Assembly (NCBI GenBank): GCA_011033025.1
Contig: WFMF01000338.1
Location: forward strand, 62,001 to 126,000
Source of the DNA: Beroe forskalii
Lineage: Eukaryota > Ctenophora > Nuda > Beroida > Beroidae
Direction of reading: 5' to 3'
Length of the DNA: 64,000 nt
Of the stretch, positions 1 through 64,000 are shown in pieces. The number at the start of each line of letters is the position of its first letter. The first letter of the stretch is position 1. The position numbers and the translations under genes were made by a program. The notes under the pieces were generated by a model, which was not told the DNA's origin, ran no database searches, and saw nothing but the letters and a program-made list of their open reading frames with translations.

Positions 1-894
1 GAGTTCTGTTAAGCTTTGAAATGTGGGGTTTCCAGGAGAGTTTTTCATCTATTAATACTCCTAAAAATTTCGTTTCATTGACTTTCTTGATAATTTTACC
101 GTTTATTGATAGATTTAATTCTGGTGCCAGATTGTCGGCCCCCTTCTTGCTTGGAGAGAAGAGCATGTAGCAACATTTCTTTGTATTTATATGTAGTAAA
201 TTGGATTCCATATATCTGGATATATTAGATAAGATCTTATTTGCAATCAAGTATGCTTCTTCTCTAGTACTCCCAGTAACAAATATGTTAGTGTCATCTG
301 CAAACAAAATTATTTTACAGTTTTCAGCAGAGTTACAGATGTCATTTATGTAAAGTATAAAAAGAAGGGGGCCGAGAACTGAGCCTTGTGGGACACCAAA
401 ATTTACTGGCAGGGTTTCTGAAGTTTCATTAAGTACACTTACAAGTTGTTTCCTGTCAGATAGATAGCTTTTGATAAGATCTAGTGCATTGCCATTGATA
501 CCATAGTGGCTTAGCTTATCAGTTAGTATTTGGTGGTCGAGTGTGTCGAATGCCTTACTTAAATCAATAAATATTCCAAGGGTGTGCTTTTTTAGTTTAA
601 CTTGATTCCGTATGTATGTAACAGAGTAGTTCAAAGCATGGTTAGTAGAGTGGCCTTTTCTGAAGCCATACTGATTTTCATATATAACATCATTATCTTC
701 CAAGAATTGATAGAGATAAATTGAATATTAATTTTTCAAATATTTTGCCAAATATTGGTAAGGTAGATACAGGTCTGTAGTTCTCCATTAATTCTTCATT
801 ATCTTTCTTATAAATAGGACTTATTCTTCCTGTTTTGAGTTCATTGGGAAAATATCCCTCAGCCATGCATTTGTTATACATTCTAGTTAACACT
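1..894 (-). pseudogene. Non-LTR retrotransposon copy A, reverse transcriptase part
   Basis: Read on the minus strand, this is the RT domain of a CR1/Jockey-like element. Motifs in order are [57 protein letters not shown] and the catalytic FADD, followed by a thumb-like stretch ending in TKFLGVLIDEKLSW at the window edge. The frame is open from about base 715 to base 1, but a frameshift near 715-725 separates it from the upstream part, which starts directly at the MULE insertion. The rest of the same copy lies at 6140-8007, on the other side of the inserted transposon. The 3' end lies outside the window. Family assignment is by motif recognition; the clade was not tested. Confidence 0.88.
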
Positions 895-1140
895 GGCATA
901 ATCCACGATTTTTGCAAGTACACCTGAATTCGCCGCGAATTCGCCGCGAATTCAAGTGAATTCAGGTGAATTCAGGTGAATTCGCGGCGGAGTTCGCCAA
1001 AAAAAAATTTTGGCGGACTCCGCCGGAGTCCGCCGGAGTTCGCCGCGGACTCTGGCGAATTCACCTGAATTCACCTGAATTCGCCGCGAATACACGCGTA
1101 TTCGGTGTACTAGTTCGCCAATTTTCCAGTTCACCCAGGC
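895..1140 (+). repeat. Left terminal inverted repeat of the MULE
   Basis: About 245 bp matching the reverse complement of 5895-6139 with few differences. After the outer 30 bp it is built from short palindrome-rich words: GAATTCAGGTGAATTC, GAATTCGCCGCGAATTC and GGCGGACTCCGCCGG. An A/T run at about 1001-1014 forms the tip of one internal dyad. Related words continue to about 1215 (GAACTCAGGTGAAC) but no longer pair with the other end. Confidence 0.9.
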
Positions 1141-1313
1141 GAACTCAGGTGAACTTGGGCGAACTTGGGCGAACTCAGGTGAACTCAGTTCGCGGCGAAT
1201 TCACCTGAACTTTGAAGGAACTTTGTCACGTCTGGCACGCTTATGTGAGACTAAGATGCAATTCACAATGTCTACCAATATATGCGTGTCGTCATGGATC
1301 CAAAGAACCTTAG

Positions 1314-1799
1314 GGGAGCCGTCACATATTAGGTCATCACTCGACGGGAGGGAGGGGGTTTTCAAATGCTGACAGGTGATGACAGGGGGGAGGGAGGGGG
1401 TTTAAGGTTTGCCGACGTCAGCGAAAATATTGAATTTTCTAAATTCGAAAATACGATATTCAAACTTTTTCGTTCACAATATTTTGTTTTGATGTACCCA
1501 TTTCATTTCTTTGATATGATATCTATATTTCCAAACTAACTGGATGTTCGTCTATGACAATTAGAACCATTTTTTTTAACGAATTTAACGATATGAATCA
1601 CACCACACGTACATAGTTGATATTTCATGTCGGTTGTTTTGATTCGAAATAGTCAAAATTTGTTTTGAAAAAGGAGGGGGGTTTGGTCAATGCTGACGTC
1701 ATCATGGGGAGGGGTCAGCCAATGATGACAAGTGATGACAGACAGGGGGAGGGGGTTGAAAATGGGCAAAAAGTGATGACATAATATGTGACGGCTCCC
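1314..1799. mobile_element. MITE-like 486-bp element inside the MULE
   Basis: The ends are inverted repeats: GGGAGCCGTCACATATTA on the left and its complement on the right, extending into TCATCAC/GTGATGA. The interior has purine-rich GGGAGGGAGGGGG runs and repeated TGATGACAG words and no coding potential. I could not find a convincing target duplication (left flank ends CCTTAG, right flank starts TGATTAG), so the superfamily is open. Confidence 0.6.
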
Positions 1800-1899
1800 T
1801 GATTAGGACACTAGAAAAATTGACATCAAGATCTGTGACGTCATTGTCAGGTGTTGCCTGACCCCCTGACGACTAAGGACATCGCTGATTCGCTGAGGA

Positions 1900-2195
1900 C
1901 AAAAACCAGTATCGGCGCATATAGCCGTAAATGGCTAAGTCCTTGTGGGTGAGGAGAATGCAGACCGTGGGGAGGCACCAGGATCTATCTTCTGTGAGGG
2001 ATGAGAGCTCTGCATGGATGACAAGGATCTGGGGTTAGGACTTGAAGGTTCCATCGAGGAACCAGCAGGAGCTTTCTGCTATGATCGTGAGTTTGTCACT
2101 GGTAGCCCGGATGATCACCCGAGGCGTTGTCGTAGAGGAGCATATCAGCTTGTCTGAGGGTCCGGCAGTCTGCAGGGAGGGTGTCTGCAGAGTGG
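1900..2195 (-). pseudogene. MULE transposase remnant, catalytic region
   Basis: Minus-strand translation gives RVIIRATSDKLTIIAESS, then CWFLDGTFKS, and in another frame ILVIHAELSS and CLPTVCILLTHKDLA. This is the typical order of the MULE transposase core: 'WF.DGTFK' with the first catalytic Asp, then 'IHA' and 'P.VF.LL..K'. A deletion or frameshift lies after TFKS, and a second frameshift precedes the first block (MLLYDNASGD lies in the neighbouring frame). The N-terminal continuation is at 4111-4250, separated by the 2204-4102 insertion. Non-functional. Confidence 0.7.
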
Positions 2196-2737
2196 GTATG
2201 AGGCCCATATCCAAAAAGCCGCGAACCTGCAAACCTGGTTCGGGGGAAATTTTGAGCCGGGGGAAATTTTGGGGAAATTGGAGGAAATTTTTGGTGGAAG
2301 CCAAGTACAGAAAATTTGATTTAACAACAAAAATCACTATGTTTTACCCGAATTATATTGAAATAAATTTTTAAAATGAAAATTCAAATCGTTCCTGTAC
2401 TAACTAACAGTTTTCAGTGATAGGATGTAGCAGGCATGGATCCAAGGGGGCGTGCTGGGGGCATGCGCATGCCCCCAAACGAAAATTTGGAGGCGTGCTC
2501 TGGGCGTGCAATTCAAAAAATTTGAAATAAAAATCAACATTAGAATTGAAAATAAAGTCCGAAAATGGACTAGAAAAGTTATGAAAATCGATGATATTAT
2601 TTGAAAACAAGTTTATGAATGGTACAGGTACAAAACTTTTTTTTTTTATTTTGAAGGTTTTACTTTTACTTCTATTCCAACAGCTGTAACAGCCAATGAC
2701 AGGAATCGAAGGGTTCAAGTAATCAAGCCAGTGACGG

Positions 2738-2961
2738 TTAAGGAAGTGTAATCCATACTTTCATCGCCCGAGACTTCGCTGCAATGGGCAGCTCCTCATT
2801 TAACCCTCCCGCACAGTTTCCTGTACGCTCGGCTGAGTGAACCGTGTGGCTGCTTAGGTGAGAGTTCTCACCCTTAGCACGGTAGGCAAGGTCGGGAATC
2901 GAACCACCAACCTCTCGATTGAAAGTACGACGCCCTAAACCACTGCGCTACCTAGCCACCT
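2738..2961 (-). mobile_element. tRNA-derived SINE
   Basis: On the minus strand the head resembles a tRNA: an A box TAGCGCAGTGG near 2950 and a consensus B box GGTTCGATTCC near 2900, at tRNA-like spacing. The non-tRNA body runs to about 2738 and ends near GTATGGATTACACTTCC. The A/B-box arrangement is seen directly; SINE identity is inferred. It is not a functional tRNA gene because the acceptor stem does not pair and the body continues past it. Confidence 0.72.
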
Positions 2962-3106
2962 AAACGATGTGGTTCTTTAATGACAATCAATTTCGTCGTT
3001 CTACGACAGGTCTCAAATTTGATTGTATAAATCAAATTTGAGACCTTAAGATGTCGTAGAACGTAGAACGACGAAATTGATTGTCTTTTAAGAACCACAT
3101 CGTTTA
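2961..3106. repeat. Long perfect-arm hairpin
   Basis: Arms starting TAAACGATGTGGTTCTT and ending in its complement pair over about 65 bp, with a short TGTATA loop near 3030 and a small duplicated insertion in the right arm (GTAGAAC twice). It abuts the SINE head. It may be a tiny MITE or a snap-back duplication. Confidence 0.8.
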
Positions 3107-3289
3107 GTTTTGTACCTGTACCATTGAGTCAAAAGAGAATAAATCAGTTACTCATCAATTGCAATCATGCGACTCTTATTCAACGACCCGATGCGTGAAT
3201 CGGGTCTTATTTGGCATGAATAGTCTTATTTGCCAAGTATCGATAGCATCAATTATCAATAGCAACTAGCATTCCTCATGGGTATATAG

Positions 3290-3740
3290 GTGGCAAAATT
3301 GTGTACGACAACAATGATGTAGATGCTGACATGAAAACAGTGCAAAAATTCTATTGAGGTGACATTTCTTGACGCCCCACACCTCTGGCTTCTGGGGGCT
3401 GCCGCCCCCAGACCCTGCTTTTCTCTCTCTTCATTTTAAATATATTTAGTGAAATTGTGTACAACAAAACTCAAAAGGGATGGAGCTGTTGAGATCAAAA
3501 CAATGCAAAAACCCTATTGAGGTGACAATTCTTGGCACTCCACACCTCTTGCTTCTGGGGGCTGCCGCCCCAGACCCCTGCTGTTCTTTCTTTTTATTTT
3601 TAATATATTTAGTGAAATTATGTACGGCAAAAAAGATGGAGCTTTTGAGATAAAAACAGTGCAAAAATTTTATTGAGGTGACATTTCTTTACACTCCAGA
3701 CCTCTGGCTTCTGGGGGCTGCCGCCCCCAGACCCCTGCTA
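3290..3740. repeat. About 160-bp tandem repeat, three units
   Basis: Three units start near 3350, 3515 and 3670 with TATTGAGGTGACA. Each contains a GC-rich hairpin (CTTCTGGGGGCTGCCGCCCC) followed by ATATATTTAGTGAAATT. Units differ by small indels. The ORFs read through them are not genes. Confidence 0.75.
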
Positions 3741-4110
3741 GCGCTAATACATACTTGAATTATTTTTACAATCAGAAAACGTCATTTTGCAAATGGAGCA
3801 CCGCGAGGGCTTAAATTTGCACGCCCCGAAAAATTCTGGGCTGGATCCATGCTGGATCCATGTCAATAACTATAAGCAATGAATAATTCCCTGTTCTAGA
3901 TTAGCTTCACAATGAGAGCCTTTTTAACTTCTGATATATTAGAATAATTACTTTAGCTTATGAAATATTAAAAAAGAAGCAAATTTTGCAAACTGCTTGC
4001 TTTGCTCACAAAATATAGTCAATTTCTTGAGCGAAGCGAGCGGGCTGCAAAATGGGCAAAAATTTCTGGTTCGGGGGAAATTTTTTATTTTTTGGATATG
4101 GGGTATGAGG

Positions 4111-4250
4111 TTCAGGACACTAGCAGCTGCCAGCTCCGCTTGATCCACCTCCAAGCTTGTCTCCCATCTGTCGTGTCAAGGGTTTGCAGACTTCATGAGA
4201 CCTCGTTACCTAAGTGGGACGATATCCTGACGAATTAGCATGGGGTTGTG
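4111..4250 (-). pseudogene. MULE transposase remnant, N-terminal piece
   Basis: The minus-strand frame reads VDQAELAAASVLNLIPT and, in a neighbouring frame, ends of a short Cys/His-rich lead. In MULE transposases this helix-rich segment (AE.AAA.VL..IPTL) comes just before the DGTF core. It lies exactly across the 1.9-kb insertion from the fragment at 1900-2195, and the two join in frame when the insertion is ignored. Broken. Confidence 0.5.
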
Positions 4251-4387
4251 CTCGCATGAACGTCCCGTATCACGTATCCCCTCCGATGACATGAGCCAAC
4301 AAGCGGTATGGGATAGTGTAAATTGTGATGTGGCGGATCACATGCTGACACCGTGTATCGTGAGTCCCCAGTGTCTTCACAATGATA

Positions 4388-5491
4388 CAACTAGTCGGTA
4401 CATACCGCGGTACGTACCACGGTACGTACCGCGGAACATGTCCTAACTAGTCGGTACATACTGCGGTACGTACCACGGTATGTACCGATTAGTTAGAACA
4501 TGTTCCGCGGTACATACCCCGGGACAAATCCTAACTAGTCGGTACATACCGCGGTACGTACTGCCTCTGCGCGCGCATTTATTCCCAAATTTCTTGCGAT
4601 AAAGAGGTGAAGCTTGCAACAAACGAAGGTCAATGATCAAGGTAATTGAAGCAAATCACTAGGTATTTTACAACATCAAGAGTCAAAGCCACCAGAGTCA
4701 AAATCCGATCTTCCAGAATCAAGGCAAACAGAGTCAAGGCAACAAGAGTCAAGGCTCAAGGCAACCAGTATAATGCAACCTGAGTCAGTGAGTCAAGGCA
4801 ATCAGAGAGTCAGAGCAAACAACGGATCGCATAGTAGCGTCGGGGAGGTGGTGTCTGCAGGTGGGATGGGTGTTGACCCCTGCTTGGTCCTGTTCACGTG
4901 ACCTATAGGCCTGGCATGCATAGAGCGAACCGGACACCCAATCAACCCTACCAGACAGTTTCAATCTGTCCACCCCTGCATGCTAGGCATATGGGTCACG
5001 TGACCAGTACCCAGCGGGGGTCGACGCCCATCCTATCAGTAGACATATTTTCCTTGATGCTGCCATGCGATCCTTTGTTTGCTCTGACTCTCCTTTCCTT
5101 GACTCACTGACTCAGGTTGCCTTATAGTTATACTTGTTGCCTTGACTCTCTTTGCCTTGATTCTAGAAGATCGGAGTTTGACTCTGGTGGCTTTGACTCT
5201 TGATGTTGTAAAATACCTAGTGGTTTGCTTCAATTGCCTTGATCATTGACCTTTGTTTGTTGCAATCTTTACCTCTTTATCGCAAGAAATTTGGGAATAA
5301 ATGCGCGCGCAGAGGCGGTACGTACCGCGGTATGTACCGACTAGTTAGGATTTGTTCCGGGGTATGTACCGCGGAACATGTTCTAACTAATCGGTACATA
5401 CCGTGGTACGTACCGCGGTATGTACCGACTAGTTAGGACATGTTCCGCGGTACGTACCGTGGTACGTACCGCGGTATGTACCGACTAGTTG
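4388..5491. mobile_element. 1.1-kb foldback element built from GGTACGTACC words
   Basis: Almost the whole stretch is one inverted repeat with arms of about 480 bp (4388-4850 and 5030-5491) and an imperfectly paired centre containing CACGTG. The outer 200 bp of each arm is an array of GGTACGTACC, CCGCGG and ACTAGT palindromes. The inner part has repeats of GAGTCAAGGCAA. Ends are CAACTAGTCGG and its complement. No target duplication is visible. Mirror ORFs of 65 aa on opposite strands come from the symmetry and are not genes. Confidence 0.75.
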
Positions 5492-5523
5492 GGGTCTTAG
5501 GTAGTTTATATAAAGTGAAGAGG

Positions 5524-5635
5524 CTCCCGACCTAGAGTCCACCCTGTGGGGATCTCCCGACCCAGAGTCCACCCTGGTGTGCCACTGCCGACCCAGAGTC
5601 CCCCGATCTAGAGTCCCCCGACCTAGAGTCCGTTC
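5524..5635. repeat. Short direct repeats of CCCGACCTAGAGTCC
   Basis: Five or six copies of a 13-25 bp unit (CCCGACCTAGAGTCC, CCCGACCCAGAGTCC and variants) lie between the foldback and the right end of the MULE. No coding signal. Confidence 0.7.
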
Positions 5636-5894
5636 CCCATGTTGACTTTGCAATCGGGATCTGGTTAGAGCAAAGTGCCGACCAAAACACCTGTAAAAGA
5701 AGAGCCTTTGCAATTGCAATAACGCAATTTTCCTTCATCGCCGATCGCTAATTTGTTAAATTCATACTGATTTGGGCTTTTGGGCAAGTTTCCCTCCGGC
5801 GAACTCAGGCGGACTCCGGCGAACTCAGGCGGACTCCGGCATCTGAATTCAGGCGAACTAGTTCGCCGCGAATTCGCCGCGAACTGGCAGTTCA

Positions 5895-6139
5895 CCTGGG
5901 TGAACTGGAAAATTGGCGAACTAGTACACCGAATACGCGTGTATTCGCGGCGAATTCAGGTGAATTCAAGTGAATTCGCCGGAGTTCGCGGCGGACTCCG
6001 GCGGAGTCCGGCGGAGTCCGCCAAAAAAATTTTTTGGCGAACTCCGCCGCGAATTCACCTGAATTCACCTGAATTCACTTGAATTCGCGGCGAATTCGCG
6101 GCGAATTCAGGTGTACTTGCAAAAATCGTGGATTATGCC
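5895..6139 (-). repeat. Right terminal inverted repeat of the MULE
   Basis: Reverse complement of 895-1140. The outer 150 bp is nearly identical to the left end. The sub-terminal region at 5795-5895 has GGCGAACTCAGGCGGACTCC repeats that are related to, but not paired with, the left sub-terminal words. Confidence 0.9.
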
Positions 6140-7316
6140 TTAACACTGGTGCAGTGATGTTAGCAGTATGCTTAATAACATGAACTGGGATGTCACTTGA
6201 TTTACCAAGTTTAAGTTCAGCCATTATAGATTCCAGTTCCTCCTCATTACAATCTCTAAGGTTAATTGTATTTTCACATCTATCCTGTAAGAAATCATTA
6301 AAGTTTGATAACGGGTTAATCCTAATGCCATTATCGTCAATATAAACTCTATTTAGTGATGGGGCTAGTGAGACAAAGTACTTATTGAATTCATGAGTAA
6401 TTACTCTCCTGTCTGTTATCCTTTTGTTATCTACCAAAAAGTTGGGCTTGATTAGTCGCCTATGCTTACCTCTTACATTATTAATAACTTTCCAGATCTT
6501 TTTACTATCACTACCACATTCATCTACCTTAGAACCTAAATAGTTTGATTTTCTTTGACTAATTAAGAACTTCAGCCTTTTCCTGTAATCCCTAAATTTA
6601 ATATACTTAGTTCGTATATCAGAACAAAAGATACAGCTACAAATATAACGGTCAGCTACTTCGGTGTTTCTATTCACACATCGTTTCTTCTTAGCAGATT
6701 CCCATAGCTTAAATAATTTGTCTTTGTGTGCAATAGAGACAATTAGTCCACCTGTTATCCATGGATTGTTTATTGCAGTTCGTTTAGAATGCTTAGGTTT
6801 CTCTAGTTTACAAGATTTGTCAAGCTTATCCTGAAAAGAGCATGCAAATTCTTCAAAATTGTTAGGAGGGTTACTTGTTAGTTCGTTTTCTAGTTCGTTC
6901 TTAAAGTTTTCAACATTTGAGTTACAGTAGTCATAATATTGTATGTACTTGTTAACAGTTGCATTATGTGGAGTGATTCCCTCACATACTTGGACTAGGG
7001 CTAGGTGATGGGAGATACCGATTTTCAGTGTGCCAGATAAGATAGTGTATTCAGGTGCATTAGTGAAAATATTATCTATACATGATTTTCTACAGCCAGG
7101 TTTCTCATGGGTATAAGTTGATATGAGGGGATAAAAACCTAGGGCAAGGGTGGTGTCTTCTAGCAGTTGTACTTCTTTGGAGTTACTTTTGTGCAGATCT
7201 ATATTAAAATCTCCCATAATATGTACTGAGTTTTTAGGTAGCTGTTTGGCTATATCATTGAGTTCAGTCAGAGCATCACTTAGGACCCCACTAGGTGGTC
7301 GGTATATTACACCCAC
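6140..7316 (-). pseudogene. Non-LTR retrotransposon copy A, endonuclease and linker part
   Basis: Minus-strand frame with AP-endonuclease motifs VGVIYRPPSG, HIMGDFNIDL, CIDNIF and ISHHLAL, then a basic linker (NNPWITGGLI, RKRLKFLISQRKSNY) typical of CR1/Jockey ORF2 before the RT. It is open until the MULE insertion at 6139, where the next codons come from the transposon TIR. The RT continues at 894-1. A small insertion near 7335-7345 puts it out of frame with the N-terminal part. Confidence 0.88.
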
Positions 7317-7329
7317 TGTTGATGATTTG

Positions 7330-8007
7330 TCATTTATAGGTACTTATGGTTACAAAGAGGGTTTCTAAGTTACCACTAACAGACGAAAGTGACGAGTTTA
7401 TTACAGCATTCAACGAATCACTTACATAAAGGCATACACCAGTTCCTTTTGGTTTATCTTCGATTATATCTTGATAGAAAGCTGTGTATCCAGGTATACT
7501 ATAATATACAGTACTTTCATCTGCAGTTGTATTAGTTTCTGCTAGACCAATTACAGAAAGTTTTAGTTTCATACGGTGGACTTGGGCAGAGAATAGATCA
7601 AAGTTGCTTTTGTTACCATCTATATTTTGAAACAACATACTGCCATGGGATTCAAGCTCATTATTACAGATTGAGTTGAAGTTATCTATATCATAAGATT
7701 TACAGTTATCTAAAATACTTGAGATGCTTCTGATAAACTCATCACTTTCATCATCTTCATCATCAACATCCTGTGTAGAGAGAGGACTATATTTGGTCTC
7801 AATATCTACTTTACATAAGGAGCAGTAAGAATTTTTGTTAATAATTTCACCATTTGATTCCTTGAAGCAGAATTGGTGATAGATTTTGTCACACTCAAAG
7901 CACTCATATGCATTTTGACCAACATTTATGTTCTTTACACAATGGTTGCATTTTTCCCTTATATTATGCAGATTGAATTTGCTAGGTTCCCAATCCTGCT
8001 GGGTCAC
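7330..8007 (-). pseudogene. Non-LTR retrotransposon copy A, PHD-type zinc finger and start of endonuclease
   Basis: A 225-aa frame. Residues 13-60 form a Cys/His finger (CNHC, CFEC, YHQFC, YCSLC) of the PHD type known from CR1-like elements. An acidic linker (DDEDDESDEF) follows, then the start of the endonuclease (MLFQNIDGNKSNFD, VIGLAETN with the catalytic Glu, GTGVCLYVSDSL). It stops after TLFVTIS because of an apparent 4-base insertion; the next frame continues as VGVIYRPPSG. The 5' boundary of the element was not found but may lie near 8.1-8.3 kb. Confidence 0.85.
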
Positions 8008-9618
8008 CTAGAGAACCAGATGACGCAACAACATCTGAATAATAGAATGACGGTGGTATTTCGACATACACGTCATCTAAGGAATCTAACCTATCAACTT
8101 TATCTTCATTAACCTATGAATTCAAACAATCTGAATCTTTTAATTTCATATCTGCTTTTGATTACTCGTCAAGATTTTGATTAGGACTCCAAAAAACATG
8201 ACAAATGGTGAATAACTGCAAATGGTTAAGCTCGCCATTTCGATTAGGTAGTGCTTAAATATCTGTATTCTAAAATTGAGATCAGGAGAATGAGATTTAA
8301 AAAAAAATAAACTTCTTGGGACGAACTTTTGCTAAAGATACTTGCACTATACAGCATTGAAACTTATTCTGCCCGTAATAATTTTTGGCTCATTTTTCAT
8401 GGTTCGTTGATTCAACATAGCTACGTAAATTTAAAACTTTCGGCACTGATTGTCACTTCAGGCATAAAATGACACATATAACCAAACATGTCAAAATTTC
8501 AATGTATTCGAGTACAAGAGTTTCTACCAGACTGAATTGTAAATTTTCAGTGTCAACGAAGAATTTTGAGTAAGTCATCTATGTTGTGTGTGTGTTTTTA
8601 TGAGAGTTGTCTGATGCTCTGCTGTGTGGCGAATTCGACATCTCCTATGCCATGTTTTTTATGGTCAGATTTCACTATTCAGGACACTCAGGCTGTTTCG
8701 GTCTACAATTGGGAAAAGGATGATTAGTTGGCATCCAGGGTAAATTTCTGTGCAGTAATCCTGTATGATTGATAAAGAGTAGAGCTTTAACGTGGCAATT
8801 TCAGCCGTTTAGTAAGCGATTATTCAGTACACAGCCTGCACAATGCACACACGCTTCTGAGGTAAAGATAATATTAAGTTAAAATCTTAAAAATGGTTGT
8901 CTCGTGTCAACGGAAGGGTACTCTGCACTAATAGCCTAACACAATAACCAGAAGTTTCATGTTATTTAAATGTTATTTCAGGACAATTGCCAGAACTCAA
9001 GAAGTTGAAGTTTAAACGACATAACTGATACGAGAATTCTTGCCGGATGCACTAACAATTGGTATAAGGTAGAAAAATTCAAATTTCTATTGAGATCTGA
9101 TTAAAGTATTTATATTTATCAACACTTAGCTTATAGCATGTCTTGGTTTATTGCTTGATATCACAAGTCATAAATTAAATCATCAAGGTTATCTTATTTC
9201 CATGATGTACGTAACACAGTGATCGTATATCCACTGGTGTTAGTTCAAAATAATATCGAAACGTGGCCTCTTGATGGGAGTAAGTATTACGAGTTGTTTC
9301 CAATTGAAAGCTAGGCTGCCCTTTTGTAGGAGTTTATGACGCGATCGCCGCATGACTTCCCTAAATTACAGATGCGCAGAATATGCAATTTGCGCGCGCG
9401 CGGCGTGGGAATTTTGTTCGTTGTACTTCATCGCTAGATCAAAATTTTTTTTTAACGATTCAGTACACAACTGCCTTCATATTCTAGTTTGGAAAACTAA
9501 TTAGCAATCATCATTTCGAATTTATGATTAAGTTATTTTTAATTTAGAGTGGACAATCCGTTCGCAAATGGGCTCGAAAAAAAAGAACCTTGATTTTAAA
9601 ACATTTCACTCACGGATT
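8008..9618. other. No gene seen
   Basis: AT-rich sequence with no long ORF, no splice-bounded coding stretch and no recognised repeat. The first 200-300 bases may be the 5' UTR of retrotransposon A. Confidence 0.5.
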
Positions 9619-9626
9619 CAAATTGC

Positions 9627-10504
9627 GGTAAAAGTGTCACAAGAGTTGTGATTTTTGTCCAATGGATCCATTGGATCCATCATGTCCAATGGACATGTCC
9701 AATGGACGTCCATTGGACATCCATTGGACATCCATTGAACATGATGTCCATCGGTAAAAACGTCCAATGGTGTTCAATGGATCCAATGGATCCATTGGAT
9801 CCATTTTTGATGTTCAATGGACATGTTCAATGGATCCAATGGATGTTCAATGGATCCATCTGAGTGGATCCAATGGACACAATCACCAAACATGGTTTGG
9901 TAGATGGACATCAGTCTGGTATTTTTGTTCAATGGATCCATTGTGTCCATTGGATCCAATGGATCCATTGTGTCCATTGAACACCATTGAACATGTCCAT
10001 TGGATCCATTGGATCCATTGTACATGGTGTCCATTGGATCCATTGTGTCCAATGGATCCATTGTGTCCAATGGACAAAATGGATCCATTGGATCCAATGG
10101 ACACAATGTTCAATGGATCCAATGGATCCAATGGACATGTCCAATGGTGTTCAATGGACACAATGGATCCATTGGATCCAATGGACATAATGGATCCAAT
10201 GAACAAAAATACCAGTCTGATGTCCATCTACCAAACCATGTTTGGTGATTGTGTCCATTGGATCCACTCAGATGGATCCATTGAACATCCATTGGATCCA
10301 TTGAACATGTCCATTGAACATCAAAAATGGATCCAATGGATCCATTGGATCCATTGAACACCATTGGACGTTTTTACTGATGGACGTCATGTTCAATGGA
10401 TGTCCAATGGATGTCCAATGGACGTCCATTGGACATGTCCATTGGACATGATGGATCCAATGGATCCATTGGACAAAAATCACAACTCTTGTGACACTTT
10501 TACC
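9627..10504. mobile_element. 878-bp word-repeat palindrome transposon, copy 1
   Basis: Terminal inverted repeat GGTAAAAGTGTCACAAGAG, flanked by the 8-bp direct repeat CAAATTGC (9619-9626 and 10505-10512). From the end inward the two arms mirror each other over almost the full length. Both arms are dense arrays of CCATTGGATCCAATGG-type words plus variants with GGACA, GAACA or GGACGT. An 8-bp duplication suggests a non-autonomous hAT-like element. It has no transposase. All six frames stay open for long stretches because the words contain no stop codons. Confidence 0.88.
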
Positions 10505-10512
10505 CAAATTGC

Positions 10513-11793
10513 TTTAGGCGTAGCGTTTATCCTATTTTAGTGTGTCCGTGCAAACGTTATAATAGCTGTTCATTTCATAACTAATATTTAGCGAGGCGAG
10601 CATATTGCGATCGCTATCCCACAATCAGCATGGCATGGACTTCATTAATTGGCTGTGCATGGACTTATGATTGACACAGCCCTCGGAGCTCCATTATTCA
10701 TGAACTTTCTTCTCTGAGTCTCTGTTATCCTTCGTCAATAATGTCCGTATTTCTATTTCATCATTTTAACTCATTCTATATTCTTCATCACTATTTTCAT
10801 CATCTCCTTCACTATCAAAACCGTTTTGCAGAACCTCATTTCCGTCATTTCTGTCTCATAATCTTCTTCACAATTCACATACTCTTCGTTTACATCCTCG
10901 TAACTCCAATATACTTTCATCGGCCGGTATTTGTAATATCCCATCATTTTTCATGATCTTCCGCCGGCGCCAATCCTCGATCCCTAAATATCCGTCATCC
11001 CTATGGCGGGTAAAATAAAAATATACTCTCATCGGCCGGTATTGTAATATCCCATCATTTTTCATGATCTTCCGCCGGCGCCAATCCTCGATCCCTAAAT
11101 ATCCGTCATCCCTATGGCGGGTAAAATAAAAATATCTTCGGCCGGAATTCCATACTTGCCCCACTGGCAATTTTACTTCTCTCTATTCACACCACATGTT
11201 GCTCCCGTTCATGAATTAAGAGGCTGTGTGATCAGTATCCATACACTCGCTGTCCGTGTGTCCTGTGAAGTGGGTTTTCAAATCAAGTTTACTCGCCCGT
11301 TCACCACTGACCAACTGACAAGCTGCTCATTGAAGCAGCAGATACCACTCTGAGATAGCGACACAGTCTTATGCCACCCTGTCTAATACGTTGTGGCGAG
11401 CTGATATGGTAAATCTTATTCGATTTAATTTGAAAACGTTAAGTAAGCGAGCCCACTTACTAATTTCATGTTCCAGAACATATTTTTGATCATCATTATA
11501 CATATCCCACCCTCTATATAGGTGGGCTTCTTAATAAATCTATTTTGTTTAGTGTGTAATCTCTATTTTTGCCCTCAGGACGTGGATGATGGATCTGTTC
11601 TGGTTCTGCTCTTCTCTTCCGTTTTATCAATTGGAACATTACACCCCATACATATAGAGCATTCCTGTTCATATGTAAGTTACTAAAACTACTTTTTCGA
11701 CATCTTACGATACTTGGAACAGTTAAAGTCAAATTATGAGTGCCGGCTTTCATAATTTTCCTAAATCCGTGCTGTTCCCGTAAAACAGTGCTA
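10513..11793. other. No gene seen; 119-bp direct repeat inside
   Basis: Mostly unique AT-rich sequence. At about 10912-11030 and 11031-11143 the same unit occurs twice (TCATCGGCCGGTATT ... GGCGGGTAAAATAAAAATAT). The ORFs crossing it have no recognisable product. Confidence 0.6.
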
Positions 11794-12603
11794 CACTCAG
11801 TTTTTTTTATAAGAAACTTATTGAAATCCTAGGCTACAAGTTTCTTATTTTTTCACGATTTTGAGCCAAAAAGTTTCTTAATCGGTTTCTTAATTCTACA
11901 TACCGTACGAAAAATGTCTACGAAATTTCCAACATAGGAACCTACTGTGTAGACTGTAGTTGAGGATTAGAATCGAACCTTCTGATATTTTCAGTTAAAT
12001 TATACACTTTTAAGCATGTACTTATCTTAAAAGATTTGTGCAGCTGTATACAATAATGTTCAGGGATCTTCATCAAATGTTCTTCCAAAAAAGTTTGAAA
12101 TTTTGAAATTTAGATAATATCTAAATCCTATAATGCTTGGAACTTTTGGAAATAGATATGGAACTGTAATAGTGTCCTGTCGCAACAACAATTTCTAAAT
12201 TTCTGTTTTGTGCTTTAGTATCTAGTTACTTAAAACCGAAAAATCATGAAAGATTCATTTTCTAAATTTCTATTCTATATTATGATCAATTATCACATAT
12301 CCAGTGTAATACTGTAATAGAAGTTCAATAGAAGTACTAGATTAGTTTCGAAATGTTCACAATCAAAATAGGGGTCTGGGGGCGCAGCCCCCAGAAGCCA
12401 GACGTATCATGTTAAAAGAATTTCAGTTGCAATAGGATTTTATACACAAATTTCAAAATTCTAGGCTAGAAGTTTCTTAATTTCTTAATTGTAAATCAGT
12501 GAAGTTTCTTAATTTTTCCGAAATTCTAGGCTAAGTTTCTTAAATTTTCGGAAATCCTAGGCTAAGTTTCTTATAGACAGTTTCTTATAAAAAAAACTGA
12601 GTG
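11794..12603. mobile_element. 810-bp TA-flanked MITE (Tc1/mariner-like)
   Basis: Ends CACTCAGTTTTTTTTATAAG and its complement, with TA on both sides (11792-11793 and 12604-12605). Sub-terminal AAGTTTCTTA and CCTAGGCTA words recur several times in inverted orientation. The interior is non-coding and contains one GGGGTCTGGGGGCGCAGCCC hairpin at 12371-12403. TA duplication plus short TIR fits a Tc1/mariner-derived MITE. Confidence 0.78.
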
Positions 12604-12605
12604 TA

Positions 12606-15600
12606 TATTGATTGGACCTTGATTTACTGAACCTTGATTTGCATTCACATATTATTTAATTGGTCTATTGTGAGGGTTGTGTAATGAGCTGATTTATAGT
12701 GGCATGTGTACGAACTGATATCTGATATTTACTACCTTTTAATATATTAACTACCTAATATTATTGACTGCCTTTATGTTATTAACAACCTTTTATGAAC
12801 GAAATGCATACCCCAGCAGCAATTTCATCGGCGTCATGATTCATGTACGATGTTCTAAGTATTTTGGTCCTATGTGAATTACTGATGATATGTGATGAGG
12901 TCTGCCAAATCAAGCCAGGACCCAGGGTTAAATTTTTTTTAGCTGAGATTTTAAACTTATCTGTAGAAATGAAGTGCCTAACATAAAAATCAATGTGCCG
13001 GGATTCGTCCCATGGTCTATAGATTTTTCAAGGAAGATTTTGACATTGATTATGCTGTGTTTTAGGAACTATTCGGCATTAATGTATAGAATAAATTTTG
13101 TAATAAAAATGTCCGTGATACACTTGTGTATGATATTATTGTAACTGTTTCTTACAACTTTACAATATACGATTGTGTTTTCGTACAGGGCATCACAGTT
13201 TTCAGCATGCTTCACTGTTCCCATGACCACGTCAATACACTGCCAATCACGGGTAGCTGGTTACTCAAAGTGGTGGGTAACTTTTGTACAGACTCCAATG
13301 TTATTTCGGCGATTTTACGATAATAGAGGGGGCTTGAGGCCTGGATTCTTCGGCTAGATAAAGCAGTAAGACTGGAAGACTCAGTTAGTCTTATCATGCT
13401 CGTTGGGCACCAGCCTTCCACGCTGGGACAGTAAAGAGGGGATCAGTGCTCTCGTGATTCTACAGCCCCTTGGCTTTTCTATAGCCCCATAGCTACTGGT
13501 TAGGCCAGAAAGTCATGTCGCCGAGAAGAGCATCAATTTATCCAGCTTCGTGATCCGTGCATTGACCGACCGATGTAAACAATGAAACTCCAAAATGAGG
13601 GCGTAAGAAATATCTACGGATAATACATTAGTTTCAGCGGAACATTTTCTAATCGAACTACAAACAAACTTTTCAGTCTCAACATATCACAATATGAGTG
13701 CGGACTCGGAAGCAGAGTGAGTTGGGTTCAATCCAGGAACTCAGAAGCCCTTGCTCGGGTAAGTCGAAGAAGGCTAAAGGTCAAGGGTGAGTTCCAGCAC
13801 GGCTACTTGTGCCTCACTGATCCCCATCGTTTCGACACGAAGCAGTGAAGCAGTATAGTCTCCGCACTGGTCTGGATCCACACTCTGCTGCCGCGTCCGT
13901 TCCAAAAGCAAATCGTAAACTGACAAGAACTGAGCTCCCATCAGCCTTGCTTGGGGACTGCCCCCCTGATTGACGTCACAAGTCAGGTGGCCATTAAACA
14001 GAGCCCGCTTTCCGGCTCCTATAATTACTTCAACAGCTGTCCCCGGACCTGGCAATTGTGGTGATTTCCGGTGGTAATTCTTACGATAGTAATTCTTACG
14101 ATAAGATAAACTCTGTACTAAAATAAAATATAACTCGTATTTTATTTGGCTTCCGCCTAGTTATTGCCACTATCTGCCGGTCACAGTAGCTAATTTCTCC
14201 TCTTCATCTGTAATTACTATCAGCTAAACAGCTATTCCTGGACCCGGTGATTTTGGCAATTCCCAGTAATTCTTGCAATAAAATCAAATCTATATTTGAG
14301 ATCAATTATATCTCGTATTTTATTTGGCTTCTGCCTAGTTATTGCAACTATTTGTCGGTCACGGTAGCTAATTTCACCTCTTGAGTCTTGATCTAAATGC
14401 TGACCGCACGTGGCTAGGTAGCTGCTGCTCTTACAGTAATTTACTGTAATTTGCTCCTGTAATCGGTTCTTCGAGACTTTTAATGCAATGTTAGTTTAAC
14501 TAACTAGGTGCAGGTGTTATAATCCTGCTACACTTATCACGTGCATCGTGCTGGCAATTTGGCTATATGTCATGTGAACTGCCCATGCCATTTTTAGGTC
14601 ACGTGCGCTGCACTTCTAAGCTCCCCCCTATTGCGTATTCATCACGATTACTTGAATAAACCTTTTACTCCTTTCCAGCTAATTGCTCATATCAAAGTAT
14701 CAATTGCCACGTGCCACTGAACAAAAGTTACGAGGACATGTGATCTAGCATCCTGATTCATGATTTGGGGCTGGCTCAGAGCCAAATTCAAACTTTAAAG
14801 AAGCTGTTGCCTCGTACGGTCATTTGTGATAAATACAATATTAACTCGTCTACTAACTACTTGTGGCTATAAGAAAACCCTATATGTTTTTACCTCATAC
14901 ATAGTAGAGGCTGTTATGTCAAGTGTATGACTGTCATGGTTGGTGGTCCCTAAGTTATAGCAGAGGTCTATATGAACGCATCCATGTAATTTTGTATGAA
15001 GCAGCAATGTCAGCATAGCAGATGCTGACAGTTTTGTATTCGTGCGCGGCTCAAATTTTGTTTCAGTTATATCAGCGTTAATTAAGAAAGTTGGGTGCAA
15101 TTTTTTGCATGCAACTGCTTCTCTAGTCTTATTCATGAATTATTGCAATTTAAATTGTTAATCACGCATATTGGTTAGCTGTAATTAGCAATTAGCCAAT
15201 TAGCTTAATTGTCACTATAGTGAGTGCTGACGAAAGTACTTTATACAAGATTATTCCTGTGCGCGCTACAAAAGTAAATGCGCGCGTTTGTACCGTATAA
15301 TGTTTCGCCGGATTTTGAACAAATTACAAAATTAGAGACAATTGGTGACATATTAGCGCGAGTCTAAAACCTACTTATACTGTAAGTTCAATGTCTATTC
15401 AACATACCTGAATGGTTATTTGGTCAATTAAAAGTTTTTTCTAGGCCTGCTGCCTCGGTATATGTCACCATTTGTCTCTATTTCGTTCCAAAGGGAAATA
15501 TGGACGCATATAGCAGCTTGGGGATGAAATAATGATTAATATCGATTGAATGACATCCATATTACGTGTCAAGGTCTCTTGGAGTGCTATAAGAACATCA

Positions 15601-15839
15601 CTTAGGTCAAAAATACATTGCTATTAAAGGTATACGCTTAAATAAAGTAAGGTGGCTTTTGCGGCTATGTGGTGGCTTCAGGGTGGCTACTTCGGGTCTA
15701 AAACCTACTTATACTGTAAGGTCAATGTTTATTCAACATACCTGAATGGTTATTTGGTCAATCAAAAGTGTTTTCTAGACAGACTGCAGACCACTCAAAT
15801 GGCTAATAAACTCATTGCACATCGCCTTAACTCATCAAT
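12606..15839. other. No convincing gene; local direct duplications
   Basis: There is a roughly 190-bp direct duplication at about 14038-14215 and 14230-14390 (shared ATTTTATTTGGCTTC and AGTAGCTAATTTC words). An 82-bp direct repeat is at 15363-15444 and 15698-15779 (TCTAAAACCTACTTATACTG). Three CACGTG boxes lie between 14.53 and 14.72 kb. Longest plausible frame is 13774-14055 on the minus strand, listed separately. Confidence 0.5.
13774..14055 (-). CDS. Hypothetical 93-aa frame, unrecognised
   Basis: The frame from MPGPGTAVEVIIGAG to VAVLELTLDL has a protein-like composition (ARLMGAQFLSVYDLLLERTRQ) but no domain I recognise, no clear splice context and no neighbour that suggests a role. It could be an exon, a transposon remnant or chance. 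Confidence 0.2.
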   Translation of the reverse strand: MPGPGTAVEVIIGAGKRALFNGHLTCDVNQGGSPQARLMGAQFLSVYDLLLERTRQQSVDPDQCGDYTASLLRVETMGISEAQVAVLELTLDL

Positions 15840-16209
15840 ATCAGCTCATAATACAAATCCTTCTAGTTGATACCATGAAAAGTTTTTCGAAATATTAAAA
15901 GATACATTTTTACAACTCACAAGATATTCAATGGATATTTAAAGTGTCAATAAACGACGTATACAATAAGCCTCATACTGAAAATTGTGTCACATTTATC
16001 TTTACAATTATAGATTATATATTATCAGTCATAAAATGGACCGGGAAAGAGTCAGTTTTCAAAAAATTGAATAACATAAGAACCACTCCAAATCGGAGTT
16101 ACCGTTAAAATATTTATTAATGTTTGTCACAAACTCTTAAATGTCACGCTGATTACAGAGCATATTTCTTCTGTAAAGCTTTATCCTCTTCAAATAACGT
16201 ATTAACACC

Positions 16210-16633
16210 GTCAATTATGCACCGGACGAGGTCTACTTCTGAGTACCCTAGACGGTGCTTGTTTGAGATGTCGTAGGTGCATCCGGTTTGTCCGCCTGAT
16301 TTACCACGGGTTCAGCTCCTCGCACCCCGCTCGCTGAGCATCAGTCCCCTCGGCAGTCCAACCAGGCAAGTCAATGTGAACTGAAGCTCGCATACCAGTA
16401 CCGAGATTAGTAGGGCAGGAATGGATGTAGCCATACTTGGGATCAAAGAGGAAATCTTTGCCGGTGTCTTGAACGGCTTTGATAGTCCTGGATAGTCGTC
16501 CAAATACAGCCTTCACATCGCCACCTTTGTGCATGGAAATGATCCTGGTCTGATCCTCCTCGTTTACCCAAACAAGGAAGGTCTTATCTGCTGCATTGTC
16601 CGTTTTAAGCCACGCGGACTGCCGTTGTTGGAG
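16210..16633 (-). pseudogene. Phosphagen (arginine/creatine-type) kinase C-terminal exon, copy 1
   Basis: Minus strand after an acceptor-like [68 protein letters not shown] (with the active-site Cys) and [12 protein letters not shown]. Then, in another frame, GCTYDISNKHRLGYSEVDLV and RCIID. These are the NEED loop, catalytic Cys region and C-terminal helix of ATP:guanidino phosphotransferases, which buffer ATP in the cytosol. A frameshift at the ELNPW/stop point (about 16300) breaks it. No upstream exons with the substrate-specificity loop are present, so this is a fragment. Which phosphagen it used cannot be told. Confidence 0.8.
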
Positions 16634-16904
16634 CTGTGGAGGAGAGAGGAGTGCCGGAGGTTGGCGGGAGTGGCGCTTGTCGCCATACTCGGCTCCCGGA
16701 AGATATTACGACATGAAGCTAACTTGCTCTCCGGGGCCTGCGGTTATACAAGGATTTTTATGCGAGGGCAGAGGGGTTGGGTGAGGGTTTACACGTGAAC
16801 GAAAAGCTCCAGATTTGAACTGTCACTTTCTCCCTAGTATGTTATTATGCAACAAGATTTCCGCATTTCCGAATTGCCAGACGTTGTCTGTCCCCCTACA
16901 GACA

Positions 16905-18000
16905 GACAACGTCATCTCTGTAAATGGAGTACATTCCATATCTTCACTCGTTCTTAGTGGTGTCCCACAAGGCTCTGTACTCGGCCCTATTCTCTTCCTC
17001 ATCTATATCGATGACCTTGAAAACTGTCTGGATGGTTCAACTTCCGGAAGCTTTGCTGACGATACTCGTCTCAGTAAATCTGTAAGCTGCTGCGAAGACC
17101 AGACTATTCTCCAACAAGATCTCCTGAAAGTCATCGATTGGTCCGTAGCAAATAACATGCTACTTCATGAAAACAAGTTCGAGCTCCTCACCTACAGAAC
17201 ACCTAGAAGCCACCTTCTCCAGCAGCTCCCATTCACATCCCAGTGGACCAAGTACATCACTACGTCTGGTCAAGAAATACTCCCGGCACCAAGTGTTAAA
17301 GACCTTGGCATAATGCTCACCCCTGACTTGAAATGGTCGACTCAGGTCAAGACTGCTGTCGAAAGTGCCAACAAAATGGCAAACTGGGTGCTTAGTGTCT
17401 TCTCAGACAGATCCCGAAATACCATGCTCACCCTCTTCAAGTCCATTGTCCGAAGCAGACTGGAATACTCTTGTCCAGTATGGAACCCCACACTAACGAG
17501 TGATATCCAAAGGCTAGAATCACCACAAAGAGCCTTCACTCGTCAAATATCCGGCTGCAAAGGTCTCAGTTATTGGGAACGCCTAAAGAAGTTAGATCTC
17601 ATGTCAATCCAGAGACGCCGAGAAAGATACATCATCATCCAGGTTTGGAAGATTCTCAAAGGTATCGCTCCCAATGACCTCCAACTGAAGTCCTACGAAC
17701 ACATCCGTCTAGGAACTCGATGCTCTGTTCCACCTCTACCAAAGAAAGCTCCTTCATACGCCAAGTCACTGTTTGATAAATCATTCGCAGTGACTGGCCC
17801 AAAGCTTTGGAACATTCTCCCCTGCAGCGTCACCTGTGCTCCGTCCATAGAGTCTTTCAAATCGAGACTAACATCCCATATCATGATCACGTATCCAGAT
17901 CAACCACCAGTACCCGGGTATACCTCTCCCAACTCAAACTCGCTACTGGACTGGAGCACAGGTGGTCTACAACAGATGGTCTAGCTCGAATTTCCAGCAA
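16905..18000 (+). pseudogene. 5'-truncated non-LTR retrotransposon (copy B), RT C-terminal half
   Basis: Open frame with SGVPQGSVLGPILFLIYIDD, the catalytic FADD, then SVKDLGIMLTPDLKWSTQ, SIVRSRLEYSCPVWNP and a C-terminal region ending DWSTGGLQQMV. It lacks the RT fingers and everything upstream. It is absent from the colinear place in copy 2 of the block (about 39.19-39.21 kb), so it inserted after the copies separated or is polymorphic. The 3' junction is a short GAGGTACAAGAGGTAGG repeat. Different clade from copies A, C and D. Confidence 0.88.
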
Positions 18001-18213
18001 GAACCTACAAGAGGTACAAGAGGTAGGTAGGAATAATCGCGATTTTAAGTTCTTTTTATTATTGGTGAACCTGTCAATCAAATTAATCAGAATGATAATT
18101 CGAATATAAGTTATGCAGACTCGGAGTGCAATTACAACTCAAAAAGTGGATGATTCATAAAATTCAAATATTTAGATCACTGCAAGAATAACGAACTCTA
18201 TTCTACCTAGTAT

Positions 18214-19840
18214 TCCCGCCCTGGCCAGGGCGGTAACCCCCCGCGGTAAAAAGAAAACTGGCCAGGGGTATAAGTTAGAGATTTGAGTGTCACAGGGTGA
18301 TATAATAAGATATAATAATAATAAGAAGATAGATCATGATAATAAAGGAGCAAATTTGAAACGCCGAGATCTCAAGAACGGGAAATGGTAGAGCCATGAT
18401 CGAGGTCAGGTTTTGTTGATCTAAGATGGGAAAATGTTATAGGCTATAAGAGAAGTTCTGGTGACGTCATTATCACGTCACTATGACGTCATCAACTTAG
18501 CGAAATTTTATTTCTTTTTTAGGTCATCTTTGTGCGCATTTTTCACCAAGAAGGAATGGAGATAGCTCGAAAATGTTGAAAAAATCGTTAGTTGGAAATT
18601 TAAAGAGCTTTCAGAAAATCATACGGATCATCGGGCTATCTCGATTTTTCATCGAGATATACGCGATTTTCTAAGGTACGGTGAAAAATCGATTTCCAAA
18701 TTATAGGTCAAAACTGAAACAGTGAGATGTACCAAGTATCTTGAGATGAGACCGGTCAAAGTATGTTCTACTAAGGCGGAATTGCTTAATAGGCTATATG
18801 GGAAATTGGTTTGAGCCTAATTTGGTGCTGTGATGACGTCATCAAAATCGCGTAAAACCACTAAAATAACGTATTTTGCGATAAAACGCTATTTTGCACT
18901 ACAGTACTTTGAACATCTCTAACTCAGAGAGTTTTCATCGGATAATGTTTTACGTCGATATTTTGCTTTTAGACCTCGAGATTGAGCTATAAAAATAGTT
19001 TCAAGGTGATCGGTCGAAAAATGTCGTCATGTGAAGCCTCTAAAAATTGAGATGCAAAAAGGTCGAAATTGCGTTTATGACAAAAAATTGTACTGTAGTC
19101 CTATTCTGTGATACGATAGTGAACTGATAATGGTTTCTCCATGTCTCGCAGTGACTAGGGATGGAAATATACGATGGAATAGTGAAGCACGTGAGTTCAC
19201 GCGGACGTTTTGTAGAAATTAGGGATTTTGAAGAAATTGATATTTACACGGGATTTTCGACTTGATTACGTTGAAATGAGTTTAAATACGACTACTGCAC
19301 GTGAAATTAGATCTGGTTGCTATATTTCAGCACGTGAGTACACACGGCCGTTTTGTAGAAATTAGGGGACTTGAAGAAATTGATATTTACACGGGATTTT
19401 CGACTTGGTGACGTTGAAATGAGTTCAAATACGACTGATGCATGTGAAATTAGATCTGTTTGCTATATTTCAGCACGTGAGTTCACATGGATGATTTGTA
19501 GAAATTAAGAAATATATCAATTCTAGTAAATCCAAGTTAGGATAACGTAGTTTTGGACTTCGTCAGGGTGAGTAACGTGGGTTAGACTTGCGTGTGGGCT
19601 TATAACGTGGGTTCGGACTACGTGAGGGCAAGTTACGTGGGTCCAAACTGCCTTTGGGCAAGTAACATGGGTTCAAAAATACATCTGTCAAGATATCACC
19701 ACCAAAACCGTTGGACGGTTGGTCTAGTAACCCCCCGCGGGTTTGGATGTGACAACGGAACCTGAAAAGAGACAAAATGGGCTGATCACATCCAAACCAG
19801 CGGGGGGTTACTAGACCAACAAATCAACTGTTTAATGTGT
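18214..19840. mobile_element. 1.6-kb insertion private to copy 1, unclassified
   Basis: Defined by comparison with copy 2, where CCTAGTATAATTAGC is uninterrupted. It begins with a GC-rich palindrome (CCCGCCCTGGCCAGGGCGG), and GTAACCCCCCGCGG occurs near both ends. A 40-bp-arm hairpin sits at 19718-19820 near the right end. Inside are two and a bit copies of a roughly 147-bp repeat (19178-19510), about four copies of a 34-bp repeat (19560-19680) and no coding sequence. A right-end hairpin is Helitron-like, but the expected TC start, CTRR end and A|T target are not clear, so the class is left open. Confidence 0.55.
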
Positions 19841-19881
19841 ATTAGCTATAAAGAATAATAATTTTGGAGTGTGGTATATAC

Positions 19882-20109
19882 CATTTGGTCAGAGGTCCAG
19901 CTCACACCGCAGTCCACCTGTGTATCATCGTCGTCCCCGATTTGCATCAACTTCGTTCTGATGACTGGGCTACATGTATTCCCAATGTCTGATTCAGTCA
20001 GATCCGAACATGGTTCTTCAAACAGATCTGGGCTGCGAGATAAAATGTTTGATATCGATATTACGGTTGGATATGTTCGGGAGTGCTCAGTAGTAAGTTG
20101 CCAGAGCAG
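19882..20109 (-). CDS. Unidentified exon, open copy (1a)
   Basis: Bounded on the minus strand by acceptor TTTGCTACCAG and donor ATG|GTATATACC, giving 76 codons: LLWQLTTEHSRTYPTVISIS, NILSRSPDLFEEPCSDLTES, then a Thr/Cys-rich part and an acidic run (IGDDDDTQVD). ISISNIL resembles the repressor-type eh1/TN motifs of homeobox proteins, but no homeodomain exon is nearby. The sequence occurs four times in the window; only this copy is free of stops and indels. Exon status is inferred from splice sites and the open frame. Confidence 0.4.
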
Positions 20110-20693
20110 CTGGTAGCAAACTCTTATCGTAAAGCTTGGAAAAAGCCACAAACTAGTCGAACGTTGTCAATCAGAGACAATTTTCGAAACCCTCTCCCTC
20201 CGATTTCTCTCCCCAATCTTTTCAAGTAAATACCTTTGTGGTTCTTTCCTTACTGAAACCAATATATAAGAAATTCCGAAAAAAATTGACATCCCCAATT
20301 GCCCTAAAGTTATGTTATTCTTATTCATCTCGACCAGACGGACTCAATGACTCATTGGTACCATTTTTATGCCTCACGAACGTAAAAAAGTTATAATAAT
20401 AACATGTACATTTGAAAAGCACGATATAAACAATGAAAACCATGAAACTACTATTTTACCCACTGGACGCTGGTCTCGAAAGATTCTACCAAGCATCCGA
20501 ACAAGGGGGTTTAAAATGCTGCTGACAAGGGGAATTTCCTTTTTATAAGGCTGGAAGGAGAGCTTCGCTCCACTCAGCCAAGTGTGACATTTTGATTCTG
20601 TGCAACTGTGACATTTTTCCATTTTGGAAGGTAAGATTCTACCTAGTATAATTGGCTATAAAGAATAATAATTTTTGGAGTGTAGGTATATAC

Positions 20694-20924
20694 CATTTAG
20701 TCAGAGGTCCGAAAGCTCACACCGGAGTCCACCTGTGTATCATCGTCGTCCCCGATTTGCCTCAACTTCGTTCTGATGACTGGGCTACATGTATTCCCAA
20801 TGTCTGATTCAGTCAGATCCGAACATGGTTCTTCAAACAGATCTGGGCTGCGAGATAAAATGTTTGATATCGATATTGCGGTTGGATATGTTCGGGAGTG
20901 TTCAGTAGTAAGTTGCCAGAGCAG
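20694..20924 (-). pseudogene. Unidentified exon, tandem copy 1b
   Basis: Nearly identical to 19882-20109 but with a small insertion near the donor side, and a CAA-to-TAA change that gives a stop just before the donor. Confidence 0.4.
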
Positions 20925-21225
20925 CTGGTAGCAAACTCTTATCGGAAAGCTTGGAAAAAGCCTAAACTAGTCGAACGTTGTCAATCAGAGACAATTTTTC
21001 GAAACCCTCTCCCTCCGATTTCTCTCCCAATCTTTTCAAGTAAATACCTCTGTGGTTCTTTCCTTTGATGCTCTTCTGCTCTTCTGATGCTCTTCTGCTC
21101 CAACTCGGTTACCCTCTTCCTGGAACAAGAAATATCTTGGAGTAGGTTGTAATGTAGTTCAAATCTGCTGTGATTGTTATTATCGCTTTCTTTTATAGTT
21201 TAAACCGGTGTATTATATCAAGCAT

Positions 21226-21710
21226 GTGTAAGACATGGCAAAACCGGATCTGTCTGAATATGGATTGTAAATGTGGCATGGTGATCGGAGTCTGGATACA
21301 ATAAATTGCCTACAGTACAATCGTATTCATGCATATTAGATAAAATCAAATAAATAAAGCACTAAGCGTTGCAGATCGAACTTGTAGGCTATCCTTATAA
21401 AACTGTATCCTAGTGGACTTGAAAATGTGGTTTTCATATTCATGCATTAGTAATGTATTTAAGAAACATAGAGAGTCGTTACTTGAAAAAGATTTTATTA
21501 GATCTATGTTAAAATTGCCAGCAATCACAGACTTAGTCTTATTTTTTCAATATTTTCTAATGTTTAATCAAGTTTACTTATGAAATTAACCACATCTACA
21601 CTAGTTTTCTTACAATGTCGATGTATTCCAGTTATTGTGGTAGAAAACTTGCCCCTAGTGTAGCCTTTATCTTTTATCAATATGGAACAGATATCATAGG
21701 TATTATTGAC
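21226..21710 (-). pseudogene. Non-LTR endonuclease remnant (copy E1)
   Basis: Minus-strand pieces VIAGNFNIDLIKSF (the catalytic GDFN motif as GNFN), FLNTLLMHEYENHIFKSTR, SATLSALFI and SDHHATFTIHI are recognisable AP-endonuclease blocks in shifting frames. The upstream half seen in copy 2 (to about 41530) has been replaced here by about 75 bp of unrelated sequence. Confidence 0.7.
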
Positions 21711-22229
21711 AAAGGCACAATAAACGGTAAATAGCAAGGTGAATATCCTGATGAATTACATTAGTTTAATCATGAACCCGATATTTGGGGGGTCAGGTAA
21801 ATCCACGCACAGTAAATAGAGGTTTTGCTGTGTTATGATTTTCTGCATTTCAGAATTTAAGATTACGATGATAAAAAATACCTTGTGTGAATTTATTCCA
21901 TTGAACAGCGATTTGTATTGAGTGAATATGATGATATGTAGGGTGAATGGGATGCTATTTATTTCGTTCATTTCTGTGACATCATCATTACCAGTCATCT
22001 TCCGTTCCCCTCATCACAAACACCCGACAAATATAAGGCAGATTAAGTTAATACTATCCTTTGTTGTTTGCTGTATAGTAGTAAGAGTTCATTTCATTTC
22101 AAGGATAACTTACTACCAAGATAAAAGTGATGGCATCAATTAATTTTCATTTCATTCATTGAATTTATTTGCATCATGATAGATAAGAATAGCACAAAGA
22201 TTCTATGAGCAATATACAAAAGCTGTTAC

Positions 22230-22377
22230 CTGCTGGAGTTAAGGTATCCTGCAGGTCAGAAGAAATTGCTATTAACAACTCACTGTAGAGACTGGGGTCC
22301 TTGGTGCGAGCTGTCAATATGTCATACCCACATGCCTCAAATGATATCAATCTCTCAGCCAGGTCCTTCATATTGAT
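22230..22377 (-). CDS. Unidentified internal exon, copy 1
   Basis: A 148-bp frame on the minus strand between acceptor ATTTTCAG and donor CAG|GTAACAG. It reads INMKDLAERLISFEACGYDI, LTARTKDPSLYSELLIAISS, DLQDTLTPAG, a helix-rich segment. The second copy (42624-42771) is the same length with the same sites, which suggests a functional exon of a gene whose other exons I cannot place. Confidence 0.5.
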
Positions 22378-23877
22378 CTGAAAATGGGTTATAATCTTAT
22401 AACTCTGATCTTCTAATAATGCTTCTAACCAAAGATTTAAAACAAGTATTGAATGGCCATATAAAAACATTGTGCATGTTAAAAACAGAGCAATAGTTTT
22501 TATTCAACAGGCTCTATGACAGCACACAGAAATGATAGAAAATATTACTTACCACTGCATCTTGAACTCAAAACATGATTGTTCTTTTAGTGCAGTTCAA
22601 TCCACTGCATTATCTTCCCTCATTGCTTAGGCACTCTCACTTGTATTAGAACTCAATGTAGTACATAATCTAACAAATCATTAGAATTTGATAGGGTGTG
22701 CTAGATTAAACTGGTTAATGATGGTTTAGAATCCAAATTATCATTCCATACATTTCGAATTACATTGGCTCGAAAGAGGCACATTAAAAACTATTACTTT
22801 CATTAATAAGTTTATATTATGATTTTATATCTATGATTTTCTATGGCTATATGTCTGACATCGCAATTTAGTGATTTGACATTTATGTACATTTCTATTT
22901 CTATTTCTATACCTATTCGTACATCTAGAATAACACAGTGTAATCTTTCGTAAACCTTTCTCATAGGAGACAAATCACTTCATACCAATATTAACAGCAA
23001 AAATAGAAATATTTTTGTAATCAATCACAATTTAAATGATCACGAGAACTTCGCAAATAAAATGTCAATATAATTGTTTTACTTTATGAAGAAACTCAGA
23101 TCTGCCATACTGAATCAAACTTCAAAATTCATCATTCATTTCTTTACCATGACATGCAGTACCTACCTACCCAATACTTATATCACAATATTTCTAACTG
23201 GAAAACTTTTTTCGGAAAAATGTATAAAAATCTCCGAGGAGAGTCAAATAGTATAGTGAGCTATTGGCTCAAAAATAAGAACATAATTGTCAGATACATA
23301 AAATATCATCATCAAAATAAATGCAAACTGTAAAAATATAATATTGTATTTGATGTTGGGGAATCCCAGAGCACTGATGAGAAATAAAAGGAGTACAAAT
23401 ATAAATAGAAATTATGTATGTTTTATTGAATTTTAAAAAATCTAATAAATTATAAAAACACTCCCTGTCAGAATCTATATTATGAAAACCATAAACCCAT
23501 TATATGTCCATGTCAAACCATAGTGCGCAAGCATCCGAGCTTTCCAATCACCAATCATAATCATAAAAAACACAATTAACTTACACAACATAAAAATCTG
23601 TCGCAATTTAAACACCCCAAAAGCTGAGGTAGGTATTGAACTGAAGACGTCTGCACACCTCTCATCTTGGTGTGACTCATTTGAATCTGGCTGGAAGATT
23701 ACATAGCATTTCTCAAGGAATCATGTTCCATTTCAAGCCCAGAGTTGGAGAAAAGATCTTGTAGATTGATGTGTGCAAGAAGAATTCATTCTTTTAGATA
23801 AACTATATCCCCAATAAAATAATAAATTAGTAATCGGTTTGTACAAGGTGTATTATATCAAGTGTCCACTCTTATTA

Positions 23878-24175
23878 CTCAGTTTCACAGCCAAATAGGC
23901 CTGTCTTTGCATTGGATTGAGCTTGTGGGTCCAATACCCTTATATCAGTAAATGCTCTATCCAATGGCATCCAGAAACCTCTTGTGCAAACATCCAGTCG
24001 AGCCCCATCACTTACATCTGTACCCCTTTGAAGCTGTTCATTAGTTATAGGAATCAGGCTTGGTTCAATAACTGTGTCCTTGCAAACCTGTTCTAGTAAT
24101 TATTTTGCAATTGTACCTTTCAGTGAATCATGCCTCAAGGAAACATAATCACCCAGCTTGCAGGTTAGACAATGG
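23878..24175 (-). pseudogene. Retroelement C-terminal domain remnant, copy 1
   Basis: Minus-strand frame: LTCKLGDYVSLRHDSLKGTI, then after a stop LLEQVCKDTVIEPSLIPITN, GARLDVCTRGFWMPLDRAFT and DIRVLDPQAQSNA. The pattern RHD..R, IEP.L, ARLD...RGFW and DIRV matches a nuclease-like domain often found after reverse transcriptase in metazoan repeat proteins (from memory, not searched). One in-frame stop breaks it. Confidence 0.5.
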
Positions 24176-24365
24176 TTGATTGTGCTGGGTTCACCACATA
24201 CACATAAACGTGGCCTGTTCAATGAGCTCAGAAAAAAAACTGAAAAACTGCACACCCAGGTGCCCAGTTCAACAAAATATGCTAATCTAATTCAATGTAA
24301 TGAACCAGCTTTACAGTTTACATTATGTAATAAAATAAATTGTACCAAATGTTAATTGGTACAAT

Positions 24366-26235
24366 GATGCATTTAGTGCAGTGGTAAATGAAAAACTTAG
24401 TTCAGTCTCCTCAAATATGGAATCACTTTTTTTAACAATTCAAAATGAGGGTAAGGACATAAATATTGGGACCATATATCGATCTCCAAATGGGGATAAT
24501 GAACAGTTCTTTGAAGAGTTTACCTCATTAATTGAACAGTTTCCAAAAAACACCAAATCAATAATAATGGGTGACTTTAACTTTAATTTATTCAAACGAT
24601 TAGATCCATCTGTGCTTAATTTTGAAAATATATTCCTCTCAAATGGTTTATTCCCCTGGTATCCTAGCCACTCATAGCACTGGTAGACAGAGTACCTGTA
24701 TTGACAATATCTTAGTGAGTGATATTGGGGCTGTTTGCTTGTCAGGAGTTGTTCGTGATATGGGAGCCACCACTCACCTATATTCTCATTCTTTAACATA
24801 GACTTTTCTGGCAAAAACCACAGCTCCAGTATCCAGATACAAGAATACTGTTATTCGAATAAAAATATTGAGGCCTTGTATGAAGAACTGAATGGTGACT
24901 TAATTGATGTTTGTAAAGAACTAGATTTTGAGTCATTTTTTGAATTATTTTCGAATAGTGTCGACCAGTGCTGCAAATTGAAAAAAGCTATTCACTCCAA
25001 AAGAAATCCTGTCAACAATCCTTGGATAACTGATGGAATAATTGATGCCATTGAACACAAGAATAATTTATATCTTGACTGGTTTAAGACCAAGAAAAAT
25101 GCAGTTGATACAGGTAACCAAATTATTTATGAAAATTTTAGTAAATATCGGCATGCCCTCAAAAGAATCATTAAAAGATCAAAAGGCTAAGTACTACAAA
25201 AATAAAATAGAAAAAACCTCTGGGGATATCAAAAGACGTGGGAAGTGATAAACCAATTGAGAGGCAAGAGCAAAAAAAGCTACAAAAGCCAAACTTCATG
25301 ATTGATGGCACAGTCATCATACAAGCAACAATTGCAAATAAGTTTAATGAATACTTTGCATCATAGCATCAATCTCAATGACAAAGTAAATCTAGATTCA
25401 ACTGCCAATGTGGTCAACAACTCCTTTAGAAAATTTATGCCCCTCCCTTGAGAAGAGCATTTTTCTTGAGGACTGCACTGAAGAGGAAGTTGCTGAAATT
25501 ATTAGCAAACTTGAGAATGGCAAGGCAAGTGATTTTCCCATACGAGTAATAAAAAAACTCTCCCAAATTTTAACACCAATCCTTACAGCCCAATTTAATA
25601 ACTTAATGTCAGAGGAGTATTCCCTCATGCCTGAAGATTGGGAAAATTACCCCAGTGTATAAGAAGGATAATGAACAACTACTAGAAAATTATAGGCCTG
25701 TGTCTACACTCCCAATATTTGGAAAATTTTGAAAAAATTATTTACACCAGACTTTATAGCTTTTTGCATCAAATGGAGTAATTAAAGATAATCAATTCGG
25801 TTTTGGGAAGGTCACTCAACTTCACATGCACTTAATTATTCAATTTACCATAAATCAATCACTTCAAAACAAAAACATGTATTAGGTATATTTATTGACT
25901 TAAGCAAAGCATTTGATACAATTGATCATGGAATACTCCTTGAAAAACTCGAAATTTATGGAATTCGTGGCATCCCATTGAAATTAATTGAGAGCTATTT
26001 GTCAATAGGAAACAATATGTGAGCGTTCTCAATGAAATCTCAGATAAGTTACCAGTAATATTTGGAGTGCCTCAAGGTAGCTGCCTTGGTCCCCTACTCT
26101 TCTTAATGTACATTAATGATATTTCAAATGCCCAAATTGATGCTGAATTTGTCCTCTTTGCAGATGACACAAATATATTTGTTAGTGGTAAAGATAAAAT
26201 AGAAGTCAAAAAATATATGGATATACTAAAATCAC
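24366..26235 (+). pseudogene. Non-LTR retrotransposon copy C, truncated at both ends
   Basis: Same family as copy A. Blocks in order: VVNEKLSSVSSNMESLFLTI, IGTIYRSPNG and IMGDFNFNLF (endonuclease), NNPWITDGIIDAIEH (linker), [54 protein letters not shown] and FADDTNIF (RT). At least five frameshifts or gaps. It starts right at the end of duplicated block copy 1 and is cut off after the FADD region by the 3' end of element D. Confidence 0.88.
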
Positions 26236-26600
26236 TTTATTATAAACGTTAAATCACTCAATCAAATAGAAATATAGAAAGTAAAACTTCACGTCAAGCT
26301 ATGTATGCCATCTTCGGCTCACCGTCTTTATTATGGTGACATTATGTCAAAATCACTTGTTATGATTTGAACTCGCTATTCATTCTCAAATCTAACATAC
26401 CCCCATGACACTCGTTACTATAATTAGAGATCTTTATGTTGATAATCTGGATAAGTATCATACGTGATATTAGCACATTTAAGGTTTGAGCGCGACACTT
26501 TTATCAATTTAATTGATGACGTTCGCACGCGTTGGCAGTTAAGATGGTAATGAATGTGAGATAAGTAGCTGCAGATATGCGCTGTGCTATGAATGCCTCA
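26236..26600 (-). other. Element D 3' untranslated region
   Basis: Non-coding tail after the ORF2 stop, ending at AATAAAGTGATTTT, where copy C sequence resumes on the other strand. AGTGATTT occurs twice within the last 32 bases, reminiscent of the short repeated 3' ends of CR1-like elements. No poly(A). Confidence 0.55.
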
Positions 26601-29600
26601 CTATGTGCTTATGTGCTGTTTAGATCGTGTATTTCGGGCCGATTTTCTCAACCCGTTGATTTTGTGTAAAAGAAACTGTGGCCATTCCTCATTGTCAGCA
26701 TCGCCATATTGATTCATGAGTAACATTCTTTTGATAGCTGATTTGTATAACGATAATGATGATTTATTTTCGACCGTTAGAACTGACTGATTTTCGTCAC
26801 TGAGGGTGAGCAGTGGCCCTTTATTGAAGACAGATGATATGAAAGGTACACCATTATATACAGTTAGCCAGTCTAAGCAATCATGATGAGTTTCCCCAAC
26901 TTTTGGGATGTTGTCTGGGATTGTTTTCACTATGGACGATGGCAGTAGGTTCGGGAAATGTAAGACTTTATGCATGAAGAGGAGAGTATTTTGTACAATA
27001 ATTCCGTGCACTGTTAAGATTTCGAACTCTTTGAAGTAATTTTTTGTATGGGTTGGTGTTTCACCTTCATTGAAAAAGTATTTGACAAAACCAGGCATGA
27101 CGGCCCGCATTCCTCGCTTTTGTTTGATAAACAAAGATTGAATATGTGTCTTGGCAGCAAATCCCCAGATTAATGAGCAGTAATTTAGATGAGATTGGAC
27201 AAAAGAATGGAAAATTTGAAGACGTATTCCGACTGGTAATCGGTGTTTAATCCTGAACATTATCCCCAGGTACCTTGACATTTTCATGTTAACTGCCGCA
27301 ATGTGATGGGACCAGTTTAATTTGTCATCCATTATGACCCCCAGGAAACGGCATTCGCTTTTACGTTCTATATTTACACTGTTTATCTTCAATTCAATAT
27401 TTGATAGGTCTAATCGTTGCCGTGCGAAGATCATGCACTTAGTTTTCTTCAGATTTAGAGCCAAACCATTGAAACCGACCCATGTTACGAGGATTTTACT
27501 TAGTGAATTTACATTTTGCATCACTTCGTGTAGACTATTTCCAGTTATGATGATATTAGCATCGTCGGCGTATAGTATGAACCGGGCAATTTGAGAAATA
27601 TGTGGTAGATCATTAATGTAGATTATAAACAAGAGAAGGCCTAGTATGCTACCTTGAGGTACCCCGTAGATAATGGGCTTAGTCGAGGATTGAGAGTTGT
27701 TAACTGATACGAATTGCTCTCTATTGTGGAGATATGACTTAAACCAATTGTATGCCATTCCTCGTATTCCATAGTGCTGAAGTTTGTGTAGTAGGATCTG
27801 GTGTTCTACTATGTCAAAAGCCTTAGAAAAATCAATTAGGAGCAATAGCGCGATCTGTTTTTTACTCAACGTCTGTAGCAATTGGTTGTTGGCATCAAGT
27901 AGAGCATGTTCACAAGACCTGCCTGGACGGAAACCATACTGACTTTCGAAGAGAACATTGTTCTCGTCGAGAAATTCATATACTCTGTGGTGCATTAATT
28001 TTTCGTATACTTTGGAGACCGTGCTTAGCAAGGATATCGGCCTGTATTTAGTGACGTCATTACGAGAACCTTCTTTGTGAATAGGTACTACTCGCGCAAG
28101 TTTGAGAGCTTGTGGAAAGACCCCTTGTTCAAAGGACGTATTTATCATTTTAGCAACCGTTTCAGTGAAACACGGGTAATCATTAGCTAACTTTAATGGC
28201 TCAATTTTTGTATCTAGGGTGGATTTGTTTTTGAATTTTTTAATTATTTCATGAACCTCGTTGGATTCGACTGGCCTCAAGAATATGGAATTCTGGCTAG
28301 GATTGGTTAAAAAGGTTTTGAAACCGCCCGGATCAAAATTCATTCTGGCTGCTATTTCCTTCTTTATTGTAGCAGCAATACCAGAAAAGTAGTCATTAAA
28401 TTGTTCGGCGACGCCTAAATTAGAGTTCATCGGCTTTCCTTCTGAATCATTCAATTTTATAGTGCCAGATTGCTTTGTCTTCCTATTCAAAAGCCCATTA
28501 ATCATGGCCCATTGTTTTTTTGAGCAATCCTTATAGTCATCGAAGAATTTCGCATAATACTGTTTTTGTGCAATTTTCTTATGCTTTTCGCAGAATTTAT
28601 GTAACTTTTTGTAAGCAGCATGGTTTTCGGCCGTCGGTTCGGAGACAAACGTGTGATAGAGATCCTGTTTTCGCGCACACGCACCCTCAAGCCAAGGCAG
28701 AATCCATGGCTTAGGGTTTTTTCGTTCGTTCTTCCTGCGGGCTCTATTCGTTTTAAGAGGATACGCGTTGTTATAGTGGCTAATGTATATTTCATTAAAA
28801 GTGTTGTACTGAGCTTCAGCGTCGTCCGATTCGAAAACTCTCTCCCAGCTTTCGCCCTGTATGAGAGCTTCGAACTTCTGATGGCTAGTCTCATCAAAAA
28901 CTCTGAACTCCTTATTTTTACTTAATTCATCGCTTTTAGTGAGTTTTTTGCGCGCACAGTAATTAACATCACTCAGATTAATTGTAGTAAGCGTTGCTAA
29001 GTGGTCCGAAATGTCGGCAGTGATGATGTTGCAACTTGTTGTATTTTCTAGATTATTACTGTAAACATGGTCTATTAACGTGCATGAATTTTCCGTTATG
29101 CGCGTAGGTCTAGAAACGAGCTGCACGAAGCCATATTTTGATAGTGTATCAATTAAGTTTTGCGCTGCTTTGAAGTTTTCATGTTTGAGAAGGTCAATGT
29201 TCAAATCACCTGTTAAGACAATATGCTTGCGCGAGTGACGGTTTAAACTGCGGCATAATTCGTCAAGAAGAGTGACAAAAATATCCGCATTGCCAGAGGG
29301 TGACCTATAGATATTCCCTATTACTTTAGTGCTACTATAGCCTTTACATTCACCTATCTTAATAAACTGGAACTCTCCACTAAGGTTAGTTCGATCAGAG
29401 AGCGGATCTAATTCTACAATGCTCTCCGCATCGCAAACACGCTTATTTATGTAGGTTATGAGTCCTCCCCCTTTCCCAGAAGAGCGTAGTGGGTTTTTAA
29501 AGATAGGATCATGGAAACCCTCCAATACAAGATCATTTTCTTTGTTGGCAAGTTTTTCAAAGATAAAATTGGTTTCACAGAAACACAGAACGTCGTACTT

Positions 29601-30299
29601 TTGATAGCTATTAATTTCTTCGCGGAGATGATCTATCTTATTGAGAAGCGACTGAACGTTAAGAGAAAAAATTTTGAGCTCCGTTTCTTTTGACATTCTG
29701 ACATTTTTCTCCTGCTTGTATTGGCAACTTACCAGAAATTCCGAAATTTTATTCCAGAAATCGTTGTTTTGCGCCTCGTCTTCTAATATGCTACCTGTTT
29801 TATTAAGGATATAGTTTTGTGCATACGGGTTAAAAATATGGTTATTAAGACGCTCATAGTCCATGTACAGTTCATAACTCGTGGTATAATAGCCAGGGAT
29901 AAGTTCATTGCAGCATTTTACACAACCAAGTTGATTTTTATGACATTTATTGTGTACTAGGCCGTCGCACCACGTGCACGTTTTTACGTTTCTGGGTGAT
30001 TGTGACCAACCTCCGCAGCACGTGCACTGTACCTTGAATTTAGCTGGCGTGTGATTTATTTTCTTGTTATTGTTTTTCTTTGTAGTGGTGACACAAGCAT
30101 TTATTGGGAGCGCGTCTGATATGCAATCGATGCATGTCCATAAGACATTAAGCTCAATTATATGCGCGGCCTCATTTTTGGAAAGTTTTTGACATCTGAA
30201 GTGTTTATGCTCGTCACAGTTAGAACAGAATAATTTTGGTCGGTTCTTTGCTAAACGAACATTGCAAGTGTAGCAAAAATTACATGCTTTAGTTTTCAT
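26601..30299 (-). CDS. Element D ORF2: PHD finger, AP endonuclease, reverse transcriptase (1232 aa)
   Basis: Intact single frame of a CR1/Jockey-like retrotransposon, which would nick target DNA and reverse transcribe its own RNA there. Residues 7-60 and 91-130 are Cys/His zinc fingers of PHD type. About 205-440 is an apurinic-type endonuclease with N214, E242 (FCETN), GDLNID at 364-369, SRPTRI, LIDH and SDH at 431-433. The RT follows with PIHKEGSRNDVTKYRPISLL, YGFRPGRSCEHALL, LLIDFSKAFDIVEH, GVPQGSILG and catalytic YADD. The C-terminal about 250 residues are the usual thumb and tail. All key residues are present, so it may be recently active. ORF1 lies about 1 kb upstream on the same strand. 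Confidence 0.93.
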   Translation of the reverse strand: MKTKACNFCYTCNVRLAKNRPKLFCSNCDEHKHFRCQKLSKNEAAHIIELNVLWTCIDCISDALPINACVTTTKKNNNKKINHTPAKFKVQCTCCGGWSQSPRNVKTCTWCDGLVHNKCHKNQLGCVKCCNELIPGYYTTSYELYMDYERLNNHIFNPYAQNYILNKTGSILEDEAQNNDFWNKISEFLVSCQYKQEKNVRMSKETELKIFSLNVQSLLNKIDHLREEINSYQKYDVLCFCETNFIFEKLANKENDLVLEGFHDPIFKNPLRSSGKGGGLITYINKRVCDAESIVELDPLSDRTNLSGEFQFIKIGECKGYSSTKVIGNIYRSPSGNADIFVTLLDELCRSLNRHSRKHIVLTGDLNIDLLKHENFKAAQNLIDTLSKYGFVQLVSRPTRITENSCTLIDHVYSNNLENTTSCNIITADISDHLATLTTINLSDVNYCARKKLTKSDELSKNKEFRVFDETSHQKFEALIQGESWERVFESDDAEAQYNTFNEIYISHYNNAYPLKTNRARRKNERKNPKPWILPWLEGACARKQDLYHTFVSEPTAENHAAYKKLHKFCEKHKKIAQKQYYAKFFDDYKDCSKKQWAMINGLLNRKTKQSGTIKLNDSEGKPMNSNLGVAEQFNDYFSGIAATIKKEIAARMNFDPGGFKTFLTNPSQNSIFLRPVESNEVHEIIKKFKNKSTLDTKIEPLKLANDYPCFTETVAKMINTSFEQGVFPQALKLARVVPIHKEGSRNDVTKYRPISLLSTVSKVYEKLMHHRVYEFLDENNVLFESQYGFRPGRSCEHALLDANNQLLQTLSKKQIALLLLIDFSKAFDIVEHQILLHKLQHYGIRGMAYNWFKSYLHNREQFVSVNNSQSSTKPIIYGVPQGSILGLLLFIIYINDLPHISQIARFILYADDANIIITGNSLHEVMQNVNSLSKILVTWVGFNGLALNLKKTKCMIFARQRLDLSNIELKINSVNIERKSECRFLGVIMDDKLNWSHHIAAVNMKMSRYLGIMFRIKHRLPVGIRLQIFHSFVQSHLNYCSLIWGFAAKTHIQSLFIKQKRGMRAVMPGFVKYFFNEGETPTHTKNYFKEFEILTVHGIIVQNTLLFMHKVLHFPNLLPSSIVKTIPDNIPKVGETHHDCLDWLTVYNGVPFISSVFNKGPLLTLSDENQSVLTVENKSSLSLYKSAIKRMLLMNQYGDADNEEWPQFLLHKINGLRKSARNTRSKQHIST

Positions 30300-31279
30300 A
30301 GTTATAGCTATGAAAGCTCAGAACTTATGTTATTATATTAAATATTTTTTATAAATAAAGTAGATAAATAGTGCGTTTCTTATTTACGTACGTCTGTTGA
30401 TATTAACTAAAAATTATTGCTATTTATAATATAATATATAATATGCTGTACTGTACTTATGTGTTAGTATAAACCCTGATATAAACCTCGCTCAACCAAT
30501 TTTCCGAAAACCGTTCGGTTTTGTGTGTGTAAATTGGCTAGAGCAAAATATATCCTTACCTGCCCAGAATTTACCTAGATTAAGTAGCTAATACTATATA
30601 CAAGAAAATATATTACAAAATAATAAGTGTTGTAACGTTTTTGTTCGTATTGATTCGTATTTGTTCGTATTTGTGAATCTGGTATTAAATTAAATCAGTT
30701 AAATCAGGCTTAATGAAGTATACACACTGCAGCCGTTAATGGTGTAATGGTGTCGATGTGATTGTCGAGTGTCTGTATGTTTGTTTGTGCATGTTATGTG
30801 TGTGTGTTCGGTGTCTTATCTGTAGTACCTACATGTTAGCATAATGATATCAGTTGAAAGAGATGCGCACTGAGTTGTGTAAACGAAATTGAAGGTAATG
30901 CCTTGCCTGCATCATTCTAAGTTATGAGATGACATATTGATTGATTTAACAAAATGCAATTTGCAACTATGAAATTACTTTATGAGTGAGATAAAAATTG
31001 CAGATAAAAATTTAGATAAAAATTTAAGAAATTAAGGTGCCCAGTAAATGTATAAAGATTGCTGATTTGTGTCTCGCTGTTTTGAGTGTTGTGAATTTGT
31101 TACCAGTGCCTTTGAAAGAAAAATTCATAAGTTAAAAGAGAAATTCATAATTTCGCGTGTGGTACCGAGTGTCTATAGAGTTTTTATAATAAGTTTTAGG
31201 AGTGTCACGTGGTAGGTTCTTGAGAATTACATTTCTTAAATCAACGAGCTTTCATGCAAAATATACCGAAGTTAAAATT
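30300..31279. other. Spacer between element D ORF1 and ORF2
   Basis: About 980 bp without coding potential, with TTCGTATTTGTTCGTATTTG and AAATTTTTATCT short repeats. This is long for an inter-ORF gap of a CR1-type element, in which the ORFs usually overlap or nearly touch. Confidence 0.5.
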
Positions 31280-33180
31280 TCATCCCGCAGATGACATGTA
31301 ATCCTGATACATTGATCTGAATTTTGGACGGATTTGTAAATACCCCTTTTTAAAACCCAATCTAACTAGAATGACATTGACCCAGCAATTCGATAGAGAT
31401 AATTTTCCTGAGTGATTTAAATGAATACCATCCCTAGACAGATGTGCTAAACCAAAAGACAAGTTATCGAAGAGTTTGAAGTGGTTAGTTCTGATGGAGA
31501 AACTAAAGAGAAGTTGGTTGGTCTGATCGATCAGGTTATTTATTTTGTTAAACCTGTCGGCATTCATGTTGAGAGGGCAAATGGCGTCGAATAAGAACTG
31601 TGTGGCCTTGTGATGCGACGCGAACCATTTGACATGGTCATGAAGGGTCTGTGGGGAGACATGGTTCCTACGCAGGTCATTGATTCCAGCGCTGATGAGT
31701 ACTAAGTCCGCCTGCTCAATTGCCTCCTTGTGCTGGTCTAAGTCCCTTAGATAGAACAAGTCCTTCCTGAAAACTGCTAATGGGTCTGGGAACTGTGAGC
31801 AGTCAAAATCGCGGTTTTTCGAGTCAGACAAGATCAGAACTTTCTTTCTAGGCGGGGAAAAGGCCCTTCTCGTTGACCTCGTTGAGGGGTGACTGTCCGT
31901 TACAGAGCGGCGATGGTGCTGGGGCACGTTTCGAGGCGTTGTAATTGAGGGGTAATTGAGGGTCTTTAGCTCTCTGAAAGTGATACTGATGCGCACCCCA
32001 TCAAAATCTTCACGTCGCACTCGGGGCACGGAATGATCATACCAGTCCTGTGAGAACCTTGTCATGGAATAAACCTCACCATGGCGAATCTCCATGGTTT
32101 CTTCAGTGTACGGGCCTGGGGGCTTCCTGCGGAATACTACGCGACGTGTTCCGCCAAGGGACACTGTGAGGATTTCGCTGTCCCTCACAAGTGAAGACTC
32201 ATCATCAGAGTGAGGCGGAATACAGGAATCAGGATTGTCGTATTTTGTGACCATGACACTGTTGAATCGCTCGTAATCAATCCCATACTCAGTACAAAGA
32301 TCACGCACTGTGCTCATAATGGTCGTGAGGTATGAATTGTCGGATATGTTCCTTGTCGCGTGACTACCGCCTGCATACTTATAGGGAACATCTCCATAGT
32401 AGGCCACGCTACGCGTCTCGAACTTCCTATCATAGTGTGTCTCCGCATCGAGCTGTTCGGCGCTGAACTCATAAAAGGGCGTTCCCGCAAACTTGAAATA
32501 GGGGCGCGGAGTACCTGGCAGATGTTGTGGAGTACCGGCAGAGAGGGTGGATGAGGAAGTGCTAGAGGGGGGAGACTCAGGGGTAGGGAGAGCTGTGGTG
32601 GAAGCCTGTGTGTCTGCGAGGGATTGTAGTGTTTTCCGTGCAGTACTGATGGACTTGTTCAAGTGCTCCATTTCTTTCTTAGCTTGCTCCACGTTCCTCG
32701 AAATAAGACTACCTTAGGAGGTTTATTTATAAAGGTTGTAATTTGGGGATTTTTCTGAAAAATCCCCATTTTATCACCCACCACGAAATTTCGACTTGAC
32801 GTCATTATCATATGTTAACAAGAGTAAAAACTTGAAAAATCCCCATATTTTCAACTTACCAAAATTTAAAACACCGAAATTTCATCCCACATAAATACAC
32901 CTCCTAAGGTATTTAGTTTGTACAGTTTATCTCTCATATCGTCGTTTTGTATACGTATTATAGTATTGAAATATTGTGAGAGAGCCTGTTTTTTCAGTCC
33001 AGGCGTGTTCATAGACGTTAAATCGTCAGTGCTGAATTTGTACTTTACTTCTCTATCAAGTTGTTGATCAGAAAGATTGTCTATAACTTCTAAACACGTT
33101 ATAGGAGTCAGACAGAAACTGTAGCATCCCGCGTCTGTCACTGAATCAGACGTGTCACTGCCCGCTCTAGCTGTTGCCAT
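31280..33180 (-). CDS. Element D ORF1: coiled coil + AlkB-like dioxygenase + SGNH hydrolase, interrupted by a MITE
   Basis: The N-terminal part (MATARAGSDTSDSVTDAG to KLYKLN, 33180-32912) and the C-terminal part (from about 32709) join in frame when the 198-bp MITE at 32712-32909 and one TA are left out. The joint falls in a coiled-coil-like stretch. Counting from the internal Met at 32692: residues 60-245 match AlkB-type 2-oxoglutarate/Fe(II) oxygenases, with iron ligands H161 and D163 (PPHSDDES) and H220 (DHSVPR), and the 2OG-binding GVRISITFR (R234, R240). Residues 284-430 match an SGNH/GDSL hydrolase: SDS at 289-291, GIND at 336-339, DGIH at 421-424. SGNH (esterase) domains are known in CR1 ORF1; AlkB is not a usual partner. 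Inferred role: RNA-binding ORF1 protein with possible RNA demethylase/repair and esterase activities. As it stands it is broken by the MITE. Confidence 0.85.
32712..32909. mobile_element. 198-bp TA-flanked MITE inside ORF1
   Basis: Ends CCTTAGGAGGTTTATTTAT and the complement of CCTTAGGAGGTGTATTTAT, with TA on both sides (32710-32711 and 32910-32911). It contains the self-complementary GGGGATTTTT/AAAAATCCCC. Likely Tc1/mariner-derived. It introduces a stop into the ORF1 N-terminal reading frame. Confidence 0.85.
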
Positions 33181-33991
33181 ATCAAAGACTTACGCTGTTA
33201 TTAGGGCAACGGTGGACTTATGTCACTATCGGAAGAAGGCCCAGTCTGTTACTGGGGCCACCGAGCCCGGGTCTTGCAGTCGTTGTTGTCAGATATCAGC
33301 TGCAGTGCGCTGCGCGTCCATTAAGCATGAATTGTAAGCATTGCGATAAGCGAGCTTATTTTAACACGCAACAACGAGAGTATAGCAAGAGATGTTAACT
33401 TTTCATGTAGCAGGCTGGAAGCGGGTAAAATGCAGCTGAATTGATAGCGTAATATGTGAACAATCCGTTTCTAATAAATTAAGTTAATTCAATTATTTAT
33501 AGATTTAGTTAAGATAAGAGCTTAGTGATATGAATATGTTGCGTGTCTGTTGTATGTTCTAACCAATAAACTTCTCAGAATGTATGACTATGATGAATGA
33601 TATATTCATTGAAATATCACAAGAACACGACGTTTTAATTGTTACAATTGAAGATGTTTGTAACCACTCTACTCGTCCTATTTCTGATTAAATTGACGAA
33701 GAAATCCCTATTCTACACACCGTTCCTATAGTTGATGCTGATTTCATTTCAGTGTAACGAGAACCAGTGACTTATCGGTCTCTAAAAAGTTCCCTCCCGC
33801 ATTATCGGTTAGTTTCCCTCGACATTGCTCCGTGTCCATCACGGCATAACTTCATACTACCCCATTAACTTGCGCTGGGAATCATACGTCCTCTGAAATT
33901 TAATTTGATAATTTCACAATGCTCGACTGCCCGACTGCTGAACGCAGCTTTTATGATTATCATTTCCACTTTACTCCGTTATTAACATCAG
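33181..33991. other. No gene seen; likely 5' region of element D
   Basis: The first 150-200 bases upstream of the ORF1 Met are GC-richer (CCGAGCCCGGGTCTTGC) and may be the element's 5' UTR. The rest is AT-rich unique sequence. No 5' boundary or target duplication of element D was found. Confidence 0.4.
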
Positions 33992-34162
33992 GGTTGGGAT
34001 AATTCGAGTCTGGTCGGTAACGTTGCCAACATCAAGCTGCCATCCCACCTTCTGTCGAGCGAAACAACACCACAACAACTGGACATCATCGTCAGACAAC
34101 TCTCTCAGCTGCAAGATGCCAAGAACACTCAGCGAAAACTCAAATATCTCATGAAACAGTGA
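33992..34162 (+). CDS. Candidate terminal exon of an unidentified gene
   Basis: Follows acceptor ATTAACATCAG and is open to a TGA stop: GWDNSSLVGNVANIKLPSHL, LSSETTPQQLDIIVRQLSQL, QDAKNTQRKLKYLMKQ. The C-terminal 30 residues are amphipathic and coiled-coil-like. Codon use looks like real coding sequence. The partner exons upstream are not visible because element D occupies that side. I do not recognise the protein. Confidence 0.45.
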   Translation, partial: GWDNSSLVGNVANIKLPSHLLSSETTPQQLDIIVRQLSQLQDAKNTQRKLKYLMKQ

Positions 34163-35411
34163 TGGTGGTACATCAGTAGATCACGTTTAGTTATACACGC
34201 TAGTGTTAGCGAATGGATTTAATTTAATACAATAATGCATTATTGGTTGAATTGTTATGAAGTCTATTGTTGCAAGCATTTGACGTTGATTTCCATTTAA
34301 TGTGCTAGTGGAACCCGCGGTGTGATAGATGATGCACCTATTTTGTTTAGCTGTTAATGCAGTGTGTTTTGGAATTCTTTACGTAAACTGTTGAGCTGTT
34401 TACAGTATTTTGAACCATGAAAGCTGATTGGAACAATGCACATCAACTGTACGTACGGTAGTGCCAGTCATGGATTAAAATCGCAGGTATTTCCTTAACA
34501 ACTTATTTAACAGGTAATAATCGCTTATCAGCTATAATTAATGGCCGTTTAAGCCTCGTTTTTAACCGAAAGAAAAACCGCTCAGTGAGCGATTGTAAAC
34601 TGTAATTTCGATGCGCGTTTATTAACGCTAATTTAGCGGAATTATTATCCGGCAACTAGCGGTGGGCTAAAATAGCTTTTTTCGCTAATATACCAGTATT
34701 AGCGTCTTCTCAAATTTTCAGATAAATTCTATTGAAGTGTTAAAGAAGTTAATAAAAAACATCGAAAAAACCCAAATTCCTCCTTCTTCCCGTCATTTAT
34801 CACTGTCAAACCCCTTCTTAATATACCTATAGATAAGTTGACATTCACCGCTAAATATTGCTGGCTCATCACAATGTGATGACTATTAATGGGACTTGCC
34901 TCCTTGGGAAATTTAGACACATCAAATTTGAAACTATTTACGACACTTGAAACGATTTACGACAGTTAAGCCTTTGTCTTTTTTTTTCTTTTTTTGCCTT
35001 TGTCTAAAACATCTGGAACAGCATTGTCTAGTACATCTATAACATAGAATGTTCTGAATTTGAATAAATTTTGTATTAGAATTTGAAATATTCTCAAATG
35101 ATCGTTACTAATAACTGACACCTATCAGTTCCATGAAACAATGGATGTCGGAGCCGGCCATTGTTTGATTTAACTATAAATTATAACTATAAATTATAAA
35201 TTATTTAACTATAAATCATAAATTATTTTTTTTAATAATTTCTCAGTTTACTGCGAATAAGCTATATTTGACGAAATGACGACTTTCACCTGTCACAGTC
35301 AACCATCTGGCCTGATTGATGGTAGACTATATAATATGGGGATGACAGACGACAAACCATTCTCAGCTGTACCAAACCAACTGACAAAGAGAAAAACGAC
35401 AGTCTCTCACG
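34163..35411. other. No gene seen
   Basis: AT-rich spacer with short direct repeats ACTATAAATTATAA at 35170-35225 just ahead of the protease gene. No clear TATA box or CCAAT box arrangement. Confidence 0.5.
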
Positions 35412-36617
35412 ATGATGAAGTTCCTTACGCTGGTGACTGCGATCCTGACCCTGACCCAGTCACAAGATGTTCGGGATCTCTTCCGGGAAACCATGTCAAA
35501 GTTTGGAGCCAAAGACGGACTCCTCCGATCCGAGCCCCCCGAAGTAATTGAGAAGCGGTTCAACTCCTTCGTCGAGTTCAACGCCAAGGTGGAGGAGGTG
35601 AACAGCGACGCTTCCCGGCCCTACACAGCCACTGACAACTTCCTGTCTATTCTGACCGAGGAGGAGAGGCAGATGCACCTGGGTCTTAATATCAGTGGAG
35701 TGGCACCTGACCGCCTGAAGAGGGATGCCAGTTACAGGGTCCTCCAGAAACGAACTGATCTCCCAGAGAGCAGAGATTTCAGCGGAATTCTACCTCCTGT
35801 CAAGGATCAGGGAACCTGCGGTTCTTGCTGGACCTACGGCGCTGCCGCGGCTGTGGAGGGAGAAATCTACTTCGCCACAGGAACCAAGGGGGTGAGCCTC
35901 TCCGAGCAGGAGTATTTGGAATGTGCCACGGCTTCTGACGGTTGTCAGGGTGGCTGGCCCCAGGACTGCCTGGACTACTCCAAGGAGAAGGACAGGATAG
36001 CCCCCACGAGTGGGTACCCCTACTTAGGACGGGACAGGATGAGCTGTCACGTGACCGCCACCACCCCTAACGCTCTGGTAGATAACAACGTGAGGGTGCT
36101 TGGGTACACTATGGCGTCCGGAGACGACAACCTGCTGGCTGCTGCTGCTACTCATGTCCTGACGGTGGCAGTCCACGCTAACATCTACTTCCAGGGCTAC
36201 TCCCAGGGTATCTACGTGGACGACACCTGTCAGGACGAACTGAACCACGCCGTGGCTCTGGTTGGGTATGGAGTGGATAGTGCGAGTGGGAGGAAGTACT
36301 GGAGAGTGAGGAACAGTTGGGGGGCGGCCTGGGGGGAGGTAGGAAACATCCTCATGGACAGGGAGAAGGAGAACATGTGCCAGATCTCCACTTATCCTGG
36401 CTTCCCGGATCTAGAGTGTAGGAGTACTGCTGGGTGTGTAGCTCCTAACCCAGATGAGGGAGATAGCTCTGATGAGGAGGAGGAAAATAAAGATGAAGAG
36501 GAAGAGGAGGAGGAGGAGGAAGAGTTTGATTATTATGATTCTTGCCCCGAGGTAGCTTTCATGACTGGTTGCATGCCGCTTGTCAGATATCAAAGGTGGG
36601 GAGAAAGTGCTGGGTGA
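35412..36617 (+). CDS. Papain-family (C1A) cysteine protease, cathepsin L-like, with acidic C-terminal linker
   Basis: Residues 1-17 are a signal peptide (MMKFLTLVTAILTLTQS). Residues 20-110 are an I29-type propeptide with an ERFNIN-like pattern (EKRFNSFVEFNAKVEEVN). Mature domain from about 115: oxyanion Q133 and nucleophile C139 in QGTCGSCW, GCQGG at 177-181, catalytic H279 (LNHAVALVGYG) and N301 (RNSWG). All catalytic residues are intact, so an active secreted or lysosomal protease is expected. After about 345 comes an acidic run (DSSDEEEENKDEEEEEEEEE), then FDYYDSCPEV and a stop. The coding region has no intron, unlike the tubulin genes. The Cys-rich continuation in another frame (to 36997) is probably part of the same protein. 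The second ATG of ATGATG could also be the start. Confidence 0.9.
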   Translation: MMKFLTLVTAILTLTQSQDVRDLFRETMSKFGAKDGLLRSEPPEVIEKRFNSFVEFNAKVEEVNSDASRPYTATDNFLSILTEEERQMHLGLNISGVAPDRLKRDASYRVLQKRTDLPESRDFSGILPPVKDQGTCGSCWTYGAAAAVEGEIYFATGTKGVSLSEQEYLECATASDGCQGGWPQDCLDYSKEKDRIAPTSGYPYLGRDRMSCHVTATTPNALVDNNVRVLGYTMASGDDNLLAAAATHVLTVAVHANIYFQGYSQGIYVDDTCQDELNHAVALVGYGVDSASGRKYWRVRNSWGAAWGEVGNILMDREKENMCQISTYPGFPDLECRSTAGCVAPNPDEGDSSDEEEENKDEEEEEEEEEEFDYYDSCPEVAFMTGCMPLVRYQRWGESAG

Positions 36618-36997
36618 GTTCGCAACAATCAGGAGAAAATAGATACAACTACAAAAACTGGATTGTTACTCGGAAACACTGCGATAGTGAAACAAGACCA
36701 GGGAACTGCAAGGAGAAAGTCTACCTCAGTGAGTGTAAGACAACCTGGGAAGATGCCTGGTATACCTGCACGGAAAACGTAGCTGCGAAGGACTGTATCT
36801 TTGTGGAAGTGGAGAGGAAGAAACAGTTCTGCTACTACGTGACTGATGGGAGGACCTCTGGGAGGAGATGGGTGGAAAAGAACGTCCCTTGTGAGGAGGA
36901 GGAGGAGCCGTGCAACACAGCGGGAGGGATGGTCTTCTGCAGTGACTGCAAGTGCTGCAAACACAAGCACTTCTGCTCTGATACGGCCGGCCACTAG
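36557..36997 (+). CDS. Cys-rich C-terminal domain of the protease gene, shifted frame
   Basis: An open frame of about 140 codons with some 20 cysteines: CQISKVGRKCW, NYKNWIVTRKHCDS, NCKEKVYLSECKTTWEDAWY, TCTENVAAKDC, then an acidic CEEEEEPC and FCSDCKCCKHKHFC before a TAG. The acidic and Cys-rich style continues from the protease tail, so a frame change between about 36560 and 36612 (sequencing indel, real mutation or tiny intron) seems to split one protein. The domain is not recognised. It has no start codon of its own worth proposing. Confidence 0.6.
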   Translation, partial: FHDWLHAACQISKVGRKCWVSSQQSGENRYNYKNWIVTRKHCDSETRPGNCKEKVYLSECKTTWEDAWYTCTENVAAKDCIFVEVERKKQFCYYVTDGRTSGRRWVEKNVPCEEEEEPCNTAGGMVFCSDCKCCKHKHFCSDTAGH

Positions 36998-37000
36998 TGA

Positions 37001-37270
37001 CACCAGCTAGTTACACCTGCTAGTGACCCCAGCTAGTGGCACACCAGTTAGTGACACCAGCTAGTGACACCAGCTGGTGACATCAGCTAGTGACACCAGT
37101 TAGTGTCACTAGCTAGTGAACGCAAGCTAGTGACACGCCAGTTAGTGACACCAGTTAGTGACACCAGCTAGTGACACCAGCTAGTGACACCAGCTAGTGA
37201 CACCAGCTAGTGACACCAGCTAGTGACACCAGCTAGTGACACCAGTTAGTGTCACCAGCTAGTGATGCAC
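37001..37270. repeat. 13-bp minisatellite CTAGTGACACCAG
   Basis: About 20 copies of CTAGTGACACCAG with variants (TTAGTGACACCAG, CTAGTGGCACACCAG). It starts over the stop codon of the protease reading frame (CACTAGTGACACC) and so forms the start of the 3' UTR. A likely poly(A) signal AATAAA is at 37457-37462. Confidence 0.88.
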
Positions 37271-37859
37271 CAGCTGCAAGTTGGGGATGCTTCTGCATGA
37301 ATTATGATTTTACTTATCCTTAAGCTCTAATGAGCTTATGTTGAATATTTGACCTGCATTTGTTTTTTCTGATGACTTTGTTTCCATTTTACAACATATA
37401 AACCCAATTGAAAAGTTTTAAATCCTGAAAGTTAAACGTCTTATCTGACGGCAGACAATAAACAGCCAGTCCTAATAAATACATAGATAATAAATACATT
37501 AATACATTAAATTTAATGAATTATAAAAAAAGCCTAGCAGTCAGAATTACACATAATATGTACTTCTGAAGCATGTTTATAGCCTTTGTGCAAAGCAAAT
37601 GTATAGGAAACCACCTATAAGTCTTCTATGAGAGTAGAATTATCCCAAAGGGGTCATTAGAATTAATAACAAAAGGTCTTAATTTTTGAATAAATTTATG
37701 TTCATTGATTTCTAAATTTTTGGGATTAGAATTCATTAAGATAAGAATTTCACCAGAGGTATTAGAATTAACTTTAGAATAAAATTCGAATAAAATCCTT
37801 GATCTGGTAACCAATAAAAAAAATTTTCGTCCAAGGGGCCGGTTAAAACGGTTCAAAAA

Positions 37860-38153
37860 TGATTCGGTTGAAAAAAAACGGCTAAATAAAGGCCAATAAG
37901 GTATTCCCTAAGTTTTTGAGTTATTTTGGAGTTACGAAATAATTGTTTTCAGTATGATCGACAAGATTCTTGCTGCATTTAATGATTTTTTTTTTATCAT
38001 TTACTATTCTCTACATGTTTTTTTATTTTATCAAAACATTAAAACGGTTTTTTGGGCCCCGGGGCCCCCGGGGAATTCAAAATTCGGGGAATTGGGGGCC
38101 CAAAAAAAAAATTTGGCAAACCCCGGGGAAATGGGTGGGGGCCAAATTTTCTG
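37860..38153. other. Suspect low-quality sequence at an assembly join
   Basis: Runs such as GGGCCCCGGGGCCCCCGGGG, AAAAAAAAAATTTGG and CCCCGGGG look like over-called homopolymers at a read end. This stretch stops exactly where duplicated block copy 2 begins (38154). Confidence 0.6.
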
Positions 38154-38511
38154 ATCAGCTCATAATACAAATCCTTCTAGTTGATACCATGAAAAGTTTT
38201 TCGAAATATTAAAAGATACATTTTTACAACTCACAAGATATTCAATGGATATTTAAAGTGTCAATAAACGACGTATACAATAAGCCTCATACTGAAAATT
38301 GTGTCACATTTATCTTTACAATTATAGATTATATATTATCAGTCATAAAATGGACCGGGAAAGAGTCAGTTTTCAAAAATTGAATAACATAAGAACCACT
38401 CCAAATCAGGTTACCGTTAAAATATTTATTAATGTTTGTCACAAACTCTTAAATGTCACGCTGATTACAGAGCATATTTCTTCAAAGCTTTATCCTCTTC
38501 AAATAACGTAA

Positions 38512-38925
38512 TCAATTATGCACCGGACGAGGTCTACTTCTGAGTACCCTAGACGGTGCTTGTTTGAGATGTCATCCGGGTTGTCCGCCTGATTTACCAC
38601 GGGTTCAGCTCCTCGCACCCCGCTCGCTGAGCATCAGTCCCTCGGCAGTCCAACCAGGCAAGTCAATGTGAACTGAAGCTCGCATACCAGTACCGAGATT
38701 AGTAGGCAGGGATGGATGTAGCCATACTTGGGATCAAAGGGAAATCTTTGCCGGTGTCTTGAACGGCTTTGATAGTCCTGGATAGTCACGTCCAATACAG
38801 CCTTCACATCGCCACCTTTGTGCATGGAAATGATCCTGGTCTGGTCCTCCTCGTTTACCCAAACAAGGAAGGTCTTATCTGCTGCATTGTCCGTTTTAAG
38901 CCCGCGCGGACTGCCGTTGTTGGAG
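38512..38925 (-). pseudogene. Phosphagen kinase C-terminal exon, copy 2
   Basis: Same exon as 16210-16633 ([19 protein letters not shown]) but with more frame-breaking indels: an 8-base deletion near 38575, and losses near 38634, 38707, 38740 and 38790. Not translatable as it stands. Confidence 0.78.
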
Positions 38926-39442
38926 CTGTGGAGGAGAGAGGTGCCGGAGGTTGGCAGGGAGTGGCGCTTGTCGCCACCACTCGGCTCCCGGAAGATATTA
39001 CGACATGAAGCTAACTTACTCTCGGGGCTTGCGGTTATACAAGGTTTTTTTATGCGAGGGCAGAGGGGTTGGGTGAGGTTTTACACGTGAACGAAAAGCT
39101 CAATTTGAACTGTCACTTTCCCTAGTATGTTATTACAGCTTAAGATTTCACGCATTTCCGAATTGCCAGACGTTGTCTCCCCTACAGACAGACAACGTCT
39201 AACTTCAATTTCAAATATCGCGATTTTAGGATTTACTTTTTATTATTGGTGAACCTGTCAATCAAATTAATCAGAATGATAATTCGAATATAAGTTATGC
39301 GAACTCAGGTGCAATTACAACTCAAAAAATTAGATGATTCATAAATTCAAATATTTAGATCACTGCAAAGAATAACGAACTCCTATTCTACCTAGTATAA
39401 TTAGCTATAAAGAATAATAATTTTTGGAGTGTAGGTATATAC

Positions 39443-39665
39443 CATTTAGTCAGGGTCCAGCTCACACCGCAGTCCACCTGTGTATCATCGTCGTCCCCGA
39501 TTTGCATCAACTTCGTTCTGATGACTGGGCTACATGTATTCCCAATGTCTGATTCAGTCAGATCCGAACATGGTTCTTCAAACAGATCTGCAAGATAAAA
39601 ATGTTTGATATCGATATTACGGTTGGATATGTTCGGGAGTGCTCAGTAGTAAGTTGCCAGAGCAG
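39443..39665 (-). pseudogene. Unidentified exon, copy 2a
   Basis: Counterpart of 19882-20109, shortened by small deletions (for example near 39455 and 39590) that shift the frame. Confidence 0.4.
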
Positions 39666-40240
39666 CTGGTAGCAAACTCTTATCGTAAAGCTTGGAAAAA
39701 GCCACAAACTAGTCGAACGTTGTCAAATCAGAGACAATTTTTCGAAACCCTCTCCCTCCGATTTCTCTCCCAATCTTTTCAAAATACCTTTGTGGTTCTT
39801 TCCTTACTGAAACCAATATATAAGAAATTCCGAAAAAATTGACATCCCCCAATTGCCCTAAAGTTATGTTATTCTTATTCATCTCGACCAGACGGACTCA
39901 ATGACTCATTGGTACCATTTTATGCCTCACGAACGTAAAAAGTTATAATAATAACATGTACATTTGAAAAGCACGATAAACAATGAAAACCATGAAACTA
40001 TCGGCACACCCACTGGACGCTGGTCTCGAAAGATTCTACCAAGCATCCGAACAAGGGGTTTAAAATGCTGCTGACAAAGGGAATTTCCTTTTTATAAGGC
40101 TGGAAGGAGAGCTTCGCTCCACTCAGCCAAGTGTGACATTTGATTCTGTGCAACTGTGACATTTTTCCATTTTGGAAGGTAAGATTCTACCTAGTATAAT
40201 TGGCTATAAAGAATAATAATTTTTGAGTGTAGGTATATAC

Positions 40241-40470
40241 CATTTAGTCAGAGGTCCGAAAGCTCACACGGAGTCCACCTGTGTATCATCGTCGTCCCCG
40301 ATTTGCCTCAACTTCGTTCTGATGACTGGGCTACATGTATTCCCAATGTCTGATTCAGTCAGATCCGAACATGGTTCTTCAAACAGATCTGGGCTGCGAG
40401 ATAAAATGTTTGATATCGATATTACGGTTGGATATGTTCGGGAGTGCTCAGTAGTAAGTTGCCAGAGCAG
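40241..40470 (-). pseudogene. Unidentified exon, copy 2b
   Basis: Counterpart of 20694-20924; frame shifted near the donor side (ends ...GDDDDTQVDSV). Confidence 0.4.
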
Positions 40471-40768
40471 CTGGTAGCAAACTCTTATCGGAAAGCTTGG
40501 AAAAAAGCCACAAACTAGTCGAACGTTGTCAATCAGAGACAATTTTCGAAACCCTCTCCCTCCGATTTCTCTCCCCAATCTTTTCAAGTAAATACCTCTG
40601 TGGTTCTTTCCTTTGATGCTCTTCTGCTCTTCTGATGCTCTTCTGCTCCAACTCGGTTACCCTCTTCCTGAAATTGTAAGAAATATCTTGGAGTAGGTTG
40701 TAATGTAGTTCAAATCTGCTGTGATTGTTATTATCGCTTTCTTTTATAGTTTAAACCGGTGTATTATA

Positions 40769-41530
40769 TCAAGCATGTGTAAGACATGGCAAAACCGGAT
40801 CTGTCTGAATATGGATTGTAAATGTGGCATGGTGATCGGAGTCTGGATACAATAAATTGCCTACAGTACAATCGTATTCATGCATATTAGATAAAATCAA
40901 ATAAATAAAAGCACTAAGCGTTGCAGATCGAACTTGTAGGCTATCCTTATAAAACTGTATCCTAGTGGACTTGAAAATGGTTTCATATTCATGCATTAGT
41001 AATGTATTTAAGAAACATAGAGTCACTTGAAAAGATTTTATTAGATCTATGTTAAAATTGCCAGCAATCACAGACTTAGTCTTATTTTTCAATATTTTCT
41101 AATGTTTAATCAAGTTTACTTATGAAATTAACCACATCTACACTAGTTTTCTTACAATGCCGATGTATTCCAGTTATTGTGGTAGAAAACTTGCCCCTAG
41201 TGTAGCCTTTATCTTTTATCAATATGGAACAGATATCATAGGTATTGTTGCTTCCTGAGCAACTCGGTATTTCTAATATCAAACCGTTCATTAACATAGA
41301 TAATAACGCCACCAAATAGTATAGTATAACTGATAACGAAGAATTTATTTTATCCAGTAATGGGGAACATTTTGTCAAGAATTTTCTTGTCAACGCTTTT
41401 GCTTTCTAAGTGACATACGGTGATAATATTGACATCAAACGCTAAATCAATAGAGTTATGCCATGTTAAGAAATTGTCAAAGTTTGATGACATTCCTCTA
41501 ATATTCAAACTTTTAATATTCAAAGTGTAT
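40769..41530 (-). pseudogene. Non-LTR endonuclease remnant (copy E2), longer version
   Basis: Extends the copy-1 remnant upstream. Minus-strand pieces begin TLNIKSLNIRGM (the N-terminal endonuclease strand), then VISY..., YVNERFDIRNTELL, YTRGKFSTTITGIHRHCKKT, VIAGNFNIDLIKSF and SDHHATF. Several frame shifts. It shows that copy 1 lost part of this element. Confidence 0.7.
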
Positions 41531-42187
41531 TTTGTGTACCTGTATTTTCCACACCATAGTAATCAAACGAGTCGATACAATTATTGAGAAGTCTTGGGGC
41601 AATTGGGACAAATGGGACAATTGGGATTTGGGACACACGAAACAAAAAAAAAAGTGTCTCAAAAAAGTGAATTGGGACAGGCTTACCTTCCAAAATGGAA
41701 AAATGTCACAGTTGCACAGAATCAAAATGTCACACTTGGCTGAGCGGAGCTACTTTCAGTTATTCAAAAAGAAATCCCCCCTGTCAGCAGCATTCGAACT
41801 CTCATTGTTCAGACTTTTGGTGGAATCATTTAAGAGTTAAGACCAGCAGGGGTCTGGGGCGGCAGCCCCAGGGAGCCAGACATTAATGTAAACAAATTAA
41901 ATTGTCATCTCTTTAGGATTTTTAGATTTTTACCCCAAATGTACAATGTTAAACTCACCGACATTAGAAGTCATTCGACTTAAAAGTCATATCAGTAAAA
42001 TAAAGGAAAAAACCAGCAGGGGTCTAGGGGCGGCAGTAGGGCCTAAAAGATTTAAAGAACATGCCAGCATGATGCTGGGAATTCAATTTGTAAATTTAAG
42101 TTTTTTACAGAAGCAGAATCTGACGCCCCTCCCAACCTTTCATACCTCTTCAAATTTCTGATATCAGCCATTGTCTTCTCCCTCTCC
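41247..42187. repeat. Segment present only in block copy 2
   Basis: Contains the 5' half of the endonuclease remnant and an inverted partial copy of the sequence at 20560-20640 (CTTCCAAAATGGAAAAATGT). It also has two GC-rich GGGGTCTGGGGCGGCAGCCC-type hairpins at about 41848-41881 and 42017-42043. Copy 1 has only about 75 bp here. Confidence 0.7.
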
Positions 42188-42623
42188 TTGTAAATCCACG
42201 CACAGTAAATAGAGGTTTTGCTGTGTTATGATTTTCTGCATTTCAGAATTTAAGATTACGATGATAAAAAATACCTTGTGTGAATTTATTCCATTGAACA
42301 GCGATTTGTATTGAGTGAATATGATGATATGTAGGGTGAATGGGATGCTATTTATTTCGTTCATTTCTGTGACATCATCATTACCAGTCATCTTCCGTTC
42401 CCCTCATCACAAACACCCGACAAATATAAGGCAGATTAAGTTAATACTATCCTTTGTTGTTTGCTGTATAGTAGTAAGAGTTCATTTCATTTCAAGGATA
42501 ACTTACTACCAAGATAAAAGTGATGGCATCAATTAATTTTCATTTCATTCATTGAATTTATTTGCATCATGATAGATAAGAATAGCACAAAGATTCTATG
42601 AGCAATATACAAAAAGCTGTTAC

Positions 42624-42771
42624 CTGCTGGAGTTAAGGTATCCTGCAGGTCAGAAGAAATTGCTATTAACAACTCACTGTAGAGACTGGGGTCCTTGGTG
42701 CGAGCTGTCAATATGTCATACCCACATGCCTCAAATGATATCAATCTCTCAGCCAGGTCCTTCATATTGAT
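42624..42771 (-). CDS. Unidentified internal exon, copy 2
   Basis: Same 148-bp exon as 22230-22377 with the same acceptor and donor. The coding sequence is preserved while flanks differ by indels. Confidence 0.5.
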
Positions 42772-43799
42772 CTGAAAATGGGTTATAATCTTATAACTCT
42801 GATCTTCTAATAATGCTTCTAACCAAAGATTTAAAACAAGTATTGAATGGCCATATAAAAAACATTGTGCATGTTAAAAACAGAGCAATAGTTTTTATTC
42901 AACAGGCTCTATGACAGCACACAAAAATGATAGAAAATATTACTTACCACTGCATCTTGAACTCAAAACATGATTGTTCTTTTAGTGCAGTTCAATCCAC
43001 TGCATTATCTTCCCTCATTGCTTAGGCACTCTCACTTGTATTAGAACTCAATGTAGTACATAATCTAACAAATCATTAGAATTTGATAGGGTGTGCTAGA
43101 TTAAACTGGTTAATGATGGTTTAGAATCCAAATTATCATTCCATACATTTCGAATTACATTGGCTCGAAAGAGGCACATTAAAAACTATTACTTTCATTA
43201 ATAAGTTTATATTATGATTTTATATCTATGATTTTCTATGGCTATATGTCTGACATCGCAATTTAGTGATTTGACATTTTATGTACATTTCTATTTCTAT
43301 TTCTATACCTATTCGTACATCTAGAATAACACAGTGTAATCTTTCGTAAACCTTTCTCATAGGAGACAAATCACTTCATACCAATATTAACAGCAAAAAT
43401 AGAAATATTTTTGTAATCAATCACAATTTTAATGATCACGAGAACTTCGCAAATAAAATGTCAATATAATTGTTTTACTTTATGAAGAAACTCAGATCTG
43501 CCATACTGAATCAAACTTCAAAATTCATCATTCATTTCTTTACCATGACATGCAGTACCTACCTACCCAATACTTATATCACAATATTTCTAACTGGAAA
43601 ACTTTTTTCGGAAAAATGTATAAAAATCTCCGAGGAGAGTCAAATAGTATAGTGAGCTATTGGCTCAAAAATAAGAACATAATTGTCAGATACATAAAAT
43701 ATCATCATCAAAATAAATGCAAACTGTAAAAATATAATATTGTATTTGATGTTGGGGAATCCCAGAGCACTGATGAGAAATAAAAGGAGTACAAATATA

Positions 43800-44677
43800 G
43801 GTTAAAGTGTCACAAGAGTTGTGATTTTTGTCCAATGGATCCATTGGATCCATCATGTCCAATGGACATGTCCAATGGACGTCCATTGGACATCCATTGG
43901 ACATCCATTGAACATGATGTCCATCGGTAAAAACGTCCAATGGTGTTCAATGGATCCAATGGATCCATTGGATCCATTTTTGGTTTTTAAATGGCATGTT
44001 CAATGGATCCAATGGATGTTCAATGGATCCATCTGAGTGGATCCAATGGACACAATCACCAAACATGGTTTGGTAGATGGACATCAGACTGGTATTTTTG
44101 TTCATTGGATCCATTGTGTCCATTGGATCCAATGGATCCATTGTGTTCATTGAACACCATTGGACATGTCCATTGGATCCATTGGATCCATTAGACATTG
44201 TGTCCATTGCATCCAATGGATCCATTTTGTCCATTGGACACAATGGATCCATTGGACACAATGGATCCAATGGACACCATGTACAATGGATCCAATGGAT
44301 CCAATGGACATGTTCAATGGTGTTCAATGGACACAATGGATCCATTGGATCCAATGGACACAATGGATCCATTGAACAAAAATACCAGACTGATGTCCAT
44401 CTACCAAACCATGTTTGGTGATTGTGTCCATTGGATCCACTCAGATGGATCCATTGAACATCCATTGGATCCATTGAACATGCCATTTAAAAACCAAAAA
44501 TGGATCCAATGGATCCATTGGATCCATTGAACACCATTGGACGTTTTTACCGATGGACATCATGTTCAATGGATGTCCAATGGATGTCCAATGGACGTCC
44601 ATTGGACATGTCCATTGGACATGATGGATCCAATGGATCCATTGGACAAAAATCACAACTCTTGTGACACTTTTACC
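43800..44677. mobile_element. 878-bp word-repeat palindrome transposon, copy 2
   Basis: Same length and ends as the copy at 9627-10504 (GGTTAAAGTGTCACAAGAG here, one change), flanked by CAAATATA at 43792-43799 and 44678-44685. The centre is in the opposite orientation to copy 1: TTTTGTCCATTGGACACAAT here is its complement there. The uninterrupted target survives at 23396-23403 in block copy 1. Confidence 0.92.
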
Positions 44678-45159
44678 CAAATATAAATAGAAATTATGTA
44701 TGTTTTATTGAATTTTAAAAAATCTAATAAATTATAAAAACACTCCCTGTCAGAATCTATATTATGAAAACCATAAACCCATTATATGTCCATGTCAAAC
44801 CATAGTGCGCAAGCATCCGAGCTTTCCAATCACCAATCATAATCATAAAAAACACAATTAACTTACACAACATAAAAATCTGTCGCAATTTAAACACCCC
44901 AAAAGCTGAGGTAGGTATTGAACTGAAGACGTCTGCACACCTCTCATCTTGGTGTGACTCATTTGAATCTGGCTGGAAGATTACATAGCATTTCTCAAGG
45001 AATCATGTTCCATTTCAAGCCCAGAGTTGGAGAAAAGATCTTGTAGATTGATGTGTGCAAGAAGAATTCATTCTTTTAGATAAACTATATCCCCAATAAA
45101 ATAATAAATTAGTAATCGGTTTGTACAAGGTGTATTATATCAAGTGTCCACTCTTATTA

Positions 45160-45457
45160 CTCAGTTTCACAGCCAAATAGGCCTGTCTTTGCATTGGATT
45201 GAGCTTGTGGGTCCAATACCCTTATATCAGTAAATGCTCTATCCAATGGCATCCAGAAACCTCTTGTGCAAACATCCAGTCGAGCCCCATCACTTACATC
45301 TGTACCCCTTTGAAGCTGTTCATTAGTTATAGGAATCAGGCTTGGTTCAATAACTGTGTCCTTGCAAACCTGTTCTAGTAATTATTTTGCAATTGTACCT
45401 TTCAGTGAATCATGCCTCAAGGAAACATAATCACCCAGCTTGCAGGTTAGACAATGG
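45160..45457 (-). pseudogene. Retroelement C-terminal domain remnant, copy 2
   Basis: Counterpart of 23878-24175 with the same in-frame stop. Confidence 0.5.
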
Positions 45458-45637
45458 TTGATTGTGCTGGGTTCACCACATACACATAAACGTGGCCTGT
45501 TCAATGAGCTCAGAAAAAAAACTGAAAAACTGCACACCCAGGTGCCCAGTTCAACAAAATATGCTAATCTAATTCAATGTAATGAACCAGCTTTACAGTT
45601 TACATTATGTAATAAAATAAATTGTACCAAATGTTAA

Positions 45638-48185
45638 AAATAGTGCATAAAACATGAGAATAAGAATTAACAATACAAAACTTGATTAACAATGCACATA
45701 ATAAATAATTGTGTGATTATAAAGTTATAAGTATTGTTGCCCAAGGATTTTCTATTAGATACCTATCTATTAAACTTTTTCTTGTTAATTAGGGTTCCCT
45801 TCAATTCTATCAATAATGATGTAATAAACTACCCAATTTAATAATAAACTACCCAATTTAATAATAACTGACATCAATTATATTTAATTTTTTCATATTT
45901 AATAAAAGAATAGAAAATAAATAAAATATCAATTCAACTTGTTTTCTTCTTTCTTCATTCTCCCTTTACTCTCAGATAAAATATTTAATTCTTTAAAGGT
46001 TTATCTTAAAATGTTCTTTCATTATATCCACATTTTAGCCATCTTGGCGTAAACAGGCAACTTATTCCAGTAACACCTAATTCGATCTAATTCAGGAAGA
46101 TAAGATTTTATCAATCTACGAACGAAACATCATTTCCAATTCTGTAATTAATTCTACTTATTTACAATAAGCTAAATTGTAATAAATAATGTAATAAAAA
46201 ATGTAATATAAACTATACTAATGTGTTTGAAGTGATTGATCATTGATGCAGTGAAACACAAATCTCAAAAATGATATCAAACCCACACACTATGTATACC
46301 ACTAATCGACTGTCAGTTTCGAAATTAAATATTTCTTCTTCAGGATCTCCACATAGTGTAACACAACATTCTCAAATTTGATTGTAATTAGTAGTGTTGT
46401 TAAGTTTAAAACTATACTAATAATATAATATATGCTAATAATGTTAGTAGTATGTATTATATTATATAGTATCAATCGCTTAAGACAAATGTTTTATCAA
46501 TTAATTGGTAATATATTGGATAATGAAATCGTAATTATAACACTAAAGTATCACCGGAAAATTACGCTAAAAGTAAAGTAACTCTAAAAGTGAAGCTACA
46601 AGCGCTGCGCAATTTGTAAGATCTTATTCGAGTAATTTGTGTAAATTAATGCGCGGCGTAGCGCGTTCTCGGCATAAATTTTGATTCTTTTCCGAACTTC
46701 ATGGTTTCAATGAAAAGTCATGAAATTCACAAGATTAGTTCAATTAAACGTGAGAAAAACGATAATGAAAAAATTTATGAAAAATTTTGCAATTAAAATT
46801 GAACGCGCGCGTCCGCGCGGGAAAAAATGAAAATTGGGGTAAATTCGCCATTTAATGCAAAAATGGACTGAGCAACATTGAATAATTTTTCAATTTTATT
46901 TCATTCATATTTTTAAATAGATGTAATTTAACGCATGACAGAGTTTCATGAGGTGCCGGTATTCCAAAGTACCGCGCGCGCCAGAAAAATCGCTAAAAAC
47001 ACCCATTTTTAGAGGTTTTTTGGATTTTTGACCGAGCAACATCAAATTTTTCGATTTTTTATCGGCACCATGTTAAATTTCACGCAAAATTACTGTATAT
47101 AAGTCGATAAAAATGGTGTATCAAAAATTTTTTCCTCGGGACGTAACAGCCTCTACTTTAAGCGCTTTAATGACTTTGTAGGATGTTACCCTACCCTTTG
47201 CCCTAACCAGGACCCTGGTTACGCGCACGGAGTGCGCGGCGCGACGCCCCTGGTTAGGGGAACCCTACCCTCCGCCTGCCGCCGCGCACATGACAACGTT
47301 TTCCTCCAAACGACGGAAGTGTTGCGCGCTATCGACGGGCGATGTCCGTCCCTTTCTTTTGACTTGTTGTTGGACAACGCAAAGTGACGTCCAAATGTGG
47401 AACGTTGCGCCGCGCGCGCGAGGGTAGGGTAATATCCTACGATGCGCGCTAGGGATGGGAGAAATCCATCAATAATGACTAGGGTACTGGGTAAGGGTCA
47501 TGATTTGTTAGGGTTTGGTATTACTATTAAGGTTGCCCTAACCAGGACCCTGTTGTCTGACGAGTGACGTCGTCAGACCCATTATTTAATCGAGTCGTGG
47601 CGCGCGCGCTTCGCGCGCGCGAGGGGGTCAGGCAACGCCTGACAAGGACCCTGGTTATGTGGTCTGGTTATGTTTGTCAGACGTTGTCTGACCTTCGGCG
47701 GACGCCGTGCACGGAGTGCGCGGCGAGGAAAGCGCTTAAACTTAAAGCTCGTTTCGCGACGCCCCTGGTTAGGGGAAGGAACAGGGCGCTGGTTAGGGCA
47801 AATAATGGGACTCCGAATAAACGTTACGCGAAAAGACGTTTAATAAACGTTTATTAAACGTTATTTCGTTTCGTTAAGGTTTCCCGAAAAACGTGAAATA
47901 AACCATTTTTAAACGTTTTTGTGCCGGCTGGGAAAAGTAAATACGTATATGAATATACGTGTTGGCTCGCGCGGCGCGCTTCCCCAGCACAGTGTGTCCC
48001 GTAGGGAAGCGCGCGACGCGTACACACACCTATGCGGGCCTAGGAAACGTGTTTAGCAAGGTTAGACTTAGACTTAGAGCAAACGTCTGGTCGCTAGATG
48101 CATTTTTAATCATTGTTGTCAACATGAACAAAGAAAATGATGATTATAATCTAAAATTTTCAAATTAGGATAACAAAATTAAAAT
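45638..48185. other. No gene seen; AT-rich then CG-rich repeat debris
   Basis: 45.64-46.55 kb is AT-rich and featureless. 46.6-48.0 kb is dotted with GCGCGC and CGCGCG runs and TE fragments. CCCTAACCAGGACCCTGGTT followed by GCACGGAGTGCGCGGCG and ACGCCCCTGGTTAGGGG occurs at 47212-47266 and again, split by inserted sequence, at about 47533-47782. The ORF at 47564-47857 is CG-rich repeat read-through. Confidence 0.55.
47181..47437. mobile_element. 257-bp TA-flanked MITE
   Basis: Ends GGATGTTACCCTACCC and GGGTAGGGTAATATCC with TA on each side (47179-47180 and 47438-47439). One mismatch between the ends. Non-coding. Confidence 0.6.
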
Positions 48186-48191
48186 TTTATT
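48186..48191 (-). terminator. Candidate poly(A) signal of alpha-tubulin A
   Basis: AATAAA on the minus strand about 190 bases past the stop codon. Confidence 0.5.
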
Positions 48192-48378
48192 GGAAATCGA
48201 GGCAAAAATCTACCAATCAGCAAAACCCGGTCAAGATTGATTTCCAATTTCAAATCATATTGCTATTTGTTGTCAAGTTATCAATTGTCATGATTAAATT
48301 TAAATGAATGATATTTTCATTACGTTTAAATGAGCAAATGTTATTGTCAGTGTTTTATGTTTTTAGAATCTGTCATGT

Positions 48379-50902
<2,524 letters not shown>

Positions 50903-53330
50903 TTTGAGTGGGTAAAACAAAGGTTGGCTCTCTAGCGAGTAACGACGAAATCTAGCAATCAAATCTTGAAATGTCCTTACTCATTCCCAGATGGTAATCA
51001 ATCTATCTAATACACCATTCCTCACTCCTCGACCTCTGATTGGTCGATCTGTCAAACTTGGAGCACTCATCTCTGCTCTGATTGGCCAGCACGCAATACA
51101 ATATGATTTGTGTTTATGTGTGTCGGATGCATTCCTTCGTGAAGAAGAAAATTAGTTTGGTGTGCTACTCATGGTTACCATGACAACCTTTCTTTAAAAG
51201 TTGTCAAGGACCATCCCTTGAAGTGACATGCTCGTGGGACAGACCACTGCTCTTCACGTCTTGCCATGTTGCCATGCAGACCGGTAGGGTCAGCAGTACT
51301 GCGTGCATGTTGTATGCACATAGTAAACTTTTGCTGAGTGTGTACCGCGGTTAACTTCAAGGAGTTGTGTGATTGGTTTGGTTCTTTCAGAAATACCGCT
51401 GAATTTCAAATGCTTCAGCAAGCAAGATTGTAGTTGTCATGAATGCAAACTGGTGTCGGGGCGGTCAGAGTAACCAGTTAACTCTGAGACTCAGAGTAAA
51501 CTGGTGTCATAGAGAACTGGTTTCAGAGCAAACGGGTGCCAGAGTAAGATAACTGGAGTCAGAGTAAACTGGTGTCGATGGTACCTACTTAACTGGTGTC
51601 AGAGTGAATAGCCGCTAATATAACTATAAGCCTGGACTGTCTTTCTAACACCTGTTCGCCATGGAATATCATTATATTCATGGAAGTGATAAGGCTCCTG
51701 AAGCGTTTTCGAACAAAGACAGGCTCAGTCAAAAAGAAAGGTCCAGAAGAAGTTTCTTTAATGGTGAAGTTCTTGGGGGTGTTTCAAACCCCTTGCCCCC
51801 TCTCTCAGGAACTTCGGGCTTGTCAGCATCCAGCATCTATGTGGTTCATGGCTTATCTGGATACTTAAGTCATGATAGCAGAAAACCACTGACTCAGTGA
51901 CTCACTGATGTCTTTGAGTTTGAAACACCCAGGAACTCCTGAATTTAGGTCTGAGGGCTGAGTCCAGAAAATTTTGGATGGTTTTAAGGCCTTTAAGAAT
52001 GGGTTACCAAAAGATACCCCCAAACATACAAAAGACTGACTTCACACAGTCGAACAGGATGAGGCAGGATGCATCCCCCGGGATCCTAGATGTATTCCTC
52101 CCCCGGGATGTATTCCTCCCCCGGGATCCTAGATGTATTCCTCCCATCCCTAGCGCGCAACACTGGGAAATTTGGAGGGTCGTGTTGCAGACTAGACTCC
52201 CCGCGAAAAACGCTGTGCGCGCGGTGGAGGGTAACATCCTCCTACCAGGATCCTGGCTCGCTAAGTAAGCTGCATTTGCTTATTTAATCACTTCGTCAGT
52301 GTTAGAATTACAGCTAGGGCAATGGTTACGGTTATGTTTAGGGTTTTTAGGATTAGGGTAGGGTCTTGTCTCGGGCGTGTTTTGACTTTTTGACTGTTTT
52401 GTCCGGAGGTGTTTTTTGTCAGGGAATCATTAAAATGATCGAAAAGAGCTGGTAGTAGATGTCAATTCGTACAGAAAAGAAAAAATAGTATTTTAAAAAT
52501 ATTGGTGAGTTGGGGAACTACGGCGCTACCTGAATGCCAAAAGGCAATTTATTTGTAGTTATATAAGATGAAGTCATTATCACAGCACAAAGTGGTGAGT
52601 TGGTGACGTTGAACCGGGCCAAAGTCTACACTCTACATGCCTGCTTTTTGGCTTCTCGTACGTGATGGGGTAAAACGTGGCGAGAGTTCTAATACATAGT
52701 TGGCTATCAACTTTATCAATTACATTCCTGTACCTCGAGAATATTTAATAGCATTAAATCACTAACTAGTAATAAACAGTGAAAGGCTCCTTCTTTATGT
52801 GAGGTATACAATGGAATTAGCACCTCTACAGTGTCAAGATGAATAGTGTGGGGGAGAGAGATTGAAAGAATTAATTGAAGTTTCACAATACTATACACAC
52901 CTACACTGAGGGTGTGTAACTACAAACTCTCTCTCTGGATGATCATCCTCGTACCTCAGTACTCAAACATTACCGCACTCTCTTTCATTCCCTCACCCCG
53001 CATTTCTCTCATTATTACTGAGGGTCACGTGCTAGTCACATGACAACCCACGTGGGCGTGTCACGTGGGCAGTGCCGGGTGATATCACCTGCCCTTGTCA
53101 CTATACCTCCCAACTAGCCAATCAGCGAGTAAACTCCGTTCACGTGACGGGTCTAACAGCCAATGGGAGGGCGTGAAAACCAATTTCCCGCCTAATTACA
53201 ACAAAGGTATTGCCTTACACAGCACTGGTATGTGTTGTAGGTTTACGTGCGATCATTTCTGTGTTGATATTTTGGATATTGTCGTTACTCTCGCAACTTG
53301 TCCAAGACTTTCAAACTCGTATCTGTCAAC
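50903..53330. promoter_or_regulatory. Shared divergent promoter region of the two alpha-tubulin genes
   Basis: Within 150-200 bp upstream of A are inverted CCAAT boxes (CTGATTGGTCGA near 51036 and CTGATTGGCCAG near 51078). Upstream of B are AGCCAATCAGCG near 53115, AGCCAATGGG near 53158, and CACGTG boxes near 53027, 53050, 53062 and 53138. Both genes have GTCGTTACTC about 45-50 bases before the ATG (50937-50946 reversed; 53281-53290). The middle holds an imperfect CAGAGTAAACTGGTGT minisatellite (about 51430-51612) and a CCCCGGGATCCTAGATG duplication near 52075-52140. No other gene seen. Confidence 0.55.
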
Positions 53331-55387
<2,057 letters not shown>

Positions 55388-55401
55388 ATACTTCCGAACC
55401 A

Positions 55402-55407
55402 AATAAA
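55402..55407 (+). terminator. Poly(A) signal of alpha-tubulin B
   Basis: AATAAA 15 bases after the stop; a second AATAAA at 55519-55524 may be the main one given the very short 3' UTR otherwise. Confidence 0.5.
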
Positions 55408-55524
55408 ATTTACGTAATTTATTTTGATACCTATCACGAAGCTATGAGATCAGAATGACGTATGTTAAGCCGAAATAACTCGTTTACGAATGTTCATACT
55501 GTTTTTCATGTTTTTACCAATAAA

Positions 55525-56560
55525 TTATTAATGAAAATCAATCGTTTTATTTACTCAACGTTGTTCCGATATTCCAATCCAGGATATTTACCAAATGAAA
55601 TGACCTGTGTCCACTGTCCAGTACAGTAAACCAGCCACCAAATCAGAGAGAATGCTGTCCCTGGCACACTGCACTCCCTGCACCCACCAATGGCAGAACT
55701 CGCATTCCTCTCAGGGTGTTGACACCTCCACTGGTATACGGAGAACCTCATGATTTCAGAGTCCACCGCCAGATGTATACTCCGAGCAATACTGAGGCCC
55801 CACTAAGAGTAAACCTGATTAAAGATGACGTCATTTTCATAACTTAAAATGGTGAATTGATGAAACTACACCGCCCGTTCTTCCTTCCCTGACAGAGCAA
55901 GCTGCTGACAAGTTCCCATACAACCTCTCAACAACTTCCACTTTGATCTGAACGTAGTGTAGGCACTGCAGACGCGCCAATTTTAAACTATGTGTTGCTG
56001 CATCACGTGTTCTAGTCACGTGACTCCCAGAACTCAGGGTGTTCTGGTCACGTGGTTTTTATAGTCACGTGGTTTTTTTGTGATCACGTGCTCTGATCAC
56101 GTGTTTTTAGAACTCTTCAATGAGAGCAGCTGATTGGACATTGACTTTGTCCGTGACCAATTGTGCTATGTTTTGGTGCGCGCACGTGGGCATTTCTCAT
56201 TCTTCAGTGTCACATGGTAGAAGACAGGATGTCTAGTGTCAACACTGCTATACTTTTAAACAAAGGAGTTTGAACTGCTAAACTTTAAAATTGGGATGCT
56301 GTAGTACCATGTTGTACATTTATAGTTAAACTCAATTGTAATGGCCGGGCACTGTACTCCAATACAGTCGTGTTAAATAGACCTACAATGTTGTTTGAGC
56401 TGTGAGGGTATCCTTCAACACCATTTGAATACGATGATTTCATCAGCTGGGGTTACAAGTTAAGATGTTCATCTAAAGTCATGGGCAACTTGTTCTACCG
56501 ACTGGAATTCATAATCGTATACGTCATTACAACAACCAGTACCTAATCAACAAGTAACTG
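55525..56560. other. No gene seen; CACGTG cluster
   Basis: Between about 56003 and 56103 CACGTG occurs six times, mostly as TCACGTG spaced 13-38 bp apart. Could be a bHLH-type regulatory cluster or a decayed short repeat. Confidence 0.5.
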
Positions 56561-56687
56561 TGGCACTGGCAGTTCGAACAGTAGAACTGCAGTTTTGTGT
56601 GCGCGGCGTAAGTTTGTGCGGCGTCCAGACATGTTATTTACATTTCTTTACGCCGCGCACACAAAAATACAGTTCGAACTGCCACCG
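56561..56687. repeat. Inverted repeat, MITE-like
   Basis: Arms GGCAGTTCGAAC and TTTTGTGTGCGCGGCGTAA pair with the complementary TTACGCCGCGCACACAAAAA and GTTCGAACTGCC. Loop of about 30 bases. No target duplication seen. Confidence 0.7.
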
Positions 56688-56795
56688 TAAATGTGCAAGC
56701 TACCCCATAAAATTCTTATAACTGGAACCCCAATAAAATCACACAATAAGTATAAACCTAAGCTATCATAGCACACCATTGGGAAGGTCTTAAGA

Positions 56796-56864
56796 CCTGA
56801 ATGTCAGGGACCACGGAACAAAAAAAGAATTATTTTTTTTGTTCCATGGTCCCTGACATTCAGG
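56796..56864. repeat. Hairpin at the head of the minisatellite
   Basis: CCTGAATGTCAGGGACCACGG pairs with the CC(A)TGGTCCCTGACATTCAGG at the right; the A/T runs AAAAAAAGAATTATTTTTTTT fill the top. The right arm merges into the first 31-bp repeat unit. Confidence 0.85.
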
Positions 56865-57879
56865 TTGATCTGCTGATTGACACATGACATTCAGGTTGAT
56901 CTGCTGATTGACACATGACATTCAGGTTGATCTGCTGATTGACACATGACATTCAGGTTGATCTGCTGATTGACACATGACATTCAGGTTGATCTGCTGA
57001 TTGACACATGACATTCAGGTTGATCTGCTGATTGACACATGACATTCAGGTTGATCTGCTGATTGACACATGACATTCAGGTTGATCTGCTGATTGACAC
57101 ATGACATTCAGGTTGATCTGCTGATTGACACATGACATTCAGGTTGATCTGCTGATTGACACATGACATTCAGGGTTGATCTGCTGATTGACACATGACA
57201 TTCAGGTTGATCTGCTGATTGACACATGACATTCAGGTTGATCTGCTGATTGACACATGACATTCAGGTTGATCTGCTGATTGACACATGACATTCAGGT
57301 TGATCTGCTGATTGACACATGACATTCAGATTGATCTGCTGATTGACACATGACATTCAGGTTGATCTGCTGATTGACACATGACATTCAGGTTGATCTG
57401 CTGATTGACACATGACATTCAGGTTGATCTGCTGATTTTGACACATGACATTCAAAATTGATCTGCTGATTGACACATGACATTCAGGTTGATCTGCTGA
57501 TTGACACATGACATTCAGGTTGATCTGCTGATTGACACATGACATTCAGGTTGATCTGCTGATTGACACATGACATTCAGGTTGATCTGCTGATTGACAT
57601 GACATTCAGGTTGATTGACACATGACATTCAGCTGCTGATTGACACATGACATTCAGGTTGATCTGCTGATTGACACATGACATTCAGGTTGATCTGCTG
57701 ATTGACACATGACATTCAGGTTGATCTGCTGATTGACACATGACATTCAGGTTGATCTGCTGATTGACACATGACATTCAGGTTGATCTGCTGATTGACA
57801 CATGACATTCAGGTTGATCTGCTGATTGACACATGACATTCAGGTTGATTTGCTGATTGGTCCATGACATTTAGGTTCA
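56853..57879. repeat. 31-bp minisatellite, about 33 units
   Basis: Unit TGACATTCAGGTTGATCTGC followed by TGATTGACACA (31 bp in total), nearly identical over about 1 kb. A few units carry indels (57175, 57437, 57597-57635), and the last units drift (TGGTCCATGACATTTAGG). Frames through it give repeated 31-residue peptides by chance. Not a CRISPR: there are no unique spacers. Confidence 0.96.
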
Positions 57880-59189
57880 TGAGTCATCTGCTGAATACGT
57901 TTCTCACTGTCCGTTCCTTGGGGGTGCTTCTATTAGAATATATCCATTATAATTCATAATGGTGTCGGCTTAACTAAGGTGACATGATTTTAAAATTCTC
58001 TGACAGGTCACGCAAAGCTGTCTCGCGAAGGTCACGAAATCACGAATGTTAGAATGTATTGTCCCGACTATAAAGACTTCTATGAAGAAATAAAACTTGG
58101 CTGACAAGAGAGAAGGTAGTATTTTGATGAGAAAAATGAGATGTTGCTGAGGTGACGTCATTATCATTGCTCAACGTGTTCTGCTGTTGATGTGGAAACA
58201 CGTGGCCTGTAGTTATGAAAGCTGCGTTCGTACGTGCGTTTTCAACAAAGAACAAAATTATAACACCGTGATGAATAATTGCGATGCTAAATAGATGTTT
58301 TAATATTCTGGGTATTTTGATTTATTTCTCACTCATTACATAACCTAACATACAATCTCAGCAATATGAATACTTCGAGAGTTCAGATTGCTTTTAAGTC
58401 ATTTTACTTTTCTCTGTCGACAAAATCTTGAATTATTTATCGCGAGCCGAACATTTAATTTTTTTAGTTTTGTGGGTGGCTGTATTGCTGCAATTTCAGA
58501 GATTGACGAGAAAAACCGATGGACTTTGGGATACTTCTGATCATAAGCTCGTTTGTCACCATGGCTAAGACAGGTACTGATTCGATTTGAACATGTCTGC
58601 AGCTGATGCCAGATTTCCAGCATCTTTTTAAACTTAAGTCAAGCTCCTATAGTTGGGGCAAATACTGATTACTGAGCTGGTAAATGGCAGACATATTCAC
58701 GACAACAATATACGACATCACGAAAGCCTATCATCTTATATCGAAGAAGTATTAGCCAGAGGTCCATGACCAATCAGCGCACGAGCTGGTGACCTTGCGC
58801 ACTCCTGATTGGTCGAGACGCCACTGATAACAGCCCCCATGGCCAGACTTTAAAATAGTGTGCACGTGCAGTATTCTTAGGCACCATGCCATCAAACACT
58901 TTTTCGAGCTAGTGTGGGCCAAGGACCCCGCCCCTATATTTTTTCTAGCATACAACTAAAACCATGTTTTATTGAAAAAAGGTGAATTGCAGGAAAATGT
59001 CTGTCTAACTGAGCTAAATCTTAACTTCCTTTCAGGGTTCACATTTTTTGAAAATCCTAGGTAGGGCGTAGACCCCCTAAGATTTTTCTAGAGGGGGCTT
59101 TTGAAAACTAGAGGGGGCCTGGCCCCCTTAAGGGGGGGGGGGGCGTGTAGTCCCATGTTAGGCACTGATAGTCTCAATACATGTTGCAG
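57880..59189. other. No gene seen upstream of the SRCR gene
   Basis: Inverted CCAAT motifs (GACCAATCAGCGC near 58769, CTGATTGGTCGAG near 58803) might mark a promoter for the SRCR gene. G-rich decayed repeats lie at about 59050-59150. No signal-peptide exon was identified. Confidence 0.45.
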
Positions 59190-59195
59190 GTGCAG

Positions 59196-61135
59196 GTGCC
59201 AAAAGTATGGAGTTTACATTGGAAGATGCATTTATCAGAGATAAGAGTGACGATCACAACGGTGGTTTTGTTAAAGTCAAAACGGAATTAGGGGTATATG
59301 ATGACATTTTAGAAATATTTTATATTCATTGAATTTCCGGATGTTTGTATTATAGAAAATTGTTAGCTCAAATTGTGGCAAAAGTCACTGGCATGAGTTT
59401 CACAAAGAGATTATGATCCGTAAATTGAGTAAGTAAATAATGAAGTAATGGGTAGTGGAAGTTAAGGTGTTAAATTGGACACGTCTCATTGGTACAGAAC
59501 TTAATAAGCATAACAGCACGGTATAATATACCCCATGTTAAAATGTATCTGAGATATGTTCATGTCAATAGTAGCATTTCCTCCAGGCAGGCTTCATCTG
59601 TTTGGGTAACAACACGGAAAGCCTTGAACAAACTGCACACGTGATTTGCAAGGAAGTGGGTTTCACAGACGCTGTTGATTGGTTTGGATTGAGGTACCCA
59701 TTTTCGCATCGATCCAGGCCCAAAACAATTCTCTCAAACATCAACTGTCCTAAATCGTCAACGAGCTTTGAAGAGTGTACGTTTACGATGGAGAGAGATA
59801 TCGAATGTCCGATTATTGGGACATCGAGAGAATCTGATATCTGGCTGGCCGTTGTCTGCAGGCCTCGAAATGCAGGTATGTATTATGTATACTGCATGTA
59901 TTATGTATACTGTGGGTATTATGTATACTGTATGTATTATGTATACTGTGGTATGTATGTCTTCAATACATGTCCGTAGCCAAGGGGGAGGCTATGTGGG
60001 CTGCGGCCCCCTCGGAAAAATGGGAACCTCCCAAAATTTTGCTATAATTTTGAATATCGTAATATTCGTGTTAGGATGATATTTTTGTGTGTAAAAGAAT
60101 GTGTGAAGTATAAATTTGACCCCAAAACAGTCTGGAACACCCAATTTTTCAAAAAACCTTTCGACAGGGCTAATATTTTCTTCCGCTTCAGACAATTGCA
60201 AGTTTGTCGCCCACAAGGGAGTCCTGAAGAACAAATGCACTGGATTTTACTACGTCGAAGTGTTCAAATGCGGCATGGCTGACGAATACTATTCCCTGAT
60301 TCGTGAGCACTACGTAACACGGCGATGCTCCAACGACCATTTCAACTATCAGAGTTGTGGTTTGAGTGCTTCCAATAAGATATTAAACAAAGTCGGGGCC
60401 CTGTGCAGCGAATCAATGTGCGCCAGGAAGTTTACCCAAGGCAGGATAGGGGAGTCTCCTGAAGGATGGAACTTTGTCAAGACTTCTCTCTACAATTTGT
60501 TAATTTGTGATTTCGATTCTGGAGAGGTTTTACTCCCTAAACGAGTATCTGAATGGTGCACCAGTCGAAATGTAACTGGTGCTTGTAAAGATTTTGGCAT
60601 TTTTAACGGTCAAGATAGTTCAGATCCCATCACATGTGACCTTGTGTGCGAGAACTCGCAAAGCTGCATTGACGAATCACAGTGCAACGATCATCAATAC
60701 GGATTATTCTGTGAATATGGAAAGGTAAAGGTGTACATCAAGCCAACAAGGATATGTGATGGAATAGTCGACTGCAACAACCAAGAAGACGAGAAGCTTT
60801 GCCATCGACAAAAGTGGTCAGCTGGCCATGCCGAAAAAAGGATGAGAAATGGGTGCTATCACTCATCCAACGATATGGTTCCCATATTCACCTTTACTCG
60901 TTGTGGACCCCTCGAGAAAGAAACCAGCTCTGCGTTATCTTACACATCGTTTTGCCAGGACTACAAGGACCAAACCAACTGCTCTGATCCTTGGCGGGGT
61001 GTGCTGCAGTGTAACATAGGAGGGTATCCCTCCACAGTCTCATTGGCTGTGCTGTGTAAGAACTTGTGGGGGTTCTGTGACGATGGTCTGGATGAAATGT
61101 GTGAAGCAGCATCGCACTCGTGCTACATTCACAAA
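59196..61135 (+). CDS. SRCR / LDLa-domain secreted or membrane protein, partial (4 exons seen)
   Basis: Exons by GT-AG and phase: 59196-59293 (SMEFTLEDAFIRDKSDDHNG), 59356-59428 (KIVSSNCGKSHWHEFHKEIM), 59591-59875 (FICLGNNTESLEQTAHVICK ... IWLAVVC), 60192 to at least 61135. The third exon has scavenger-receptor Cys-rich features (VICKEVGF, NCPKSSTSFEEC, LAVVC). Exon 4 is Cys-rich, with an LDLa-type CDGIVDCNNQEDEKLC near 60750-60800 and further Cys pairs (CQDYKDQTNC, CDDGLDEMC). Such proteins are extracellular binding or recognition receptors. The 5' end (signal peptide) is not seen, and the 3' end is cut by a retrotransposon at 61136, so the last 115 residues of the open frame are not native. 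Confidence 0.72.
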
Positions 61136-62110
61136 CTACTACTACTAAACGGGGGATGGATCCACGAGAGATCCAAACAGAGTCCCCAGCACGGGACCTC
61201 CCGCTGGGAGGTCCCTGTTGCTAGGGCTACTGTGGATGGGAACGAGTCCCGTACCTCCCAGGAGGACCAAGATGCCAGGCATCTTGGTGAGATACATGGT
61301 TACGGGAAGAGTTCCTGCCCAGTGTTGGTGATCCGGGGGTGCCGTCAGGGTCCTAACCCGGGTCAGGACCCGTGGTGCCCTGTAAACTGGATCTTCCTGT
61401 CGCAAGACCAGGAGGATCCCAAGGTTAGTTGCTGCAGGATCGTTGTCGGCTTTTCTGGTTCCAGTCGCCCAGTCCTATGAGCGTAGCTAACAATCCCTGT
61501 TTATCTTGAACTTGTCGAAGATGTCGGTCCCTGAGCAGTAGTAGGTACCGAAGAACTCCACCCTAATACTACTTGGACAGGACAGGGCACATTCCGAGGA
61601 AATGTGACACCGTCTCTTCTTCACTCAGGCAAAGTGGACAAGTTGTATTCACAGCGGGGTTCAGTTTCTTGAGGTGGTAGTTTAGGGCTGCGTGGCCAGT
61701 CGAAGTTGAGTGGCCACTCTCAGGTCCCCTTCTACCCATGCTGCGCAGCTCCTTAACAAATCTGTCCCTCACATAATGCCGAACATTCTGGGAGGGTCAG
61801 CCTTGAAGGAGCTGGTCCAGACCTCAAACGTCTTCCTCTAAGAGCCGCGTAACAGACGTTACGCGGAATGAAGATAAGACACTGGTGGCGCTGTTGTTTT
61901 CATTGGCCGACCCAGCTTTCGCCGTAAGGTCGGCCAACTCGTTTCCTCAAAACCACTATGGGCCGGTATCCAGCTGAGTGTTACGTCATTGTTGGCCCAG
62001 TGCGTGAGAGTTTTAACCTGAGGGCATCTTGTTCTTGATAATCGTGCTGTTAATCGCATGGATAGCAGATTTACTGTCTGGTTATCAAGATCTTGCTAAT
62101 CCTTCAGTGC
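61136..62110 (-). pseudogene. 3' part of an RNase H-bearing non-LTR retrotransposon (copy F)
   Basis: Minus strand: VTLSWIPAHSGFEETSWPTL (RNase H) and later GHAALNYHLKKLNPAVNTTC, PLCLSEEETVSHFLGMCPVL, the zinc-knuckle-like tail common after RNase H in I/R1-type elements. The 3' end is a (TAG)n simple repeat at 61136-61147, next to the SRCR gene coding sequence. Frame shifts are present. The 5' side runs into the assembly gap. Confidence 0.75.
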
Positions 62111-62210
62111 NNNNNNNNNNNNNNNNNNNNNNNNNNNNNNNNNNNNNNNNNNNNNNNNNNNNNNNNNNNNNNNNNNNNNNNNNNNNNNNNNNNNNNNNNN
62201 NNNNNNNNNN
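62111..62210. other. Assembly gap (100 N)
   Basis: Exactly 100 N, a conventional placeholder for a gap of unknown size. Confidence 0.99.
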
Positions 62211-63500
62211 TAAAAATGGAAGTTTTGAAGGGTGGGGATTTTTCGAAATTCCCTTTTTTCCAAATTTTTTAAAAATTTCAAGTTTTCTTTCTTTTTCTAA
62301 ACAAATTTCCTTTGGGTTTGTTTAAAACCCTCTAAGGTTTCAAAAAAAGTTTGGGAAATTTTAAAAAATATTTAAGAAAAAATCCCCTTTTTAAAAATCA
62401 ACCCGGTTTTAAGCTATTTTGGACCAACTCAACTTTTTTAAGGGAAACCCAAAAAAATTTTTTATTTAAACAGGCAAGGGCAGTCTAATATAAAGAAACA
62501 ATCAAAATGCCTTTTTTCTCCCCAATAAACCCCAAAGGTTTTAAAATTCCCGCGGTAAAAAAGCCAAAAAAACGAAATCATTTTTTTTTGAACGTGACTG
62601 TTTTCGGTTTTGATTTTTCAATACAACTACTGTAATTTTCGGAAAGGTTTTTTGCTCCCAAAAAATTCAGTAAAATTCCCCCCTTAAATTTCCCTTTGTG
62701 TCCCTTTCCTCCTTTTCCCTAAAAACCAAAACTTTAAAACACAAAATTTCCCTAATAATTTTGGTTTCGGTTTTTCAAAAAACCCAAAATCTGACTTTTC
62801 TCAAATTTTTTCTAAAATTATTTAAAAAATTTAAAGAAAGGGGTTTTTTGGAAAATTTTAAAAATCGGGGTGGTTGGGGCTTGGGTTTAAAGGAAAAAAT
62901 GATAAAATTGGTTCTGTTTTTTTTAAAACTTTTCACTTTGGCCCAAAAACTGAAGCTAAAAATTCAAAAAAAAAAGTGGGATTAAATTGGGAAAAAAATG
63001 ATTTAAACCGGAAAAGGGGACAGCATTAAAACAATAAAAAAAGAAAATTGAATTTTTTAAGTCAGATAAAATAAAATCAACAGTCAGTCAGCCTTGAAAA
63101 ACAGTTTTCCAAAACCCATTTCTGAAAAAAAAACAATTAAAATTTTTTTAAATCCCAACAACAAATTTAAAAAAAATTGGTACAAAAAACACTTGCTAAG
63201 GGGGTTTAAAAAGAAATGGCCCTGGCCCAAAGCCCTTTCTCGGGGCTTTACCAAAAATTATTAGGGGTTTTTGTTGTATAATGATGCTAAAGGTTTCCCT
63301 AAGCCCCCGGGGGAGGGGAAAAAACAATCTGCATCCCCAAACAAAAATTTAAGAATTAAACCCCCAATTTCTGTTAAATTTGACCCCCTATTAAAATTTT
63401 AAAAAAATAAAAAGGGGGGGAAAAACCCCCTTTTTAATTTGAAAAAAAAATAAAAAATTTTCAAATTAAAAAAAAGTAAATTAAATTTTAACCCCCATTG
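62211..63500. other. Suspect low-quality sequence after the gap
   Basis: Dominated by runs of A, T, C and G (AAACCCCCTTTTTAATTTG, GGGGGGGAAAAACCCCC) with no coding sense, as in unreliable read ends. No feature should be called from it. Confidence 0.7.
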
Positions 63501-63537
63501 TTCTAAGGAAAGTTCACCTTTTCTAGCCTTCCCTGCA

Positions 63538-63990
63538 TCAACATGGATCAGTTGTCCCTGGGATGAAGCTTCTCACCAAATCATAATCAGGATGTGTACA
63601 AAAAATCGTCATAACATAGAACTTCTCCTCAGTTTTTAAAGATAAAGCAAAACCCGTGGAGTAAAGCACCTGCATCCTTCGTTTGATGACGACACTCCCC
63701 CCCGTTACACGCTCCCGTGTGGGGAGCCTTTCCTCGACAGCTTGCACATAATTGTGCAGTAAGTACTGGGTGGGCTTGGCTGCACTGGGTGCAGTTCGTG
63801 AACTGTGCAGCGGTAAGTGTATACATGCCCCCCAACATGTTTATACAAACATCTTCACCCACCAAGTTATTAACCGATTCAACCTCATAACTTTGGCTAA
63901 AATTTCGTCTGTATCTCTGACTAACTCGTAGGGACACACGGTACCGTCCGTTTGACAGGCGATGTGTTCGGGATAGAATCCCATAGACGA
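63538..63990 (-). CDS. Cys-rich partial ORF, unrecognised
   Basis: Two overlapping minus-strand frames look protein-like: EYSSMGFYPEHIACQTDGTV (entering from the window edge, closed near 63845) and VCINMLGGMYTLTAAQFTNC, TQCSQAHPVLTAQLCASCRG, KAPHTGACNGGECRHQTKDA. A frameshift may separate parts of one Cys-rich protein. No family is recognised. Confidence 0.35.
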
Positions 63991-64000
63991 ATACTCCCCC

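What the first reader, a model, noticed from the sequence alone, without database searches (positions are those of the whole stretch)
31280..33180. Retrotransposon ORF1 that fuses an AlkB-like dioxygenase with an SGNH hydrolase
Seen: one frame carries PPHSDDES, DHSVPR and GVRISITFR (complete Fe and 2OG ligand set of AlkB) and then SDS, GIND and DGIH (SGNH blocks), after a coiled coil, about 1 kb upstream of an intact PHD-endonuclease-RT ORF on the same strand. Known: CR1-like ORF1 proteins can carry an esterase domain, and AlkB domains occur in some plant RNA viruses, where RNA repair is proposed. Inference: the element may protect its own RNA from methylation damage or remove m1A/m6A-type marks before reverse transcription. 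I am not aware of AlkB as a regular ORF1 domain.
Basis: partly seen in the sequence, partly recalled or inferred. Interest (0 to 1): 0.88.

Follow-up and report, generated by a model that had tools for sequence, protein, structure and literature searches.

The report
LINE ORF1 carrying AlkB demethylase domain
Several families of a jumping-gene type (LINE retrotransposons) in what is probably an animal genome carry, in their first protein, an enzyme domain of the AlkB kind that elsewhere removes methyl damage from RNA and DNA, fused to an esterase, perhaps so that the element can clean its RNA before copying it into DNA.

The parts
26206..33378 (-). Non-LTR retrotransposon copy. 26206 is where similarity to two 99% copies ends, 33378 where similarity to the C184 copy ends; the true 5' end may lie further out and about the last 100 bp of the 3' UTR are missing here
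   Evidence: copies C913 (L059) and C401:142-146k (L060) share the 3' part and are 5'-truncated at different points; C184 (L009) covers 31704-33378
31280..33180 (-). ORF1 (first ATG at 33180, stop at 31280-31282), split by the MITE
   Evidence: the N-terminal motif TCLExxDxLxxxQLxRE is also in homologues
32712..32909 (.). 198-bp MITE inserted in ORF1, TA duplication at 32710-32711 and 32910-32911, terminal inverted repeat CCTTAGGAGGT
   Evidence: 38 other places among the scored DNA matches, empty site in the C184 copy
32603..32704 (-). N-terminal long helix, coiled coil likely (residues 4-37 of the 477-aa frame)
   Evidence: AlphaFold model; coiled coil itself inferred
31961..32515 (-). AlkB (2OG-Fe(II) dioxygenase) domain, residues 67-251; Fe ligands H168 (32210-32212), D170 (32204-32206), H227 (32033-32035); 2OG arginines R241 (31991-31993), R247 (31973-31975)
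   Evidence: conservation
31346..31849 (-). SGNH esterase domain, residues 289-456; S298 (31820-31822), G343, N345, D428 (31430-31432), H431 (31421-31423)
30318..31279 (-). Inter-ORF spacer, 962 bp, no long frame (longest 39 aa, sense strand); similar in length, not detectably in sequence, to the spacers of two related elements (913 and 947 bp)
26601..30317 (-). ORF2, 1238 aa, open (first ATG at 30299): PHD-like Cys/His fingers, endonuclease 29001-29666, reverse transcriptase 27333-28082
   Evidence: other scored ORF2s in the genome are 42-59% identical, besides two partial copies at 99% over most of their length

Best explanation
This is a copy of a LINE-type (APE endonuclease) retrotransposon whose ORF1 protein has three modules: a probably oligomerising helix, an ALKBH2/3-like AlkB demethylase, and an SGNH esterase. 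Shown: domains, predicted folds, conserved active sites, linkage to ORF2 in related loci, purifying selection in relatives, and that it is a whole population of elements in at least three architectures. Inferred: ORF1p binds its own transcript in cis, as ORF1 proteins generally do; in the RNP the AlkB domain oxidises away N1-methyladenine, N3-methylcytosine and similar Watson-Crick-face methylations, which stop reverse transcriptases, so that target-primed reverse transcription can run through a 6-7 kb template; the SGNH domain supplies lipid or membrane interaction as in the ZfL2-1 ORF1 esterase. It would be the natural version of the laboratory trick of treating RNA with AlkB before reverse transcription.
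For: Domain and fold: window; other types. Active site over 149 AlkB rows (121 homologues, 27 loci of this genome, the window), gaps set aside: Fe ligands 145/145, 145/145, 149/149, 2OG arginines 141/143 and 140/141, Glu after HxD(D/N) 143/144; over 145 SGNH rows S 121/121, G 143/143, N 143/143, D 128/132, H 130/132. Selection: AlkB dN/dS 0.11-0.45 in the nine of 37 pairs with AlkB dS below 0.8, whole ORF1 0.20-0.53 in the same pairs. Linkage: 30 of 35 loci; AlkB and ORF2-fragment distances correlate, r 0.71, 0 of 2000 permutations as high. Class: ALKBH3 5.8e-26 and ALKBH2 1.3e-23, against E. coli AlkB 0.005 and ALKBH8 0.006, with the profile. Reverse-transcription blocks and their removal by AlkB: PMC7968990 (abstract and passages).
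Confidence: 0.5

Rival explanations
1. m6A eraser: the AlkB domain removes m6A (or a host mark) from element or host RNA to escape RNA-level silencing, as proposed for orchid Ty3/Gypsy elements.
For: A retrotransposon-encoded AlkB with RNA binding and m6A demethylase activity in vitro is published (PMC9289625, abstract and passages).
Against: The domain is nearest ALKBH2/ALKBH3, not the m6A enzymes ALKBH5/FTO. In human cells m6A helps L1, and overexpressed ALKBH5 lowers its mobility about fourfold (PMC7873242, passages).
Confidence: 0.17
2. DNA repair role: the domain acts on single-stranded target DNA or nascent cDNA during target-primed reverse transcription, removing 1meA/3meC (ALKBH2-like).
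Against: ALKBH3, equally near, was solved with single-stranded substrate (entry titles) and is known to act on RNA too (PMC8917145, listing); nothing here separates RNA from DNA.
Confidence: 0.2
3. The AlkB fold is kept as a nucleic-acid-binding or structural module without catalysis.
For: ORF1 proteins need an RNA-binding module and Pfam showed no RRM or zinc knuckle.
Against: Fe ligands invariant in every aligned row; 2OG arginines changed in only 2 of 143 and 1 of 141; a pure binding fold would not need them. Rows were found by similarity, which favours intact ones.
Confidence: 0.1
4. Captured or host ALKBH gene lying by chance next to an unrelated LINE.
For: In the window the spacer is long (962 bp) and the DNA search found only two copies of this ORF1.
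Against: 116 ORF1-related places on 85 contigs; 30 of 35 loci with ORF2 downstream; spacers of 947 and 913 bp in two related elements.
Confidence: 0.02

Closest known systems
Type IV (esterase) ORF1 of CR1/L2-lineage LINEs, e.g. ZfL2-1 (PMC3905857, PMC4120745; passages)
   Same: SGNH/GDSL esterase with catalytic Ser, Asn, Asp-His; PHD fingers occur in the same superfamily, in one L2 subgroup probably at the start of ORF2; ORF2 with EN and RT
   Different: ORF1 types I-V as described in PMC4120745 hold RRM, CCHC, PHD, coiled coil and esterase; no AlkB in the passages seen and no occurrence of 'oxygenase'
Orchid Ty3/Gypsy (Tat/Ogre-like) elements with an AlkB ORF (PMC9289625)
   Same: Retrotransposon that encodes an AlkB-family dioxygenase
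   Different: LTR element of plants, separate additional ORF, m6A-type AlkB, called a recent acquisition. Here: LINE, AlkB inside ORF1 fused to an esterase, ALKBH2/3-like, many divergent lineages
Human ALKBH3 / ALKBH2
   Same: Fold and full ligand set, 22-28% identity
   Different: Host repair enzymes; here a module of a mobile element's first protein
AlkB domains of plant RNA viruses (Alphaflexiviridae, Betaflexiviridae, Closteroviridae)
   Same: Parasitic RNA replicon with its own AlkB, RNA repair proposed (as cited in PMC9289625)
   Different: RNA viruses; no reverse transcription (recalled)

Membership tests
Non-LTR retrotransposon (APE-type LINE) | Reverse transcriptase and APE-type endonuclease in one ORF | tested here: met
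   RVT_1 2.4e-36 and Exo_endo_phos 6.8e-10 in ORF2
Non-LTR retrotransposon (APE-type LINE) | No LTRs, no integrase or RNase H | tested here: met
   blastn of 25001-33400 against the window shows no flanking repeat, only one distant LINE fragment; no integrase or RNase H profile at E<=1 in ORF2
Non-LTR retrotransposon (APE-type LINE) | 5'-truncated copies with a common 3' end | tested here: met
   Two copies, C913 and C401, truncated at 27723 and 29216, share the 3' end
Non-LTR retrotransposon (APE-type LINE) | Target site duplication | not tested
   Window copy lacks its 3' terminus; other copies not examined for it
CR1 / L2 / Jockey clade | RT phylogeny with reference clades | not testable with these tools
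   No reference LINE set at hand; placement by architecture only
AlkB family (2OG-Fe(II) dioxygenase) | HxD...H and Arg ligand set on a double-stranded beta helix | tested here: met
AlkB family (2OG-Fe(II) dioxygenase) | 2OG-dependent demethylation | not testable with these tools
   Needs purified protein
SGNH hydrolase | Catalytic Ser, oxyanion Gly/Asn, Asp-x-x-His on the SGNH fold | tested here: met
Type IV ORF1 (esterase type) | Esterase in ORF1 | tested here: met
   a long helix precedes AlkB
Type IV ORF1 (esterase type) | Esterase as the only catalytic domain of ORF1 (as in the published examples seen) | tested here: not met
   AlkB domain lies between helix and esterase
Ty3/Gypsy with AlkB | LTRs, Gypsy pol with integrase and RNase H | tested here: not met
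Single captured host ALKBH gene | One copy, not linked to ORF2 | tested here: not met

The most novel reading that the evidence does not exclude
AlkB is a standing, old module of LINE ORF1 proteins in an animal lineage (ctenophores and possibly others), fused once to an esterase ORF1 and then carried through several LINE lineages; it works in cis as a template-cleaning enzyme, making these the first retroelements I know of with a built-in demethylate-before-reverse-transcription step.
Probability: 0.4. Interest if true: 0.92.

Novelty: new variant of a known kind. Interest (0 to 1): 0.82.

Why it matters
An RNA/DNA demethylase domain kept with an intact active site in many LINE lineages of one genome suggests that base methylation of the element's RNA or cDNA is a real obstacle to retrotransposition there. 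It makes the question of whether RNA methylation limits reverse transcription in nature testable with one purified domain, offers naturally diverse AlkB enzymes for RNA sequencing, and suggests that retroelements took up AlkB at least twice (plant Gypsy, here LINE).

Tried and rejected
Host gene capture and chance neighbours: rejected by the genome copies. Prokaryotic or viral origin: three scans of viral contigs and one of genome contigs gave no relative with the few patterns used; one of 71 homologues is labelled a Planctomycetes MAG, on a 1.4-kb contig, probably eukaryotic carry-over.

Upstream check of ten window-type ORF2 relatives: AlkB and SGNH by profile in 1 (L049, frame broken), SGNH by profile with the last AlkB residues by eye in 1 (L054), SGNH alone in 1 (L055), weak SGNH in 1 (L047), nothing in 6. 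Some of the six are 5'-truncated, interrupted by repeats, or were fetched over too short a stretch; for C581 an AlkB match lies about 4 kb upstream, outside it. Of the five AlkB-ORF1 loci without ORF2 nearby, L024 has ORF1 split by an insertion (L057), L032 ends 193 bp after the ORF1 match at the contig end, L029 has ORF2 on the other strand, L030 and L037 have none in the next 3 and 5 kb (L058, L056).

RT clade not placed. A tree of 76 rows (74 of the 149 ORF1 rows, with human ALKBH2 and ALKBH3 outside) put the 74 on one side, but two outgroups cannot prove a single origin. The host species was not identified; a ctenophore is suspected because three of 71 homologues are named Mnemiopsis leidyi, at 46-49% identity; horizontal transfer is not excluded.

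Literature (open-access library, no bioRxiv collection): eight searches aimed at AlkB or oxygenase domains in retrotransposons; a ninth (89) asked about AlkB and reverse transcription. All hits were shown in 7 (5), 50 (3) and 51 (0); 8 of 9 in 95; only part in 15 (20 of 103), 18 (20 of 228), 49 (15 of 471) and 96 (10 of 605). No listed title or abstract was about AlkB in a LINE ORF1. Repbase and most subscription papers could not be searched.

Full report
What is in the window. The finding lies on the minus strand. ORF1 starts with the ATG at 33180 and ends with the stop at 31280-31282, but a 198-bp MITE (32712-32909; TA duplications; inverted repeat CCTTAGGAGGT) splits it. The same MITE is at 38 other places among the scored DNA matches. 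The one other copy of this ORF1 found by DNA search, on contig C184, covers 33378-31704, lacks the MITE, and its frame runs from ...YKLN straight into SLISRNVE...; it has stops further on. The 477-aa frame after the MITE holds a long helix, the AlkB domain and the SGNH domain. ORF2 (26601-30317) is open for 1238 aa with endonuclease and RT. Two further copies of the 3' part, 99% identical, are 5'-truncated at different points and share a 3' end that runs past the window copy into a CCCTCACGAGGG sequence and an (AATC)n tail (tail read by eye). This is ordinary LINE anatomy; the window copy has a broken ORF1.

It is a family, not one protein. Three protein searches returned 71, 23 and 28 homologues, 121 different ones (candidates were capped in the last two). 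In 149 AlkB rows (121 homologues, 27 loci of this genome, the window), gaps set aside: H168 145/145, D170 145/145, H227 149/149; R241 141/143, R247 140/141; the Glu of HxD(D/N)E 143/144. Of 145 SGNH rows: S298 121/121, G343 143/143, N345 143/143, D428 128/132, H431 130/132. Not counted: the C184 copy, whose frame is broken, and the genome places that were not fetched or aligned. Rows were chosen by similarity, which favours intact copies.

ORF1 and ORF2 belong together. Of 35 loci with an AlkB ORF1 (35 of the 116 places), 30 have an ORF2 match downstream on the same strand: 29 at -20 to 687 bp between match edges, one (L063) at about 2 kb; L064 holds only the end of the RT after a deletion. 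None has one upstream, but for the eight loci L061-L068 no upstream sequence was held and for L040-L045 little. In the other direction, of ten relatives of the window ORF2 checked upstream, three carry AlkB or SGNH parts of ORF1, one a weak trace, six none in the stretch fetched. The window's spacer (962 bp) has counterparts of 947 and 913 bp in two related elements; those two are 71% alike over two stretches, the window's shows no similarity to them. AlkB and ORF2-fragment distances correlate over 225 pairs of 23 loci (r 0.71; 0 of 2000 permutations as high). No copy found other than the window's holds both ORFs of the window's own family, so there the link rests on its relatives.

Selection. 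Of 37 pairs of loci compared, the nine with AlkB dS below 0.8 give AlkB dN/dS 0.11-0.45, SGNH 0.07-0.52 and whole ORF1 0.20-0.53 (Nei-Gojobori). Eight pairs are type B and one type A; pairs share members; the closest rest on few changes; for L030-L035 the SGNH value was computed on the whole frame because no SGNH match existed. The other pairs are near or at saturation. The AlkB domain is about as constrained as the esterase. The window's own family and type C were not tested this way.

How it probably works. ORF1 proteins bind their element's RNA (established for LINEs in general; not tested here). Methyl groups such as m1A block reverse transcription, and AlkB treatment restores it (PMC7968990, passages). 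A demethylase of the ALKBH2/3 class tethered to the template would therefore help a LINE that must copy 6-7 kb of RNA. m6A removal is less likely: the class is wrong, and in human cells m6A aids L1 while ALKBH5 suppresses it (PMC7873242, passages). A DNA role at the nicked target or on cDNA is possible. The esterase may act as in ZfL2-1, whose esterase is active, slow, and binds negatively charged lipids (PMC3905857, passages).

What is new. PMC4120745 (passages) lists ORF1 types I-V without AlkB. The orchid Ty3/Gypsy elements (PMC9289625, passages) show that a retrotransposon can hold an AlkB, so the idea is not without precedent; the LINE ORF1 fusion, its spread and its ALKBH2/3 class are what differ. 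Eight searches aimed at the question listed no such LINE; four of them listed only part of their hits (15, 18, 49, 96), and one search listed 8 of 9.

Limits. Host species unknown; RT clade not placed; single origin of the AlkB not proven; no activity data; distribution beyond unnamed metagenomes and Mnemiopsis leidyi not known.

Noticed in passing
window 32712-32909: TA-flanked 198-bp MITE with inverted repeats CCTTAGGAGGT, 38 other places at 92-100% identity among the scored matches: probably a recently active family.
   Followed up: partly
window 24390-26246 (+), 5-893 (-), 6084-7593 (-), 16905-17843 (+): Fragments of other LINE ORF2s; the window element abuts the first one at 26206, without its own 3' terminus.
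   Followed up: partly
L059 and L060: 3' end of the window family: CCCTCACGAGGG (hairpin-like by eye) and then an (AATC)n tail.
   Followed up: partly
window 35385-36997 and 36994-37275: Papain-family cysteine protease gene (Peptidase_C1 8.3e-54) with a Glu-rich stretch; at its end a 13-bp tandem repeat, 21 copies.
   Followed up: no
L062:1439-4852: Type C element whose ORF2 frame (1138 aa, open, stop to stop) overlaps the end of the ORF1 frame by 70 bases.
   Followed up: no
L064:3-1595: Type C ORF1 running in frame into the end of an RT ORF: apparently an internal deletion that makes an ORF1-ORF2 fusion frame.
   Followed up: no
L056 (downstream of locus L037): Open AlkB-SGNH ORF1 frame (574 aa) with no ORF2 match in the next 5 kb: truncated copy or possible solo gene.
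   Followed up: partly
L009:2476-4577: Long tandem repeats whose frames read as PPENG and similar units, next to the C184 copy.
   Followed up: no
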